A stretch of 64,000 nt of DNA from a bacterium A37T11 (GTDB taxonomy: Bacteria > Bacteroidota > Bacteroidia > Sphingobacteriales > Sphingobacteriaceae): positions 62,001-126,000 of the forward strand of contig FOBR01000017.1 of the NCBI GenBank assembly GCA_900109895.1. The letters are read 5' to 3'. Below, piece by piece: positions 1 to 64,000 of the stretch; the stretch's first letter is position 1; each line of letters starts with the position of its first letter. The notes below the pieces were generated by a model that saw only the letters and a program-made list of their open reading frames with translations, had not been told where the DNA came from and ran no database searches. The position numbers and the translations under genes were made by a program.

Positions 1-1223
1 TCTAATTTTCCCAGGCTTAATATGTCATTAACCATGTTGGTGACCACCTTAATGCTATAATATGCTGACTGGATAAGGTTTTTGTCTAATTTTTTTTCGT
101 CTTCACCAAATCTTAGCATTTCAATAACTCCGAATACGGAGTTGAGAGGTGTACGGATTTCGTGGCTGATATTTGCTAGTATAGCCGTTTTTTCCTGCGC
201 AATGGCACGAACATATTCCTTTTCCTTTTTTAGCCTTTGTTCTGTTCTTTTGGTGTATTCTTGATAGTAGTTCAAGGCTAATACCATCAGAAACATGAGT
301 GATAATGCAGCAACTAGCTGCTTGCTGAAAATGTCAGTGTTTTTTTTGTAATTAGCAAAGTCTTTTTTCTCAATGGTTCGCTGCCTGGTTAGCTCTGCGT
401 CACGTAAGCTTTCTAATCCGGCCTTGTAACTATTTAGCAAGGCATAATTGATAGTAATTAATTGCCTTTCTTTTTTACGGACACGCAACAATTGGTCTTT
501 GACTTTATTAATTTGCTGTTGATTTGTTTGATTGGCATTTGCAATTACTTTGTCTACGTTTTTATTTAATACCTGGACTTGTTCTTTGGTTAGCTGTTGT
601 TTTTCATGATACGTATAAAACATTGTGTCAGAGGCTGGTTCAAATAATCGTTTAAAGAGTGATCGTTTCTTCTTTACAACGGTATCTACTTTTGTAATGG
701 TTTTTTCAGCAACAACATCATGGAGTACTTTCTTGGGAATGATATTTCGCGGAACTATAATGGGAGGGGGGGTGAAGTGGGGGATGGTGTCTTGTGAATA
801 CAGGATCAATTCATCCATGTTTTTTTTAAGGTTGGCGTACTCAATTGATAATTTATCTTTTTCCTGTAGTTTTGAGAAGCTCGTTTTGAAATGTCCGTTG
901 CCTGATTGAGGAATGGATAAAGAGTCGGCAATTTTTTTAACAATTCGGATTTGCCGGGCATATTCCTGATAGGCTTTGTTATCAAATGTCAGTGTATATA
1001 GCCGAAAAGCAGTTTCGGCTTTGTTAAATTCAAGAAACAGCGTGTTAGCCATGAAACTATTGATTGGACTAAGCCGTTGATAGGTATTGTTAAGTCGTTT
1101 TTCAATATGTAGGAATTGTACATATTGGTAAATAATAACACCACCTATAAATATGAACAAGACTGTGAAGGCGATAAGGATGCCTCTTCGTAAAGTTGCA
1201 ATATTTGCAAATTTGCTTTGCAT
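1..1223 (-). CDS. Membrane sensor histidine kinase, 3' end outside window
   Basis: The minus strand is open from an ATG at 1223 to the window edge (about 407 codons), so the gene is partial. The protein begins with a hydrophobic segment at about residues 13-36, continues with a long, probably extracytoplasmic helical region containing a proline-rich patch, and has a second hydrophobic segment near residue 310. A coiled linker then leads into a HisKA H-box reading ANISHEIRTPLNSV, in which His354 would be the phosphoacceptor. This is the classic membrane-bound two-component kinase layout; the ATPase domain, and possible receiver domains, lie outside the window. The signal sensed cannot be told from this part. 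The gene reads away from the BrkB-family gene behind it, separated by about 110 bp. The kinase assignment is firm because of the H-box; whether it is a hybrid kinase is open. Confidence 0.85.
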   Translation of the reverse strand, partial: MQSKFANIATLRRGILIAFTVLFIFIGGVIIYQYVQFLHIEKRLNNTYQRLSPINSFMANTLFLEFNKAETAFRLYTLTFDNKAYQEYARQIRIVKKIADSLSIPQSGNGHFKTSFSKLQEKDKLSIEYANLKKNMDELILYSQDTIPHFTPPPIIVPRNIIPKKVLHDVVAEKTITKVDTVVKKKRSLFKRLFEPASDTMFYTYHEKQQLTKEQVQVLNKNVDKVIANANQTNQQQINKVKDQLLRVRKKERQLITINYALLNSYKAGLESLRDAELTRQRTIEKKDFANYKKNTDIFSKQLVAALSLMFLMVLALNYYQEYTKRTEQRLKKEKEYVRAIAQEKTAILANISHEIRTPLNSVFGVIEMLRFGEDEKKLDKNLIQSAYYSIKVVTNMVNDILSLGKL

Positions 1224-1336
1224 GACCAAGCTTGTTTTAAATTGACTATTTATTAACTTGTCAAATATTATCTACAAACCAGCAGCCTTTTATCTGCTAT
1301 ATGTTTGTCCCAAATAAATATTGTCAGGTTGTTCTT

Positions 1337-2326
1337 TTATAGTTTTCTCAGTCTATCTTCTTGTTTTTTGGTATTTTTAAACGTGTTAAAACGTGGTTTA
1401 ACGATCTTAATGCTTTGTTTTGAAAGCGCAATACTGGCATTTAGCTCAAAGCCAATCAACAAAATTAAAGAGTTGAGATACAACCATATCATAATCACAA
1501 TTAATGTACCAATTGATCCGTACAATTTATTGTAAGTATTGAAGTTGTTTATGTAAGCGCTAAATCCCCAAAAGGTCAAAATTGCTAAAATAGTTGCCAG
1601 GCTGGCACCTGGGCTGAATAGTTTCCATTTGCGCGCAGAGGCTGGTCCAAATTTATATAATACGCTAACTGTAAAGAAATATATACCAATGACAATGATC
1701 CAGCGGATAAAATCGAGGATGTGTACCCAAATAGATCGATCCAAGCCAATGTTGTGGCGGAGGTACCGAAAAACATAATTCGTAACAGTAATGATGGTCA
1801 TGCCGGTAGAGAGCGCAATGACGAGCATAAAGGTTAGGACCACGGCTACGAATCGTTGACGCACCCAACTTCGGCTTTCTGGGATTAGTGATGATTTGTT
1901 AAAAGCTACCATGAGTGAGTGTACTCCATTGGTTGAAAAAAATAGGGCTAATAGAAAACCAAAGGATAGTAGACTGCTGTTTTGGTTCTTAACAATATCT
2001 TCTAACGTGCTTTCTATGGCTAAGTAGGCGTTTTGTGGAAGGACAAGGCTGATGAACTGAAGTAGCTGATCCTGAAAGTTGTGAATGGGGATATAGGGTA
2101 TGAGGGTAAATAGAAAAATAATGCCAGGAAATACGGCTAACATAAAATTATAGGCCAGCGAGGATGCTTTATTAAGTAGGGATTCACTGAAAATTTCTTG
2201 GAAAAAGAATGTACCTACAGTATACAGGGGCAGTGAACCGAATCCTGGAGGCACAATTATTTTAGTCCATTCAATAAACAGACGGTAAATGCGTAATCGT
2301 ATGAGCCCTCTGTGTATCCAGTTCAT
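1337..2326 (-). CDS. YihY/BrkB family inner membrane protein
   Basis: A 329-residue polytopic protein with about six hydrophobic segments (near 57-78, 118-136, 160-183, 206-225, 239-259 and 272-298) and a basic C-terminal tail. The block with SLAYNFMLAVFPGIIFL near residue 56 and the closing segment with LYGSIGTLIVIMIWLYL match the YihY/UPF0761 (BrkB) family, which was once mislabelled as ribonuclease BN. The family is thought to consist of membrane transport-like proteins of unsettled substrate. The gene starts 7 bp after the thioesterase stop, so it is probably the last gene of the mltG-thioesterase-brkB transcription unit. Family assignment is confident; function is not known. Confidence 0.85.
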   Translation of the reverse strand: MNWIHRGLIRLRIYRLFIEWTKIIVPPGFGSLPLYTVGTFFFQEIFSESLLNKASSLAYNFMLAVFPGIIFLFTLIPYIPIHNFQDQLLQFISLVLPQNAYLAIESTLEDIVKNQNSSLLSFGFLLALFFSTNGVHSLMVAFNKSSLIPESRSWVRQRFVAVVLTFMLVIALSTGMTIITVTNYVFRYLRHNIGLDRSIWVHILDFIRWIIVIGIYFFTVSVLYKFGPASARKWKLFSPGASLATILAILTFWGFSAYINNFNTYNKLYGSIGTLIVIMIWLYLNSLILLIGFELNASIALSKQSIKIVKPRFNTFKNTKKQEDRLRKL

Positions 2327-2333
2327 ATAAAAA

Positions 2334-2738
2334 TTAAAAATAGGTTTTTAAGCGCTCAATAAAATGGGTGGGCGCCTGGCAGGGCCTATTTCGTTGAATG
2401 TTTATAAATACCAAGGTGGTTTCTCCAGTATTGATCAGTTCTTGTTTTTCATTAAATAATTCGTAATAAAAAGTAATCCGTGCAGTTGGAAGCTTTTCAA
2501 GCCTAACCCGAATTAAAAGATTTTCGTCATACTTTGCGGCCTTAAGGTACCTGCAATGAAGTTCCAGTACGGGCATCATGATGCCGTTAGCTTCCATTTC
2601 TTTATAAGAAGTTTGTAGGCTGCGCATCATTTCTACCCTAGCAACTTCATAATAGGTGGCATAATTCCCATAATAAACGTAACCCATTTGGTCAGTCTCA
2701 GCATAGCGTACCCTTATTTTTGTTTCAAATACAAACAT
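2334..2738 (-). CDS. Acyl-CoA thioesterase, YbgC/4HBT hot-dog family
   Basis: This 134-residue protein has the hot-dog thioesterase signature near its start (RYAETDQMGYVYYGNY), where Asp16 corresponds to the catalytic aspartate of the 4-hydroxybenzoyl-CoA thioesterase/YbgC family. Length is typical for a single hot-dog domain. It should hydrolyse acyl-CoA (or acyl-ACP) thioesters in the cytoplasm; the chain specificity cannot be read from sequence. Its ATG shares one base with the TGA of mltG (TGATG), indicating translational coupling and a common transcript with the envelope genes. Confidence 0.88.
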   Translation of the reverse strand: MFVFETKIRVRYAETDQMGYVYYGNYATYYEVARVEMMRSLQTSYKEMEANGIMMPVLELHCRYLKAAKYDENLLIRVRLEKLPTARITFYYELFNEKQELINTGETTLVFINIQRNRPCQAPTHFIERLKTYF

Positions 2739-3784
2739 CAGCGTTTAATATTGCGTTCATTCAGCGCTTGCTGAAATTTACGGGCATTGATCAGGTGTTC
2801 GGCTTCGGTGCGTGCAAAATTGTGATAACCCGAGAAATCGTCTTTGGCACACATGTATAAATAATCGTGCTGTTGGTGGTTCAGTACGGCATCCAGCGAG
2901 GCAATACTGGGCATCATAATGGGGCCAGGGGGCAATCCTTTATAGATATAGGTATTGTAAGGTGATTCGGTCCGTAGGTGTTTGAACAAAACCCTCCTTA
3001 TGGAAAAATCGTGCGTGGCATAGATAACCGTGGGGTCTGCCTGTAGGAGCATTCCTTTCCTGAGCCGATTCAAATAAAGGCCCGCAATGGCTGGCATTTC
3101 ATCGGTATGTAGCGCCTCTCCCTTGACAATAGAAGCCAGGATGCTTACCTGAATAGGGCTTAAGTTCAAATCCCGGGCTTTATTCATCCGTTCATCTGTC
3201 CAGAATTTCTGGTATTCTGTATGCATCCTTTCAAAGAAATCGGTGGCGCTGGTGTTCCAGAAAAATTCATAAGTATTGGGAATAAACATACAAAAGAAAT
3301 TCTCGGTGGTGAATCCGTAGGCCGCAGCCAGGCTGTCACTATTGAGCATGTTAATCATGGCGATGGAGTCTGGCTCCAGTTGTGTGCCTAAAAATCCAGC
3401 AAATTCCTCTTTCAGCCTAATATTTTGGAAACGCAGATGAACGGGCTCCTGAAATCCACCACCCAACATGTTAATTAAACGACGGTTGTTCATGCCCTTG
3501 CTCAGCTTATATTTACCAGGTTTGACGCGCGAAGGATACTTCATCCAATTGGCAGCCCAATGGAAAGATGCCGTATCTTCAACAATATTTTTTTGGGCCA
3601 ATTCTTGCATCACCTCTTCAAACGATGTACCAGTATGAATATATAAGTATGGTTGGCTCTCTGTCACACTGGGCGCCAGAAATCGAATGTACATTTTATA
3701 GGCAACTACTCCGCCTGCCAGCAATACTGCAAAGACAACGCCTGCCAAAAGGCGAAGTATTCGTTTTTTTTTAGGATCGTTCAT
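2738..3784 (-). CDS. mltG: Endolytic peptidoglycan transglycosylase MltG
   Basis: A 348-residue protein with a basic N-terminus, one membrane anchor at about residues 10-30, a LysM-like segment and the YceG/MltG catalytic domain. The motif SIVKGEA carries Glu223, equivalent to the catalytic glutamate of E. coli MltG, followed by the family blocks AGLYLNRL, LQADPTV and SPYNTY-KGLPPGPI. MltG cleaves nascent glycan strands at the outer face of the cytoplasmic membrane and is thought to set strand length. It lies 27 bp downstream of the PASTA-protein gene and overlaps the thioesterase gene by one base, forming a PASTA-mltG-thioesterase-brkB unit divergent from ddl. Confidence 0.93.
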   Translation of the reverse strand: MNDPKKKRILRLLAGVVFAVLLAGGVVAYKMYIRFLAPSVTESQPYLYIHTGTSFEEVMQELAQKNIVEDTASFHWAANWMKYPSRVKPGKYKLSKGMNNRRLINMLGGGFQEPVHLRFQNIRLKEEFAGFLGTQLEPDSIAMINMLNSDSLAAAYGFTTENFFCMFIPNTYEFFWNTSATDFFERMHTEYQKFWTDERMNKARDLNLSPIQVSILASIVKGEALHTDEMPAIAGLYLNRLRKGMLLQADPTVIYATHDFSIRRVLFKHLRTESPYNTYIYKGLPPGPIMMPSIASLDAVLNHQQHDYLYMCAKDDFSGYHNFARTEAEHLINARKFQQALNERNIKR

Positions 3785-3810
3785 ATAAAATTAGGTCTCG
3801 CTTTTTAGTT

Positions 3811-4566
3811 TTAATTACTCAATGCAACATTAATGGGTGTGCCAATACTGACCTTGGTGCTGTCTGGCACAGGAGACTGGCTCACGATCCGGGCGGTTGC
3901 ACTGTCTGTCACGGTACCCATATAGTTGACCGATCCTAGCATGAGTGATGCCCCTTGTAGGGCAAATTTTGCCTCTTGTAAAGTAAAACCAATTAATTTT
4001 GGTATTTCTACTTCACTTGCGCCAAATCCATTACCCAGAACCAGATCGATCTGAGATCCTTTAGGAATCTCTTCGCCTGCTTTAATCTTCTGACCACCGT
4101 ATTTGACATCTAATACCCTGTCGCGAGCAATATCAGGTATATAGATAGTATCTCCTAATTTTAGCCCGTAGTTACTTAGGGTGGATCGGGCTTCGACATA
4201 GGTCATTTCAAGCAAATCCGGAAAGGTAACGCTTGGTGCAACCCGAGTGACGATGGTGAGATATAGGTTGCGATTTTCTTTAACGTCGGTACCAGCATCC
4301 GGATCTTGTTCTATAACCATTCCTGGTTTTGCATCTGCCTGATATACGGAGTCAACCTGATAACGAAACCCCATTCTTTCAACCGTTTTTATGGCTTCCT
4401 CGATACTTTTTCCCTTAAGTAAGGGTACTTTGATGTTTTCTCCGTGCCTGGTATATACGCGGAGACCAAAAAAAATAAGCACTAAAAACAAGATCACTGT
4501 GATGATCGCGGCAATCAGGTTTTTTCTGAAAACTGCACTACTGAGATATTGAAAAAATTTATTCAT
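3811..4566 (-). CDS. PASTA-domain membrane protein
   Basis: A 251-residue protein with a short cytoplasmic tail, a membrane segment at about 16-36 and three consecutive PASTA domains (roughly 43-110, 112-184 and 186-251). Each shows the family pattern of a Val/Ile-Pro start (VPLLKGKSIEEA, FPDLLEMTYVEA, IPKLIGFTLQEA). PASTA domains bind peptidoglycan or beta-lactam-like ligands in penicillin-binding proteins and Ser/Thr kinases; here there is neither a kinase nor a transpeptidase domain, so the protein is a free-standing extracytoplasmic PASTA module. It is divergently arranged from ddl, with about 100 bp between the start codons, and probably acts in cell-wall synthesis or remodelling with MltG. 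That role is inferred from context. Confidence 0.88.
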   Translation of the reverse strand: MNKFFQYLSSAVFRKNLIAAIITVILFLVLIFFGLRVYTRHGENIKVPLLKGKSIEEAIKTVERMGFRYQVDSVYQADAKPGMVIEQDPDAGTDVKENRNLYLTIVTRVAPSVTFPDLLEMTYVEARSTLSNYGLKLGDTIYIPDIARDRVLDVKYGGQKIKAGEEIPKGSQIDLVLGNGFGASEVEIPKLIGFTLQEAKFALQGASLMLGSVNYMGTVTDSATARIVSQSPVPDSTKVSIGTPINVALSN

Positions 4567-4615
4567 CTGATAACACTCACTTTTCTAAAATTCTAACTTG
4601 TTATCTACATTTTAG

Positions 4616-4645
4616 TTGTTCTGTTTGCTACAAGCCTTATATTTG
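4616..4645 (+). promoter_or_regulatory. Bacteroidota-type promoter of ddl
   Basis: TTG at 4616-4618, then 19 bp, then TATATTTG at 4638-4645: a complete match to the Bacteroidota sigma-factor consensus TTG-N19-TAnnTTTG. The ddl ATG follows 20 bp further on, so the leader is only about 14 nt. Confidence 0.75.
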
Positions 4646-4665
4646 CCAGACATTAAATAAATGCA

Positions 4666-5676
4666 ATGGGTGCAAAAATAGCATTAATTACCGGTGGTTT
4701 TACTGAGGAGGCTGAAGTTTCCATTAAAAGTGCGGCCTTTGTGGAAGATAAATTAAAGCCATTGTCCTATGAAGTATATAAAATTTTTATTACAAATTAT
4801 GGCTGGTATTATGAAGATGAGAAAGGGTTAAAATATCCCATCGATCTGCGCGATTTTCATTTGGATTTGCCAAATGGGTCCATCTTTTTTGATCTGGCCT
4901 TTATTATGGTACATGGCAGTCCGGGTGAAGATGGCCGGTTACAGGGTTATTTTGACATGGTGGGATTGCCTTACACGTCTTGTGATACCCTAACCTCAGC
5001 GGTGACCATGAATAAGGCTTATACTAAGCTGTTGCTGGCTGGTATTGATGAGCTATATATGGCAAATTCGGTTCATTTACATGAAAATGACCGGTCTGAG
5101 GCCTTTAGGTTGGTACAGGAGAAGCTTGTTCCTCCTTATTTTGTGAAACCGAATGCTGGAGGGAGCAGTATTGGGATGACGAAGGTGGTTGATTTAAATG
5201 GGCTTCAGCCAGCGATTGACCTGGCCTTTGATACAGCAAATACAGGCAAACAAGTGATTGTGGAGGATTTTGTGAGCGGCCGGGAATTTTCAGTGGGCAT
5301 ATATCGCAAAAATGGGATTATTCACATATTGCCACCAACTGAGATTTTGACCGAAAATGAATTTTTTGATTATGATGCCAAATATAATGGTATGTCGGAG
5401 GAGATTACCCCTGCTGATCTTACTGAAGAGCAAATCGAGCGGATAAACTATTTGGTGAACGAAATTTATGTACGTCTAAATTGTAAAGGCATTGTCCGTG
5501 TCGATTTTTTCTTGGAAAAAGATACAGATCGTTTTTACTTTATTGAGATAAATACCATTCCTGGGCAGACGCCTCAATCCTTTATTCCGCAACAAGTGCG
5601 CGCATACGGGATGACAGAAACTGATTTTTATGCTGAGTTGATAGAGGAAGCCCTTTTAAATAAGTGCAATGATTAG
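4666..5676 (+). CDS. ddl: D-alanine--D-alanine ligase
   Basis: A 336-residue ATP-grasp ligase joining two D-alanines for the peptidoglycan stem peptide in the cytoplasm. Recognisable blocks include the N-terminal ALITGGFTEEAEVSIKS, the AFIMVHGSPGEDGRLQG loop, VKPNAGGSSIGMTKV in the ATP-binding lobe, and the metal-binding end VDFFLE-FIEINTIPGQTPQS. Length and motif order are normal for Ddl. The ATG is preceded by a consensus promoter, and the gene is divergent from the PASTA/mltG unit, placing several wall-synthesis genes together. It ends four bases before the convergent ATPase gene. Confidence 0.96.
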   Translation: MGAKIALITGGFTEEAEVSIKSAAFVEDKLKPLSYEVYKIFITNYGWYYEDEKGLKYPIDLRDFHLDLPNGSIFFDLAFIMVHGSPGEDGRLQGYFDMVGLPYTSCDTLTSAVTMNKAYTKLLLAGIDELYMANSVHLHENDRSEAFRLVQEKLVPPYFVKPNAGGSSIGMTKVVDLNGLQPAIDLAFDTANTGKQVIVEDFVSGREFSVGIYRKNGIIHILPPTEILTENEFFDYDAKYNGMSEEITPADLTEEQIERINYLVNEIYVRLNCKGIVRVDFFLEKDTDRFYFIEINTIPGQTPQSFIPQQVRAYGMTETDFYAELIEEALLNKCND

Positions 5677-5679
5677 GTA

Positions 5680-8226
5680 TTAGCCATTGTGCGATCCTAT
5701 TTGATAGGGAAAACGCCATGCACTCATTGATTGTAACTGATAATTTGTCTTTTTCTGGATCTGTTTTAAGGCTAACTGGTGCTCCTTTATAGAGTTTTCT
5801 GAAAAGTTATTTGCTGAATGAATCAAAAATTTACGAATGTACACTTCTAAAAGCGTAATTTTTTCATGAATAACAATTTCAAGAAGATGTGTGATATGAA
5901 AAACTGAGTCTGAATAGGAATGCTCATCCAGTAGTACCCGGATAATTTTTTCAAGCACTTGATTAAATTTGTGTGTTTTTGTGCGAGTGATAGTCGATAG
6001 ATATCCAGCCACGTTTTTTGATTTTCCGGAGCGAATGAGTTCAATGTCCTTAAAAAGCTGTAACGTTATCTTGAAGTCCTGACTAGCTATAGTTGACGGA
6101 TTTTTGTGAAGACTAAACTGAATAGCGTTGATAAGCCGGATGATCTTTTTAGGATTGTTGGTCAGTATACCACAACAAAAGGCGATGGTCAATATTAGCT
6201 CATGTTGCTTGCTGGGTTGATGAATTTCTGGTTTAAAATAATAGTGTGTAAGCTCGCAAATGGCGTCAATATTTATCGTATTGAAGCTGAAATAATGGTG
6301 AAGGGTTTCCAACCCATGTAAAGGGTTAATTGCAAAAACTGATAGAGCTGCGTTTTGATACTCCTTAAGGGTAGTTATATGTTGGCTGGCTTCTACATCA
6401 TCTAATAGCAGTATGGCCATAAGCCCCAGTTTGCTGTGAATATAAATTTTATTTTTGTCAGTCAACGAAAATTGAAGCAATTGCTTAATGGTATGAATGT
6501 AACTTGTTTGCAGGCCCGGAATAAGCAAAACGTATTCTATAAATGGGGTATTGTTGAGCTGATTATTTAATTTATTACGATTTTCAATATTTTTTGCCCC
6601 AATGTTACAAATGGTATTGCAGCAGAAAATGTTGAAGTGATTTTCATAAGGGGTGCCAAAACTGCGTTGGATCAAATCGTTGATAAAGGTAAGATCGCAT
6701 GATTCCATCGAAAAAACAATTACCCAACGCATTATGCTGATTCGGATATTTTCGGGGTAGGCCTGTTGACTGATGAGCTCTATTATACGGGTGTTGATTG
6801 CGTAATTGTTACCGCTTAATAGATTCTTGGCTATAAAATATGTTGCTAATAAAATAGAGTATACTCTAATTTCGGTATGATTGCTATATTTACTTTCTGT
6901 GTGAAATTCTAAGAATATTCCTGATTGTAACAGTTCTCTGTAAGCTATATTATATTGTTTGATGAAATGGTAAACTTTCTCTTTATTTATAGAGATTTCA
7001 TTGTTATTAAAATTGGCATGGTTAAATAACAGATTGGTGAGGATTTGTTTTTCAGTATTACGGATTCCTTTTAATACATGCTTCTCAATATATGGGCTGG
7101 CAATAGCATACTGATCGGCCGTGTTAAGCATTTTGGGGTCGATGTTTTTTCCTTTGAGCTTATAATAATATTGGAAATAAATAGGTAATTTAATTAATGA
7201 ATACTGCTTTTTGAACCTTTCAGACGTTTGAAGATGATTTCCGGTTAGTTTGTTTGCGAGCTGTTGTATTTCATCAATACTGAACGGAATCATGTTGGCC
7301 GATTCGTTGCCTTTATGTGAATTGAAGCTAGTATACCAGTTGGCGTATAAGGTTTTGCTGCCTTCTATCAGGTGCTTGTAAAGTTGCCAGGTGTCTGGAC
7401 GGGTGCTTATGATAAATTTAAACCAGCTGAATGCTGAAAAATAGGCCGACATATCAATAAGCTGATTAATGATCAGATTAAAATGTTTTTCATTGAAAAT
7501 ATGGTTGTTTAGATCATCTATAATCAGGTAAAAATTTCCAGGTGCTTGCCTTTTGTAAGAGGTTAAAAATGCTTTTATGGTATTTATCTGCATAGCCAAA
7601 ACCTGAGCTAACCATCGGTTGCCATCATAACCATATCCTGCTACTTGTAAAAGGGAATTACTGTTGACGAAAATATAGATATTCTGGTCTTTTTTATGTA
7701 AGGATTTGGATAATTGTTGTTCAACCCAATGGGTAAGTCCTATTGTTTTTCCGCTCCCTGCTTGTCCACTCACCAGACAAACGTTAGCTTTTGTATGTTC
7801 AAACAAATCAATATGGCGTTCTAAACTTGCGCGGCTTATGGTATGTTTATATGGAATTCCCGATTTTTGCTTGTTAGTTTCTAATGTATAGTGGGTAATT
7901 TTATGGGCGGCCTGCCTAACCGATTGCCAAGTACGGGTCGGCTTATTTCTAACTTGAAAATTTTCTACATGACTATTATAGGCAGTCCAACTTTCGTAAC
8001 CACAGAACTCAGCCATTGCATTTAAGGTGAAGGAAGACGGGTTATACCTTCTTTCTGCAAAACCAAAGATCCGTTTCAAAGTTGTTTCACTGATCTGTTT
8101 TTGGGTTTTGACATATATGTCGACAGCCAATCTGTAGCAATCAGAGGTTTTGAGATTACTAATGCCTGCTTTTTCTATAACTTGTTTTTTTAGTTCCTCA
8201 AAATGTGAAGGTAAAAATCTTTTCAT
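5680..8226 (-). CDS. Large STAND/NACHT-like ATPase with Bacteroidota N-terminal domain
   Basis: An 848-residue protein if started at the ATG at 8226 (MKRFLPSHFEELK); the frame is open 45 codons further upstream, but that extension is AT-rich and not domain-like. Residues 10-80 resemble a small N-terminal domain common in Bacteroidota regulatory proteins (TTLKRIFGFAERRYNPS, followed by CGYESW). The middle has a P-loop GQAGSGKT with Lys160, an acidic Walker B LIIDDL with Asp237 and Asp238, and IISTRP near residue 273, which matches the sensor-1 arginine arrangement of STAND ATPases. The remaining 450 or so residues are helix-rich with no domain I recognise, as expected for a sensor region. The gene stands alone, convergent with ddl. 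It could be a regulator or an Avs-like defence ATPase; no effector domain is visible. The STAND call rests on these motifs only. Confidence 0.65.
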   Translation of the reverse strand: MKRFLPSHFEELKKQVIEKAGISNLKTSDCYRLAVDIYVKTQKQISETTLKRIFGFAERRYNPSSFTLNAMAEFCGYESWTAYNSHVENFQVRNKPTRTWQSVRQAAHKITHYTLETNKQKSGIPYKHTISRASLERHIDLFEHTKANVCLVSGQAGSGKTIGLTHWVEQQLSKSLHKKDQNIYIFVNSNSLLQVAGYGYDGNRWLAQVLAMQINTIKAFLTSYKRQAPGNFYLIIDDLNNHIFNEKHFNLIINQLIDMSAYFSAFSWFKFIISTRPDTWQLYKHLIEGSKTLYANWYTSFNSHKGNESANMIPFSIDEIQQLANKLTGNHLQTSERFKKQYSLIKLPIYFQYYYKLKGKNIDPKMLNTADQYAIASPYIEKHVLKGIRNTEKQILTNLLFNHANFNNNEISINKEKVYHFIKQYNIAYRELLQSGIFLEFHTESKYSNHTEIRVYSILLATYFIAKNLLSGNNYAINTRIIELISQQAYPENIRISIMRWVIVFSMESCDLTFINDLIQRSFGTPYENHFNIFCCNTICNIGAKNIENRNKLNNQLNNTPFIEYVLLIPGLQTSYIHTIKQLLQFSLTDKNKIYIHSKLGLMAILLLDDVEASQHITTLKEYQNAALSVFAINPLHGLETLHHYFSFNTINIDAICELTHYYFKPEIHQPSKQHELILTIAFCCGILTNNPKKIIRLINAIQFSLHKNPSTIASQDFKITLQLFKDIELIRSGKSKNVAGYLSTITRTKTHKFNQVLEKIIRVLLDEHSYSDSVFHITHLLEIVIHEKITLLEVYIRKFLIHSANNFSENSIKEHQLALKQIQKKTNYQLQSMSAWRFPYQIGSHNG

Positions 8227-8737
8227 AGATAATAAATTAGATGTCCGAGTTGAAGGTAAAAAATATTTTTTAATCTGGCAAATAGTTAGTGGTGACTTTA
8301 GCCATTTCATTCTTATTTTTTCAATACCTTTTATGTTAAAATATGTCGATTGTTTAGTCAAAATCCAATTAGTATTTAACGTGGCAAAAAACCTATTGTA
8401 TCAAATTGTTTTTTTTATTTATTTGTAATTATTATATTTTAAGGTAGTTATATTTTAAATAATCCATTTAAAATACTATGTAATCGTAAAATATTCATTT
8501 GTCTAATCAAAGGAATTGTGATTTTTATTGGCCATAGATGTCATCAAATAGACTAAATTTAACAATAAATTATAATTAATAATGAACAAAATGAACAAGA
8601 TTGTTCAGCCTAAATATACTGAACAAATGCTCAGCTAGGATGCAGGAATATATTTGTAATAATAATTCAAAGAGTGTTATTGCATAGTTACAGATCCGGT
8701 TTTTGCTTTATCCATATAAAATTTGTATTTCTGCCCC
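8227..8737. promoter_or_regulatory. AT-rich divergent spacer with repeated TGAACAA motifs
   Basis: About 510 bp without a supported gene between the ATPase gene (minus) and ispE (plus). It is very AT-rich. It contains TGAACAA at 8583, 8592 and 8620, and the inverted copy TTGTTCA at 8601, so that 8592-8607 is a perfect 7-bp inverted repeat with a 2-base centre. A -7 element TATATTTG lies at 8649-8656 on the plus strand, without a TTG 19 bp upstream, and may serve ispE. The repeat looks like a protein-binding operator, but the binding protein is unknown. Confidence 0.45.
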
Positions 8738-9535
8738 ATGATAAGTTTTGCCAATGCCAAAATAAATATCGGCCTGCAAGTGCTTGGGAGGCGACCTGAT
8801 GGATACCATAACCTTGAAACAGTGTTTTACCCCGTCCAGCTTAACGACGTGCTGGAGATTGTTGAGGGTGAACAAACCAAGCTCATATCATCGGGTCTTG
8901 AGATCCCGGGAAATGGTAATTTATGCCTTGAAGCCTATGAAATGCTGGCTACTGACCATAAATTGCCTCCCCTCCAAATATATTTACATAAAGTCATTCC
9001 GATTGGAGCGGGCCTTGGGGGAGGGTCTGCAGATGCTGCCTTCCTGCTAAATCTGATAAACAATAAATATGAACTAGGTCTGCAGGAAGACACGCTGATG
9101 GCATATGCTCGAAGGCTCGGTGCAGACTGTGCCTTCTTTATTCATAACAAGCCGGTGCTGGCACGGGGAATCGGGGATGAGTTAAGTGACATCCCCCTGG
9201 ATCTTTCGGCCTATAAAATTGTATTGGTCAAGCCGAATATACACATTAGTACTGCGATGGCCTACCGGTCGGTGGTTCAATATACGCAAGAACAAAGGTT
9301 GGAAGCTTATATACTGCAGCCGGTAACTGAATGGAAGGCGACCATCAGCAATGATTTTGAATCAGGCATTTTTAATCAATTTCCCCAAATTTACGGCATT
9401 AAAGCGGCACTTTATGAAGCTGGAGCTTTGTATGCAAGTATGAGCGGGAGCGGATCCAGTGTATATGGGATTTTTGCTGAAGAGGTAAAATTGCCTGAGT
9501 TAGAGGTACAGCATCAGGTTTATTATTTAGATTAG
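8738..9535 (+). CDS. ispE: 4-diphosphocytidyl-2-C-methyl-D-erythritol kinase
   Basis: A 265-residue GHMP kinase of the non-mevalonate (MEP) isoprenoid pathway, phosphorylating CDP-methylerythritol at the 2-hydroxyl. I use the ATG at 8738 because the IspE start block (FANAKINIGLQVLGRRPDGYH) begins immediately after it; a TTG five codons upstream is less likely. The GHMP ATP loop PIGAGLGGGSAD is at residues 88-99 and the C-terminal GSGSSVYGIF motif is present. It is followed after 15 bp by a sugar isomerase gene, probably co-transcribed but functionally unrelated. Confidence 0.95.
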   Translation: MISFANAKINIGLQVLGRRPDGYHNLETVFYPVQLNDVLEIVEGEQTKLISSGLEIPGNGNLCLEAYEMLATDHKLPPLQIYLHKVIPIGAGLGGGSADAAFLLNLINNKYELGLQEDTLMAYARRLGADCAFFIHNKPVLARGIGDELSDIPLDLSAYKIVLVKPNIHISTAMAYRSVVQYTQEQRLEAYILQPVTEWKATISNDFESGIFNQFPQIYGIKAALYEAGALYASMSGSGSSVYGIFAEEVKLPELEVQHQVYYLD

Positions 9536-9550
9536 TTTTAATAAGAAAAT

Positions 9551-10693
9551 ATGGGTAGCGAGAAAAAAAATAGCCCGATCTGGGTCATGAGTTCGGCGTT
9601 TGAGGGATTGTCTCAAGCTGAAGTAATTAGTAAAACTGTGGATTTGGGGGCGCAGGGTGTAGATCTGTGCGTGTTTAGAAAGGATGGCACCCGGCAGGAT
9701 CATGTGGCGACGCATTTGGATTATGACAATTTTGGGCCAGAGCAAGCTAAAATCCTGATCGACCAATTCAATATGGCAGGCCTTCAATTGTCGCTGGGTG
9801 CTTTTGAAAACATGATAGGTGGAGAGCCAGACCAGCGCATTAAAAACCAAAATCATTTGCTCAAGCTCATTCGCATTGCCTACCTGCTGGGAGGAGATGC
9901 CAATAACGTCAAGGTGGGCACTTTTGTCGGGTATAATCATACCCTAGGCAATGAGGATTTTGGCTTTGAAAAAAACTTGCTTGAGTACCAGCGCGTTTTT
10001 GCACCCATTGTCGCGTATGCAGAAAGCCTGGGAGTAACTATTCTCTACGAGAATTGCCCCATGGAGGGGTGGAGGCCAGCCAGTTTTAGCAGTACCTATA
10101 ACAACCTTCCCGCAGTGCTTGCTGCGAGAAAACTCATGTACAGCCTCATTCCGTCCAAGGCCCACGGCGAAATATATGATCCTTCACACGATGTTTGGCA
10201 GCATACCGACCCGGTTGAGGTTATCCGTGCCAGTGATATCGTTCGTATTCAGCGCATCCATGTTAAGACCACCCGAAATCTGCATACCCAAGCCCGTACA
10301 CAATGGGGAGGTATGTATCCCATGCAAGTGGTCGATAAAGAACTGGCAGAAAAAGCAGGGGTAGCCATTCCTGCCAACGATTGGGACCGTCACCACTACG
10401 AGGCAATGCTACCCGGTTTTGGGGGATCAGACAGCATGGATTGGCGGGCATTTGTCGATATCCTAAATGAAAGGGGGTTTGCCGGACCATATGAAATCGA
10501 AAACGAAGCTAGGAATTCAAAAGAAACGGGCAACTCCGAAGCGACCCTGCAAGGGTTTAGCGCCGCTATGGGGTTTTTGGCACCTATGCTGTGGGAACTT
10601 GCACAGTCAGGATACCATTACCAACATCGCGACGATCTTAAAACCCCCTGCGCACAAGATATCCCCATCAGAGAAATCGGTTCATTGGTTTAA
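9551..10693 (+). CDS. Sugar phosphate isomerase/epimerase (xylose isomerase-like TIM barrel)
   Basis: A 380-residue protein of the AP-endonuclease-2/xylose-isomerase-like barrel superfamily. Probable metal ligands sit in the usual order: Glu in LYENCPMEGW, Asp and His in YDPSHDVW, His in IHVKTT and Glu in YEIENEAR. The family isomerises or epimerises sugars and polyols, or acts on inositol catabolites. There is no signal peptide, so it should be cytoplasmic. It sits between ispE and the ytxH-ccm run, and the neighbours give no hint about substrate. Confidence 0.82.
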   Translation: MGSEKKNSPIWVMSSAFEGLSQAEVISKTVDLGAQGVDLCVFRKDGTRQDHVATHLDYDNFGPEQAKILIDQFNMAGLQLSLGAFENMIGGEPDQRIKNQNHLLKLIRIAYLLGGDANNVKVGTFVGYNHTLGNEDFGFEKNLLEYQRVFAPIVAYAESLGVTILYENCPMEGWRPASFSSTYNNLPAVLAARKLMYSLIPSKAHGEIYDPSHDVWQHTDPVEVIRASDIVRIQRIHVKTTRNLHTQARTQWGGMYPMQVVDKELAEKAGVAIPANDWDRHHYEAMLPGFGGSDSMDWRAFVDILNERGFAGPYEIENEARNSKETGNSEATLQGFSAAMGFLAPMLWELAQSGYHYQHRDDLKTPCAQDIPIREIGSLV

Positions 10694-10761
10694 AAAAGCA
10701 CCTTTACGGAAAAAAATAGTTTTTCATGGAAACTTTTTTTTGGCAACCTTGTTATTAAGAT

Positions 10762-11133
10762 ATGAAAACTAATAAATATATTAACCGGTCAGAAAAGCGA
10801 TCACATTTGCTCGCTTTTGCACTTACAGGCCTTGCCGTAGGCACAATAGCTTATTTATTGTTTGGTACCAAAGGAGGACGCAAACAATGGAACAATGCCG
10901 TAGATCATATCCGTGATTTGACAGATACCATTAGGGACAAAGCTAAAGATGGACTTGGTCAGGCTTCTTCCTATGCCTCTAAAGCACTTGTCGAAGCCCG
11001 GCACCTGAAAGGAAAAGCCAAAGAAGGCATTGAAGATTTTGCAGATGAAGCCACCAAAAAAGGTAAGCATGCAGCACGTAAAGCAGAGGAATTGGCACAA
11101 GAATTAGCAGATAAAGCGCATAGCAAAGCCTAA
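10762..11133 (+). CDS. YtxH-family small membrane/stress protein
   Basis: A 123-residue protein with one hydrophobic segment at about 14-33 (ending FGTKGGRK) followed by a long, Ala/Lys/Glu-rich amphipathic helix that repeats AxxxA-type patterns. This is the YtxH (gas-vesicle GvpP-like) architecture, linked in other bacteria to general stress. Base composition is ordinary. It ends 20 bp before ccmB. Molecular function is unknown. Confidence 0.78.
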   Translation: MKTNKYINRSEKRSHLLAFALTGLAVGTIAYLLFGTKGGRKQWNNAVDHIRDLTDTIRDKAKDGLGQASSYASKALVEARHLKGKAKEGIEDFADEATKKGKHAARKAEELAQELADKAHSKA

Positions 11134-11153
11134 TTCTTGTATCTTTGCCGCTA

Positions 11154-11813
11154 ATGAATTTGTTCGGGCAGGTCAAATATTTAGTTGGCAAAGATATCAG
11201 GCTGGAATGGCGATCCAAATATGCCTTAAATGGAATGCTGCTTTATGTAGTATCCACCGTTTTTGTGTGTTATCAGGCTTTTAAAAAGCTGGATCCCATT
11301 ACTTGGAATGTCCTTTTCTGGATTATCCTGCTTTTTGCCTCGATCAATACTATAGCCCGGAGTTTTGTACATGAGGGGCAAGGAAGGCAGTTATACTACT
11401 ATACCTTGGTCAGTGCCCAGGCCGTGATCATTTCAAAAATCGTATATAATGTATTATTGATGCTACTGCTCTCGGCAGTGGCATTTTTTGTATATTCCAT
11501 CATTTTTAAGCATCAGCTTGGTGATCCGCTCCTGTACCTGGTATCAGTACTGCTGGGAGCCTTAGGGTTTGCATCCATTTTCACCATGGTATCTGCCATT
11601 AGTTCCAAGGCAACTAATAGCGGTACATTGATGGCTATTTTGAGCTTTCCGGTTATTATTCCATTGCTACTTTTCCTGATCAAATTATCCAAAAACGCCA
11701 TGGATGGGCTGGACCGTAGTGTTAGTTATAATGAGGTGATTGTCCTTGTCGCAATTAACCTGATCACTATTTCCATATCTTTGTTGCTATTTCCTTACCT
11801 TTGGAGGGATTAA
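11154..11813 (+). CDS. ccmB: Haem exporter membrane subunit CcmB
   Basis: A 219-residue protein with six hydrophobic segments and the CcmB start block (VKYLVGKDIRLEWRSKYALNG). It is the permease partner of the CcmA ATPase in haem delivery for c-type cytochrome maturation. The ATG at 11154 is preferred over the TTG three codons upstream because the family begins there. ccmC and a ccmD-like gene follow at 31 and 76 bp. ccmA is not in this window. The di-haem cytochrome at 16.2 kb is a plausible client. Confidence 0.9.
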   Translation: MNLFGQVKYLVGKDIRLEWRSKYALNGMLLYVVSTVFVCYQAFKKLDPITWNVLFWIILLFASINTIARSFVHEGQGRQLYYYTLVSAQAVIISKIVYNVLLMLLLSAVAFFVYSIIFKHQLGDPLLYLVSVLLGALGFASIFTMVSAISSKATNSGTLMAILSFPVIIPLLLFLIKLSKNAMDGLDRSVSYNEVIVLVAINLITISISLLLFPYLWRD

Positions 11814-11844
11814 ACAAAATCGTGTATTCTAATACAAATTTAAA

Positions 11845-12504
11845 ATGAGATCTTTTTGGTGGAAGGCCCTAGGTACAATATTGGTACTTTATAGTGTTAT
11901 TGCCGGTTTGCTAGGCCCCGTACCTGTATTGCCTATTGTGCATGAGTCCATCCGCACGCTTTATTATCACTTGCCTATGTGGTTCTCCATGTTTTTGATG
12001 TATGGTATTTCAGTAGTGTACAGCATTAAATACCTTTCTTCAGGAAAGGAGGAATATGACCTAATGGCTGTAGAGAGTATCAATGTAGGCATTGTTTTTT
12101 GTTTTTTTGGACTAATCAGCGGCAGTTTTTGGGCCAGCGTGACATGGGGTGACCCATGGCCGTCAGACCCGAAACTCAATGGATCTGCTATTGCCACCTT
12201 GATGTATCTGGCCTACCTGGTTTTGCGCAGTTCGCTGAATGAAGAACAAAAACGGGCAAAGATATCGGCTATCTATAACATTTTTGCATTCCCCATCATG
12301 ATCGTGCTCATGTATATCCTGCCGAAACTTACGGATTCTTTACATCCTGCAAGTGGTGGAAATGGTGGCTTTGGCCAGTTTGACCTGGACAACAGCATGC
12401 GCCTGGTATTGTACCCTGGCATCATTGGCTGGATGCTGCTGGCGCTTTGGATGCTGTCCATCCGCTACCGGTATCGAATAATTCTTTTTCAAAAAAATCA
12501 ATAA
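11845..12504 (+). CDS. ccmC: Cytochrome c maturation protein CcmC (CcsA family)
   Basis: A 219-residue protein with six membrane segments. The haem-handling tryptophan-rich loop reads FWASVTWGDPWPSDPKLNGSA, the Bacteroidota version of the WGxxWxWD signature, and histidines suited to axial haem ligation lie before it (RTLYYHLPMW) and after it (SLHPASGG). CcmC attaches haem to the chaperone CcmE at the periplasmic face. It follows ccmB directly and precedes a ccmD-like gene; no ccmE follows, since the next gene is glutamate dehydrogenase. Confidence 0.92.
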   Translation: MRSFWWKALGTILVLYSVIAGLLGPVPVLPIVHESIRTLYYHLPMWFSMFLMYGISVVYSIKYLSSGKEEYDLMAVESINVGIVFCFFGLISGSFWASVTWGDPWPSDPKLNGSAIATLMYLAYLVLRSSLNEEQKRAKISAIYNIFAFPIMIVLMYILPKLTDSLHPASGGNGGFGQFDLDNSMRLVLYPGIIGWMLLALWMLSIRYRYRIILFQKNQ

Positions 12505-12580
12505 AAAGAAGTTTTTTTAAAATTTGATAATTTTAGTATTTAAAAAGCTTCTTTAATTATAGTATTTTTAATAAAAACAT

Positions 12581-12799
12581 ATGAAAAAAGTAATTCTTTT
12601 ATTTTTGTGTTTCCTTATTACGGCATTGTGTAGCTTTGCACAGGAAAATCCGGGGATCGAAATGGCGACCGGATTAAGATCCTCGGGAAAGATTTATGTT
12701 GTCGTGCTAGTCATGGTCATCATTTTTGTTGGCTTCATTGCATACCTCTATAGCCTTGACCGGAAAATTAGCCGTTTGGAAAAAGAACATAAAAACTAA
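12581..12799 (+). CDS. CcmD-family small membrane protein
   Basis: A 72-residue protein with an N-terminal signal-like hydrophobic stretch (residues 4-20, ending SFAQE), a second membrane helix at about 33-58 and a charged tail DRKISRLEKE. This matches Bacteroidota proteins named CcmD family, which sit directly after ccmC and share the helix-plus-basic-tail plan of CcmD. Its likely role is helping release haem-loaded CcmE. The call depends on position as much as on sequence. Confidence 0.72.
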   Translation: MKKVILLFLCFLITALCSFAQENPGIEMATGLRSSGKIYVVVLVMVIIFVGFIAYLYSLDRKISRLEKEHKN

Positions 12800-12808
12800 A
12801 TTTTGTTT

Positions 12809-14248
12809 ATGGCTACTTTAAAGTCAAAAGCTAACCCATTGGAACCTCACTTTTTTGATGATGTGTCCCAATTTTTTGATCACGCTGCCCAATTCACTAG
12901 CCATTCACACGGCCTGCTGGATCAGATTAAGGTATGCAACAGTGTATACCGGTTTCGGTTTCCCATCAGGCGAGGCGACAATATAGAAGTTGTCGATGCG
13001 TGGCGTGTAGAGCACTCACATCATAAGTCGCCCACCAAGGGCGGTATACGCTATAGTGAAATGGTCAATGAGGACGAAGTAATGGCTCTTGCCGCCTTGA
13101 TGACCTATAAATGTGCTATCGTTAATGTGCCCTTTGGCGGTGCCAAGGGTGGTATTAAAATTAACCCCAAAAACTATTCAGTCGCCGAGCTTGAAACAAT
13201 TACCAGGAGATATACCGTAGAATTGATTAAAAAAAATTTTATTGGCCCCGGCATTGACGTGCCAGCTCCAGACTATGGCACGGGCGAGCGGGAGATGAGC
13301 TGGATTGCCGATACTTACCTCACGATGAACCCTGGCCAACTGGATGCACTGGGAAGCGTGACAGGCAAACCCATCTCCCTGCATGGTATTGACGGGCGCA
13401 GAGCAGCAACCGGTAGGGGAGTGGCCATTGCTATCCGCGAATGCGTAGATATCGCCGAAGATATGGAGGAGCTCGGCTTTTCCACTGGTTTGGAAGGCAA
13501 GCGGGTCATTGTGCAAGGGCTTGGAAATGTAGGTTACCATACTGCCAAAGTGCTGATTGAATTTGGGGCAACCATCGTCGGCATTTGCGAATACGATGGT
13601 GCCTTATATAACCCAGACGGTATGGACCCTGATGAAATAATTGAACACCGCAAAAACAACGGCACTATCCTTGGATTTAAAAAGGCTCAAAAGGAATTTC
13701 GTCTGCCGGCAGAAGGTCTCGAGCAGGATTGTGATATTTTGGTGCCAGCAGCACTTGAAAACCAAATTACGGAAGAAAACGTAGGCCGAATAAAGGCTAA
13801 AATTATCGCTGAGGGAGCCAACGGCCCTACTACACCGGGTGCAGAAGCCATCTTTGTTGAAAAAGGGGGTATAATTATTCCGGATATGTATTGCAACGCA
13901 GGTGGGGTAACCGTTTCGTACTTTGAGTGGCTTAAGAACCTATCGCATGTAGCCTTTGGACGCATGGACAAACGCTATGAAGAATTGGCCAATTTAAACC
14001 TGGTCAATACCGTTGAATCTATAACTGGGCAATCGCTTAGTGCTGCCCAGCGCAAAACTATTATTAAAGGCGCTTCAGAACTAGAGCTGGTCAATTCAGG
14101 CCTTGAAGATACCATGATCCGGTCTTACCACGAGATTCGCGAGATACTGAAAGGAAACCGCAAGATTGACACGCTGCGCACCGCCGCATTCGTTAGCTCA
14201 ATCGATAAGATTGCTGTCTCTTACCAAAATATGGGAATATGGCCGTAG
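12809..14248 (+). CDS. Glutamate dehydrogenase (Glu/Leu/Phe/Val dehydrogenase family)
   Basis: A 479-residue enzyme that would interconvert glutamate with 2-oxoglutarate and ammonium. The substrate lysine block [13 protein letters not shown] (Lys113) and the proton-transfer aspartate block PAPDYGTGE (Asp155) are intact, followed by a Rossmann domain with IVQGLGNVG and the [10 protein letters not shown] block. I chose the ATG at 12809, two codons after a TTG. Length is in the range for hexameric NAD(P)-dependent glutamate dehydrogenases. It begins 10 bp after the ccmD-like gene and may be read from the same transcript. Confidence 0.92.
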
Positions 14249-14335
14249 GTTTAAGACTTTTTTAGAATAATATAATTTTAACACGCATATCATCAGTGTA
14301 TTATCTTTAGCGCTGTATAAAATACAAATTGCCGT

Positions 14336-14365
14336 TTGCAGAATCGTCCAAGATTTGTACTTTTG
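14336..14365 (+). promoter_or_regulatory. Bacteroidota-type promoter of tRNA-Ser
   Basis: TTG at 14336-14338, a 19-bp spacer, and TACTTTTG at 14358-14365 match TTG-N19-TAnnTTTG exactly. The mature tRNA begins five bases later, at 14371, consistent with a start of transcription at or just before the tRNA 5' end. Confidence 0.78.
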
Positions 14366-14370
14366 CACCC

Positions 14371-14460
14371 GGAGAGTTGGCAGAGTGGTCGATTGCGGCA
14401 GTCTTGAAAACTGTTGACCTGTTACAGGGTCCGCGGGTTCGAATCCCCCACTCTCCGCCA
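14371..14460 (+). tRNA. tRNA-Ser(TGA)
   Basis: A 90-base class II tRNA. The acceptor arms GGAGAGT and ACTCTCC pair perfectly, the anticodon stem GCAGT/ACTGT encloses loop CTTGAAA with anticodon TGA at 14405-14407, a long variable arm follows, and the T-arm carries GGTTCGAATCC. The discriminator G and an encoded CCA close the gene. It reads UCN serine codons, mainly UCA. Confidence 0.96.
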
Positions 14461-14471
14461 ATCAAAAGAAT

Positions 14472-14495
14472 CCCCGGCGATAGCCGGGGTTTTTT
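14472..14495 (+). terminator. Rho-independent terminator after tRNA-Ser
   Basis: CCCCGGC-GATA-GCCGGGG (7-bp GC stem, tetraloop) followed directly by six T residues, 12 bases after the tRNA. The T run also belongs to the larger inverted repeat that follows. Confidence 0.88.
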
Positions 14496-14560
14496 GTTTA
14501 AAGGGGCGGGCCGTCCAAGGGAGGTACGATCTTGAGCGGCCCGCCCCTTTAAACAAAAAA
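14490..14560. repeat. Perfect 24-bp inverted repeat with 23-base loop
   Basis: 14490-14513 (six T, then GTTTAAAGGGGCGGGCCG) is the exact reverse complement of 14537-14560, separated by 23 bases. The arms are GC-rich in the core and end in A/T runs, so transcripts from either strand would form a strong hairpin followed by U residues. It could act as a bidirectional terminator or be a non-autonomous mobile repeat. Confidence 0.85.
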
Positions 14561-14598
14561 AAATTACGCAAAGCGGAATGACTTCTTCAGATTGAAGC

Positions 14599-14662
14599 CT
14601 CCCCCAAAGGGATCACGAGCAAAGCGAGGTAATCCCTTTGGGGGAGCAAAGTGAGGTAATCC
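14599..14662. repeat. 15-bp inverted repeat overlapping 19-bp direct repeats
   Basis: 14599-14613 (CTCCCCCAAAGGGAT) is the exact reverse complement of 14632-14646. Inside and beyond it, GAGCAAAGCGAGGTAATCC at 14617-14635 recurs with one change at 14644-14662 (27-base period). The rest of the gap up to 14777 shows no gene. The composition resembles dispersed intergenic repeats of Bacteroidota, but this cannot be confirmed from a single window. Confidence 0.8.
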
Positions 14663-14777
14663 ATCAAAACATTGGCATGTTCATTGTATAAACCTGATTA
14701 TAGATATTTTTGACCATTCCATTACAGAAGTCAGGAGAAAATGCACGTAGTTTGCAGCATATATTGGGTAAATTATC

Positions 14778-16034
14778 ATGAAATATAATTATATGGCCCT
14801 GGCTATTCCTGGGTTTTTGTTATTTATTTTATTAGAGTATTTATATGCCAAGAAGCGGAAGAAGAACGATGTATATAAATATGAAAGTACCGTTGCCAAC
14901 TTATCTGTAGGTGTAGCCGACAGGCTGATGGATTTGTTCTTTTCCGCCAGTTTTTATACCATTTATTATGCGGTGTATGAGCACTTCCATTTATTCAATA
15001 TTGGACGGCAATGGTACGTTTGGGTGTTTCTTTTACTGGCCACAGACCTGGTATGGTACTGGTATCACCGCCTTGGTCACCAAATAAATGTATTATGGGC
15101 TGCCCATATCGTACACCACCAGAGCGAGGAGTTTAATTATACCGCCGCTACCCGCATTACAGTATTTCAGGCTTTCATCCGAACCGCGTTCTGGTCATTA
15201 CTGCCGCTAATGGGCTTCCATCCGGATATGGTTATCCCGGTGCTGCTGCTTCACGGTATCTATTCGTTCTTTACCCATACCCGTGTCATTGGCAAACTGG
15301 GTTTTTTGGAATACATTCTAATCACCCCTTCCCACCACCGGGTACACCACGCGGCTGATGAGAAATACCTGGACAAGAACTATGGCGATATTTTCGTTTT
15401 TTGGGACAAGCTTTTTGGTACCTTCCAGAAAGAAGAAGAAGAACCCGTTTATGGCATAGTTCATCCCCTGAAGAGTTATTACTTCCTGTGGCAGCATTTT
15501 CATTATTATATGGAGATTTGGGTAGCCTTTACTAAAGCCAAGACCTTTAAAGCCAAGTTTACAGCCCTGTTTGGCGGGCCGGAGACCATGAATCCCAATA
15601 TTCGGGTATTGCTGGAGCGGAAACTTCGCATACATAAACATAAGGACCATACTACCAATAACTTTAAAACCTACCTGAATCTGCAAATGGTTATGGTGAT
15701 CTTAGCGTTATTCCTGATGATGTTATACTATAACTACTTATCGGTCGACGCTATCATTGCAATATCTGCTGGTATCCTAATAACCCTGGTTTACTGTGGA
15801 TCGCTCATTGAACAACAACGCTATATTTATTATCTTGAAATTATGCGCCTTTTTGTACCAGTTGCCTTTGTGGGTTACCATTACGGCTACATCTTCTTTT
15901 TCGGTATTACGGCCTGTACATTGCTTTTATTGTTGTTTAGTGATAAATTAAGTACTTGGTACCGTCAGTTATTCTTTGATGCGGAGGGTGAAAAACAACC
16001 AAAAGTCAATCATAATAGCACCGTATCGATCTAA
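14778..16034 (+). CDS. Sterol desaturase/fatty acid hydroxylase family membrane protein
   Basis: A 418-residue membrane protein with the three histidine clusters of the di-iron hydroxylase superfamily: WYHRLGHQ, HIVHHQSEEFN and SHHRVHHAADEKYLDKNYGD. These bind two irons for O2-dependent hydroxylation or desaturation of lipids. The order and the DKNYGDIFVFWDKLFGTF block resemble alkylglycerol monooxygenase (TMEM195)-like bacterial proteins. Hydrophobic segments precede the domain, and four more follow at the C-terminus (about residues 295-390), a larger tail than in simple hydroxylases. The substrate is unknown. It stands alone between the repeat cluster and a cytochrome gene. Confidence 0.85.
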   Translation: MKYNYMALAIPGFLLFILLEYLYAKKRKKNDVYKYESTVANLSVGVADRLMDLFFSASFYTIYYAVYEHFHLFNIGRQWYVWVFLLLATDLVWYWYHRLGHQINVLWAAHIVHHQSEEFNYTAATRITVFQAFIRTAFWSLLPLMGFHPDMVIPVLLLHGIYSFFTHTRVIGKLGFLEYILITPSHHRVHHAADEKYLDKNYGDIFVFWDKLFGTFQKEEEEPVYGIVHPLKSYYFLWQHFHYYMEIWVAFTKAKTFKAKFTALFGGPETMNPNIRVLLERKLRIHKHKDHTTNNFKTYLNLQMVMVILALFLMMLYYNYLSVDAIIAISAGILITLVYCGSLIEQQRYIYYLEIMRLFVPVAFVGYHYGYIFFFGITACTLLLLLFSDKLSTWYRQLFFDAEGEKQPKVNHNSTVSI

Positions 16035-16193
16035 AAAAATTGTTTAAATACCCCCAATAGACTTATTCATTGGATATATTGTTCCAGTCAACACAATTTT
16101 GAGTTTAGAATAATTCTATACTGTAAATAGTAGCTATTATTTGTTAGTGAAAATGACATATTTTTCATACTATTGTCATAAAACTAACGAAAT

Positions 16194-16604
16194 ATGCCAT
16201 ATAAAAAAATAACCATCTTCTCCGCCTTACTTGGAATGGTCGTTATGCTGAGTGCATTTATGACCCGTCAGGTTATGGTTCAGCCTCATCCTGAACACAA
16301 GGCCACCAACTTAAAAGTATTGCCAAAAGACATCAGTCACGATGATTTGCATAAAATCATGGATGATTTTAAGGTGGCGTTGGGTGTTAAGTGTAATTTT
16401 TGCCATGCACCCAGCAAGCTTGATTCAACCAAACTGGATTTTGCCAGTGATGAACTACATCACAAGGAGATTGCCCGTGATATGATGCGTATGACTGCCA
16501 AGATTAACAAAAAATACTTTAATCATCCAGACAAGAACGGATCTATTAAAGCTATATCTTGCGTCACCTGCCATAATGGAGAGAAACATCCTAAGATGAT
16601 TTAA
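16194..16604 (+). CDS. Exported small di-haem c-type cytochrome
   Basis: A 136-residue protein with an N-terminal signal or anchor (residues 5-22) and two CXXCH haem-binding motifs, CNFCH at 67-71 and CVTCH at 123-127. Spacing and the pattern LKVLPKDISHDDLHKIMDDF resemble Bacteroidota proteins annotated as photosynthetic reaction centre cytochrome c subunit family, which here would have nothing to do with photosynthesis. It is probably an extracytoplasmic electron carrier and would need the Ccm haem export genes at 11-12.8 kb. No redox partner is adjacent. Confidence 0.82.
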   Translation: MPYKKITIFSALLGMVVMLSAFMTRQVMVQPHPEHKATNLKVLPKDISHDDLHKIMDDFKVALGVKCNFCHAPSKLDSTKLDFASDELHHKEIARDMMRMTAKINKKYFNHPDKNGSIKAISCVTCHNGEKHPKMI

Positions 16605-16723
16605 TCTGGGTAACCAGAATAATTTACGTTTTGTCAGTTATACTGTCATCCTGACGGCTTTCAGTGTTTGGAACATAAGTTGTTGATTGTGCTTGCATAT
16701 ATTTAACGTCAATAACTTATCAT

Positions 16724-18613
16724 ATGAACGAAAAAGGTAATATATCCATTCATACCGAGAATATTTTTCCGGTTATAAAAAAATTTTTATACTCAGACAA
16801 TGAAATCTTTTTGCGTGAATTGGTATCCAATGCGGTTGATGCGTCTCAAAAGATTAAAAGGCTGGCATCCCTGGGCCAATATCATGGCGAAACTGGTGAT
16901 TTAACCATTGATATAGTCTTAAATGAGGAGGCCAAAACTATTACCATTTCCGATAAGGGAATTGGGATGACGGCCGATGAGATTAAAAAATACATCAATC
17001 AGATTGCCTTTTCCGGAGCAACCGAGTTTGTAGAGAAATTTAAAGAGGCTAAAGATGCTAATGAGATCATTGGGCGCTTTGGCCTTGGATTTTATTCGGC
17101 ATTTATGGTGGCTGATGTGGTTGAAATCCAGAGCCTCTCGTATCAGGATGGGTCCCAATCAGCGCGTTGGGTTTGTGATGGAAGTACAGAATTTGAGTTA
17201 ACAGATGGGAATCGCACGTATAGGGGTACCGATATTATCCTGCATATCAATAAAGATTCTGAAGAATTTTTGGACAAAGGGAAAATACAAGGCATTTTAG
17301 ATAAATATGCACGTTTCCTGCCAATTCCTATTCGTTTTGGTACAAAAACGACCAGTGAGCCTGATGGGGAAGATGAGGAAGGAAAGACAAAGTATAAAAG
17401 CGTGGAGGTTGATAACATTATCAACAATACACATCCTGCCTGGACCAAGTCACCCTCAGAACTGAAAGACGAGGATTATATTAATTTTTACCGTGAACTA
17501 TATCCCTATACATTTGACGAGCCACTTTTTTGGATTCACCTGAATGTGGATTATCCCTTTAACTTGACAGGAATACTGTATTTTCCGAAGGTTAAAAATG
17601 ATTTTGAAGTACAAAAAGATAAAATTAAACTTTATTCCCGTCAAGTTTTTATTACCGACGAAGTAAAAGATATTGTGCCTGAGTTTCTGATGCTCCTTCA
17701 TGGAGTGATCGATTCGCCGGATATACCGTTGAATGTCTCCCGAAGTTTTCTTCAGGCAGATAGCAATGTAAAGAAAATAAATACCTACATTACCAAAAAG
17801 GTTGCTGATAAATTAAATGAATTATTTAAAACTGAGCGGAAAGGTTTTGAAGAAAAATGGAACGATATAGCTGTATTTGTTAAATATGGCATGCTAACCG
17901 ATGAAAAATTCGCTGAAAAGGCATTAGACTTTTGCTTATTAAAAAATACGAATGGTGAATTGTTCACCCTGACGGAGTATGCTGCAAAAGTAAAGGATTT
18001 TCAGCAAGATAAAGACGGGAATTTGGTTTATTTATATGCTAGCGATTTGGCTGGGCAAGATTCTTATATAGCAAGTGCAAAGCAAAAAAACTATGATGTA
18101 TTAGTATTCGATTCGCCGATTGATAGCCATTTTGTTTCTTTGCTTGAACAGAAATCTGAGAAAACTCAGTTGAAGAGGGTAGATGCGGATATTATTGAAA
18201 ACCTCATTAAAAAAGAAGAGAAGGCTTCATTGGAATTAAGTACAGAAGAAACTGAACAGGTGAAAACCCTTTTCGAAAAGGCCATAAGCCGAGACCATAT
18301 GAAAGTGGAGGTAGATGCCTTGCCTACTGATGCGTTGCCCGTTACGGTTACGATGGATGAATTTATTCGCCGTATGAAAGATATGGCTAAAACTGGCGGA
18401 GGAATGGGTTTTTATGGAACTATGCCTGATAGCTATAAAGTTACTGTTAATGGTAATCATCCGTTAATAAAGCGTATTCTTAACGGAGAGAATCAGGAGG
18501 AGCAGCAACAGCTGGCAAAGCAAGCGTTTGATCTTGCGTTACTTTCCCGTGGTCTGCTGACTGGGGCTGAATTAACTGACTTTGTCAAGCGCAGTGTTAG
18601 TCTAATCGGCTAA
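16724..18613 (+). CDS. htpG: Molecular chaperone HtpG (Hsp90)
   Basis: A 629-residue Hsp90 homologue. The GHKL ATP-binding motifs are in place: ELVSNAVDASQK, DKGIGM, and GRFGLGFYSAF, followed by the middle-domain blocks RELYPYTFDEPLFWIHLN and PDIPLNVSRSFLQ. Cytosolic, ATP-dependent folding and remodelling of client proteins under stress. It is flanked by its own leader and a terminator hairpin, so it is probably monocistronic. Confidence 0.96.
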   Translation: MNEKGNISIHTENIFPVIKKFLYSDNEIFLRELVSNAVDASQKIKRLASLGQYHGETGDLTIDIVLNEEAKTITISDKGIGMTADEIKKYINQIAFSGATEFVEKFKEAKDANEIIGRFGLGFYSAFMVADVVEIQSLSYQDGSQSARWVCDGSTEFELTDGNRTYRGTDIILHINKDSEEFLDKGKIQGILDKYARFLPIPIRFGTKTTSEPDGEDEEGKTKYKSVEVDNIINNTHPAWTKSPSELKDEDYINFYRELYPYTFDEPLFWIHLNVDYPFNLTGILYFPKVKNDFEVQKDKIKLYSRQVFITDEVKDIVPEFLMLLHGVIDSPDIPLNVSRSFLQADSNVKKINTYITKKVADKLNELFKTERKGFEEKWNDIAVFVKYGMLTDEKFAEKALDFCLLKNTNGELFTLTEYAAKVKDFQQDKDGNLVYLYASDLAGQDSYIASAKQKNYDVLVFDSPIDSHFVSLLEQKSEKTQLKRVDADIIENLIKKEEKASLELSTEETEQVKTLFEKAISRDHMKVEVDALPTDALPVTVTMDEFIRRMKDMAKTGGGMGFYGTMPDSYKVTVNGNHPLIKRILNGENQEEQQQLAKQAFDLALLSRGLLTGAELTDFVKRSVSLIG

Positions 18614-18645
18614 ATACCGGTCTGCCGCAAATTATTTTGACATGT

Positions 18646-18688
18646 AACCTTATAGGTTTGGCATTAGCTGACCTGTAAGGTTTTTTTT
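18646..18688 (+). terminator. Terminator after htpG
   Basis: AACCTTATAGGT (18646-18657) pairs with ACCTGTAAGGTT (18671-18682) with a single G-T pair, and is followed by a run of T residues. Confidence 0.8.
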
Positions 18689-18701
18689 ATACCTTTATAG
18701 G

Positions 18702-19403
18702 GTGAAGGATTTTCTACTCTTTGTGGATACTGAAACCACAGGCCTGCCACAAAATTGGCAAGCTCCTTATGAGCGCACGGATCTGTGGCCCTCAGCGGTA
18801 CAAATCGCATGGGTAATTTGTAACAGGGATGGACGTGAATTAAAGAGGGAAAACTTTTATATCAGTGATAATGATATTCCGGTTAGCGATACGTCATTGG
18901 CTATCCATAAGCTCGACAGCGTATTTTTAACAAAAAATGGACTTCCACGTAAGGAAGTAATGGGTTTGTTGGCCCAGGATTTATGGACTTACGAACCGCT
19001 AATTATAGGACATTATATGCAATTTGATTATGCAGTAATTCGGGTTGACTTTGAGCGGGCACAGATTACCAACAACCTGCCCTCATTGCCACTATTTTGT
19101 ACCATGTTGGCGAGTCGGGTGCTAGTGAGAGGCGCTTATGAAAAATATATGCGGCTCGAAGAGCTTTATGCAACGCTTTTTCAAAAGAAAAGTCCAGATC
19201 TGCACGACGCCATGCAAGATGCGGTGGTGACAGCGAGATGCTTTTTTGAAATGTGGAATTCAGGTTTTATAACCGAGCAGTACGTGGACCAGCAACAGGT
19301 TATCGCACCATTCAAATCGCCACCAAAAGTTAATATTTACCTAATGGCGGGACTACTGATTCTACTTTTTTTACTATGTTATGTATTTTTCCAGAAAAAT
19401 TAA
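18702..19403 (+). CDS. 3'-5' exonuclease, DEDDh type, with C-terminal membrane helix
   Basis: A 233-residue protein starting with GTG. The exonuclease I motif FVDTETTGL carries Asp9 and Glu11, a central IIGHYMQFDYAVI block matches ExoII, and LHDAMQDAVVTARCFF matches ExoIII of the DnaQ/RNase T superfamily. Unusually, it ends in a hydrophobic helix (YLMAGLLILLFLLCYVFF), suggesting tail anchoring to the membrane. Its last 23 bases overlap the start of the CBS/nucleotidyltransferase gene in another frame, so the two are almost certainly co-translated. Nucleic-acid substrate unknown. Confidence 0.82.
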   Translation: MKDFLLFVDTETTGLPQNWQAPYERTDLWPSAVQIAWVICNRDGRELKRENFYISDNDIPVSDTSLAIHKLDSVFLTKNGLPRKEVMGLLAQDLWTYEPLIIGHYMQFDYAVIRVDFERAQITNNLPSLPLFCTMLASRVLVRGAYEKYMRLEELYATLFQKKSPDLHDAMQDAVVTARCFFEMWNSGFITEQYVDQQQVIAPFKSPPKVNIYLMAGLLILLFLLCYVFFQKN

Positions 19404-20811
19404 ATCGGTCGAGACGCGTGAAATTGTGCTTTGCGGTGCACACGATCCCATTTTCAAGGCGGCGCAAATGATGGCAGACAACCGGGTAAGTTGTTTGTTC
19501 ATAGGCAATGCGCGAGGTGAAATAGATGGATTTGTTACGGATATTACTTTGCGGGATAAGGTGGTGGCAAAAAGGAGAGATCCAGTGGGGCCGATATCAG
19601 ACGTGATGGATAATCATATCGTGAGCATTGATGAGGAGGCGTATGCATATGAGGCCATCCTGCTAATGTTTCAAACAAAAAGTCGGTATCTGCTGGTCAC
19701 TTCCAATGGCCGGTATGTGGGTTTTTTAAGCCGGAATAAATTACTCAGCGAACAGGCGGAGTCGCCGCTAGTGTTCATCCAGTCGGTTAAACAGGCACTG
19801 AGTTCTTCTGAACTTGCACGAAAATGGGGGCAGGTGCCTGAGGTGGTAAACAAGTTATTAGACCGTGGGGTGAATTCGTCGATCGTCAATCAGGTCATTA
19901 CAGCAATAGCCGACACAATCGCACAAAACGTGATCGAAGAAGTGCTGGCTGATAAGGGACAGCCGCCGGCCAAATTTGTGTTTATGGTTTTGGGTAGTGA
20001 AGGCAGAAAAGAACAGACTCTAAAAACAGACCAAGATAATGCCATCATCTATGAAGACAGGGCTAACGAGCATAGAGAAGAAGTGAGAAAATGGTTTCTG
20101 GGCTTTGCTGAAAATGTTTCTGACAGGCTGAATAGTATTGGCTTTGTGTATTGCACAGGTGGATTTATGGCTAAAAATCCAGTATATACACACTCACTGT
20201 CTCACTGGAAAAAAAATTACCAAAACTGGATGGATGAGGCACTGCCTGAAACTGTAATTAAATTTTCCACATTCTTTGATTGTCGGTTTTTATATGGCAG
20301 TCCCGAAATTATGCAACAACTACGCGAATTTCTGGATAAGCAGCTGCAACAGCCGCTGGAGAAATTTTTTGTTTATCTCGCTCAAAATGCGCTTCAATAC
20401 GAGCCGCCGCTTAATTATTTTAACCAAATAAAAACTTTTAGTGTGGGTGGCAGGCAGGTGTTTGATATCAAAAAGGTAATGACGCCGGTGGTAGACCTAG
20501 TGCGTGTTTATGCGCTCCGCAACAGAATATTTGAATTAAATACAGGTGACCGTATAGAAGCGCTTAAAGATATGGGGGTATTTAACGAAGGCGAATGCAA
20601 GGAATTGCTTGAATCGTATTATTACTTAATGGAAATGCGCCTCCGCACACAAGCAAACAGGCTTATCCGTGATAAAATGGAAGCTGAAAATTACATTGAA
20701 TTAAAAAATATGACCAAGATGGAAAAAGCTGCTATGAAGGAGGTTTTTAAATCCATTGAAAATTTTCAGGCGGGAATCCGTATCAAATTTACAAATAATC
20801 TTCTCGGATAA
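19381..20811 (+). CDS. CBS-pair plus DUF294 nucleotidyltransferase-like protein
   Basis: A 476-residue protein. Residues 1-125 form two CBS repeats, a regulatory nucleotide-binding pair. Residues 170-310 are a DUF294 nucleotidyltransferase domain with the GSEGRKEQTLKTDQDNAIIYED signature, in which the aspartates of the TDQDNA stretch are the likely catalytic pair, and the rest is the DUF294 C-terminal helical domain. Many relatives carry an additional N-terminal cyclic-nucleotide-binding domain; here translation begins directly at the CBS part, and the exonuclease gene overlapping upstream takes that position. A signalling or protein-modifying nucleotidyl transfer role, as in GlnD, is inferred only. 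Confidence 0.82.
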   Translation: MYFSRKIKSVETREIVLCGAHDPIFKAAQMMADNRVSCLFIGNARGEIDGFVTDITLRDKVVAKRRDPVGPISDVMDNHIVSIDEEAYAYEAILLMFQTKSRYLLVTSNGRYVGFLSRNKLLSEQAESPLVFIQSVKQALSSSELARKWGQVPEVVNKLLDRGVNSSIVNQVITAIADTIAQNVIEEVLADKGQPPAKFVFMVLGSEGRKEQTLKTDQDNAIIYEDRANEHREEVRKWFLGFAENVSDRLNSIGFVYCTGGFMAKNPVYTHSLSHWKKNYQNWMDEALPETVIKFSTFFDCRFLYGSPEIMQQLREFLDKQLQQPLEKFFVYLAQNALQYEPPLNYFNQIKTFSVGGRQVFDIKKVMTPVVDLVRVYALRNRIFELNTGDRIEALKDMGVFNEGECKELLESYYYLMEMRLRTQANRLIRDKMEAENYIELKNMTKMEKAAMKEVFKSIENFQAGIRIKFTNNLLG

Positions 20812-20836
20812 TATTAAACACCGATATTGATCCATA

Positions 20837-20872
20837 AAATAGCGGGTTATAACTTATTATAACCCGCTATTT
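20837..20872. terminator. Bidirectional terminator between convergent genes
   Basis: A perfect 16-bp stem (20837-20852 with 20857-20872) around a 4-base loop; arms begin AAA and end TTT, so it can stop transcription from both the CBS/DUF294 gene and the sigma factor gene. Confidence 0.85.
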
Positions 20873-20886
20873 AAGAATGAATAATA

Positions 20887-21747
20887 TTACCCTAAGTAAG
20901 ATTTTAATATTTTACTACGGGATGTGTGGCGCAATCGCTGAAGCGCTTTATCTTTTATTTGTCGTACACGTTCACGTGTGAGATTGAATTTCTCCCCAAT
21001 TTCTTCCAGTGATAAAGGATGATTGGATCCTAAGCCAAAGAATAAAACGATAATTTCACGCTCGCGTTCAGTAAGGGTAGCCAATGATCGTTTGATCTCT
21101 TCAGATAGCGACTCATCAATTAGGCCACTATCGGTATTCGGATCGTGGTTTTCCAATACATCCAGTAAAGTGTTTTCTTCTCCCTGAACAAAAGGAGCAT
21201 CCATAGAAACGTGCCGGCCTGAGTTACTTAAGGTGTCTGAAATCTTGTCAACAGTAGTTTCCAAAATTTCTGCCAATTCTTCAGGTGAGGGTTCGCGTTC
21301 ATACTCTTGCTCCAATTTGGAGAAAGCTTTACTGATTTTGCTTAAGGACCCTACCTGATTGAGCGGTAGACGAACAATACGTGATTGTTCCGCAATGGCC
21401 TGAAGAATGGATTGGCGAATCCACCAAACGGCATAAGATATAAATTTAAAACCTTTTGTTTCGTCAAATCGTTTAGCGGCTTTAATTAAGCCTAAATTTC
21501 CTTCGTTAATCAAATCACCCAAAGTGAGTCCTTGGTTTTGGTATTGTTTTGCCACAGAAACTACGAAACGCAAGTTGGTTTTTGTTAAGCGTTCTAAGGC
21601 TGCCTGGTCTCCTTCTCTGATCTTCTGCGCTAAGATAACTTCTTCCTCGGCTGTTATAAGGTCTACCTTACCAATCTCATGTAAATACTTGTCCAATGAC
21701 TGCGATTCACGATTGGTGATTGATTGTGTGATTTTGAGCTGTCTCAT
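20887..21747 (-). CDS. rpoD: Primary sigma factor, sigma-70 family RpoD/SigA
   Basis: A 286-residue sigma factor with a short N-terminus (no region 1.1 extension), typical of the Bacteroidota housekeeping sigma. Region 1.2 is at [20 protein letters not shown], region 2 contains [17 protein letters not shown] and [17 protein letters not shown], and region 4 contains the helix-turn-helix [20 protein letters not shown]. It would direct core RNA polymerase to the TTG-N19-TAnnTTTG promoters seen elsewhere in the window. A TAACTTTG element at 21782-21789 on the same strand is its likely own promoter. Confidence 0.95.
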
Positions 21748-21781
21748 TAATTATATGTGCCTTTCTTAAAATAAAAGTGTG

Positions 21782-21789
21782 CAAAGTTA
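21782..21789 (-). promoter_or_regulatory. Probable -7 element of the sigma factor gene
   Basis: Reads TAACTTTG on the minus strand, matching TAnnTTTG, 34 bp before the start codon. No TTG is found at exactly 19 bp upstream, so only half the consensus is present. Confidence 0.45.
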
Positions 21790-21948
21790 CGATATCTCTT
21801 TTCTTCTAACGACAAAATCTTGAGAAAAGTTTATGCTACTAAGCTGTTTATCAAAACTTTTTATTAATAAACTTTTAGCAAAAATTGTTCCAAATATCAT
21901 TGTGTCAGGCCTTTTTGATAAATATTATGACAATGGCCTTACATCATT

Positions 21949-22791
21949 TTAAAGGATATCCGATAATTTAAAAACCTCTCCAAGTCTGATGCCTTTTTCT
22001 GTTTGAATTAAAGTGCAACACTCATTTATAGGGTCATGTTCTAAAAAGAGAATATAATTATGGTCTAGGGCTTCTTTCCAAAACATTTGTCTCTCAGACA
22101 TTGTAATGAGTGGACGTATATCATAACTCATCACATATGGAATTGGAATATGTCCAACCGAAGGAAGCAAATCGGCCATATAAAGGATGGTTTTTTCTTT
22201 GTAACAAATTTGTGGTAGCATCATGGCTTCTGTGTGTCCATAGACATATCTAATGGTAATATTTTTGTTAAGAGCACACCTTATATTTGTATCAATGTAA
22301 GATAACTGGCCATTTTGCTTAATTGGAAGAATATTTTCAGATAGAAAGGAGGCCTTTTCTCTAGGATTTGGTTCAATAGCCCATTTCCAATGCGCTTCAT
22401 TACTCCAATAAGTTGCATTTTTAAAGGAAGGGATTAATTGATCACCATCGCGAATAATAGCACCACCTACATGATCAAAATGCAAATGTGTTAATATAAC
22501 ATCCGTAATATCGTCTTTTTGAAATCCATGTTTAGCCAATGAATGTTCAAGCGTGGCATCGCCAAACCGATGGTAGTGGCCAAAAAATTTTTCATCCTGT
22601 TTATTACCAAGTCCGGTATCCACTAATATAAGTTGTTTGCCATCTTCAATAAGTAATAACCGCGTGGCCCAGGTACATAAGTTATTTTCATCAGCGGGGT
22701 TGCTGCGTTGCCAAATAGACTTTGGAACCACACCAAACATTGCGCCGCCATCCAATTTAAAAAAACCAGTGTCAATACTGTATAGCTTCAT
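21949..22791 (-). CDS. MBL-fold metallo-hydrolase
   Basis: A 280-residue metallo-beta-lactamase-fold enzyme; I take the ATG at 22791 (MKLYSIDTGFF) over one five codons upstream because the family starts there. The zinc motif THLHFDHVGG is intact, and later ligands are visible in VYGHTEAM, LYMADLLPS and FLEHDP. There is no signal peptide. The closest general type is the quorum-quenching lactonase/YtnP-like hydrolase group, but the substrate cannot be assigned. It stands alone, with the decayed pckA remnant upstream on the other strand. Confidence 0.85.
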   Translation of the reverse strand: MKLYSIDTGFFKLDGGAMFGVVPKSIWQRSNPADENNLCTWATRLLLIEDGKQLILVDTGLGNKQDEKFFGHYHRFGDATLEHSLAKHGFQKDDITDVILTHLHFDHVGGAIIRDGDQLIPSFKNATYWSNEAHWKWAIEPNPREKASFLSENILPIKQNGQLSYIDTNIRCALNKNITIRYVYGHTEAMMLPQICYKEKTILYMADLLPSVGHIPIPYVMSYDIRPLITMSERQMFWKEALDHNYILFLEHDPINECCTLIQTEKGIRLGEVFKLSDIL

Positions 22792-22843
22792 AATGCAAAT
22801 GTACAATTCTTTGCCAAGAGGCTGAATTTATAGTCTAATTCAG

Positions 22844-23165
22844 AGTGGATCCTCTTGGAGCTGTTTTACAGCTAAGGTAGCTGGAATGGAAAGGGGCATA
22901 ACCGAACCTAAAGCTGTCGCGTATGCCATTGGGTTTACCCAGAGCTATTATTTGTGCATCCCTAAATGGCGAGCTAAAGGATGTTCATTTTAAAACGTAG
23001 CCGGTATTTAGATTGCACTATGGAACAATGGATGCCTACTACGCACAAGCTTATAAATTGGCAAATTTGTTTGAAAAAAATTTTCAAAAACATGCAAACA
23101 ACGTTCGTGAAGATGTACTGGAAGCTGCGCCAAAGACAATTAATTTCATATCAGCCGTAAGTTAA
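22844..23165 (+). pseudogene. pckA: Decayed fragment of ATP-dependent PEP carboxykinase
   Basis: No complete gene is present, but two stretches of the C-terminal part of phosphoenolpyruvate carboxykinase are readable in different frames. The first, from about 22868, gives TAKVAGMERGITEPKA, close to the TxKVAGTExGITEP motif of ATP-dependent PckA. The second, 23028-23165, gives MDAYYAQAYKLANLFEKNF and runs to EDVLEAAPK and a stop, like the PckA C-terminus. Stops and a frame change separate them, and the region between motifs is too short. This is a remnant of a lost or duplicated gluconeogenic gene; I cannot tell whether an intact copy exists elsewhere. Confidence 0.72.
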
Positions 23166-23231
23166 ATTACAGATTTTAAGCTGTGCCATAGGTGCTTTTC
23201 GCGCCAATGGCACAGCCTTATAATATAAGCT

Positions 23232-24620
23232 TTAAAGATGGATGACTTCACCGTAAGCATCGGCTGCTGCTTCCATAATAGCTTCACTCATTGTAGGGTG
23301 TGGATGGATGGACTTGATGATTTCATGTCCTGTCGTTTCCAGCTTACGTGCGACAACCACTTCAGCGATTAATTCTGTCACATTTGCCCCAATCATATGG
23401 GCTCCCAAAAACTCGCCGTACTTCGCATCAAAAATGACCTTCACAAACCCTTCTTTATTTCCTGCTGCACTGGCCTTTCCTGAAGCTGAGAATGGAAATT
23501 TCCCAACTTTAATTTCATAACCTGCATCCTTCGCAGCTTTTTCAGTATAGCCGACAGATGATATCTCAGGTGAACAATAGGTACAGCCAGGAACATTGTT
23601 ATAATTAATGGGATCTACATGCAGTCCTTTTATTTTTTCTACGCAGGTTATCCCTTCGGCCGAAGCTACGTGTGCTAAGGCTTGTCCTTTTACAATATCA
23701 CCAATGGCATAAATTCCTTCTACATTTGTTTTGTAAAAGTCATCAACTAGTACGCGGCCTTTATCCGTTTTAACCCCCACATCTTCCAGGCCTAGATTTT
23801 CAATATTCGGCGTTATTCCTACAGCAGATAAAACGATTTCGGCCTCAAGAATTTCGATTCCTGTAGCAGTTTTGACAGATACCTTACTAATTTTACCAGA
23901 AGTATCCACACTAGTTACTTCAGCCTTAGTCAATATTTGGATACCTGCTTTTTTTAAGCTTTTCTCCAATTGTTTGGAAATTTCTTCGTCTTCAACTGGT
24001 ACAATGCGATCCATGAACTCCACTATAGTGACCTTTGTGCCAATCGAGTTATAAAAATAAGCGAACTCAACTCCTATGGCACCCGATCCAACGACGACAA
24101 GCGATGCAGGCTGCTTTTCCAACACCATTGCCTGCCGATACCCGATAATCTTTTTACCATCCTGTTTCAGGTTTGGTAATTCTCTCGAGCGAGCTCCTGT
24201 GGCAACGATGGTATGCTTTGCAGTATATTCTTTAGTGGTTCCGTCATTTAGCTTGACAGCAATTTTTCCTCCTTTTTTTAGGCTTGCAGTTCCCATCACT
24301 ACGTCGATCTTATTTTTTTTCATCAAAAACTGTACACCCTTACTCATGCCCTCTGCTACCGATCGGCTTCGTTTTACGATGGCATTAAAATCGGGCTCAC
24401 CGCCCTGTACGGTTATACCGTAATCAGCCGCATGCTGCAAATATTCAAAAACCTGTGCGCTTTTTAAAAGTGCTTTTGTGGGAATACAACCCCAATTTAA
24501 ACAAATACCACCAAGCGATTCGCGTTCAATGACAGCTGTTTTAAAACCGAGCTGGGCAGCCCTTATAGCTGCAACATAGCCGCCTGGGCCACTTCCAATA
24601 ACAATGATGTCGTAGTTCAT
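23232..24620 (-). CDS. lpdA: Dihydrolipoyl dehydrogenase
   Basis: A 462-residue FAD disulphide oxidoreductase, the E3 component of pyruvate and 2-oxoglutarate dehydrogenase complexes. The FAD motif GSGPGGYVAAI, the redox disulphide GGICLNWGC (Cys40 and Cys45), the NAD motif VVGSGAIGVEFAYF, the second FAD block GIYAIGDIV and the catalytic HPHPTMSEA at the C-terminus are all intact. No E1 or E2 genes adjoin it. A promoter-like TTG-N20-TAAGTTTG lies upstream on the same strand. Confidence 0.96.
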   Translation of the reverse strand: MNYDIIVIGSGPGGYVAAIRAAQLGFKTAVIERESLGGICLNWGCIPTKALLKSAQVFEYLQHAADYGITVQGGEPDFNAIVKRSRSVAEGMSKGVQFLMKKNKIDVVMGTASLKKGGKIAVKLNDGTTKEYTAKHTIVATGARSRELPNLKQDGKKIIGYRQAMVLEKQPASLVVVGSGAIGVEFAYFYNSIGTKVTIVEFMDRIVPVEDEEISKQLEKSLKKAGIQILTKAEVTSVDTSGKISKVSVKTATGIEILEAEIVLSAVGITPNIENLGLEDVGVKTDKGRVLVDDFYKTNVEGIYAIGDIVKGQALAHVASAEGITCVEKIKGLHVDPINYNNVPGCTYCSPEISSVGYTEKAAKDAGYEIKVGKFPFSASGKASAAGNKEGFVKVIFDAKYGEFLGAHMIGANVTELIAEVVVARKLETTGHEIIKSIHPHPTMSEAIMEAAADAYGEVIHL

Positions 24621-24669
24621 TATGTTGAATTAATCTTTCGAAAAGCAGTACCTCTTTTAACTGCGGGTA

Positions 24670-24700
24670 CAAACTTAGGTAAAATCGACCTGAAAAGCAA
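24670..24700 (-). promoter_or_regulatory. Probable promoter of lpdA
   Basis: On the minus strand TTG (24700-24698) is followed after 20 bp by TAAGTTTG (24677-24670), one base longer than the usual Bacteroidota spacing, 50 bp before the lpdA start. Confidence 0.5.
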
Positions 24701-24796
24701 TTTCGATACAATATACCGCACCTGTATTAAGACATATGATTAGAATGAAATACATAAAAAAATAAATCATCCTCTACAACATTATCATAAAATCCA

Positions 24797-24804
24797 TATC
24801 TTTG
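24797..24804 (+). promoter_or_regulatory. Probable -7 element of rpmE2
   Basis: TATCTTTG matches TAnnTTTG; the rpmE2 ATG lies 108 bp downstream, leaving a leader of about 100 nt. No TTG is present at the expected distance. Confidence 0.4.
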
Positions 24805-24912
24805 CAGCCTTGAATTGAAAATTGTTTCTAACTTATATTTATATGACCAAATATGCTTCTTGCTAAAATCGAACGCACGAGCATTTATTTGACAAAAACA
24901 AAGATTAATAGC

Positions 24913-25161
24913 ATGAAAAAAGATCTGCATCCATCCAATTACAGATTAGTGGTTTTTAAAGATATGTCCAATGACTATGCATTTATTACCAAATCTTGTA
25001 TAGACACCAAAGAAAGTACCACCTGGGAAGACGGGAATGAGTATCCTTTGGTAAAGCTTGAAATTTCGCATACGTCTCACCCTTTTTATACGGGCAAAAT
25101 GAAGCTGGTAGATACGGCAGGTCGTATTGATAAGTTCCGTAGCAGGTATAATAAAAAATAA
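24913..25161 (+). CDS. rpmE2: 50S ribosomal protein L31 type B
   Basis: An 82-residue ribosomal protein. The start is the ATG at 24913 ([18 protein letters not shown]), as in all L31 type B proteins; an in-frame ATG 20 codons upstream would add a non-homologous tail. The type B form lacks the zinc-binding CXXC cysteines of type A. The C-terminal [20 protein letters not shown] block is typical. Its long leader could hold an autoregulatory structure, which I could not define. Confidence 0.95.
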
Positions 25162-25183
25162 GCCAACAAATCATGGTTTTTGG

Positions 25184-25212
25184 GTCCCGGTATTTGCATC
25201 GGGACTTTTTTT
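25184..25212 (+). terminator. Terminator after rpmE2
   Basis: GTCCCG and CGGGAC (25184-25189 with 25200-25205) form a 6-bp stem around a 10-base loop, followed by a run of T residues. Confidence 0.82.
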
Positions 25213-25256
25213 ATTTTAATGCGGTTTTCTGAAAATACAAAAATTAGTTGGATTAT

Positions 25257-26450
25257 ATGGACGTTGTATTGTTTGATGATCTAAGCCGTATCAGTCTTTA
25301 TCCATTAGCCCTGACCAGACCAGTGGCCGATTTACGGGTGGGTATTTTGACAATAGCTGAGAAATGGGAAAAGTGGCTTCAATGTTCGGTGTCTTTCTCA
25401 TCCGCCGATTATTTAGCCAATAAATTTCTTTTTCGTGCTACAGATTCTGAGGTATTATTGATTAACGGCGCAATCTGTCCAGACCAACATTTAGTAAACG
25501 CCATTACAAACCTGCGCATGGGTGAGGCTTTAATGAACGAAAAATTGTTAGCAGTGAGAACAAGCCTGACGGTAGCTCGTAATTTCAGATTACATTCAGA
25601 ACTTCGTGATCACCGCATTTTGCAGTATTCGCATACACTTACTCAGCTCTATCATCCGGAAGACATTTTTACATTTAATGGGCAGCAGATAAGAAGTGAT
25701 TTTGAATTGATCACCCGAAACCGAAACTCGTCTGAATTGGATGGAAGTAATCGCATCATTGGCAATAATATCTTTGTTGAAGAGGGGGCTAAATCAACGG
25801 CAGCGACCATTAACACCACATACGGGCCTATTTATATTGGTAAAAATGCAGAAATTTGGGAAGGAAGCCTGATAAGAGGTCCATTTGCTTTGTGCGAAGG
25901 TGCGCAACTCAAAATGGGAACCAAAATATATAATAACGTAACAGTAGGGCCTTTTTCGCGCGTAGGAGGGGAGCTAAACACCTGTGTCATCTGGGGCAAT
26001 TCATCGAAAGGGCATGAAGGGTATTTTGGGAGCAGCGTGATGGGAGAATGGTGTAATTGGGGAGCTGATACAAACAATTCCAATTTAAAAAACAATTACA
26101 AGAATGTCCGTTTTTATGACTATGCAGAGTCAAATTTTAGGGATACAGGATTGCAGTTTTGTGGTTTGATCATGGGCGATCATGCCAAATGTGCGATCAA
26201 TACAGCCTTTAATACAGGTACGGTAGTAGGTGTAGGAGCCAGTATATTTGGATCCGGAACACCGCCGGCTTATGTGCCTGATTTTTCCTGGGGAGGACGG
26301 GAAGGATTTACTACCTATGAACTGACCAAATTTTTTGAAACCGTTTCGCTGGTATACGAGCGGCGTAATCGTATATTTGACCTTAACGAACAGGAAATAT
26401 TGCGTGCCGTATTTAAACTGACCTTAAACAGGCGTAATTTTAAGAATTAA
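25257..26450 (+). CDS. GlmU-family putative sugar nucleotidyltransferase
   Basis: A 397-residue protein, started at the ATG at 25257 rather than the TTG three codons before. The N-terminal part (FDDLSRISLYPLALTRPVADLRVG) is the Bacteroidota-specific GlmU-like nucleotidyltransferase-related domain, and residues from about 175 onward form a left-handed beta-helix of hexapeptide repeats (for example YIGKNAEIWEGSLIRGPFALCEG). A role in nucleotide-sugar metabolism is inferred. It precedes tpiA by 30 bp, a pairing common in this phylum. Confidence 0.85.
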   Translation: MDVVLFDDLSRISLYPLALTRPVADLRVGILTIAEKWEKWLQCSVSFSSADYLANKFLFRATDSEVLLINGAICPDQHLVNAITNLRMGEALMNEKLLAVRTSLTVARNFRLHSELRDHRILQYSHTLTQLYHPEDIFTFNGQQIRSDFELITRNRNSSELDGSNRIIGNNIFVEEGAKSTAATINTTYGPIYIGKNAEIWEGSLIRGPFALCEGAQLKMGTKIYNNVTVGPFSRVGGELNTCVIWGNSSKGHEGYFGSSVMGEWCNWGADTNNSNLKNNYKNVRFYDYAESNFRDTGLQFCGLIMGDHAKCAINTAFNTGTVVGVGASIFGSGTPPAYVPDFSWGGREGFTTYELTKFFETVSLVYERRNRIFDLNEQEILRAVFKLTLNRRNFKN

Positions 26451-26480
26451 ACAATTAGTAAATAATAAAATATTTTAAGC

Positions 26481-27245
26481 ATGCGGAAAAATATAGTTGC
26501 CGGTAATTGGAAAATGAATTTATCTTACCAGGAAGGATTAAGCCTTTTTTCAGAAGTGGTTAACATGGTAAAAGACGAAATTCGGGGCAATCAGCAAATC
26601 GTTATTTGCAGTCCTTTTATACATCTCCAGTCGTTGGTTCAATTAGCAGGTAAAGGAAATAAAGTAAGTATTGGAGCTCAAAACTGCCATCAGGAAGAAA
26701 AAGGCGCTTTTACAGGTGAAATCTCTGCCAACCAAATTTTATCAACCGGAGCAAAATACGTTATTCTTGGCCATTCAGAACGTCGAGCCTATTTTGCAGA
26801 AAGCAATGAGTTATTGGCAAAAAAAGTCGATGCGGCTTTATCTGCTGGGCTGCAAATTATTTTCTGCGTAGGTGAAACACGGGAAGAGCGTGAATCGAAT
26901 CAGTATAAGAAGGTCATAAAAACACAATTAGAAGAAGGTATTTTTCACCTGTCGTCTACAAATTTTTCTCATGTAATCTTAGCATATGAACCTGTATGGG
27001 CTATCGGCACAGGTCTTACAGCAAGTCCTGAGCAGGCACAGGAAGTACATGCATATATTAGGGAGATACTTGCTGAACAATTTAACCAGCAAGTGGCAGA
27101 TGACACAAGCATTCTTTATGGAGGTAGTTGCAATCCTCAAAATGCTGCAACGTTATTTGGACAAAAAGATATTGACGGAGGCCTTATTGGCGGAGCGTCA
27201 CTTAAATCCCGTGATTTTGTAGAGATTGTTAAAGTATTGGAATGA
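26481..27245 (+). CDS. tpiA: Triosephosphate isomerase
   Basis: A 254-residue TIM-barrel enzyme interconverting glyceraldehyde-3-phosphate and dihydroxyacetone phosphate. The active-site pieces are clear: NWKMN at the start with the substrate-binding lysine, LGHSERR with the catalytic histidine, AYEPVWAIGTG with the catalytic glutamate, and the phosphate-binding YGGS and GGLIGGASL. The stop overlaps the prmA start by four bases (ATGA), coupling translation. Confidence 0.97.
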   Translation: MRKNIVAGNWKMNLSYQEGLSLFSEVVNMVKDEIRGNQQIVICSPFIHLQSLVQLAGKGNKVSIGAQNCHQEEKGAFTGEISANQILSTGAKYVILGHSERRAYFAESNELLAKKVDAALSAGLQIIFCVGETREERESNQYKKVIKTQLEEGIFHLSSTNFSHVILAYEPVWAIGTGLTASPEQAQEVHAYIREILAEQFNQQVADDTSILYGGSCNPQNAATLFGQKDIDGGLIGGASLKSRDFVEIVKVLE

Positions 27246-28084
27246 ATTATACAAAAGTCGTATTTTCTTGCAAAGGAGAAGAATGGCAACAAGACCTTCT
27301 GATTAATGACTTGGCAAGTTTAGGCTTTGAAACTTTTGAACCGACCCCCGAAGGCTTTAATGCATATATTATCTCAGGTCAGTTTTATCAAACTCAATTA
27401 ACTAATTTATTGGAAATGCTTCCTTCCAATTTCCCGGTTCAATATTTAATCAATGAGATTGAGCATCAAAACTGGAATGAGCTTTGGGAAAGTAATTTTG
27501 AACCCATTGTTATCGGAAACGATTGCCGCGTTAGGGCTACCTTTCATCCTCATGAAGAGGGGTATACCTATAATCTTGTCATTGATCCAAAAATGGCATT
27601 TGGAACCGGTCATCATCAAACAACAGGGCTGATGATGAAGTATATCCTTGAAGAAGATGTGGCTGGTAAAAAAGTACTTGATATGGGGTGTGGCACCGGT
27701 ATACTGACTATATTGGCCGCTCTAAAAGGAGCTTCGGTACTAATTGGAATTGATAATGATCCTGTATGTTATGACAGCATTCTGGAAAATGCCCGTCTTA
27801 ATAAAATTGAAAATCTGGAAGCTTATTGTGGCTCTGTTGAAAAAATTCCCACTTGCATTAAATTTGATGTCATACTGGCCAATATTAATCGTAATATATT
27901 ACTGGAACAGCTGCCTGCTTATTCCGAAGCTTTGAAAGAAAACGGTCTATTATTTCTTAGTGGTTTCTATGAAGGAGATGATTTAAAAAAAATAATAGAA
28001 AAGTGCCAGCTATGTGGATTTACTGCTGAAGGTAATAAAGAGCAGGATAGGTGGGTGGCTGCCAAATTTATAAAAAGAACATAA
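27242..28084 (+). CDS. prmA: Ribosomal protein L11 methyltransferase
   Basis: A 280-residue SAM-dependent methyltransferase that trimethylates ribosomal protein L11. The SAM-binding motif VLDMGCGTGILTI and the acidic motif IGIDNDPVCYDS are followed by the catalytic-loop sequence ILANINRNILLEQLP, and the substrate domain shows WNELWESNFEP and DPKMAFGTGHHQTT. It overlaps tpiA by four bases and is followed one base later by the mur ligase gene. Confidence 0.94.
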   Translation: MNYTKVVFSCKGEEWQQDLLINDLASLGFETFEPTPEGFNAYIISGQFYQTQLTNLLEMLPSNFPVQYLINEIEHQNWNELWESNFEPIVIGNDCRVRATFHPHEEGYTYNLVIDPKMAFGTGHHQTTGLMMKYILEEDVAGKKVLDMGCGTGILTILAALKGASVLIGIDNDPVCYDSILENARLNKIENLEAYCGSVEKIPTCIKFDVILANINRNILLEQLPAYSEALKENGLLFLSGFYEGDDLKKIIEKCQLCGFTAEGNKEQDRWVAAKFIKRT

Positions 28085-28085
28085 T

Positions 28086-29441
28086 ATGCGTGTCCATTTT
28101 ATTGCGATTGGTGGAAGTATTATGCATCAGCTAGCTATAGCACTCTTAAAAAAAGGCTTTCAGGTTAGTGGCTCGGATGATGTAATTTATGAACCATCAA
28201 AAACCCATTTGTCAAAATATAATTTGCTGCCTACCGAATTGGGGTGGTTTCCTGAAAAGTTGGATATAAGTATAAATGCAGTTGTCATTGGCATGCATGC
28301 ACATGAAAATAATCCAGAATTACTTAAAGCCCAGGAGCTTGGGCTACATATTTATTCCTATCCGGAATTTATTTATGAACAATCAGCAGATAAAATAAGA
28401 GTTGTTATAGGGGGGAGCCATGGCAAAACTACCATAATAAGTATAATCATGCATGTTCTACAGTTTTTAGGACGTGATTTTGATTATTTGGTAGGAGCAA
28501 AATTGGAGGAATTCGATAGTCTAATACGCATTACGAAGGAAGCCCGGTTAATGATTATTGAAGGTGATGAATATTTAGCTTCACCACTGGATAAGCGTCC
28601 TAAATTTCTAGTCTATAAAGCCAATATTGCGCTCATCAGTGGAATTGCTTGGGACCATTTGGACGCTTTTCCTACTTTTGACGCGTATTTGGCTCAATTC
28701 AAATCATTTATTCAAAGTGTAGAACCTCGCGGTACCCTTATCTACAACAAAGAAGACGAACAGCTTCAGAAATTAGTGAACCTGGACAATTCTCCCATTA
28801 ATAAACATGGTTATCGTACACCTGAATATGTTATTAATAAAGGTGTTACCTCACTAAAAACGCCTAATGGTGAAGTCCCTTTGCTAATTTTTGGAAAACA
28901 TAACTTATCCAATATTGCAGCTGCTTACACGGTTTGCGAATGGATAGGAATAAGCCGCAAGGATTTTTTATCCGCAATTCAAACCTTTAAAGGCGCTGCA
29001 CGGCGATTAGAGTATGTTGCTGACCGGGATGGTTCCGTCGTCTATAAAGATTTCATTCAATTTCCTGAAAGGTTGCAGGAAAGTATCCTTCTATTTAAAG
29101 AACAACATCCGGATAAGCTTTTACTGGTTATTTTAGAGTTGCCAACCAACAATAGCTTAAACAAAGAATTTCTTGAACAATACCGTGACGGTTTAAAAGA
29201 TGCAGATTTTCCTGTTGTCTATATTAATTTAAGTGCCTTTAAACAAAAAAATATTTCATCCAAACCTGAAGAAATACTTAAAATCATTTTTAATGATCGT
29301 GGAATAATGTGTTTTACGGATATTAATGAAATAACCCAATTTTTAAAAGAATTGAACCATCAGGGCAAAAATTTATTATATATAAGTTCAGGAAATATAG
29401 AAGGAATTAATTTATCCAATTTGTTAGAAAATTTTTTTTAG
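28086..29441 (+). CDS. mpl: Mur-family ligase, Mpl-like (UDP-MurNAc:tripeptide ligase)
   Basis: A 451-residue Mur ligase. The N-terminal HFIAIGGSIMHQLAIAL block, the ATP loop VIGGSHGKTTI and the ATP/metal block LISGIAWDHLDAFPTF are characteristic of Mpl, the enzyme that reattaches recycled murein tripeptide (L-Ala-D-Glu-meso-DAP) to UDP-MurNAc. The C-terminal ligase domain starts near residue 300 with AARRLEYV. Mpl differs from MurC in the SIMHQLA motif, which is present here. It closes the tpiA-prmA-mpl run. Confidence 0.87.
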   Translation: MRVHFIAIGGSIMHQLAIALLKKGFQVSGSDDVIYEPSKTHLSKYNLLPTELGWFPEKLDISINAVVIGMHAHENNPELLKAQELGLHIYSYPEFIYEQSADKIRVVIGGSHGKTTIISIIMHVLQFLGRDFDYLVGAKLEEFDSLIRITKEARLMIIEGDEYLASPLDKRPKFLVYKANIALISGIAWDHLDAFPTFDAYLAQFKSFIQSVEPRGTLIYNKEDEQLQKLVNLDNSPINKHGYRTPEYVINKGVTSLKTPNGEVPLLIFGKHNLSNIAAAYTVCEWIGISRKDFLSAIQTFKGAARRLEYVADRDGSVVYKDFIQFPERLQESILLFKEQHPDKLLLVILELPTNNSLNKEFLEQYRDGLKDADFPVVYINLSAFKQKNISSKPEEILKIIFNDRGIMCFTDINEITQFLKELNHQGKNLLYISSGNIEGINLSNLLENFF

Positions 29442-29525
29442 AATAAAGTAAATATTATATTTGAAAACTTTTTTGAAAATTGTACAATATACTGAGATAT
29501 AAAAATCCATCATCGAACCTCACCA

Positions 29526-29873
29526 ATGAAAACATTAGGAAAAAAAATCAGATTATTAAGACATCAAAAAGGATGGAGCCAAGAAGATGTTGCCAGGAAG
29601 CTTGATATTTCTATTCCAGCATTTTCAAAAATTGAAACGGGAATCACAGATGTAAATTTGTCCAGATTAGATCAAATATCTAAACTTTTTAACCTTTCAA
29701 TCGTCCAATTACTGTCGTTTAATGACTCTGAAGAACAGTTGCTTTATGACAGGCAACTGGAAGAAGTAAGCAATAAACTGCGCGAAAGGGAGACTGAAGT
29801 GATTGAACTACAAAAAAAAGTGATTGATTTGTATGAACAATTGCACAAAAGCTACGAGAAGTTAGATCGATGA
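29526..29873 (+). CDS. XRE-family transcriptional regulator
   Basis: A 115-residue protein with an N-terminal Cro/C1-type helix-turn-helix (LGKKIRLLRHQKGWSQEDVARKLDISIPAFSKIETG) in residues 3-60 and a C-terminal coiled coil (residues 75-115). Small XRE regulators with coiled-coil tails are common in Bacteroidota; targets are unknown. It stands alone with a short leader after mpl. Confidence 0.85.
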   Translation: MKTLGKKIRLLRHQKGWSQEDVARKLDISIPAFSKIETGITDVNLSRLDQISKLFNLSIVQLLSFNDSEEQLLYDRQLEEVSNKLRERETEVIELQKKVIDLYEQLHKSYEKLDR

Positions 29874-29922
29874 TACATTAAACCTCAAGCCTTTTCATAA
29901 CTGCTATACTGTCATCTATTAA

Positions 29923-30111
29923 TTAGTAATCTTCGTCCTCATCAAAATTATCAAAATCATCAATATTGTCTAAACTATCCAATTCAAATCCATCCTCCTC
30001 TTCATCATCATAAAGTGGATCGGTTTTTTCTACTTCCGGATCCTGTTTTTCGCCCTTGTTAACCTTTCCAAAAGGCCCTGTTTTTCTAATAATTTTTTTT
30101 GGCGTTTTCAT
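29923..30111 (-). CDS. Small acidic protein of unknown function
   Basis: A 62-residue protein with a basic N-terminal third (KTPKKIIRKTGPFGKVNKG) and a strongly acidic C-terminal half rich in Asp and Glu ending DNFDEDEDY. Its charge asymmetry suggests a disordered tail that may bind a basic partner. It lies upstream-convergent to the XRE gene and about 90 bp downstream of scpB's end region on the same strand. I do not recognise a named family. The start ATG and an intact frame make it a credible gene. Confidence 0.6.
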   Translation of the reverse strand: MKTPKKIIRKTGPFGKVNKGEKQDPEVEKTDPLYDDEEEDGFELDSLDNIDDFDNFDEDEDY

Positions 30112-30201
30112 AATATGCTATCTTAATTAAGTTGATCTTAGCTGCTTTTTATAAGGATAAAATTACGAAGTTTTTAACTTCAAACAATAAAATAAAAAAA
30201 A

Positions 30202-30762
30202 TTATTGGGCATTATCGCCTATAAAATTAGTTTCAGCTACAATGTCTTTTAATTTTGGAAGTTCACTCGTATTGTTAATGCCAAAATAATCCATAAACAA
30301 GTCGCTGGTTACATAAAGCAGAGGTTTGCCTACCGAATCTGCTTTACCATTAATAGCTATCAGTTCCTTATCCAAAAGTTTTTGAATGGAATAATCGCAG
30401 TTAACCCCTCTTATCTGTTCAATTTCCAATTTAGTAATAGGCTGCCTGTAGGCAACAATAGCCAAAGTTTCAAGAGCGGCCTGGCTCAATTTTTTCTTTG
30501 ATCGTTGTACCTGTAATATATTCACTATTGGATAATAAGTGGGTTTTGTTAAAAACTGATAACCATTATTCAATAAATACAGGCCAAGAATGGTGTCGGA
30601 ATGGGCATATTTTTCTTTGATGCTGTTTAACGCGTTTATAATTTCCTCTTCAGTGAGTGCGTAATTAAATGCCTGATTGATCACCAACTTTATTTCCTCC
30701 ACAGAAATTCCCTGTTCAGAGGTAAAAATTAATGCTTCGACGTGTTTTGCCAAATCCTCCAT
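30202..30762 (-). CDS. scpB: Segregation and condensation protein B
   Basis: A 186-residue protein with two winged-helix domains. The ScpB hallmarks are ALIFTSEQGISVEEI at the start and the second-domain block LSQAALETLAIVAYRQPITKLEIEQIRGV, followed by GKPLLYVTSDLFMDYFGI. It works with ScpA and SMC in chromosome compaction and segregation; neither partner gene is in the window. It lies 42 bp downstream of mqnC. Confidence 0.94.
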   Translation of the reverse strand: MEDLAKHVEALIFTSEQGISVEEIKLVINQAFNYALTEEEIINALNSIKEKYAHSDTILGLYLLNNGYQFLTKPTYYPIVNILQVQRSKKKLSQAALETLAIVAYRQPITKLEIEQIRGVNCDYSIQKLLDKELIAINGKADSVGKPLLYVTSDLFMDYFGINNTSELPKLKDIVAETNFIGDNAQ

Positions 30763-30804
30763 TCTGATTTTTACAAAAAATATATTTTATTAAATTGAAG
30801 TCAA

Positions 30805-31929
30805 CTAATAATTAATGACCTGCTCTTCCATAAAATTCGGAAGTTCCCTGAATTCATATTTTTGTGTGCGCAAACGTGGTTCGAATCCAGCCTCGCGAAT
30901 GGCATCCTGAATACTTTTAGATGTAAAACGATGAGGTGCACCCGCCGCAGAAACCACATTTTCCTCAATCATAATTGACCCGAAGTCATTGGCACCGGCA
31001 TGCAAGCATAATTGAGCGGTTTTTTTACCGACGGTTAGCCAGGAAGCTTGTATATTGCGTATATTGGGTAACATGATGCGACTAAGAGCGATCATGCGGA
31101 TATACTCTTCCCCATTAACATTATTCGTAACATTCCGTATCCGTTTTAATAAAGTGCCATCATCCTGAAAGGGCCAGGGAATAAAAGCAACAAAACCATA
31201 GTGGCCTTCGGGTTTTTCTGCCTGTACTTCGCGGATCCAGACCAAATGTTCAAATCGTTCTCCAATAGTTTCTACATGTCCAAACATCATGGTAGCAGAG
31301 GTAGGAAGGTTAATCTTATGGGCCGCACGCATAACATCCAACCATTCTTTACCCCCACATTTACCTTTGGATATCAGGCGCCTCACTCGGTCATTCAGAA
31401 TTTCTGCACCGGCCCCTGGAAGTGAATCAAGCCCGGCATCTTTTAAATGCTTCAAAACTTCCAGATGGCTCATGCCTTCCAGTTTTGCTACATGGGATAT
31501 TTCCGGAGGACCCAGCGAATGTAGTTTCAAGGTGGGATAAAGCTCCTTCAGTTTTTTGAAAAGATCGGTATAAAATGACAAACCAAGGTCGGGATGATGG
31601 CCGCCCTGCAATAACAACTGGTCACCGCCATAACGAAAAGTTTCTTCTATTTTACGCTTGTAAGTTTCTATATCGGTAATATAGCTGTCGGGATGGCCCG
31701 GTCTTCGGAAAAAATTGCAGAACTTACAGTTAGCAATACACACATTGGTTGTATTAACATTCCGGTCAATTTGCCAAGTAACCCAACCGTGTGGTACTTG
31801 AATCTTGCGCAAGGCATTGGCTACGTAGGTCAATTCAGCAGTTGACGCATGTTCATATAAATAGACACCCTCGTCTTTGCTAAGAAAGTCGAAATTGAGC
31901 GCCCGTTCCAGTAATTTTTTCGTATTCAT
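30805..31929 (-). CDS. mqnC: Cyclic dehypoxanthinyl futalosine synthase
   Basis: A 374-residue radical SAM enzyme; the ATG at 31929 (MNTKKLLERAL) is preferred over one seven codons upstream. The iron-sulphur motif CIANCKFC follows NTTNV, and the LPGAGAEIL, SATMMFGHVET, FIPWPFQ, ASWLTVGKK and GSIMIEENVVSAAG blocks match MqnC rather than the sister enzyme MqnE. It closes the ring in the futalosine pathway for menaquinone, the respiratory quinone expected in this phylum. No other mqn gene is adjacent. Confidence 0.9.
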   Translation of the reverse strand: MNTKKLLERALNFDFLSKDEGVYLYEHASTAELTYVANALRKIQVPHGWVTWQIDRNVNTTNVCIANCKFCNFFRRPGHPDSYITDIETYKRKIEETFRYGGDQLLLQGGHHPDLGLSFYTDLFKKLKELYPTLKLHSLGPPEISHVAKLEGMSHLEVLKHLKDAGLDSLPGAGAEILNDRVRRLISKGKCGGKEWLDVMRAAHKINLPTSATMMFGHVETIGERFEHLVWIREVQAEKPEGHYGFVAFIPWPFQDDGTLLKRIRNVTNNVNGEEYIRMIALSRIMLPNIRNIQASWLTVGKKTAQLCLHAGANDFGSIMIEENVVSAAGAPHRFTSKSIQDAIREAGFEPRLRTQKYEFRELPNFMEEQVINY

Positions 31930-32006
31930 ATGCAAAGACAAAGTTAACAATAATCAGATCAATCTACCATAAAATCAGTCCCGCGAAAAAACAATATTAT
32001 TTTCCT

Positions 32007-32014
32007 TACTTTTG
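32007..32014 (+). promoter_or_regulatory. Probable -7 element of mtaB
   Basis: TACTTTTG matches TAnnTTTG and lies 8 bp before the mtaB ATG, implying a very short leader. No TTG at 19 bp upstream. Confidence 0.4.
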
Positions 32015-32022
32015 CAGGACGA

Positions 32023-33348
32023 ATGAGCAAGCGCGTAGCATTTTACACACTGGGATGTAAATTAAATTATTCAGAAACTTCTTCTATTGGAAGGCTTTTT
32101 CAGCAAGCCGGTTTTAACACAGTTCCTTTTACTGATCGTTCAGACGTATACGTCATCAATACCTGTTCGGTAACGGATAATGCAGATAAAAAATGTCGTA
32201 AAGTAGTCAAGGAGGCTTTAAAATATTCACCAGAAGCATATATTGTTATTGTAGGTTGTTATGCTCAGCTTAAACCTACCGAGATTTCTGAAATACCAGG
32301 GGTAGATATGGTGCTTGGTGCTGCCGAAAAATTTAACATCATACAGCATATACAAGATTTAACTAAGCAGGAAAAGGCGCATATATATAATAGTCCAATT
32401 GCACATACCAACCATTTTGTGGGTGCTTATTCCATAGATGACCGCACACGGACATTCCTTAAAGTACAGGATGGTTGTGATTATTCATGTACCTTTTGCA
32501 CCATACCCTTGGCCCGGGGGGCAAGCCGTAGCGGTAAAATTAGTGAACTGTTGACACAAGCAGAAGAAATTGCTGCAGCAGGCGTAAAAGAAATTGTGCT
32601 TACCGGCGTTAACATTGGAGATTTTGGGATCCGCAATGACAAGCGTGAAGACCACTTCATTGATCTGGTAAAAGCGCTTGATGGGGTTTCGGGCATTGAA
32701 CGATTCCGTATCTCATCCATTGAGCCCAACTTGTTAACAAACGAGATTATTCAATTTGTGGCAGGATCCAATCGATTTGTACCCCATTTTCACATGCCGT
32801 TGCAATCAGGTTCCAACAAAATACTGCGGCTAATGCGACGGAGGTATTTACGCGAGCTCTATGCTGAGCGCGTACACACCATCAAAGCACTCATGCCTCA
32901 TTGCTGTATCGGGGTGGATGTTATTGTTGGTTTTCCGGGAGAAACGCAGGAGGATTTTTTAGAGACGTATGAGTTTTTGAATTCGTTGGATATTTCCTAT
33001 CTACACGTATTTACTTACTCAGAGCGGGAAAACACCATTGCTGCTCAAATGACAGGTGCAGTGCCGGGTAGCCAGCGAAATGAGCGTAGTAAAATGTTGC
33101 ATATTTTATCTGAAAAGAAACGAAGGGCTTTTTACGAGCAACACCTAGGTAAGGAATCACTTATTTTATTTGAAGGTGATATTAAAGACGGGTATATGCA
33201 TGGTTTCAGCGATAATTATATCAAGGTAAAAGCCCCTTATGATCCACTATGGGTGAACGAACTCAAATCTGTCAAGCTTAAAGCGGTAAATGCAGAGGGT
33301 GAAATGGAAATGGAAGAAATGGGTGAAAATGTATTGCTGCATTTATAA
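32023..33348 (+). CDS. mtaB: tRNA t6A37 methylthiotransferase MtaB
   Basis: A 441-residue methylthiotransferase. It has an N-terminal UPF0004 domain with three cluster cysteines (TLGCKLNYSE, NTCSVT, GCYAQ), a radical SAM core with CDYSCTFCTIPLARG, and a C-terminal TRAM RNA-binding domain. The TLGCKLN start and CSVTDNAD block are typical for MtaB, which adds a methylthio group to N6-threonylcarbamoyl-A37 in tRNAs reading ANN codons, rather than for MiaB or RimO. The next gene starts directly after its stop codon. Confidence 0.93.
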   Translation: MSKRVAFYTLGCKLNYSETSSIGRLFQQAGFNTVPFTDRSDVYVINTCSVTDNADKKCRKVVKEALKYSPEAYIVIVGCYAQLKPTEISEIPGVDMVLGAAEKFNIIQHIQDLTKQEKAHIYNSPIAHTNHFVGAYSIDDRTRTFLKVQDGCDYSCTFCTIPLARGASRSGKISELLTQAEEIAAAGVKEIVLTGVNIGDFGIRNDKREDHFIDLVKALDGVSGIERFRISSIEPNLLTNEIIQFVAGSNRFVPHFHMPLQSGSNKILRLMRRRYLRELYAERVHTIKALMPHCCIGVDVIVGFPGETQEDFLETYEFLNSLDISYLHVFTYSERENTIAAQMTGAVPGSQRNERSKMLHILSEKKRRAFYEQHLGKESLILFEGDIKDGYMHGFSDNYIKVKAPYDPLWVNELKSVKLKAVNAEGEMEMEEMGENVLLHL

Positions 33349-33912
33349 ATGTTTCTTATAAAGAGGTTCGTATTATTGGCAATGGCAGGATGCCTTTTAA
33401 GCAGTTGCTTAACCCGCCGAAATGCATTGTCCGGGCATAGCAGGGTCATTCTGACGGATGCCTCTGCCGCGGCCAAAAACTTGCCGGCTAACAGTCAAAT
33501 TGCTGCTAATTATGCGGAGGTATTGGGCGTAGACGCTGGTTCATTAACTAACCTCCCACTTTACGCATTTATTAATAATTGGATGGGAACACCATACCGC
33601 TTAGGGGGCACCGATAGCAATGGTTTGGATTGTTCGGCATTTACAAGCATTCTTTTCCGGGAAATTTATGGACTAAACTTACCCCGGACGGCACGTGAAA
33701 TGGCCGAAATCGTGCAGCATAAAAAGGAGCGTCAATTGCAGGAAGGAGACTTGCTTTTTTTTGCTTTTGAAAGTCGGTCAATAGACCATGTTGGGGTTTA
33801 CCTTCAAAATCATAAGTTTGTCCATGTGTCCACAAGTCGGGGCGTTATCATCAGTGACCTGAATGATGCATGGTATCACACCTATTTAAAAGATGCAGGA
33901 TCTGTTTTATAA
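33349..33912 (+). CDS. NlpC/P60 family lipoprotein peptidase
   Basis: A 187-residue protein with a signal peptide and lipobox (LLSSC, Cys20; an earlier cysteine at 15 is also possible), followed from about residue 70 by an NlpC/P60 domain. The catalytic cysteine is Cys95 in LDCSAFT, the histidine His147 in DHVGVYL and a further His in KFVHVS. It would cleave peptidoglycan stem peptides in the periplasm or at the outer membrane, like Spr/MepS. It follows mtaB without a gap, so both are on one transcript. Confidence 0.92.
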   Translation: MFLIKRFVLLAMAGCLLSSCLTRRNALSGHSRVILTDASAAAKNLPANSQIAANYAEVLGVDAGSLTNLPLYAFINNWMGTPYRLGGTDSNGLDCSAFTSILFREIYGLNLPRTAREMAEIVQHKKERQLQEGDLLFFAFESRSIDHVGVYLQNHKFVHVSTSRGVIISDLNDAWYHTYLKDAGSVL

Positions 33913-33936
33913 AGGTATTTTACGTATATTTGTGCT

Positions 33937-34071
33937 GTGGCAAAGCTGAGTAATAATAACCGCGAAGATGAAAATTTCTGGACCAAGTATAAGAAATTTG
34001 CCGTTTCAGAGATCCTATTATATGCCATTATGATCATAGGTATCTTATTAGGCATCCTTATTTTTAGTTAA
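33937..34071 (+). CDS. Short single-helix membrane protein (44 residues)
   Basis: A GTG-started frame encodes 44 residues: a charged N-terminal half (NNNREDENFWTKYKKF) and one hydrophobic helix from about 22 to 44 (SEILLYAIMIIGILLGILIF). A TATATTTG promoter-like element ends five bases before the GTG (33925-33932). The clear soluble/helix division and fit between two genes suggest a real small protein, but I recognise no family and a GTG start lowers confidence. Confidence 0.5.
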   Translation: MAKLSNNNREDENFWTKYKKFAVSEILLYAIMIIGILLGILIFS

Positions 34072-34092
34072 AACGCCTGCGACATAGCCCAT

Positions 34093-35013
34093 ATGAATTT
34101 AAACTTACAAAAACCGTTAGCTTTTTTTGACCTGGAAACAACGGGTTTGAACATTTCTTCAGACCGTATTGTAGAGATCGCTATATTAAAGGTCATGCCC
34201 GATGGCGATGAGCTGATAAAAACCTACAGAATAAATCCTGAAAAGCCCATACCGCTTGAAACTTCTTTGTTGCACGGAATTTATGACGAGGATGTGAAGG
34301 ATGCACCTACCTTTGCCCAAATTGGCGCTGAATTAGCGGCGTTTCTGGAGGACGCTGATCTGGCAGGTTATAATTCTAATAAATTTGATATTCCTGTACT
34401 AATGGAAGAGTTTCTGCGTGCTGGGGTTGATTTTGACTTGGATAACCGGCGTTTCGTAGACGTTCAAAATATTTTTCACCAAATGGAGCAGCGTACCCTG
34501 AAGGCTGCTTATACATTTTATTGTGAGAAACCGTTAGAAAATGCGCATACGGCCGAAGCAGATGTCATTGCTACCTATGAAGTGCTCAAAGCACAATTGG
34601 GCAGATATGAAAATACGGAATGGGAAGATAAAACTGGTAAAAAGTCTTTCCCGGTAAAAAATGATATAGATGCATTGCATCAATTTACTAACTTATCAAA
34701 ACCGGTGGATTTTGCAGGTCGCATGGTTTACAATGAGGATGGACTGGAAACCATTAATTTTGGAAAACACAAAGGACGCCATGTAGAAGAAGTATTCCGT
34801 ATAGAACCGAGTTATTATTCCTGGATGATGCAGGGAGACTTCCCACTGTATACTAAAAAATGTCTGGAAAAGATCTGGAAGCGCTATCGAGCAAAGCTCG
34901 GCCAGGAAAAGAAAGCCGCTGAAGAAGTAACACCTCCCCAAGCATCATCAAAAAAGGCTGGGCCTATAACCAACGATATGTTGGAAAACCTGAAAGAAAA
35001 ATTTGGTAAATAA
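34093..35013 (+). CDS. DEDDh 3'-5' exonuclease with DUF3820/ExoX-like C-terminal domain
   Basis: A 306-residue protein. Residues 8-175 are a DnaQ-like exonuclease with FFDLETTGLN (Asp and Glu of motif I), LAGYNSNKFDIPVL (motif II) and NAHTAEADVIATYEVL (motif III). Around residues 214-262 a second small domain (INFGKHKGRHVEEVFRIEPSYYSWMMQGDF) matches the DUF3820/ExoX-like C-terminal module, probably for DNA binding. A Lys/Ala-rich linker and a short helix end the protein. Likely a repair exonuclease rather than the replicative proofreading subunit. Confidence 0.85.
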   Translation: MNLNLQKPLAFFDLETTGLNISSDRIVEIAILKVMPDGDELIKTYRINPEKPIPLETSLLHGIYDEDVKDAPTFAQIGAELAAFLEDADLAGYNSNKFDIPVLMEEFLRAGVDFDLDNRRFVDVQNIFHQMEQRTLKAAYTFYCEKPLENAHTAEADVIATYEVLKAQLGRYENTEWEDKTGKKSFPVKNDIDALHQFTNLSKPVDFAGRMVYNEDGLETINFGKHKGRHVEEVFRIEPSYYSWMMQGDFPLYTKKCLEKIWKRYRAKLGQEKKAAEEVTPPQASSKKAGPITNDMLENLKEKFGK

Positions 35014-35045
35014 CAAACAGGTTAATTTGTAGCATTACCCGACAC

Positions 35046-35486
35046 ATGTCTTATTTTAATATCAGAGTTTACGGATTCTTAGTCAATGATAAAGCAGAAT
35101 TGCTTATTAGTGATGAAAAAGAATATGGTATGCTATTCAGTAAATTTCCTGGGGGCGGCTTGGAATTGGGAGAAGGGCTGGTTGACGGCCTTAAACGAGA
35201 ATTTCAGGAAGAATGCGGAGCTATCATTGAGGTCCATGAGCATATCCATACTACTGATACCTATGTTCAGTCTGCTTTTAATGATAGTCAGGTAATTGCA
35301 GTTTATTATAAAGTAAAACTTTTAAGCCCTATTCTGTATCCTATTAAAACAAAAAAATTTGATTTTGGTAGTGATCAGGAACCCCTTCAAGCGTTTAGAT
35401 GGGTCTCCTTAGAGACCTTTAATGAAAGAGAATTAACATTTGAAATAGACAAGCAAGCGCTTAATAAATTTTTAATGACCATATAG
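35046..35486 (+). CDS. Nudix hydrolase
   Basis: A 146-residue protein. The Nudix box G-x5-E-x7-REUxEExGU is complete within residues 37-60 (GGLELGE, then REFQEECGA). It hydrolyses a nucleoside diphosphate linked to another group; the substrate cannot be inferred. It follows the exonuclease gene by about 30 bp. The 200 bp after it hold no gene that I can support. Confidence 0.88.
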   Translation: MSYFNIRVYGFLVNDKAELLISDEKEYGMLFSKFPGGGLELGEGLVDGLKREFQEECGAIIEVHEHIHTTDTYVQSAFNDSQVIAVYYKVKLLSPILYPIKTKKFDFGSDQEPLQAFRWVSLETFNERELTFEIDKQALNKFLMTI

Positions 35487-35683
35487 AACCGCAAATTGCG
35501 GCATTTGTGGTGCGTTGCTGTCAGGTACAAGTACCCATAAAAATTAGGGCAATCACCACACAACATATAATGGCTGGGAGCGTATATTCAGTCCTTTTCA
35601 TCCTCCGGGAATGGCGTTATTCTTGCCAATCGATTTAAAGGAACAAAAAACATACCGAAATATGATTATTGGCCACCAGAAAT

Positions 35684-36825
35684 TTAAGAATCTTCTTTTT
35701 TCTCGTTCTTTTTTATCGAAGATGCTGAAACACTGGTCTTTTTTTCTAATAAGTCTTTCAAATTCCATCTTTTAAGCAAAATTTTAGTTGAGTACCTTTT
35801 TAAGTGGTATTTCTCAGGTTCGCCTATTAAAAAGCCAAATGCCTTCATAGATGGAATAGCGTCAAACAATACCTTGATCACAGCCATTATGGGTAACGCG
35901 AGTATTAAACCAGCCAAGCCAAATAACATGCCCCCTAAAAATATGGCAATGATAGCCATCAGCGGATTAATACTGACCTTTCCACCCACAATGTTAGGGG
36001 TGATGACATTTCCTTCCAAAAATTGCACTACCTGAAACCAGCCTACCACGCCAATAGCGTACCAATAACTGTCTTTTGTGGCAATAGCGAATAATGCGGG
36101 TAATATAGAGCCGATGGCAATGCCAATATAAGGAAGTAACATCAGCAAAGAAGCCAGTGTGCCGAAAAACCAGGCATACTGAACACCAAGGATAAAGAGG
36201 CCGATGGTATTTAGAATAGCCACAATCCCCATAACAGTTACCAAACCAAGTAAATAACTTTGAACTACTTTGTATATTTTATTAAGCGTATGGTGTACAA
36301 TTTCTTGAGCGGTTGATTTAAAGGCATGGAAGAAAAATTCTCTAAAAAAAACACGGTAATAAAGCAGAAAAAAGTATACAGCGGCACCAAAACCAGCCCC
36401 GCAAGTATGCTTCCCAACGATCCGAAAGCTGCTGAAAGATAAGTCCCCGCATGCGATAGGGCTTGACTGGTTTGTGCACGCAGCCGTTCACTCAATTCAG
36501 TTGGTTTGACCCCAAATTTTTGGGTCAACCAGTTTTGGATAGCATCCAGGATAGAAAGGAATTTTTCCTGAATATCCGATCCATTCCTGCCAATAACGAT
36601 AACCTGATGAATAATGAACCAGATCAACCCAGTAATCAGTACAATGGCAAGTATCACAGATAGCAGTGCTGAAAATGCTTTGCCTAATTTTAATCGTTCA
36701 AGCCACTGTGCGACGGGATAAAGCGAGATAGCAATTAAAACAGAAAACATTAAAGGAAATAATACCCCTTGCAAAACATAAAGAAAACCATTTTAGAGTG
36801 CCAGTTTTATTAGCACCGAACCAAA
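35684..36825 (-). pseudogene. AI-2E family permease, frameshifted and 5'-damaged
   Basis: Two minus-strand pieces together form one AI-2E family transporter: 36774 to about 36368 (VLQGVLFPLMFSVLIAISLYP onward) and a second frame that continues to 35684 (PYIGIAIGSILPA, GNVITPNIVGGKVSINPL). The frames join at a run of six T residues (36373-36368) inside TTTTTTC: after it the expected FLLYYRVFFREFFF appears in the -1 frame. Upstream, an in-frame TAA at 36795-36793 cuts the first helix (FGSVLIKLAL, stop, NGFLYVLQG). Two lesions make a pseudogene more likely than programmed frameshifting. The intact family has eight helices and a disputed role in export. Confidence 0.8.
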
Positions 36826-36885
36826 TCAGCGGGGTGAGTTGTTTGGTTCTCAGACATAATGAAGTAACCTTAAAACTTAATTTTA

Positions 36886-39012
36886 TTAACTCATCAACGT
36901 AAAATCAATCTGTCTTTTAACCAGATCAACCCGTTTCACCATAATTTCAACCTCATCGCCCAGTTGATAGCTTTTTTTATGTCTTCTTCCTATAATGCAA
37001 TAATTTTTTTCATCCAAAGCATAAAGGTCATCGGTTATATCCCGTAATCTTACCATGCCTTCACATTTGTTTTCTTCAATTTCAACGTACATACCCCATT
37101 CCGTCACGCCTGAAATAATACCTGTAAAATGCCTGCCTACCTGATCTTGCAAATATTCTGCCTGCTTATATTTGACAGACGCTCTTTCAGCATCGGCTGC
37201 CTTTTTTTCCATTAACGAGGCATGCACACACATCTTTTCATACACCTCTGCATTAACAGGGTTCCCATTAATTAGGTAGTGCTGTAAAAGGCGGTGAACC
37301 ATCACATCCGGATAGCGCCTTATTGGGGATGTGAAATGCGTATAAAAATCAAATGCTAAGCCATAGTGGCTTGTTTTTTTAGTTGTATAAATAGCCTTTG
37401 CCATAGATCGAATAGCAAGGTGTGTCAATACATTTTGTTCCTTCTTGCCCTCAATATCTTGCATCAATGCATTTAATGAGCGGGCCGTTTCTTTATCATT
37501 TTTTGTGTTGATCTTATAACCAAATCGACTGGCAAATTGTGTAAAATTTAGTAAACTTTCTTCTTTAGGAGCATCGTGTGACCGATAAACAAAGGGTAAA
37601 CGTTGCTTCCCTTTGCCTTTTTTACCAATTAATTCAGCTACTTTTTTATTGGCTAACAGCATAAAATCTTCAATCAGTTTATGCGCATCTTTTCGTTCCT
37701 TCGTATATACACCCAGCGGTTTTCCGTGTTCGTCCAGAATAAATTTAACCTCGGTACTCTCAAAACTTATGGCCCCATGTTTAAATTTTTTATCCCGTAG
37801 TTGGTAGGCAAGCTTATTTAGCATGTTTAATATTTCAGCATACTCACCCAATTTATTGTCTAAAATCTCCTGAGCCTCTTCATACGAGAAGCGTTTACCT
37901 GAGTGAATGACGGTTTTGCCATACCATTCATTGATGACATTTGCTTTATCATCCAGCTCAAATACCGCAGAAAAACAAAGTTTATCCTCATTTGGCCGCA
38001 GTGAACATAAATTATTGGATAGGCGCTCTGGCAACATGGGTATAACCCGGTCTACCAAATAAACCGAAGTCCCGCGTTCAAAAGCTTCCTTGTCAAGTGC
38101 AGAATCAGGAATTAGGTAATGGCTAACATCCGCTATATGAATGCCTACCTCAAAGTTGCCATTATCCAATACGCGGTAGGAGATGGCATCGTCAAAATCT
38201 TTGGCATCTGCAGGATCAATGGTAAAGGTTGTGATTGACCTAAAATCCCTGCGCTTTTGTATTTCTTCAGGTGGGATGCTGTCCGGAATTTGCTTTGATT
38301 CATTTTCCACAGATTCGGGAAAGGAAAGCGGGAACCCGAAATCAGCAAGGATGGCATTCATTTCCGTATTATTTTCGCCTTTCCGGCCCAATACATATTT
38401 CACTTTTCCCACCGGATTTTTTGCCGTTTCAGGCCAATCCACGATCGCTACTACCACCTTTTCGCCGTCTTTTGCCGAGTTGATATCATCCAAAGGCACA
38501 AAAATATCATGAAGCATTTTTCGGTCGTCGGCGGCCACAAAAGCAAATCGTGGCGATATACTGATGATGCCCGTAAATTCCGTCCGCGCACGTTGAAGAA
38601 TTTCCAGCACTTCGCCCTCTTTCCGTTTACCACGTTTGGTTTCGTAAACATGCACTTTAACAAGATCGCCGTGCAGGGCATTCCTTAATTTTCTAGGGGC
38701 CACATAAATGTCATCCTCAAATTCTTCATCAGGTACAATATAAGCCGAGCCATCGGCGGTCATATCTACTTTACCGGTAATAAATACTTTAATTTCACGC
38801 AACACATATTTTCCTTTTTCAGGCTCATGAAATAGTCCGTTCCTGACCCCATCGCGTAAAATTACAGCAATGGCATCCCTGGAATCTGGATCGCTAAGGT
38901 TTAATTTGGCAGCCACCTGTTTATAATTTAGCGATTTATTCCCTTGCTTTTCAAAAATTTCAGTGATCAGCTGCGTCAGTATTTGTTTAAATGTATTGTT
39001 ATTTTTAGCCAT
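36886..39012 (-). CDS. rnr: Ribonuclease R
   Basis: A 708-residue 3'-5' exoribonuclease. It has an N-terminal winged-helix region (residues 1-75), cold-shock/OB domains, the RNB catalytic domain with TIDPADAKDFDDAIS and its metal-binding aspartates (about residue 265-280), SPIRRYPDVMVHRLL, and an S1 domain near the C-terminus (GIISGVTEWGMYVEIEENKCEGMV). It degrades structured RNA and takes part in rRNA quality control. It lies alone, with about 150 bp to divergent nusB. Confidence 0.95.
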   Translation of the reverse strand: MAKNNNTFKQILTQLITEIFEKQGNKSLNYKQVAAKLNLSDPDSRDAIAVILRDGVRNGLFHEPEKGKYVLREIKVFITGKVDMTADGSAYIVPDEEFEDDIYVAPRKLRNALHGDLVKVHVYETKRGKRKEGEVLEILQRARTEFTGIISISPRFAFVAADDRKMLHDIFVPLDDINSAKDGEKVVVAIVDWPETAKNPVGKVKYVLGRKGENNTEMNAILADFGFPLSFPESVENESKQIPDSIPPEEIQKRRDFRSITTFTIDPADAKDFDDAISYRVLDNGNFEVGIHIADVSHYLIPDSALDKEAFERGTSVYLVDRVIPMLPERLSNNLCSLRPNEDKLCFSAVFELDDKANVINEWYGKTVIHSGKRFSYEEAQEILDNKLGEYAEILNMLNKLAYQLRDKKFKHGAISFESTEVKFILDEHGKPLGVYTKERKDAHKLIEDFMLLANKKVAELIGKKGKGKQRLPFVYRSHDAPKEESLLNFTQFASRFGYKINTKNDKETARSLNALMQDIEGKKEQNVLTHLAIRSMAKAIYTTKKTSHYGLAFDFYTHFTSPIRRYPDVMVHRLLQHYLINGNPVNAEVYEKMCVHASLMEKKAADAERASVKYKQAEYLQDQVGRHFTGIISGVTEWGMYVEIEENKCEGMVRLRDITDDLYALDEKNYCIIGRRHKKSYQLGDEVEIMVKRVDLVKRQIDFTLMS

Positions 39013-39124
39013 AATTTGTCAAATATACCTGCCAAATCGCATTACTTAGTCAAAAAAATCGTCTAAGTGGCAGGGACTATAAAGGTAGGGTTTTTTTTGA
39101 TTTCATTCTATGCGGATTTCTTGT

Positions 39125-39132
39125 TACCTTTG
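39125..39132 (+). promoter_or_regulatory. Probable -7 element of nusB
   Basis: TACCTTTG matches TAnnTTTG and lies 32 bp before the nusB ATG, in the divergent spacer with rnr. No TTG at the standard distance. Confidence 0.42.
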
Positions 39133-39164
39133 CTTGCAATAATTAAAAAATATCGTTCTTACAC

Positions 39165-40112
39165 ATGTTAAATAGACGGCATCTACGCGCTAAGGTATTG
39201 CAAATGCTATATGCATATCATCTATCGGATGATAAGCAATTCAGTACCTTTCAGAAAGCATTATTAAAAAGTGCTGACGAGGTTTATGAAATGTATATCT
39301 GGATACTTTCTTTACTGGATGAGGTATCGGCTTATACCTTGGTTGATGCAGAGGATAGCGCAAACAAACATTTACCCTCCGAGGATGATTTAAACAAAAA
39401 TATTCGACTAAATCACAATACTTTCATAGAGTCGTTGCGGCTTAACGAGGAGTACATCGAAATGAAGAAAAAGTATAAAACGGCTCATGTCTTTGATCCG
39501 GAAGTGGTACGCGATATTTTTCAGATGCTAAAAAAGTCACCTGAATACGAGTTTTATATAAAAAGTTCGGATATCAGCATTCAGACTGAAAAAGACATCA
39601 TTAAATATATATTTAAAACCATTATATTAAAAACTCCGGGCATAGAGCAGGTTTTTGAAGAAAAATTTATTAACTGGCCAATTGACAAAGAAGTTCTGAA
39701 AGCCATGATGGCTAAAACCTTCAAAAATTTCAACAGCGAAAATCCTAAGAACAATAAACTGGCCGAATTGTCTCCAAATTGGGTTGATGACCGTGAATTC
39801 ATGGTAGAACTATTTAAATTAACCCTTGCACATTCAGAGGAGTATCAATCAATGATATCTAAAAAAGCAAAAAATTGGGAGGCCGAAAGAGTTGCATTGG
39901 TTGATACGTTGCTGATGCGGATGGCCATCTGTGAAATGCTTAATTTTTCGTCCATACCAGTAAAAGTCACCATTAACGAGTATATTGAAATTTCAAAAGA
40001 ATTCAGCACAGCCAAAAGCAACCTATTTATCAATGGTATTTTGGATAAAGTGTTAGCAGATTTAAAAATGTCAGGTCGTATTCATAAATTTGGCAGGGGA
40101 TTATCTCAATAA
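39165..40112 (+). CDS. nusB: Transcription antitermination factor NusB, long form
   Basis: A 315-residue protein, about twice the length of E. coli NusB but normal for Bacteroidota. The start MLNRRHLRAKVLQMLYAYHL and the C-terminal half with VDTLLMRMAICEMLNFSSIPVKVTINEYIEISKEF and NLFINGILDKV are diagnostic of NusB; the inserted middle (residues 40-190) is helical. It forms the rRNA antitermination complex with NusE (S10). It heads a run with DUF1573, yajC and ybbR genes. Confidence 0.92.
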   Translation: MLNRRHLRAKVLQMLYAYHLSDDKQFSTFQKALLKSADEVYEMYIWILSLLDEVSAYTLVDAEDSANKHLPSEDDLNKNIRLNHNTFIESLRLNEEYIEMKKKYKTAHVFDPEVVRDIFQMLKKSPEYEFYIKSSDISIQTEKDIIKYIFKTIILKTPGIEQVFEEKFINWPIDKEVLKAMMAKTFKNFNSENPKNNKLAELSPNWVDDREFMVELFKLTLAHSEEYQSMISKKAKNWEAERVALVDTLLMRMAICEMLNFSSIPVKVTINEYIEISKEFSTAKSNLFINGILDKVLADLKMSGRIHKFGRGLSQ

Positions 40113-40138
40113 TAATATACGTCTTAATTCATTATCAA

Positions 40139-40591
40139 ATGCAATTAAATACATTCATTATTCCAATTCTTGCAGCAGCAGCGATTTTTATAGGCTGTAA
40201 TGGCCAAGGTAAAAAAAATAATTCCAACAATTTAGCAATATCAAATAACGGCGAAACAGACACAGTACAGGCAAATGCTCCCATTATTAGTCTCAAAGAT
40301 AGCGATACCTATCAATTTGGCACTATTAAAGACGGGGATAAAGTGAGTCACGAATTTGTCTTTACGAATTCGGGAAAAACACCATTAATTATTAGCAACG
40401 TGCAAGCAACTTGCGGTTGCACGACACCCGAATATACTAAAACTCCCATTAATCCGGGAGGAGAAGGTACTATCAAAGTCATTTACAATAGTAGTGGCCA
40501 GGGGGCAGGTCCTAAACATAAAACCGTCACAGTTACTTCAAACGCCATCAAAAAGCTTATAGTATTAAATTTGAAAGGCGAGGTCAAATAA
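40139..40591 (+). CDS. DUF1573 lipoprotein
   Basis: A 150-residue protein with a signal peptide and lipobox ending at a cysteine near residue 20 (AAIFIGC), a low-complexity Asn-rich linker, and a DUF1573 domain of immunoglobulin-like fold from about 50 to 150 (FGTIKDGDKVSHEFVFTN, ATCGCTTPEY). The paired cysteines in the ATCGCTTP motif are typical. It is a surface or periplasmic protein of unknown function, commonly next to yajC in Bacteroidota, as here. Confidence 0.88.
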   Translation: MQLNTFIIPILAAAAIFIGCNGQGKKNNSNNLAISNNGETDTVQANAPIISLKDSDTYQFGTIKDGDKVSHEFVFTNSGKTPLIISNVQATCGCTTPEYTKTPINPGGEGTIKVIYNSSGQGAGPKHKTVTVTSNAIKKLIVLNLKGEVK

Positions 40592-40644
40592 ATTTATTAT
40601 CACCAATTTCCTATTATACTTTATATTATATTATATTATTTTAA

Positions 40645-40974
40645 ATGACAACAGCAGCAATTTTATTACAAGCAACCTCAGCATTCAGTTCCATTCAAGG
40701 GTTTTTACCCATGATATTAATTATCGTCGTATTCTATTTCTTTATGATACGACCACAAATGAAGAAGGCAAAGGACCACAAAAAATATATCGAAGAACTT
40801 AAAGTAAACGATAAAGTAGTCACTAATGCAGGCATTCATGGCCGTATCGTTGAGATCAATGATACCACATTTTTAATTGATGTGGGTTCTGGAACGAAAA
40901 TCCGTTTTGACCGTTCTGCCATTGCTTTAGATGCATCCAAGGCGCTTAATACCCCAGCTCCTCAGCCTAAATAG
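40645..40974 (+). CDS. yajC: Preprotein translocase subunit YajC
   Basis: A 109-residue protein with a single membrane helix at about 20-38 (PMILIIVVFYFFMIRPQMKK) and a cytoplasmic domain with KVNDKVVTNAGIHGRIVEI. YajC accompanies SecDF in the translocon. The RPQ-K pattern after the helix is diagnostic. secDF is not in the window. Confidence 0.94.
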   Translation: MTTAAILLQATSAFSSIQGFLPMILIIVVFYFFMIRPQMKKAKDHKKYIEELKVNDKVVTNAGIHGRIVEINDTTFLIDVGSGTKIRFDRSAIALDASKALNTPAPQPK

Positions 40975-40987
40975 CAGGAGGAATGAT

Positions 40988-41020
40988 AACAATAGGCTTT
41001 AATTTGAAAGCCTATTGTTT
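40988..41020 (+). terminator. Hairpin after yajC, weak terminator
   Basis: A perfect 13-bp stem (40988-41000 with 41007-41019) around a 6-base loop, without a real T run after it. It may attenuate transcription or stabilise the 3' end of the upstream mRNA. Confidence 0.5.
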
Positions 41021-41037
41021 AGCTAATAATAAGCATC

Positions 41038-41985
41038 ATGGCTGTCCTCAAATTAAATAAGCAACAACAGCGCAAGGTTAGTCTCTTTGTCGTATGCGTA
41101 GGCGTATCTACGATTGTATGGGGCTTATTTGCAATGGCAAACCATTATCTTTATAAGATCACAGCGCCTATTCAATATGTAAATTTGCCATCAAAAAGAG
41201 CATTCAATCCACTACAGCCCGATTCTGTTTCTTTGAACGTAGAGGGCAGTGGATGGCAGCTTTTATTTTCCCGTTTGCGTCTGCAATCCAAAATGATCGA
41301 AGTAGACATTGGGGCTTTAAAAAACAGGAATTGGGTAACCTTTTCCAGCCAATTGGGTTATATTAACAGGCAATTCGATGCTAATCAGCGTATCGTTTCG
41401 GTATCTCCAGATACACTCTATTTTGATTTTGCCAAAAAATCTTCCAAAAAGGTACCTGTAAAACTGAATTATGATATTAGTTTTTGGCCCCAATATGCGA
41501 TAGTAGATACCATTAAAGTACATCCAGCCTATGTAACAGTAACCGGGCCACTAGATGATCTGGCTCAGATTGACCACTGGGAAACCGATACACTAACTCA
41601 TAAACAAGTTCGCTCGAGCATTCAGGCACATTTAGCATTACAAAAAAATCAGAAAGGAAATATTAACTTATACCCTGCATCAGTAGAAGTCTCCGTTCCG
41701 ATCGGTGAAGTCACCGAGAAAGTATTGGAAATACCCATAAAAGCAGAAAAAGCAAAAAATTATATGTCCGTCAAGTTATTACCTGAGAAAGTACGCATAA
41801 CTGTGATGGTATCACTGGATGATTATAAACGTACTACATCAGAGTCGTTTGAAGCAGTCGTTAATCTGGATGAGTGGGTGCAGCGGAAAATCAATAGTCT
41901 TCCAGTTCTTATCACTAAAGTACCTGATTTTTGCAAACTCGTTAAGGTTGAACCTCAGAATGTAGATTTCTTAATAAGGAATTAA
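41038..41985 (+). CDS. YbbR-like domain protein (CdaR-related)
   Basis: A 315-residue protein with an N-terminal membrane helix (about 12-32) and a predicted extracytoplasmic region of repeated YbbR-like domains (for example the stretch around YAIVDTIKVHPAYVTVTGPLDDL). In Firmicutes the homologue CdaR regulates the c-di-AMP cyclase, but no cyclase gene adjoins it here. In Bacteroidota it typically precedes coaE; its stop codon overlaps the coaE ATG by one base (TAATG). Confidence 0.82.
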   Translation: MAVLKLNKQQQRKVSLFVVCVGVSTIVWGLFAMANHYLYKITAPIQYVNLPSKRAFNPLQPDSVSLNVEGSGWQLLFSRLRLQSKMIEVDIGALKNRNWVTFSSQLGYINRQFDANQRIVSVSPDTLYFDFAKKSSKKVPVKLNYDISFWPQYAIVDTIKVHPAYVTVTGPLDDLAQIDHWETDTLTHKQVRSSIQAHLALQKNQKGNINLYPASVEVSVPIGEVTEKVLEIPIKAEKAKNYMSVKLLPEKVRITVMVSLDDYKRTTSESFEAVVNLDEWVQRKINSLPVLITKVPDFCKLVKVEPQNVDFLIRN

Positions 41986-42575
41986 TGAAAGTTGGGATCA
42001 CTGGCGGTATAGGAAGTGGTAAAACCACCATATCACGTATATTTCACGTATTGGGAATACCAATATTTTACGCTGATGAAGCGGCTAAACGAATCATGCA
42101 AGATGATAAAGACCTTGTAGCGGCCATTAAAGCAAATTTTGGAAATGAGGCTTATGATAAGCATGGACTTATTAACAGGCCTTATTTAGCCGCCCGCGTG
42201 TTTGCCAATAATGATCTTTTAGCAACATTAAATGCGCTGGTACATCCTGCCACCATCCGGTCTGCAGAAGAATGGTCGGCAAAGCAATCAGCCCTTTATT
42301 CATTAAAGGAAGCAGCCTTATTATTTGAAAGCAATTCATACAAGTTAAATGACCTGAACATTCTGATCATATCACCAATGGATCTACGGATTAAACGGAT
42401 CATTCAACGCGATGGAATAAGTGAAAAGGCCGTAAAAGCCCGTATAAATAGGCAATGGGACGATAATGAGAAACTGAAACTGGCAGATTTTGTGATTTAT
42501 AATGATGAAAAAAGGGCCGTTATTCCACAAGTTTTAGCCATTCACCATAAAATAATCAGTAAAACAGCTCCTTAA
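41985..42575 (+). CDS. coaE: Dephospho-CoA kinase
   Basis: A 196-residue P-loop kinase for the last step of coenzyme A synthesis. The ATP loop GITGGIGSGKTTISRIF is at the start, FYADEAAKRIM is the substrate-binding block, and LLFESNSYKLND with RQWDDNEKLKLADFVIYND forms the lid and C-terminal signature. It overlaps the YbbR gene by one base. Confidence 0.95.
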   Translation: MKVGITGGIGSGKTTISRIFHVLGIPIFYADEAAKRIMQDDKDLVAAIKANFGNEAYDKHGLINRPYLAARVFANNDLLATLNALVHPATIRSAEEWSAKQSALYSLKEAALLFESNSYKLNDLNILIISPMDLRIKRIIQRDGISEKAVKARINRQWDDNEKLKLADFVIYNDEKRAVIPQVLAIHHKIISKTAP

Positions 42576-42590
42576 TTTAGTGACGCAAAT

Positions 42591-43538
42591 TTGGAAATTC
42601 TAGCAGACTTTTTAGTTATTGGGCCTGGCGGCCTTTACTGCAAATATGGCGATTTTTATATCGACCCCATTCACGCTGTCAGGCAAGCAGTCATTTCACA
42701 CGCCCACGGCGACCATGCCGTTCCCGGAAATGTTTATTTCTGGAGTACACCTGCTACCGCTGCCATTGCCAAATACCGTCACGGCAGACAAAACAATACG
42801 CATTATGAACAAGTTCATTTCGGGCAGGAATTTAAGATTGGGTCTGTACATCTAAAGTTAATACCTGCAGGGCATATATTGGGGTCAGCCCAAATATTAA
42901 TGGAATATCAAGGCGTAAAATATCTGTATACCGGCGACTATAAATTGCAATCGGATGAAACCTGTGAGCCCATATCCCCAGTGCAAGCCGATGTAATGAT
43001 CACAGAAAGCACCTTTGCAAACCCAACTATAAAACACCCTCATCCCGATTCCGAAATATGCAAATTTAATAATACCTCATTTAATGTCATGTTAGGTTGC
43101 TACTCATTAGGGAAAGCACAACGATTAAATGCACTAATTCAGGCCAATTGCCCAGGTAAGACCGTATTGTTGCATCACAGTATATTACCCATCCATAAAA
43201 TTTATGAACAATTTGGCATAAACCAACTCAGGTATCTACCCTTTGATCGTAAGTTAATGAAGCAAGCAACAAGCAATTATATTTATTTAGTTCCCCCGGT
43301 TACATTCAATAATCATCATCGGGCAAAAAATCTATTGCGTGCATTTGCATCTGGTTGGTCACATCACCATGCCGTTAACGACATCAGTATTTTTATCTCC
43401 GATCATGCAGACTGGGATGATATTATAAGTTATGTAAACAAGGTACAGCCGAAAGAAATTTGGACCCTTCATGGAAAAGGAGAGCATTTACAACAGTATT
43501 TTAAAGATAAAATACCTGTTAAGGTATTAAATCAATGA
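42591..43538 (+). CDS. MBL-fold exonuclease/mRNA 3'-end-processing-like protein
   Basis: A 315-residue metallo-beta-lactamase-fold protein beginning with TTG, the only reasonable start after coaE. The zinc motif SHAHGDHAVPG, PAGHILGSAQI, YTGDYKLQ and ISDHADW match the beta-CASP-like exonuclease group. Relatives called ligase-associated exonucleases cluster with an ATP-dependent DNA ligase and helicase, which are missing here. A DNA or RNA nuclease role is likely but not proven. It overlaps the marR frame by four bases if that is started early. Confidence 0.78.
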   Translation: MEILADFLVIGPGGLYCKYGDFYIDPIHAVRQAVISHAHGDHAVPGNVYFWSTPATAAIAKYRHGRQNNTHYEQVHFGQEFKIGSVHLKLIPAGHILGSAQILMEYQGVKYLYTGDYKLQSDETCEPISPVQADVMITESTFANPTIKHPHPDSEICKFNNTSFNVMLGCYSLGKAQRLNALIQANCPGKTVLLHHSILPIHKIYEQFGINQLRYLPFDRKLMKQATSNYIYLVPPVTFNNHHRAKNLLRAFASGWSHHHAVNDISIFISDHADWDDIISYVNKVQPKEIWTLHGKGEHLQQYFKDKIPVKVLNQ

Positions 43539-43603
43539 ATGCAACAGCAATTGCATTCAATAAATTTTATACCGTAATTTATCACGTAATAAAAAATCAG
43601 CAT

Positions 43604-44059
43604 ATGAAATTAGAAGATGAAATAAAAAGCCGTTTTCAAAACGAATACCATAAAGCTGCACTCAATATCATGTTTACAAATAGCTGGCTCATTAGCTTAT
43701 TAAAAAAGCGGACGGATGCTAAGCACATCACGCTTCAACAATACAATATCCTGCGCATATTGCGTGGGCAGCATCCAAATCCAGCCACAGTAAATCTGCT
43801 TAAAGAGCGAATGATCGATAAAATGCCCGATGTTTCACGCATTATTGATCGTTTAGTACAAAAAGAATTCGTTTCAAGATGCACCAACAACCGTGACAGA
43901 CGCGCCGTTGACATCCTTATTACGGATAAAGGGCTTAATATCTTGCATCAATTAGACATCGATGACGAAATGAAACTGGATCATTTATTAAATAAAAATC
44001 TTACCGAGCAAGAATGCCAGACATTGAATTATCTGTTAGATAAAATGAGAAGTGGGTAA
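43604..44059 (+). CDS. MarR-family transcriptional regulator
   Basis: A 151-residue winged-helix protein; the ATG at 43604 (MKLEDEIKSRF) is chosen because the family block starts there, although the frame opens at 43535. The core reads LQQYNILRILRGQHPNPATVNLLKERM, then DVSRIIDRLVQKEFVSR and NNRDRRAVDILITDKG, a typical recognition helix and wing. Bacteroidota relatives often control YceI or oxidoreductase genes; the target here is not visible. Confidence 0.85.
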   Translation: MKLEDEIKSRFQNEYHKAALNIMFTNSWLISLLKKRTDAKHITLQQYNILRILRGQHPNPATVNLLKERMIDKMPDVSRIIDRLVQKEFVSRCTNNRDRRAVDILITDKGLNILHQLDIDDEMKLDHLLNKNLTEQECQTLNYLLDKMRSG

Positions 44060-44072
44060 AAGTTTGAAAAAT

Positions 44073-44807
44073 TTAGGAGTGTCCGGTGCCAAATAAAACA
44101 AAATTCAGTAACGAGATACCAATTCCCAATAAAACTGCAATTAATTTTTGCCTATTGAATACGTGATGATCAGCCGATGATGACTCAAAAAGGATTGTTG
44201 TAGATATATGTAGAAAAATACCGATGACAATTGCCATGATCTTATCAAAATGTAACTCCAAATTTCCCAAACTTCCACTGTTAATACCAAAACTTAGCAT
44301 ATATCCCAAAGGAGTTGCAGTAGCAAATATGGCCAGGTAAATGGCTATGGAAGATTTGGAAAGCCTAGTTTGAATCAGTAAGCTCCCAAGCGCAAAAGCG
44401 GCGGGAATATGGTGCAATGCAATTCCAAATATTAATTCTTTCTGGTAAGCAACTTGCGAAAGCGGCATTCCTTCTAAAAATGCATGCAGGCATAAACTAA
44501 TCATTATGCCCAAAGGAAATGCAGCGCCATGTTCCTGTTTATGTACATGACCATGTTCAATACCTTCAGAAAATTGTTCCATGAGTAATTGAAAGAGAAA
44601 TCCTCCCAATACATACAAACCAATAAATTGTTCAGAATGATTGTATACGTGTGGCATCAAATGCAGCACAGTAATCGAAAACAAATAGGCCCCACTAAAA
44701 GCCAATATAAATTTTAGTGCCGCCCTGTTATCTCTTTTAAGGAAAAAAACAGAAGAACCGCCCGCAAAAGCACTGGCAAAAAGAATGCTAATGATGAATA
44801 GGTTCAT
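44073..44807 (-). CDS. ZIP-family metal transporter
   Basis: A 244-residue protein with eight hydrophobic segments. The metal-coordinating helices are recognisable: HAFLEGMP in helix IV and LHHIPAAFALG in helix V, with a histidine-rich loop (EHGHVHKQEHG) before helix IV. ZIP proteins import zinc, iron or manganese into the cytoplasm; the metal is undetermined. Its start overlaps the PAP2 gene's end by 20 bases, so the two are translated together. Confidence 0.9.
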   Translation of the reverse strand: MNLFIISILFASAFAGGSSVFFLKRDNRAALKFILAFSGAYLFSITVLHLMPHVYNHSEQFIGLYVLGGFLFQLLMEQFSEGIEHGHVHKQEHGAAFPLGIMISLCLHAFLEGMPLSQVAYQKELIFGIALHHIPAAFALGSLLIQTRLSKSSIAIYLAIFATATPLGYMLSFGINSGSLGNLELHFDKIMAIVIGIFLHISTTILFESSSADHHVFNRQKLIAVLLGIGISLLNFVLFGTGHS

Positions 44808-45393
44808 GAATTATATCAGTTGAAAAATCCCTGTTGTCCGGTTGAAAATAATTAAATGTTTTTCCCAGCAACCAACCGATGAAACAACCCAGTATAGCCC
44901 CAGCCAAAACATCTATTGGGTAATGAACCCCAACATATACCTGGGCAAAACCGATGGATGTAGCCCAAAGTAACCCTAACCAAGTAATATGTTTCCATCG
45001 TTTTTTGAACACCATGATTAAAAACATGGCCAGCGCGAAATGATTAGTGGCATGTGATGATGGGAAACTAAAACCTGATCCGCAACGTATTCTAGGACTA
45101 AACACTTCTTTAAATACGGTCTCATTACAAGGTCTAATTCTTGTAACCATAGGTTTAATTAATGTAGAAGAAATGGAATCTGCCAGGCCAAAAGTCATCA
45201 ATAAAAAGAGCATCATAATAATACCCCTTTTTTTATAATTTTTAATGGTGAATATCAAAATAAATAAATACAAAGGTGCCCAGGTCCAGGGATTGCGAAG
45301 ATGAGGCATCAGCCAGTCAAAAACCGGATTGGATAACCCCTGATTTATCATTAAAAATATTTCCTGATCAAGCTGTATGAGATGGTCGAACAT
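44788..45393 (-). CDS. PAP2-family phosphatase
   Basis: A 201-residue membrane protein; the ATG at 45393 (MFDHLIQLDQEIF) is preferred over a start 23 codons upstream. The lipid phosphatase motifs are visible: KPMVTRIRP (K-x6-RP), FPSSHATNHF (PSGH-type) and VYVGVHYPIDV (third motif, with the usual SR replaced by AQ). Five to six helices. The likely substrate is undecaprenyl diphosphate or another lipid phosphate. It overlaps the ZIP gene downstream by 20 bases. Confidence 0.88.
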   Translation of the reverse strand: MFDHLIQLDQEIFLMINQGLSNPVFDWLMPHLRNPWTWAPLYLFILIFTIKNYKKRGIIMMLFLLMTFGLADSISSTLIKPMVTRIRPCNETVFKEVFSPRIRCGSGFSFPSSHATNHFALAMFLIMVFKKRWKHITWLGLLWATSIGFAQVYVGVHYPIDVLAGAILGCFIGWLLGKTFNYFQPDNRDFSTDIIHEPIHH

Positions 45394-45543
45394 TTTGGTA
45401 TATCCAATTAGTTTGCAAAGATACGATTTTCTTTTAATCGGTTTTTTAATAAGATCAAGCAAATCAACCGTGTGTTTAAATTACGACAAGGGTACATTCT
45501 AATGGTAGAATATACCTAATTTTACCCCCACAAATTAACAGTC

Positions 45544-46929
45544 ATGACACTTATTAAATCAATCTCAGGAATTAGGGGTACTATTGGCGGTAAACCTGGA
45601 GACGCCTTAACACCATTTGATATTATAAAATATACAGCAGCGTTTGGTTGGTATATCCGGCAAACCTCAGGTACGCGCAAAATAGTGATTGGTCGGGATG
45701 CACGGATATCTGGAGATATGGTGCGTAATTTGGTGGCGGGCACACTACAAAGTATTGGCATTGACGTAGTAGATCTGGGTTTGTCAACCACACCAACTGT
45801 CGAGATAGCCGTTCCAGCTGAACTAGCAGGCGGAGGTATTATTATAACGGCCAGCCATAATCCGTTCCAATGGAATGCTCTTAAGCTCTTAAACGCGCAA
45901 GGTGAATTTATCAATGACTTAGCCGGAAAAGAGGTGTTGCAAATGGCAGAAACCCTACCATTTGATTTTGCTGAAATTGAACAGATAGGCCAAATCAGCT
46001 ATGACGACACCTATTTGCAAAAACACATTGATAAAATTTTGAAAACAGAATTGGTAGATACTGAAGCCATTAAAAATGCCAACTTTCGTATTGCTATCGA
46101 TGCGGTCAATTCCACGGGAGGCATCTTTGTACCTGCCTTATTAAAGGCGTTGGGCGTTAATATTGTGTATGAATTAAATTGTGAGCCCAATGGCCGGTTT
46201 GCGCACAATCCTGAACCATTACCTGAGAATTTGAAAAATCTTGCTGCACTTGTTCAAGAAAAAAAAGCCAATCTAGGTATTGCTGTAGACCCGGATGTTG
46301 ACCGATTATGCTTTGTTATGGAAGATGGACAAATGTTTGGAGAAGAATACACACTTGTCGCCGTAGCCGATTATGTTTTACAAAACCAGCAAGGAAACAG
46401 CGTATCAAATCTCTCATCAACCAGAGCATTGCATGATGTTACCATGCAGCACGGAGGAAATTACTTTGCAGCGGCCGTAGGCGAAGTTAACGTAGTAACA
46501 AAAATGAAAGAAGTGAAGGCCATTATTGGAGGGGAGGGTAATGGGGGCATCATCTATCCGGAGAGTCATTATGGCCGTGACGCACTGATAGGTATTGCGC
46601 TATTTCTTACCTATCTTGCCAAGTCAGGCGTGCCTATTAGTACACTGAGGGCAGGTTACCCTGAATATCACATGTCCAAAAATAAAGTTGATCTGAATCC
46701 TAATATGAATATTGATCAATTACTTATTGATGTAGAATCTCTTTATCAAGAAACTCCTCATAGCACCATCGACGGGCTCAAAATTGATTTTGAAGATTCC
46801 TGGGTGCATTTGCGAAAATCAAATACCGAACCCATTATCCGAATTTATGCGGAAGCTCCAACACCGGAAGCTGCCAAGGCTGTCGCTCAAAAAATCATGG
46901 ACGAAGTGAATAAATTAGCCCAAAATTAA
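45544..46929 (+). CDS. glmM: Phosphoglucosamine mutase
   Basis: A 461-residue alpha-D-phosphohexomutase. The phosphoserine motif ITASHNPFQWNA has Ser104, the metal loop is DPDVDR, the sugar-binding loop GGEGNGGIIYP and the phosphate-binding loop RKSNTEPIIRIY. It converts glucosamine-6-phosphate into glucosamine-1-phosphate for UDP-GlcNAc. A phosphomannomutase/phosphoglucomutase role is possible; the ordinary Bacteroidota annotation for this subtype is GlmM. A cysteine desulfurase gene follows. Confidence 0.88.
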   Translation: MTLIKSISGIRGTIGGKPGDALTPFDIIKYTAAFGWYIRQTSGTRKIVIGRDARISGDMVRNLVAGTLQSIGIDVVDLGLSTTPTVEIAVPAELAGGGIIITASHNPFQWNALKLLNAQGEFINDLAGKEVLQMAETLPFDFAEIEQIGQISYDDTYLQKHIDKILKTELVDTEAIKNANFRIAIDAVNSTGGIFVPALLKALGVNIVYELNCEPNGRFAHNPEPLPENLKNLAALVQEKKANLGIAVDPDVDRLCFVMEDGQMFGEEYTLVAVADYVLQNQQGNSVSNLSSTRALHDVTMQHGGNYFAAAVGEVNVVTKMKEVKAIIGGEGNGGIIYPESHYGRDALIGIALFLTYLAKSGVPISTLRAGYPEYHMSKNKVDLNPNMNIDQLLIDVESLYQETPHSTIDGLKIDFEDSWVHLRKSNTEPIIRIYAEAPTPEAAKAVAQKIMDEVNKLAQN

Positions 46930-46965
46930 CTTAAATATGTAATTTTGTCCATCAAACAAAAAAAT

Positions 46966-48111
46966 ATGCGTATTTATCTGGATAATGCAGCAACAACTCC
47001 TTTGGATGAGGACGTAATACAGGAAATGTTAGCGGTAATGCGTGAAAAATACGGAAATCCATCTTCCATTCATGCTCATGGAAGGCAAGTGCGTACACTG
47101 ATTGAAAAAGCGCGTAAAACTATAGCGGGCCTTCTTCATGCAAGCCCATCCGAAATTTTTTTTACTTCAGGCGGCACCGAAGCCGATAATATGGCCATTC
47201 GGCAGGGTATTTTGGACCATAATATCACGCATGCTATAAGTTCTCCCATAGAGCATCACGCGGTAGAAAACACCTTGACTCAATTAGCCGATGCAGGCAC
47301 CATTCATTTGAGTTTATTGGATGTAGATAAGAAAGGCAAAATTAACCTAGAGCAATTAGATGATTTACTCACTATACATCCACACAGTTTGGTATCACTC
47401 ATGCATGCAAATAATGAACTGGGTACTTTGACAGATATTGCCGCGGTATCTTCGATATGCAGGCGGCACGGCGCAATATTCCATACAGATACCGTTCAAA
47501 CTATGGGACATTATGCGCATGATATGCGGGAGTTGGACGTGGACTTTTTGACTTGTGCAGCACATAAATTTCATGGTCCTAAAGGCGTCGGTTTTATTTA
47601 TATAAATCATAATGTAAAAATTAAACCCTTAGTTTTTGGTGGTGCACAAGAACGTAACATGCGCGGAGGAACCGAAAATGTTTACGGTATCATTGGATTG
47701 GCCAAAGCATTAGAAAACTGTTATAAACACCTCCATGAACACCAAAATTACATCCAAGCATTAAAATCGTATATGATTGAAAAGCTACAACTCTCGGTTC
47801 CAGGTGTGGATTTTAATGGGGAAACCGATCCGGACAAAAGTTTATACACGGTATTAAATGTATCATTTCCCGAAATGGATATGGCGGATATGTTGCTTTT
47901 CAACCTGGATATTGCAGGTATTTCGGCTTCCGGAGGCAGTGCATGCAGTTCAGGATCAAGTATAGGGTCACATGTACTAACAGCTATAGGAGTAAATCCT
48001 GAACGCCCATGTGTACGATTTTCCTTCAGTAAATACAATACAAAGGAAGAGATTGATATTGTAGTTGATAAACTTAAGGAACTATGTAATCATCCAGCGC
48101 AAATGAGTTAA
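46966..48111 (+). CDS. Cysteine desulfurase (NifS/IscS family)
   Basis: A 381-residue PLP enzyme, started at the ATG at 46966 ([17 protein letters not shown]). The PLP lysine is in [14 protein letters not shown] and the persulphide cysteine in [11 protein letters not shown]. It provides sulphur for Fe-S clusters or thiolated tRNA (mtaB in this window needs Fe-S clusters). There is no iscU neighbour. It converges with accD and the two stop codons overlap (shared TTAA at 48108-48111). Confidence 0.93.
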
Positions 48112-48950
48112 GATACCAACCTTATAAAATTTGACACCTCTTCTTTAAGTTGCCTGCGGTCAACAATGAAGTCAAGAAATCCATGTTCCAATACAAATTC
48201 AGACGTTTGGAAACCCTTTGGCAAGTCTTTTTTGATGGTTTCTTTAATAACCCGCGGCCCTGCAAAACCGATCAGCGCCCCTGGTTCAGCAATATTGATA
48301 TCTCCCAGCATTGCAAAAGATGCCGTAACACCACCCGTAGTGGGATCTGTCAGCAAAGAAATATAAGGAATTCCAGCCTTACTTAATAAAGCCAATTTGG
48401 CCGAAGTTTTAGCCATTTGCATCAAGGAAAATGCTGCTTCCATCATCCGGGCTCCCCCCGATTTAGAAATAATCATAAAGGGAATTCGGCGTTTAATGCT
48501 ATAATCAATCGCACGAGCAATTTTTTCGCCGACCACTGAACCCATTGAACCTCCAATGAAGTTAAAATCCATGCAAGCAACAACGAGGTCCAGGCCATTA
48601 ATCTTACCATAACCCGTTCTTAATGCATCGTTTAATCCAGTTTTCTCCGCCACTTCAATTACCCTTTCAGCATAAGGTTTGCTATCTACAAAATTCAGCG
48701 GGTCTGCAGAACGTAAATTTGCATTTAATTCAGTAAATGAATTATTGTCAAAGAGGATAGAAAAATAGGCCATAGAATCAATGCGCAGGTGGTAATTGCA
48801 ATATTGGCAAACATACTTGTTTTCAATTTGCTCCGTATTGAGCAGCGGCTTTTTACAATTTGGACATTTATTCCATAGCCCATCAGGAGCTTCCTTTTTA
48901 TGTTCAGTTGCCGTACTTATGCCAGCTTTATCACGTTTAAACCAAGCCAT
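48108..48950 (-). CDS. accD: Acetyl-CoA carboxylase carboxyltransferase subunit beta
   Basis: A 280-residue protein of the crotonase fold with an N-terminal zinc ribbon (CPNCKKPLL, then CQYCNYHLR). The carboxyltransferase core shows [32 protein letters not shown]-like sequence and [13 protein letters not shown]. With AccA it transfers carboxyl from biotin to acetyl-CoA for fatty acid synthesis. accA is not in the window. Confidence 0.95.
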
Positions 48951-49048
48951 TCAAATCTGTTAAATGAATTACAAAGGAACGAAAAAATATCAGAAACACC
49001 CAAAATTACAAAGAACCTTATTATCTTTGGTGCGTACGTTAATCATCC

Positions 49049-49765
49049 ATGTCGTCATCCATATTCCGGTTTAAAAGGTTTAAAATTGATCAATCAGGAA
49101 GTGCCATGAAGGTCAATACTGACGGTGTACTCCTGGGGGCTATTGCCGGAAATAAAATAATGGATCATGTATTGGAAATAGGCACCGGAACCGGTCTTGT
49201 TTCCTTAATGTTAGCGCAGCGATTTGAGGGAGCCAATATACAAGCAGTAGAAATAGATGAAGATGCTGCCAGGCAGGCAAAAAAAAATTTCACACAATCG
49301 CCGTTTGCAGCTCGGCTGGATTCCATTCATACTGATTTCAAAAATTATGAGCCTAAAGTAGGCTATGATCTTATTGTCAGTAATCCACCATATTTTATAA
49401 ATTCGCTAAAAAATTCGAATGCCCGTAAAGCAATCGCCAGGCATTCATCAGCCACGTTTTATGATGACTTGCTTCAATACGCCATTAAATGGTTAAATCC
49501 GTTGGGAAAATTAGCCTTAATCATGCCAATAACCATAAGAGAAAATTTGGCCGAAAAATTAAGTGGGTATAACAATCTAAACATTCAGGAAGAATTATTT
49601 ATCCGTTCATTCCCTACCACTAAACCCATCCGAGTACTGGTACATATTATAAAAGGAACACCATCAGCACCCGTCATGACAACTGATTTTACCATTTATC
49701 AAAATCGGAATGAACCGAGCGAAGCATACCAGGAATTATTAAAAGATTTTTTTCTGGCATTTTAA
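49049..49765 (+). CDS. trmN6: tRNA1(Val) (adenine37-N6)-methyltransferase
   Basis: A 238-residue SAM-dependent methyltransferase. The start FRFKRFKIDQSGSAMKVNTDGVLLG, the SAM motif LEIGTGTGLVSL and the catalytic NPPY motif (SNPPYFINS) are typical of TrmN6/YfiC, which methylates A37 of tRNA-Val. It is followed two bases later by a phosphoesterase gene. Confidence 0.9.
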   Translation: MSSSIFRFKRFKIDQSGSAMKVNTDGVLLGAIAGNKIMDHVLEIGTGTGLVSLMLAQRFEGANIQAVEIDEDAARQAKKNFTQSPFAARLDSIHTDFKNYEPKVGYDLIVSNPPYFINSLKNSNARKAIARHSSATFYDDLLQYAIKWLNPLGKLALIMPITIRENLAEKLSGYNNLNIQEELFIRSFPTTKPIRVLVHIIKGTPSAPVMTTDFTIYQNRNEPSEAYQELLKDFFLAF

Positions 49766-49767
49766 AA

Positions 49768-50262
49768 ATGAAACGGATCGGTTTATTGTCAGACACACAC
49801 GGCTATTTGGATGCATCCATATTTAAACATTTTGAATCATGTGATGAAATATGGCATGCCGGTGATTTCGGTGGAAATCAAGTAGCCGTCCGATTGGCCG
49901 AATTTAAGCCTCTTCGGGGAGTTTTTGGAAATATTGATGACCAGGAAATACGACAAGCCTATCCAGAACATTTGCGGTTTACTAGTGAAGGGGTAAACGT
50001 CTGGATCACCCATATTGGCGGTTACCCAGGTCATTACCATCCAGCAATAAAAAAGGAGATCATGCTAAATCCCCCCATGCTTTTTATTAGCGGACATTCG
50101 CACATCCTAAAGATCATGTATGATAAAAAGATACAAAGCCTGCATCTCAATCCAGGTGCTGCCGGCAAACAAGGCTGGCATAAAGTCAGAACACTTTTAC
50201 GTTTTAGCATTTCGGCGGGAAACATTGAAGATATGCAAGTCATAGAACTTGCTGGTCGGTAA
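49768..50262 (+). CDS. YfcE-type metallophosphoesterase
   Basis: A 164-residue calcineurin-fold phosphoesterase with LLSDTHGYL, WHAGDFGG, GNIDD, THIGGYPGHY and SGHSHI metal-binding motifs in order. Small proteins of this type hydrolyse phosphodiesters; the physiological substrate is unclear. It follows trmN6 at 2 bp and converges with the MerR gene. Confidence 0.9.
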   Translation: MKRIGLLSDTHGYLDASIFKHFESCDEIWHAGDFGGNQVAVRLAEFKPLRGVFGNIDDQEIRQAYPEHLRFTSEGVNVWITHIGGYPGHYHPAIKKEIMLNPPMLFISGHSHILKIMYDKKIQSLHLNPGAAGKQGWHKVRTLLRFSISAGNIEDMQVIELAGR

Positions 50263-50267
50263 CAGCC

Positions 50268-50603
50268 TTAAAGGCTATCACGCACTTCTATTAAAAACTG
50301 TTTCAAATTTTCAAGAGAATCAATTACCCGCTGATTTTCCTGCGCCTGATTTTTATTAGATTTTAGGTATTCTCGCGCCCCTTGTAATGTATATCCCTTA
50401 TCTTTCACTAAATTAAAAATGATTTTGAGGTTTGCTACATCATCAGGTGAAAACAAGCGGTTCCCTTTCTTATTTTTCTTAGGTTGCAAAATATCAAATT
50501 CATGCTCGTAAAAACGAATTTGCGAAGCATTAACATCAAACATGGTTGTCACTTCGCCCATGGTGTAGTATAATTTGTTTATTTCACGTTCTTTATATGG
50601 CAT
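50268..50603 (-). CDS. MerR-family transcriptional regulator
   Basis: A 111-residue protein with a winged-helix MerR domain (YTMGEVTTMFDVNASQIRFYEHEFDIL, then RLFSPDDVANLKIIFNLVKDKGYTLQGAREYL) and a short C-terminal dimerisation helix. It lacks a long ligand-binding C-terminus, as in small Bacteroidota MerR proteins. Targets are unknown. It may act on its divergent neighbour at 50691. Confidence 0.88.
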   Translation of the reverse strand: MPYKEREINKLYYTMGEVTTMFDVNASQIRFYEHEFDILQPKKNKKGNRLFSPDDVANLKIIFNLVKDKGYTLQGAREYLKSNKNQAQENQRVIDSLENLKQFLIEVRDSL

Positions 50604-50690
50604 CGCTTTTTTAAGAATACGACAAATTTATTATTTTATTATAAATATTGGTGATAACTTAGCGCAGAATTGAATAATTTAAAAAATGAA

Positions 50691-51890
50691 ATGGACTATG
50701 ATGCAGTAATCATAGGGGCTGGCGCTTGCGGGCTAATGTGTGCAGTACAGGCTGGTTTTAGGGGTAAACGGGTGCTTATAATTGAAAGGAACGATCGGCC
50801 AGGAGCCAAAATCCTGATATCCGGTGGAGGACGCTGCAATTATACAAATATACATACCTCACCTGCTAATTTTATTTCCGCTGACCCGGACTTTAGCAAA
50901 TCTATATTTGCCCAGTGGTCAGCCAATGATACCATCCAATTCTTTGCGAATAAAGGGATATTCGGACACGAAAAAACCTTGGGACAACTATTTCCAGTTT
51001 CCAATAGTGCGCGCGACATAGTTGAAGTATTTACAGCCCTTTTGCAACAGCAAAGGCAGCAAATTTGGTTAAATAGCGAAGTTATCAGCATTCAAAAACT
51101 TATTAATACCGGATTTTTTGAAATTAAAATAAAACAGCAGGACGCCATTGAAAAGATCATCCAGGCTAGGGTAGTCGTCGTTGCCTGCGGAGGGCTCCCG
51201 GTTGCCAAATTGGGTGCCAGTGATTTTGGCATCCGTATTGCCCGTCAGTTTCACCTTGACATCACCCAAACCGCACCTGCGTTGGTACCACTTACCATTA
51301 CAGGAAAAGAAAGCGCATGGTTTGCAGCATTATCCGGCAATAGTATTAATGCACGGGTTTATAATGATCAGATCTCATTTTTAGAAAACATTTTATTTAC
51401 CCATTGGGGGCTTAGCGGCCCCGCTATTCTCCAAATCTCTTCTTATTGGCGTCCAGGACAACTAATTTATATAGATCTACTGCCAGGAGATTCTATTGAA
51501 AACCATATTAACGCTGAGCGGAAAGAAGGAGGGAGGAGGCTGTTGCGTCAATTGCTGCTGACATTTTACAGTAAAAAATTTGTAGATGCACTTTCAAAAT
51601 TTTTGCCAGTTGAAAAAAAGATAGCGTCCTTAAGCAAAGCAGAAGCCAAATCAGCACATGACATTCTACATCGTTTTCAGGTAAAGCCAGCCGGTGACAA
51701 AGGATATGACAAAGCTGAAGTCATGCGCGGAGGAGTCGCTACCCATGAATTAGACCCTATATCGCTTGAAAGCCGAAAAGTACCGGGCCTTTATTTTGGA
51801 GGCGAGTGCGTAGATGTCACAGGATGGCTGGGAGGTTTTAACTTTCAATGGGCATGGGCAAGCGGCTTTGCAATTAGCCAGGCTATATAA
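50691..51890 (+). CDS. HI0933/BaiN-family NAD(P)/FAD-dependent oxidoreductase
   Basis: A 399-residue flavoprotein, started at the ATG at 50691 (MDYDAVIIGAGACG); a TTG seven codons earlier is also possible. The FAD motif GAGACGLMCAVQAG, the family block GAKILISGGGRCNYTN and the C-terminal LYFGGECVDVTGWLGGFNFQWA are diagnostic for the HI0933-like family. Its substrate is unsettled in most bacteria. It converges with nuoD. Confidence 0.9.
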   Translation: MDYDAVIIGAGACGLMCAVQAGFRGKRVLIIERNDRPGAKILISGGGRCNYTNIHTSPANFISADPDFSKSIFAQWSANDTIQFFANKGIFGHEKTLGQLFPVSNSARDIVEVFTALLQQQRQQIWLNSEVISIQKLINTGFFEIKIKQQDAIEKIIQARVVVVACGGLPVAKLGASDFGIRIARQFHLDITQTAPALVPLTITGKESAWFAALSGNSINARVYNDQISFLENILFTHWGLSGPAILQISSYWRPGQLIYIDLLPGDSIENHINAERKEGGRRLLRQLLLTFYSKKFVDALSKFLPVEKKIASLSKAEAKSAHDILHRFQVKPAGDKGYDKAEVMRGGVATHELDPISLESRKVPGLYFGGECVDVTGWLGGFNFQWAWASGFAISQAI

Positions 51891-51899
51891 AATAAATAT

Positions 51900-53105
51900 T
51901 TATCTATCCACCTCGCCCAGCACAATGTCAATGGAACCAAGGATTGCAATCAGGTCAGAAATTAATACTCCCTTAGATAATTCAGAAATTACAGAAAGAT
52001 TATTAAAGCTTGGTCCCCTGGATTTGACCCGTTTCGGTATATCCGATTTTTCCTGGGTAATGAAATAAAATCCCAGCTCGCCTTTTGGATTTTCGGCCCT
52101 TACGTAATAATCCTGGGCCTTGAGGTTTACTTTTTTTGGCACCAATGCCCGCGGGTCAAACTCAGGAGTTCTTTTATGTTCATGCGTAAGCTTGGTAAGG
52201 CATTGTTCAATAATCCTTACTGATTCAGCCACTTCATCAGCCCTCACCTTATACCGATCCCAGCAATCACCTATATGGCCCATTTCACCCTTACCGGTTG
52301 GAATGTCAAATTCAATCTCCGGGTAAACTGAATAATTATCAACCCTTCGTAAATCCCACTTAATGCCTGAAGCTCGCAACATAGGGCCAGAACAGCCATA
52401 ATTAATCGCCACATCAGCAGGTAAAACCCCAATATTAGCCGTCCTTGAAATAAAAATCTGATTTTTGGTCAGCAAAGCTTCCAATTCTTTCAGCTTCGGT
52501 TTAAAATAAGTTATAAATTCACCGCAACGATCTTCAAAGCCAATCGGCAAATCGTAAAATAAACCACCAATCCAAATATAATTATATAACATTCGCGAAC
52601 CAGAAGCCCATTCAAGCATGTTCATAATGTGTTCCCGGTCTCTAAAGCACCACATAAAAGGCGTAAAAGCTCCAATATCTATACCATAGGTACCAATAGC
52701 GATAAGGTGAGATGCAATCCGGTTAAGTTCACACACCAATACACGAATGTATTCAATTCGTTTAGGTATCTTTTGGTCCAGCCCCAACATCCGTTCTACC
52801 CCCATCACAAAACCGTGGCTATTGTTCATAGAAGCCAGGTAATCCATACGGTCTGTAAAGGGGATGGTTTTTCCATAATTCATGGATTCCGCATGTTTCT
52901 CAAAACACCGGTGAAGGTAACCCATATGAGGAATGACCTCTTTCACAATCTCCCCATCCGTAATCAATTCAAGTCTGAGTACCCCATGCGTTGAGGGGTG
53001 TTGGGGGCCTAAATTGATAACCATCTCCTCAGGTTCCAAACTATCCATCCGTTCACGGTAGCGTTCTAGAGCAGCATTAACGGGAAAAATCATATTTTCA
53101 GCCAT
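51900..53105 (-). CDS. nuoD: NADH-quinone oxidoreductase subunit D
   Basis: A 401-residue complex I core subunit. [49 protein letters not shown] and the C-terminal [11 protein letters not shown] are strictly family-typical; the HPSTHG region forms part of the quinone site. It begins directly after the nuoC stop. No nuoE follows, unlike in the usual nuoA-N operon. Confidence 0.97.
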
Positions 53106-53600
53106 TTATTGAATGCTTATACCGTGATACATTTCGGCTTCCTGATAGTCCTTCCGCAAAGGATAGCCCTCCCAATCGTCTGGAAGTAGAATACGTCGCA
53201 AATCCGGATGCCCGTCAAAAAAAATACCCACCAAATCAAAAGCCTCCCTTTCATGCCATTCAGCCGTCTTCCAAATAGTGCCGACACTCGGAACAACAGG
53301 TAATGTGGTGCCCCTATCGTTTGGAACAACCACTTTCAACGTCAGTTGTGTTTTATAAGGAATTGATGCCAGGTGATAAACCACCGCAAAAGTACCGGCT
53401 TGTATACCATTATCAACCCCACTTAAACAAGATAAAAAATCAAACCAGGTTTGCTCGTGGTCGCGCAACAAAAAGCACACCTCCCTGATCATATTAGTTT
53501 TTATTACTAAAGCAGGTTGTAACCCCAAAAGTTCTTCGGCCACAATTACATCATCTCCAATGTGTTCGCAGATCAGATTTCTGACATCTTCAATCAACAT
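53106..53600 (-). CDS. nuoC: NADH-quinone oxidoreductase subunit C
   Basis: A 164-residue 30-kDa-type subunit with the family signature EREAFDLVGIFFDGHPDLRR, then LPDDWEGYPLRKDY at the C-terminus. It forms the peripheral arm with NuoD, B and I. It is adjacent only to nuoD; upstream comes pdxH rather than nuoB. Confidence 0.95.
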   Translation of the reverse strand: MLIEDVRNLICEHIGDDVIVAEELLGLQPALVIKTNMIREVCFLLRDHEQTWFDFLSCLSGVDNGIQAGTFAVVYHLASIPYKTQLTLKVVVPNDRGTTLPVVPSVGTIWKTAEWHEREAFDLVGIFFDGHPDLRRILLPDDWEGYPLRKDYQEAEMYHGISIQ

Positions 53601-53627
53601 TTTACAGTAATTTTTAAAGATAAATCT

Positions 53628-54275
53628 TTACGGGGCCAGGCGATTCATTACCCAGCCTGTTCCATCTAGTATATAAGTAATCCGGTCATGCAATCTATTT
53701 TCACGACCCTGCCAAAATTCAAAATAATCAGGAATTAGCAAATATCCACCCCAATAAGCAGGTCGTTCAATATCTTTATCCGTGTGCTCTTCTTTTACCT
53801 GAACCAATCTTTCCTCAAGCTCCTTCCGGCCACTAATTATTTTACTTTGAGGAGAGGCAATGGCACCCAGACGGCTACCAACAGGCCGTGAATTAAAATA
53901 ATGATCAGATACGGACGGATTCAGTTTCTTTACGACCCCTTCAATCCTTACCTGTCTTTGCAGGTCAGGCCAAAAAAATAATAATGCCGCTTTGGGGTTT
54001 TGTTCAAGCTCATTACCTTTACGGCTATCGTAATTTGTATAAAATTGAAAGCCGTTAGCATCGGCATGTTTCAGCAATACGATCCGTGCAGAAGGTGTCC
54101 CATTTTTTGTTGCGGTGGCCAGCGTCATTGCCGTAGGCTCAGCAATTTCACTTATCAGTGCCTCCTCCAGCCATTTATTAAATTGGCCCAACGCATCCTT
54201 ATCGGCCTGCTCTTCTGTTAGTTCCTTTAATAAATATTCTTGCCTAATATCTTCTAGACGGTATTTTTCAGCCAT
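53628..54275 (-). CDS. pdxH: Pyridoxamine 5'-phosphate oxidase
   Basis: A 215-residue FMN enzyme making pyridoxal phosphate. Typical motifs: PTAMTLATATKNGTPSARIVLLK, FYTNYDSRKGNEL, ALLFFWPDLQRQVRIEG, SRPVGSRLGA and the C-terminal FEFWQGRENRLHDR. Its ATG shares one base with the stop of the response-regulator gene, so the two are coupled. Confidence 0.95.
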   Translation of the reverse strand: MAEKYRLEDIRQEYLLKELTEEQADKDALGQFNKWLEEALISEIAEPTAMTLATATKNGTPSARIVLLKHADANGFQFYTNYDSRKGNELEQNPKAALLFFWPDLQRQVRIEGVVKKLNPSVSDHYFNSRPVGSRLGAIASPQSKIISGRKELEERLVQVKEEHTDKDIERPAYWGGYLLIPDYFEFWQGRENRLHDRITYILDGTGWVMNRLAP

Positions 54276-55699
54276 TAGCCTTCCCGTTTTAAGCCATATT
54301 TCTCAATTTTGCTGTAAAGATGACTTCGCTGTATGTCAATCTCGTCGGCAGTTTTTGAAACATTCCAGCCATTTTTCTCTAGTTTATACTTAATGTAATC
54401 CCGTTCAGCATGGTCTTTAAAATCCTGAAAAGAAACAAAATTATCATAATTAGCGGCAAAAAGCGATGTCGTGGCTTGTATCGACTGTTCTTCATGAATT
54501 ACATGGGCCGCACTTCCGCTGCTGCTCCAGGTAACTGGGCCACCCGGATTTGCAAAGGCCACCACATCCTTATCGGTGATTGACTTTTCACTCAAAATAA
54601 TCAAACGTTCAACCATATTGCGAAGCTCTCTAATATTACCAGTCCAAGGTAATCCTTTCATCGCATACATCGCACTATCGGTAAATTTTTTCAAGGGTAT
54701 GCCATATTCCGTGCAAATTTCCTCACAAAAATAATTAGCAATGATGGGTATATCATCCTTACGTTCATTTAGCGTAGGCACATGAATCAGTATCACACTT
54801 AATCTATGAAACAAATCCATCCTGAAATTGCCATTATCAATTTCTTTCAGCAAATCTTTATTCGTAGCGGCAACCACCCTGACATTAACCTCAATTTCCT
54901 TTTCACCGCCTACCCGGGTAATCTTATTTTCCTGCAAAGCCCTTAACACCTTGGCCTGGGCAGACAAACTCATATCCCCAATTTCATCCAGGAAAAGCGT
55001 ACCATTATGGGCTTGTTCAAATTTTCCGATGCGTTGCTTCACTGCCGAGGTAAATGATCCTTTTTCGTGGCCAAAAAGCTCACTTTCTATCAATTCAGAA
55101 GGTATAGCAGCGCAATTAACTTCAATAAGCTGCGCATTGGCTCTCGATGATTTTTCGTGCAGCCAGCGCGCTACAAGTTCCTTTCCACTTCCATTCGCTC
55201 CGGTGATCAAAACACGAGCATCCGTAGGAGCCACGCGTTCAATCGTTTCCTTAATACGTTTTATCCCTTCAGATTCGCCCAGTATTTCGCGGGTCCTGCT
55301 AACCCGGCGTTTCAAAACCTTGGTTTCAGTTACCAAATTTCCACGTTCTAACGCGTTGCGAACGGTGATCAATAATCTATTTAAGTCAGGAGGTTTAGAT
55401 ATAAAGTCGTAGGCACCTTTTTTACTGGCCTCCACAGCAGTTTCAATCGTGCCGTGGCCTGAAATCATTATGAATGGCAAATCCGGTTTAATGATCAGGC
55501 CTTCGGTTAATACCTCCATGCCATCCATTTTGCTCATCTTAATATCACAAAGTACTAAGTCTACATCTTCCTTTTTAATAATGCCAAGCCCATCCATACC
55601 ATTATCCACATCCAGCACCTTGTAATCCTCATATTCCAAAATTTCCCTTAAAGTATTTCGGATAGCCCTCTCATCATCAATAATTAATATTTTTGCCAT
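54275..55699 (-). CDS. NtrC-type sigma-54-dependent response regulator
   Basis: A 474-residue regulator from the ATG at 55699 (MAKILIIDDERAIRNT). It has a receiver domain with phosphoacceptor Asp52, an AAA+ domain with Walker A GANGSGKE and Walker B LFLDEIGDMS, and a C-terminal Fis-type helix-turn-helix (NVSKTADEIDIQRSHLYSKIEKYGL). The loop that contacts sigma-54 reads KGSFTSA in place of the usual KGAFTGA. No partner kinase is adjacent; the nearest in the window is the partial one at the left edge, which is far away. Confidence 0.92.
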   Translation of the reverse strand: MAKILIIDDERAIRNTLREILEYEDYKVLDVDNGMDGLGIIKKEDVDLVLCDIKMSKMDGMEVLTEGLIIKPDLPFIMISGHGTIETAVEASKKGAYDFISKPPDLNRLLITVRNALERGNLVTETKVLKRRVSRTREILGESEGIKRIKETIERVAPTDARVLITGANGSGKELVARWLHEKSSRANAQLIEVNCAAIPSELIESELFGHEKGSFTSAVKQRIGKFEQAHNGTLFLDEIGDMSLSAQAKVLRALQENKITRVGGEKEIEVNVRVVAATNKDLLKEIDNGNFRMDLFHRLSVILIHVPTLNERKDDIPIIANYFCEEICTEYGIPLKKFTDSAMYAMKGLPWTGNIRELRNMVERLIILSEKSITDKDVVAFANPGGPVTWSSSGSAAHVIHEEQSIQATTSLFAANYDNFVSFQDFKDHAERDYIKYKLEKNGWNVSKTADEIDIQRSHLYSKIEKYGLKREG

Positions 55700-55720
55700 A
55701 TATTGCATGTTCTAAAAAAA

Positions 55721-56106
55721 AGCAAACCTGTAAGCCGGGTTCTGTCATCTTCCTATTCTATAAGTTAAGATGTTCTATCATTTATCTAGCCCTGTCATCA
55801 CTAACAGGATCAAACGGTCTACCCATTCCGAAACCTGGTTATAAAACCAGGAAAGAGCGAGCAACTCCATTCGGAACCTATTTGACCTTTCAACTTCCGG
55901 GGTTTACCGCCAAATATGTCACCATAAATAGCCGTGAGCTCTTACCTCGCGTTTTCACCCTTACCCCAAAAATAGGGGCGGTTTATTTTCTGTGGCACTT
56001 TCCGTATTACACCCCAAGGCGTAACCCTTCCCGTTAGGAAGCGAAATGCTCTTTGTTGCCCGGACTTTCCTTTCCGGCATAAGCCGGAACGATAGAACGG
56101 TTTGCT
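55721..56106 (-). ncRNA. rnpB: RNase P RNA
   Basis: On the minus strand this stretch gives a bacterial type A RNase P RNA. The conserved 5' element GGAAAGTCCGGGC, the ACAGAAAATA stretch, the AAGGGTGAAAACGCGAGGTAAGAGC-type core (GTGAAAACGCGAGGTAAGAG) and the 3' ACAGAACCCGGCTTACAGG are all there, and 5' AGCAAACC pairs with 3' GGTTTGCT to close P1. About 386 nt. A T run directly after the 3' end (55714-55720) serves as terminator. The RNA cleaves tRNA 5' leaders together with RnpA. Confidence 0.95.
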
Positions 56107-56112
56107 TTTTGG

Positions 56113-56120
56113 CAAAGATA
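56113..56120 (-). promoter_or_regulatory. -7 element of rnpB
   Basis: TATCTTTG on the minus strand, about 7 bp before the RNA 5' end, matches TAnnTTTG. Upstream sequence runs into the 3' end of the 82-residue gene; a TCG rather than TTG sits at the -33 position. Confidence 0.62.
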
Positions 56121-56126
56121 TGGAAT

Positions 56127-56375
56127 TTATAATTCATGACGATCGTAGACTTCTTTAAAAGAAGTACGCATCTGTTTAAAACGGTCAATGACCGTTTCTA
56201 CGAAAGAATTATCTATTAGTTGAAAAACCCCGTTTACGCCATCTGTGACATTCAATTCAGCTATTTTATACACCTGTTCAAGGGTTCCTTGTTCAAATTT
56301 TATAATAAATTTCTGATTCATTGAAAAAATACTGATTTTACATTCGGCATGTGGTAGTTCGGCGATAATTCTCAT
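56127..56375 (-). CDS. Small conserved-looking protein of unknown function
   Basis: An 82-residue protein without membrane helix or cysteine-rich motif beyond one Cys. The sequence (MRIIAELPHAECKISIFSMNQ at the start) reads as a compact alpha/beta domain ending in a basic helix FKQMRTSFKEVYDRHEL. I do not recognise a named family. It lies directly upstream of rnpB on the same strand, so its 3' end probably contains the upstream part of the rnpB promoter. Well-formed start, balanced composition and lack of a competing frame support it as a real gene. Confidence 0.7.
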   Translation of the reverse strand: MRIIAELPHAECKISIFSMNQKFIIKFEQGTLEQVYKIAELNVTDGVNGVFQLIDNSFVETVIDRFKQMRTSFKEVYDRHEL

Positions 56376-56549
56376 AACTTGCGAAAGATACGGATGATTT
56401 TGAAAAATCAGAAATCTTCCTATAAAAATTCTAAAAATTTAATACTTGTGGCATGTTTTTGGTAGGGAATTGAAGTATGAATTTATCAGCGTGATTCGCT
56501 ATTTTAAAATACTTATAATTTTTATAGCAGTATTGTCAGGAAAATTGAC

Positions 56550-56951
56550 ATGAAACTTATTATTTTTTTATTATTAAGTACGCTCCCCCGAATAGCCATT
56601 TACGGAGATATTGTAGACGAAATTACGTTGTTAATTCGCGATGGAGATGCTAAAGAACTTTCCAAACATTTTTCAGGTACAGTCAGCCTAACGATCATTT
56701 CAAACGAAAATCTTTATTCAAAAGTCCAAGCAGAGATCGTCCTGCGCGATTTCTTTCATAAAAACAATCCCAGCGGAATTAAATTGATCCATCGATTGGA
56801 CGGAAACCCCAATTATCGGCATGTGGTACTTAATTTAACAACCGGAGAAGGCACCTTTCGTGTTTCGGTATCCTTAAAAAGTATTGCCGAGGTTTACCAG
56901 ATCACTGAAATCCGAATAGAACCAGCTTCGAGATTTGTTGCCAAAAATTGA
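56550..56951 (+). CDS. DUF4783 exported protein
   Basis: A 133-residue protein with a short signal peptide (residues 1-18) and a NTF2-like DUF4783 domain (DEITLLIRDGDAKELSKHFSGTVSLTI, AEIVLRDFFHKNNPS, YQITEIRIEPAS). The family is Bacteroidota-specific and commonly precedes nadC, as here. Function unknown; the fold suggests ligand binding in the periplasm. Confidence 0.85.
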   Translation: MKLIIFLLLSTLPRIAIYGDIVDEITLLIRDGDAKELSKHFSGTVSLTIISNENLYSKVQAEIVLRDFFHKNNPSGIKLIHRLDGNPNYRHVVLNLTTGEGTFRVSVSLKSIAEVYQITEIRIEPASRFVAKN

Positions 56952-57023
56952 CCTTAGGTCCCCTTCAATACTCCCTAAATAAAAAAATTGTGTTAAGTTT
57001 GACCCATTGTACTGAATAATATC

Positions 57024-57875
57024 ATGACAGAACACGATAGAGAACAGCATTTGGAGGAGTTTATTAAATCAAGCCTTGCAGAAGATATAGGAGAGGGGGA
57101 TCATACCACATTAGCCACTATACCCATTAACAAAAAAGGTAAAGCCACCCTAATCATGAAAGAGGCCGGTGTACTGGCAGGAGTAGACATTGCCTTGCGC
57201 GTTTTTCACACTGTTGATGAGCAATTGGAGGTCAAAACCTTCCGGAAGGATGGAGACATCGTGCAGGTTGGTGACCAGGTATTAGAAGTTAGCGGAAATA
57301 TCCATGGAATACTGAAAGCAGAGCGGTTAGTGCTAAATATTATGCAGCGAATGAGTGGCATTGCAACCGTCACCCACAGAATATCCAGTCAACTAAGTGA
57401 TACGGGCACTCAAGTGCTTGATACGCGCAAAACCACCCCAGGCATGCGGGTTTTAGAAAAACAAGCAGTAAAAATTGGGGGAGGGGAAAATCATCGTTTT
57501 GGATTATACGATATGATCCTTATCAAAGATAACCATATTGATTTTTGCGGAGGTATTAAACAGGCGTTGGATGCTGCCATAAATTATCGATCTAAGCTAG
57601 CAAATCCTATACAAATAGAAATAGAAGTCAGAAATCTGAAAGAATTGCAAGAGGTAATTGACCATGGTGGTCCCGACCGGATCTTATTGGATAATTTTGA
57701 TTCATTACTATTAAAAGATGCTGTAAAACTGGTGGATGGTCGTTTTATTACTGAAGCTTCTGGCGGGATTACCGAATCTAACGCACGCGAATATGCATTA
57801 ACTGGTGTCAACTTCATATCCATGGGCGCGCTTACGCATTCCGTCAAGAGTTTGGACATGAGTCTTAAGGCATGA
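57024..57875 (+). CDS. nadC: Nicotinate-nucleotide pyrophosphorylase (carboxylating)
   Basis: A 283-residue quinolinate phosphoribosyltransferase for NAD synthesis. EDIGEGDHTT, AERLVLNIMQRMSGIAT, LDTRKTTPGMRVLEKQAVKIGGGENHR and IEIEVRNLKEL are diagnostic. It overlaps plsY by four bases (ATGA). Confidence 0.96.
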   Translation: MTEHDREQHLEEFIKSSLAEDIGEGDHTTLATIPINKKGKATLIMKEAGVLAGVDIALRVFHTVDEQLEVKTFRKDGDIVQVGDQVLEVSGNIHGILKAERLVLNIMQRMSGIATVTHRISSQLSDTGTQVLDTRKTTPGMRVLEKQAVKIGGGENHRFGLYDMILIKDNHIDFCGGIKQALDAAINYRSKLANPIQIEIEVRNLKELQEVIDHGGPDRILLDNFDSLLLKDAVKLVDGRFITEASGGITESNAREYALTGVNFISMGALTHSVKSLDMSLKA

Positions 57876-58531
57876 TATCGGTATATTCCCTTACAGCACT
57901 TCTATTAGCCTATTTATTTGGATCTATTCCTACAGCAGTATGGTTAGGACAATCTTTTTATGGCGTTGATGTAAGGGAATATGGCAGCGGAAATGCCGGT
58001 GCTACCAATACGTACCGGGTACTTGGGCCAACGGCCGGTACCGCAGTCATGCTTATTGATATGTTTAAAGGGTGGACGGCAACTAATCTGGCCTATTTTA
58101 TTGGGCCTTCCGTAACAGGGCCGCACAGCTCAGTACTTTTTATCAATTACCAGCTAGCACTTGGTGTTATCGCTGTTATGGGCCATTTGTTTCCCATATT
58201 TGCTGGCTTTCGAGGGGGCAAGGGTGTGGCAACACTGTTTGGGATGATCCTGGCTGTCTATCCTCAGGCAGCACTGGTCTGTGTGCTTGTGTTTCTTATT
58301 GTCCTTATATTTACTCATTACGTATCGCTAAGTTCTATTTTGGCTGGATTTGCCTTTCCATTTAGCGCAGTATTCATTTTTCACACCTCGGTTAAATCCA
58401 TCTTATTATATGGCATGTGTATCTGCGTGCTTATACTCATTACGCATCAAAAAAACATAGAGCGACTGCTTAAAGGAAAAGAGACCAAAATATACCTTTT
58501 TGGAAGTCATAAAAAAAAGACCAGCTCTTAA
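57872..58531 (+). CDS. plsY: Acyl-phosphate glycerol-3-phosphate acyltransferase PlsY
   Basis: A 219-residue membrane acyltransferase with five helices. Conserved loops GSIPTAVWLG, YGSGNAGATNTYRVLG and GFRGGKGVATLFG bind acyl phosphate and glycerol-3-phosphate for the first step of phospholipid synthesis. It overlaps nadC by four bases. Confidence 0.95.
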   Translation: MISVYSLTALLLAYLFGSIPTAVWLGQSFYGVDVREYGSGNAGATNTYRVLGPTAGTAVMLIDMFKGWTATNLAYFIGPSVTGPHSSVLFINYQLALGVIAVMGHLFPIFAGFRGGKGVATLFGMILAVYPQAALVCVLVFLIVLIFTHYVSLSSILAGFAFPFSAVFIFHTSVKSILLYGMCICVLILITHQKNIERLLKGKETKIYLFGSHKKKTSS

Positions 58532-58594
58532 AATTTCCTCGGCATGTAGTTTGTTAGTGAATCCATGTAAAACATACAAATAAGTAAAAACACC

Positions 58595-59389
58595 ATGAAA
58601 ACGATCGCAGGAATTTTTCTATTAACATGTATGGCTTCTTGTGCTACCGTGCCCCTCACAGGGCGAAAGCAATTAAGTCTGGTAGATGATTCGCAAATGC
58701 AGCAGCAAGCCACATTGGCTTACAAAGACTTGTTATCAGACCCCAAAACTAAAGTAATTAAGGGGACGGCCGATGCCCAAATGTTACAACGCGTAGGCTC
58801 ACGCGTGGCCTCTGCCATTACCACCTATCTGAAAAATAGTGGTTATGGCAATCAGTATAACTATAATTGGGAATTTAATCTTATTCAATCGCCTGAGGTT
58901 AATGCTTGGTGCATGCCAGGTGGTAAAGTAGCTGTATATACCGGAATATTACCTGTCACTAAAACTGACGCCGGATTAGCGGCCGTATTAGGCCATGAAA
59001 TAGGTCATGCCATTGCAAAGCATTCATCAGAAAGAGCATCCCAAACAATGGCTGCACAAATTGGGGCTGTAGCAGTAGATGCTGCTACAGCCAAGCAAAC
59101 AGGTATTACCCGTAACCTTATCAATAACCTGTATGGGGTGGGTGGACAAGTAGGGCTATTAAAATTTTCAAGAGATCAAGAAAGCGAAGCTGACAAAATG
59201 GGGCTTATCTTTATGGCCATGGCGGGCTATGATCCAAACGAAGCATTGAAATTTTGGGAACGCATGGCTAACACCCAAAAAGGCGGACAGGCACCTCCTG
59301 AATTCCTAAGCACACACCCCAGTGATTCACGTCGTATTGCCGACATACAACGGCTACTGCCGCAAGCCATGAAATATTATAAAAAGTAG
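58595..59389 (+). CDS. M48-family metallopeptidase lipoprotein
   Basis: A 264-residue protein with a signal peptide and lipobox (LTCMASC, Cys16) and an M48 peptidase domain: the zinc motif LGHEIGHAIAKH, followed by the third ligand in SRDQESEADKMG. This is the BepA/LoiP-like periplasmic type with a conserved TGRKQLSLV start after the lipobox. It is likely to take part in outer-membrane protein quality control. Confidence 0.92.
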   Translation: MKTIAGIFLLTCMASCATVPLTGRKQLSLVDDSQMQQQATLAYKDLLSDPKTKVIKGTADAQMLQRVGSRVASAITTYLKNSGYGNQYNYNWEFNLIQSPEVNAWCMPGGKVAVYTGILPVTKTDAGLAAVLGHEIGHAIAKHSSERASQTMAAQIGAVAVDAATAKQTGITRNLINNLYGVGGQVGLLKFSRDQESEADKMGLIFMAMAGYDPNEALKFWERMANTQKGGQAPPEFLSTHPSDSRRIADIQRLLPQAMKYYKK

Positions 59390-59453
59390 TTTTTCGAATC
59401 CGATGCCGTAAGATGAATAGGTAAAGGATGAACAGGAAAAAAAAGATTGCAAA

Positions 59454-60080
59454 ATGAAGGTAGCTGTCATTGTGGCCCATCCGGATGATGAAACCCTCTG
59501 GGCAGGAGGTACCTTGCTAAGCCACCCACAATGGCAGGTTTTTGTTGCAAGCGTATGCCGTGGAGATGATGCAGACCGGGCACCCAAATTTACCAATGCC
59601 CTTCAAGTATTCCATGCTCAAGGCGCTATGGCTACCCTGGATGACGGAGTGGAGCAAACACCTTTAAACGAAGAAGCACTGAAACAAACCATCCTCCGAC
59701 TGTTACCACCCATAAAATACGACCTGGTCATCACCCACGATCCTTCGGGCGAGTATACTTATCATCTTAGGCACATCGAAGTCAGTAAGGCTGTGATCAA
59801 CCTGTGGAATGATCAACAAATTACTAGTAAGGAACTCTGGACATTTGCTTATCACGATGGGAATAAAAAATTTTATCCCAGAGCTATTCATGATGCTTCC
59901 ATCAAGTCACCCCTGAGTTTAGATATTTATGCCATAAAGCACCAGATCATGCATGAAGTATATGGCTACCCTTTGGATGGCTGGGAAGTTAAGACAACCC
60001 CAATGACCGAAGCATTTTGGTCATTTACCGACACAAATATGGCTAAGAAATGGCTGGAATCAGGGAGGGTTCTCTCATGA
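59454..60080 (+). CDS. PIG-L family deacetylase
   Basis: A 208-residue LmbE/PIG-L protein. The zinc motif AHPDDE is at residues 8-13 and a later histidine ligand lies in YTYHLRHIEVS. The family removes acetyl groups from N-acetylglucosamine-containing conjugates. Its stop codon overlaps the ATG of the glycosyltransferase fragment (ATGA), suggesting an operon for a sugar conjugate. Confidence 0.88.
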   Translation: MKVAVIVAHPDDETLWAGGTLLSHPQWQVFVASVCRGDDADRAPKFTNALQVFHAQGAMATLDDGVEQTPLNEEALKQTILRLLPPIKYDLVITHDPSGEYTYHLRHIEVSKAVINLWNDQQITSKELWTFAYHDGNKKFYPRAIHDASIKSPLSLDIYAIKHQIMHEVYGYPLDGWEVKTTPMTEAFWSFTDTNMAKKWLESGRVLS

Positions 60081-60193
60081 GAATACTTGTATTATACGAC
60101 TACCCTCCATCTCCAGGAGGACTTTCAACTCAAGGCGACCTGCTATATAAGGGCTTGTTAGAAATAGGCGTTGATGCCCATGCTGCCCATTAA
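60077..60193 (+). pseudogene. N-terminal fragment of a GT4-type glycosyltransferase
   Basis: Thirty-eight codons start with MRILVLYDYPPSPGGLSTQG, the typical N-terminus of a GT-B glycosyltransferase with its glycine-rich loop, then stop at a TAA at 60191-60193. A full enzyme needs about 350 residues or more. The same reading frame continues, without another stop, into the GH100-like gene. I read this as a deletion that removed most of the glycosyltransferase and fused its beginning to the next gene. Confidence 0.72.
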
Positions 60194-60208
60194 GCCGCAG
60201 AACAGGTA

Positions 60209-61288
60209 TTGCTGCATAATAGCATAGGGCCTGTAGATAGTCTTCCACGCACTGCGGGCTGGGGATATCCAGAGCCTTACACGCGAGATCTTTTGCTTGC
60301 GATACTGGGTATTGCTGTGACTCAAAATACACTTCTTCACAGCAGTATCAAGCAGGTGTTGGAAACCTTGGCTGCCAACCAAACTACACATGGACACATA
60401 CCATCCCTTGTTAACGATCCAAAAAATGTAGGGGCCAGTGATACAACACCTCTTTTTTTACTTGCCGTGGGCATTTACAGAACGCACATAGGCGAGGAGG
60501 ATTTTCTGGGTGAAGCTGTAGAAAAAGCCTTAAACTGGATGGCCTACCAGAGCCCTTCAGACCGTTATATGGTCGTCCAACAGCCTACCAGCGACTGGCG
60601 GGACGAACAATGGGTGCTTGGGTATGGATTATATGTCAATACCATCTATTACAGCGCTCTCCAACTATTGGGAAAACTGGATCGTGCACAACAACTTGCG
60701 GATGAGATCCATGAATACCTATTGTTGGATGGACCTTACTATGCAGTTTGGACCTATAAAATATATGCCGATAACCGCTTTGACCTATTGGGCAATAGCT
60801 TGGCCATCCTTTCCGGATTGGCCTCCCGTGAGCAAGCCGCAGCTATCATTGCCTGGATAGAGCAAGCCTGTCAAAAAATGAGGGATGATGGGCAACTCGC
60901 CCTCGGACTACCTCCCAATTATTTTCCGTATATTTATCCAGAAGACCAACAATGGCATGATCGGTATACGCTTTATAATCAACCCGGTGATTATCATAAC
61001 GGTGGCATTTGGCCGTTTATCTGTGGTTTATATATTGCTGCGCTGGTGGCTTCCGGCGCATTTGAACTGGCAGAAGAAAAGCTGCTTTTGCTTACCGATC
61101 TGGTAAAAAAAACTAACGGACATTCCGTTACCTTTGGATTTAACGAATGGATCAATGCCCAGAGTGGAGAACCTCGTGGACAGGACTGGCAAACCTGGAG
61201 CGCAGCCCTCTATTTATATGCCGCTAAATGTGTAGAGGATAGAATGGCCCTAATTTTTAACGACAACTCCGGTTTGCCTTATAAATAG
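60209..61288 (+). CDS. GH100-like glycoside hydrolase, 5' end altered
   Basis: A frame of 359 codons from TTG at 60209, with no good ATG or ribosome-binding site. It shows an (alpha/alpha)-barrel with GYPEPYTRDLL near residue 20, where the Asp is a probable catalytic acid, DTTPLFLLAVG, GGIWPFICGLYI and FGFNEWINAQSG with a candidate catalytic Glu, then RGQDWQTWSAA. This layout matches neutral/alkaline invertase-type GH100 enzymes. It is in frame with the upstream glycosyltransferase fragment, separated by one TAA. It may be translated from the TTG, or may be silent. Catalytic domain looks complete; start is uncertain. Confidence 0.68.
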   Translation: MLHNSIGPVDSLPRTAGWGYPEPYTRDLLLAILGIAVTQNTLLHSSIKQVLETLAANQTTHGHIPSLVNDPKNVGASDTTPLFLLAVGIYRTHIGEEDFLGEAVEKALNWMAYQSPSDRYMVVQQPTSDWRDEQWVLGYGLYVNTIYYSALQLLGKLDRAQQLADEIHEYLLLDGPYYAVWTYKIYADNRFDLLGNSLAILSGLASREQAAAIIAWIEQACQKMRDDGQLALGLPPNYFPYIYPEDQQWHDRYTLYNQPGDYHNGGIWPFICGLYIAALVASGAFELAEEKLLLLTDLVKKTNGHSVTFGFNEWINAQSGEPRGQDWQTWSAALYLYAAKCVEDRMALIFNDNSGLPYK

Positions 61289-61591
61289 CCTTTTCCAACA
61301 CATCTGGATGTTTCCGCCGTATCCACCATCTTCTATCAAAAATACAGCTCCGGGCTGGCAGGTCAAACCATCACCCAAAGTAGGGTTGTATTTCAGAATT
61401 TTTTTCGATAGTTGGTAGCTATGAGCACATTGGTTTCAATCATTCTGTTGTGCAGCAGAGTTACCCCCTACATCCTACTGTAGGTAGTTCTTGGGAAGGA
61501 TATATCTGCGCTGAATTAGTATTCATAAAACAATGATTATTGTGGTATCTGGTATTAAGCTATTTTTAGGAAGGTACAGGATATGCTTCCT
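61289..61591. other. Intergenic stretch without a supported gene
   Basis: About 300 bp between convergent genes. Short frames are open (for example a minus-strand stretch over about 61240-61440), but none resembles a known protein and no RNA structure stands out. It may hold decayed coding sequence. Confidence 0.4.
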
Positions 61592-62767
61592 TTAAATAGC
61601 ATCTTTCCATCCTAACACTTGGGTGTTGCTCCGAACTAGCTGCTGCTCTCCACCATACACCAGATGGGACATGACAACTGCAGGCTGCGCAAGGGTAGCA
61701 AAGTGTTGTAATCCCTTGAACAATTCGCTGCTGAGCGTTTGGGTGGCTTTTATCTCATATACTTCAAATGTTTTGGCGGTTTTGAGAAACAAGTCTACCT
61801 CAAGCCCATTATGGTCCTGCCAGAAATAGTAATGACGGTGCTGGTAGTGATGCTCATTCATTTTCTGGAAATTAGCAATGACCAGATTTTCAAAGATGTT
61901 GCCCTTAAGCCGGTTGAGCATGAGGTCGGCCGGCTGCCTGATCTCCAAAAGGTAGCTGAGTAACCCGGTGTCATAAAAATAAAGTTTGGGTGTTTTGACA
62001 AGCCTTTTGTTAAAATTTTCATGATAAGGATACAGCAGGAAGACAAGATAACTGCTTTCCAGAATGGATAACCACGCTTTTGCCGTGGGCTGTGAAATGT
62101 TGCAATCATTGGCGATGGCATTGAGGTTGAGCATCTGTCCTGCACGTGCAGCGCATAGTCCTAAGAATGTTCGGAAATTTTGAGCATTGTGTATATTAAT
62201 CAATTCGGTCACGTCTTTTTGAATATACGTTTGGACGTAATTTGCGTAAAAATCGGTGGGTTCTATATTCCGGTGGTAGATGGCCGGATAAAATCCACGA
62301 ATACACTGTTCGGCATAGGTTGCTGATAACAAGTCGGATTTCGCCAACTCATCATTATCAAATGGAAGTAAACGAAACAGGGCGACGCGGCCTGCCAGGC
62401 TTTGAGTAATGTTTTTCATTAAATGGAAGTTTTGAGATCCCGAAAGGATATATTGTCCCATTTCCCCCGATTCATCAACGGCCGTCTGCAAGTAGGAGAA
62501 CAACGTTGGTACCCGTTGCACTTCGTCGAAGATGACCTGCTTAGGATATTGTTTAAGAAAACCATTTGGATCGTCAGTAGCGAACGATCGGTTATCAGCA
62601 TTTTCAAGGGTTATATAGGTGTAATCCGGAAAAAGTGATTTCAGGAGGGTTGTCTTGCCGGATTGTCTAGGGCCCGTGACAGCCAAAATTGGAAATTTGT
62701 CTTTACGTTTATTTATTTCCGTTGTCAACGCACGGGGAATAAAATGACTCATATTGACTTTATTCAT
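61592..62767 (-). CDS. AAA ATPase with DUF4143 domain
   Basis: A 391-residue protein from the ATG at 62767 (MNKVNMSHFIPRAL). The N-terminal AAA_14 domain has Walker A VTGPRQSGKTTLLK and Walker B QVIFDEVQRVP, and LSGSQNFHLM follows as sensor 1. From about residue 190 comes the DUF4143 domain with the closing block DHNGLEVDLFLKTAKTFEVYEIK, a PD-(D/E)XK-like nuclease pattern. This family is widespread, often in mobile or accessory regions, and of unknown function. The next intact frames are broken genes, which fits an accessory zone. Confidence 0.88.
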   Translation of the reverse strand: MNKVNMSHFIPRALTTEINKRKDKFPILAVTGPRQSGKTTLLKSLFPDYTYITLENADNRSFATDDPNGFLKQYPKQVIFDEVQRVPTLFSYLQTAVDESGEMGQYILSGSQNFHLMKNITQSLAGRVALFRLLPFDNDELAKSDLLSATYAEQCIRGFYPAIYHRNIEPTDFYANYVQTYIQKDVTELINIHNAQNFRTFLGLCAARAGQMLNLNAIANDCNISQPTAKAWLSILESSYLVFLLYPYHENFNKRLVKTPKLYFYDTGLLSYLLEIRQPADLMLNRLKGNIFENLVIANFQKMNEHHYQHRHYYFWQDHNGLEVDLFLKTAKTFEVYEIKATQTLSSELFKGLQHFATLAQPAVVMSHLVYGGEQQLVRSNTQVLGWKDAI

Positions 62768-62893
62768 AGGGCAAATATAATTAAATTTTGAAATTTCCAA
62801 GCATTAATTTTGAAATTTCTTCACTTTAATTTTAAAATTACATAAATACCCTGCCCAGCTGGCAGGGTATTAGTTTCGTGAAACGGATAAGGT

Positions 62894-63369
62894 TTAGCGG
62901 CTACGGAACCAGCGATAAGCATACCACAAGATTGGTAATAGCAGTAGCCATACAAGCCAACCCCAACGAAAATCAGATTTTCGGGTAGCTCGGATTTCGG
63001 TGGTCTGGTTGGCTTGAACTTTTTGAGCTACCTGTTTGTGGCTGCTTTGGTTGAGGTTGCTTCCTTGGGTTCGTTTTAAGGTATCGACCTTGTGGGTCTT
63101 TTTCCGATATATACGGATGTGCGATGCCTCGCCTTTAAACCCTGAATCTGGCCGGTAGGTAACTGCCCCAGTGGAGTGATATCTAACACCTCATTTTCTT
63201 GATATAACTTACTTCCAAACAACTCCGTTAGTATATCCTGCTTGATTAAGCTATCAGATTGCTAATTGGTAACGTACTGCTGATATCTTTTGGCTGCTTT
63301 CACTTTGATGCTGCTGTTAGAACAGGCCTGCAATAGCAAGCCTGTCCAAAGACTGATCCGGAGGTTCAT
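62894..63369 (-). pseudogene. Broken lipoprotein with C-terminal membrane anchor
   Basis: The minus strand from an ATG at 63369 gives a lipoprotein-like start (lipobox LLLQAC, Cys16), then KAAKRYQQYVTN and a premature TAG at 63264-63262. Reading through, QSDSLIKQDILTELFG and ENEVLDITPLG follow, then a frame change after about 63140 leads to GEASHIRIYRKK, and finally a membrane helix and basic tail (WLVWLLLLPILWYAYRWF) ending at a TAA at 62894. Two lesions show a pseudogene. The plan, lipid anchor plus C-terminal helix, would span from the membrane surface. I recognise no named family. Confidence 0.7.
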
Positions 63370-63376
63370 ATCCAGA

Positions 63377-63646
63377 TCAGATACTAACCCTGGCATGTAG
63401 GGAAGATACCGGGGACCATGCACTCACACCGCGTTTGTTGCGCGAGCGTAACCGGAAGTAATATGTCGTCCCGTCTACCACAGGCGAATAGAAATTGTCA
63501 CTAGAGCTAGACATAGCGCCGGCATCCTGCCAGAGCGGTTGCCCATCGGTATCTCTATATGGCCCAAGCACATGTTTACATGATGCCCTGTGGGGGAAAT
63601 TGGTGTCCGCAATGGTTGGATAACCAGGTATAAAACAATGAGACAA
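63377..63646 (-). pseudogene. Fragment with fibronectin type III-like repeat
   Basis: An 89-codon frame, open from a TTG, includes DGTTYYFRLRSRNKRGVSAWS, a typical strand F-G signature of fibronectin type III domains, preceded by GPYRDTDGQPLWQDAG. No signal peptide or normal start is present, and the frame ends eight bases after the lipoprotein pseudogene start. It looks like a leftover C-terminal domain of a large surface or phage-tail-like protein. Confidence 0.5.
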
Positions 63647-63710
63647 GGCCGTGCAGAAAAAGCTGTTTTTAACCGATGGTTGTATTTTATAAAGAATGAC
63701 ATCATGTTAA

Positions 63711-64000
63711 AATTATGGGAGCTATAAGAGCGGTACGCCGGACGTGCTGGTCAAGGCCTTTTATAACCCCACCACACCAGGGGCGACGAATATAGCCACC
63801 ACAACCTATCCCTATGCGGACACCAGATACGAGCCGTCACCGCTGAACCGTGTAGCTGAGCAGGGCTTTCCGGGAGCAAGTTGGCAGCTGAGCACGAGTG
63901 GCGTCACCGGGGCAGGGCATACCCAGCGATTAGGTTATTACAGCAACAGTGACAGCAATGCATATACGAATCCGGCGGCTACGCGTAAAATATCCAAATA
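63711..64000 (+). CDS. Partial RHS-type protein (DUF6443-like region)
   Basis: From 63711 to the window edge the plus strand is open in one frame (96 codons) directly after a TAA and with no convincing start. It encodes VLVKAFYNPTTPGATN, YEPSPLNRVAEQGFPGASW and GHTQRLGYY, which resemble the DUF6443 part found near the front of Bacteroidota RHS-repeat proteins, large secreted polymorphic-toxin carriers. GC content is visibly higher than in the rest of the window. It is either a 5'-truncated remnant or a fragment of a gene that continues to the right. Confidence 0.6.

Follow-up and report, generated by a model that had tools for sequence, protein, structure and literature searches.

The analysed window, a 64,000-nucleotide (64 kb) stretch of DNA, holds at 22859-23165 on the + strand the remnant of a gene for ATP-dependent PEP carboxykinase (PckA), in which codons ~376-395 and ~444-477, as well as those from ~500 up to the natural C-terminus, are recognizable. 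The PckA of locus L153, from a relative that carries pckA at the same place, served as the alignment reference. The region is made up as follows.

21949-22791, - strand: intact gene for a YtnP-like MBL-fold hydrolase, adjacent to pckA in relatives
22859-22918, + strand: pckA remnant block 1, residues ~376-395 of L153 PckA (tblastn, frameshift-tolerant alignment, NCBIfam/Pfam)
22919-23021, + strand: block 2 of the remnant, residues ~444-477, containing one frame change (tblastn frame +2, frameshift-tolerant alignment)
22998-23000, + strand: stop codon inside block 2
23034-23165, + strand: block 3 of the remnant, from residue ~500 up to the C-terminus (phmmer with 1j3b, NCBIfam, alignment)
23176-23221: strong hairpin, lying where the 3' ends of the former pckA and lpdA converge
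23232-24620, - strand: intact dihydrolipoyl dehydrogenase gene lpdA (TIGR01350, 575.7 bits, over cut-off)

Both PckA motifs quoted in an earlier, sequence-only reading of this DNA are present on the + strand, in two different frames as it had claimed, and both pieces match PckA under alignment (phmmer, NCBIfam, Pfam and tblastn). The 50-aa open frame at 23013-23162 aligned with residues 492-528 of 529 of the ATP-PEPCK 1j3b (phmmer against PDB, 177,635 sequences, E = 9e-07) and matched NCBIfam PckA models at E = 4.6e-05 and weaker, with no match in Pfam. The first piece matched NCBIfam PckA models (E = 1.3e-04 to 0.0015) and Pfam PEPCK_ATP (PF01293; E = 0.003, 16.8 bits, under the curated cut-off of 26.5), and against TIGR00224 the remnant pieces scored 17-19 bits (cut-off 590); such sub-cut-off scores are expected because the pieces are fragments. 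When the whole window was searched by tblastn with 37 intact PckA proteins, 27 matched the remnant site at E < 1e-3 and the best match outside it had an E of 0.01, and shuffled PckA queries gave no match anywhere in the window at E < 1e-3 (0/185). With the PckA of relatives, tblastn E values against the remnant reached about 1e-15 (800-base database), and across 30 of their loci the similarity ran in frame +1 from about residue 376 and in frame +2 from about residue 444 to the end, the proteins of several loci aligning to the first block only. A search of the remnant against a plasmid collection returned no match.

The frameshift-tolerant alignment paired 94 residues with L153 PckA, 53 of them identical, an identity that is somewhat flattered, with block ends that are approximate, because long gaps are cheap in this procedure. 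Residues 1-375 are missing, as are some 48 that follow residue 395 and roughly 18-22 that follow residue 477, which together with the frame change and the stop bears out the earlier claim of a broken frame with most of the gene gone. That claim had come with an extent of 22844-23165 and a count of two pieces, of which the end stands, but the alignable sequence starts at 22859 and falls into at least three blocks. The start of block 2 past its junction is uncertain, with small doubtful matches there, and the aligned part of block 3 (23034-23141, L153 residues 500-535) is followed by a TAA at 23163-23165, close to where intact pckA genes have their stop. A by-eye comparison also showed a weak resemblance to a PckA motif at codons ~22842-22860, upstream of block 1. 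The alignment begins at residue 376, and the nucleotide-/substrate-binding core region (the first ~375 residues), within which we take the PckA nucleotide- and substrate-binding motifs to lie, is absent. The full-length match to PF01293 or TIGR00224 over cut-off that marks a functional ATP-PckA is likewise absent, and what is found is a colinear series of blocks separated by gaps and carrying a single frame change and a single stop, as in a pseudogene at its native locus.

The MBL gene, whose product is closest to the YtnP lactonase model at a score far under cut-off (174.7 vs 425 bits), is present in 242 of 251 family genomes (E <= 1e-50), and its neighbourhood was examined in 50 loci (L111-L160, L111 being the window's own genome), many of them short (about 3.8 kb) with further neighbours outside view. 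In ten loci from nine genomes, pckA stands divergent from this same MBL gene, adjoining it in three related genera: g4 (L122 and L153, from one genome, and L124, L133, L134 and L136), g16 (L142, L143 and L144) and g18 (L141). The pckA frames are full-length in L141-L144 and L153 and cut by the locus end in the remaining loci. MBL followed by lpdA, with no pckA, occurs in L135, L149, L150, L151, L155, L158, L159 and L160. The intact order MBL-pckA-lpdA is absent from all fetched loci, relatives showing either MBL-pckA or MBL-lpdA, and it is from the remnant that we infer this order for the ancestor. Among relatives, 19 lpdA-MBL or MBL-flanking stretches yielded no true pckA remnant; the sole remnant-like match, in L145, lies inside an apparently intact gene that we take to be mnmE and was regarded as spurious. 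Within g18, the order is MBL-pckA-mnmE in L141 (genome G038, 3600-5330) vs MBL-mnmE in L145 (genome G017, 3813-5240), the mnmE assignment again being presumptive, and G017 contains no PF01293 match; this clean absence beside the same neighbour is probably an independent loss.

Similarity and synteny in relatives together back the reading of a pckA relic flanked by the MBL hydrolase gene and lpdA, and we put the probability at roughly 93% that 22859-23165 is a pckA pseudogene in its ancestral place, divergent from the MBL-fold hydrolase gene and convergent with lpdA. The sequence-only reading had named two possibilities, that pckA itself had been lost or that a second copy had been deleted, and had pointed to a complete pckA elsewhere as the matter to settle. 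The host genome, which comprises 5,092,396 bases in 60 contigs and is 97.48% complete, gave no match to PF01293 (ATP-PckA) and none to PF00821 (GTP-PEPCK), so that no other PckA of either type was found. This lack of a PF01293 match, taken with a remnant at the relatives' pckA site, points to loss of the organism's only detectable copy, as far as sequence can tell, with room left in the missing sequence by the 97.48% completeness and the 60 contigs. Duplicates do occur, and some family genomes (e.g. G035, G063 and G087) carry two PF01293 matches, so that the remnant might be a fragment of a second or imported copy with the main gene intact elsewhere; this is distinctly unlikely, however, since the search that was negative in the host was positive in 183 of the 251 family genomes and the remnant sits where relatives keep pckA, a synteny on which an imported gene was rejected.

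Behind the former gene, the stretch 23165-23235 folds at -28.5 kcal/mol (z = -5.51, 0/200 shuffles as good); a simple terminator scan did not list the hairpin at 23176-23221, which is probably a shared two-way terminator that outlasted pckA. This strong hairpin, and the fact that the 50-aa open frame reaches the native stop, speak for a last block that is still translated as a small protein, or for a stretch kept for another role. We consider that very unlikely, because the start of this frame would be a TTG within the former gene, a promoter scan of 22700-23300 found 2 sites vs a shuffle mean of 1.5, and the significant matches of the block are to the PckA tail. A chance resemblance or a misassembly has a negligible probability, for although the blocks are short and the first scores under the Pfam cut-off, several of them lie in the right order at E values down to the 1e-15 level, none of the shuffled queries matched, and intact genes flank both sides in one contig.

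For the favoured reading, a decayed native pckA, deletions removed roughly codons 1-375, some 48 codons inside the gene and a further 18-22 or so, in addition to the frame change and the stop, and any order assigned to these mutations would be our inference. The remnant yields no enzyme. PEP carboxykinase is used by cells to make sugar from acids, and the other families searched as substitutes in the host, GTP-PEPCK, pyruvate phosphate dikinase (PPDK) and PEP synthase, were not found: the genome gave no match to TIGR01828 (PPDK) at E <= 1e-100 and none to TIGR01418 (PEP synthase) at E <= 1e-5. As a control, the PPDK search was positive in 4/14 control genomes, one of them a Bacteroides, and in 0/251 family genomes. 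Reverse pyruvate kinase, PPi-type PEPCK and unrecognised enzymes lie outside the families searched. A PEP carboxylase is present (open frame of 860 aa); by established biochemistry this enzyme does not run in reverse in the cell, and the organism should therefore not form PEP from acids. With no PEPCK, PPDK or PEP synthase, PEP would not be made from oxaloacetate or pyruvate, PEP carboxylase would still convert PEP to oxaloacetate, and the host would need sugars or other compounds that enter above PEP, a growth phenotype deduced from gene content. An unannotated gap thereby becomes a testable prediction of sugar dependence, in which acids, acetate or amino acids would not by themselves support growth. 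In the host there was also no match to the FBPase families PF00316, PF06874 or PF03320, and upper gluconeogenesis may be missing as well, a point of little weight given that the control Bacteroides ihuae gave no match to any of the three either and a near-relative control was not included.

Across the family, taken to be Sphingobacteriaceae because the named loci closest to lpdA are those of Sphingobacterium, Mucilaginibacter and Daejeonella, ATP-PckA (PF01293) is absent from 68 of the 251 genomes, of which 14 carry PpsA over cut-off and 3 carry GTP-PEPCK. PpsA over cut-off was found in 36/251 genomes overall (22/183 with PckA vs 14/68 without). ATP-PckA, GTP-PEPCK, PPDK and over-cut-off PpsA are all lacking in 51/251 genomes, the host included; 43 of these are at least 95% complete, and two (G103 and G220) carry sub-cut-off PpsA-like matches. 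In members without pckA, PEP synthase or GTP-PEPCK may thus sometimes serve as a substitute, and often none of the tested families is there to do so. Should any of the 51 be able to grow solely on organic acids or amino acids, the family would hold a PEP-forming route that current models miss, which we regard as unlikely. PckA-less genomes occur in 14 of 25 genera and PckA-bearing genomes in 19 of 25, and because 8 genera are mixed, loss (or gain) of pckA would have been repeated, on the strength of genome counts; pckA loss within the family looks recurrent. By DNA similarity, one of the genera, g15, would be Mucilaginibacter-like. Two further genomes, G197 and G118 (listed as 99% complete), match PF01293 weakly (best E = 3.6e-28 for G197 and 3.2e-12 for G118) and possibly contain further decayed or split pckA genes. 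We found no paper on pckA loss in Sphingobacteriaceae in a partial coverage of the literature, and the present counts point to repeated loss of pckA in one Bacteroidota family.

Compared with the ATP-dependent PckA itself (PF01293, TIGR00224, 1j3b), residues ~376-395, ~444-477 and the C-terminal ~40 of the remnant align in order, and it shares its neighbour gene with the pckA of relatives, but it lacks about 80% of the protein, its frame is broken and it cannot be an enzyme. The nearest parallels are in Brucella ovis and B. abortus, where pckA has become a pseudogene: gluconeogenic PckA is likewise lost while the disabled gene still sits at its site, according to two reports (PMC2677664, PMC7427901). 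The first attributes the inactivation of the B. ovis gene to a frameshift, with an expected effect on gluconeogenesis (PMC2677664); the second describes the PckA of both species as inactive while PpdK is retained, and also gives the positions of the binding-core motifs of Brucella PckA (PMC7427901). The Brucella lesions, as described there, are a late frameshift or stop, so that the product remains long, with 418 conserved residues in B. ovis and a length of 491 residues in B. abortus, and PpdK is kept as a PEP source, whereas in the present host most of the gene is deleted and neither PPDK nor PEP synthase has a match. Pseudogenization of pckA is, as Brucella illustrates, a known kind of event, and the remnant described here is another example of it, an ordinary pseudogene.
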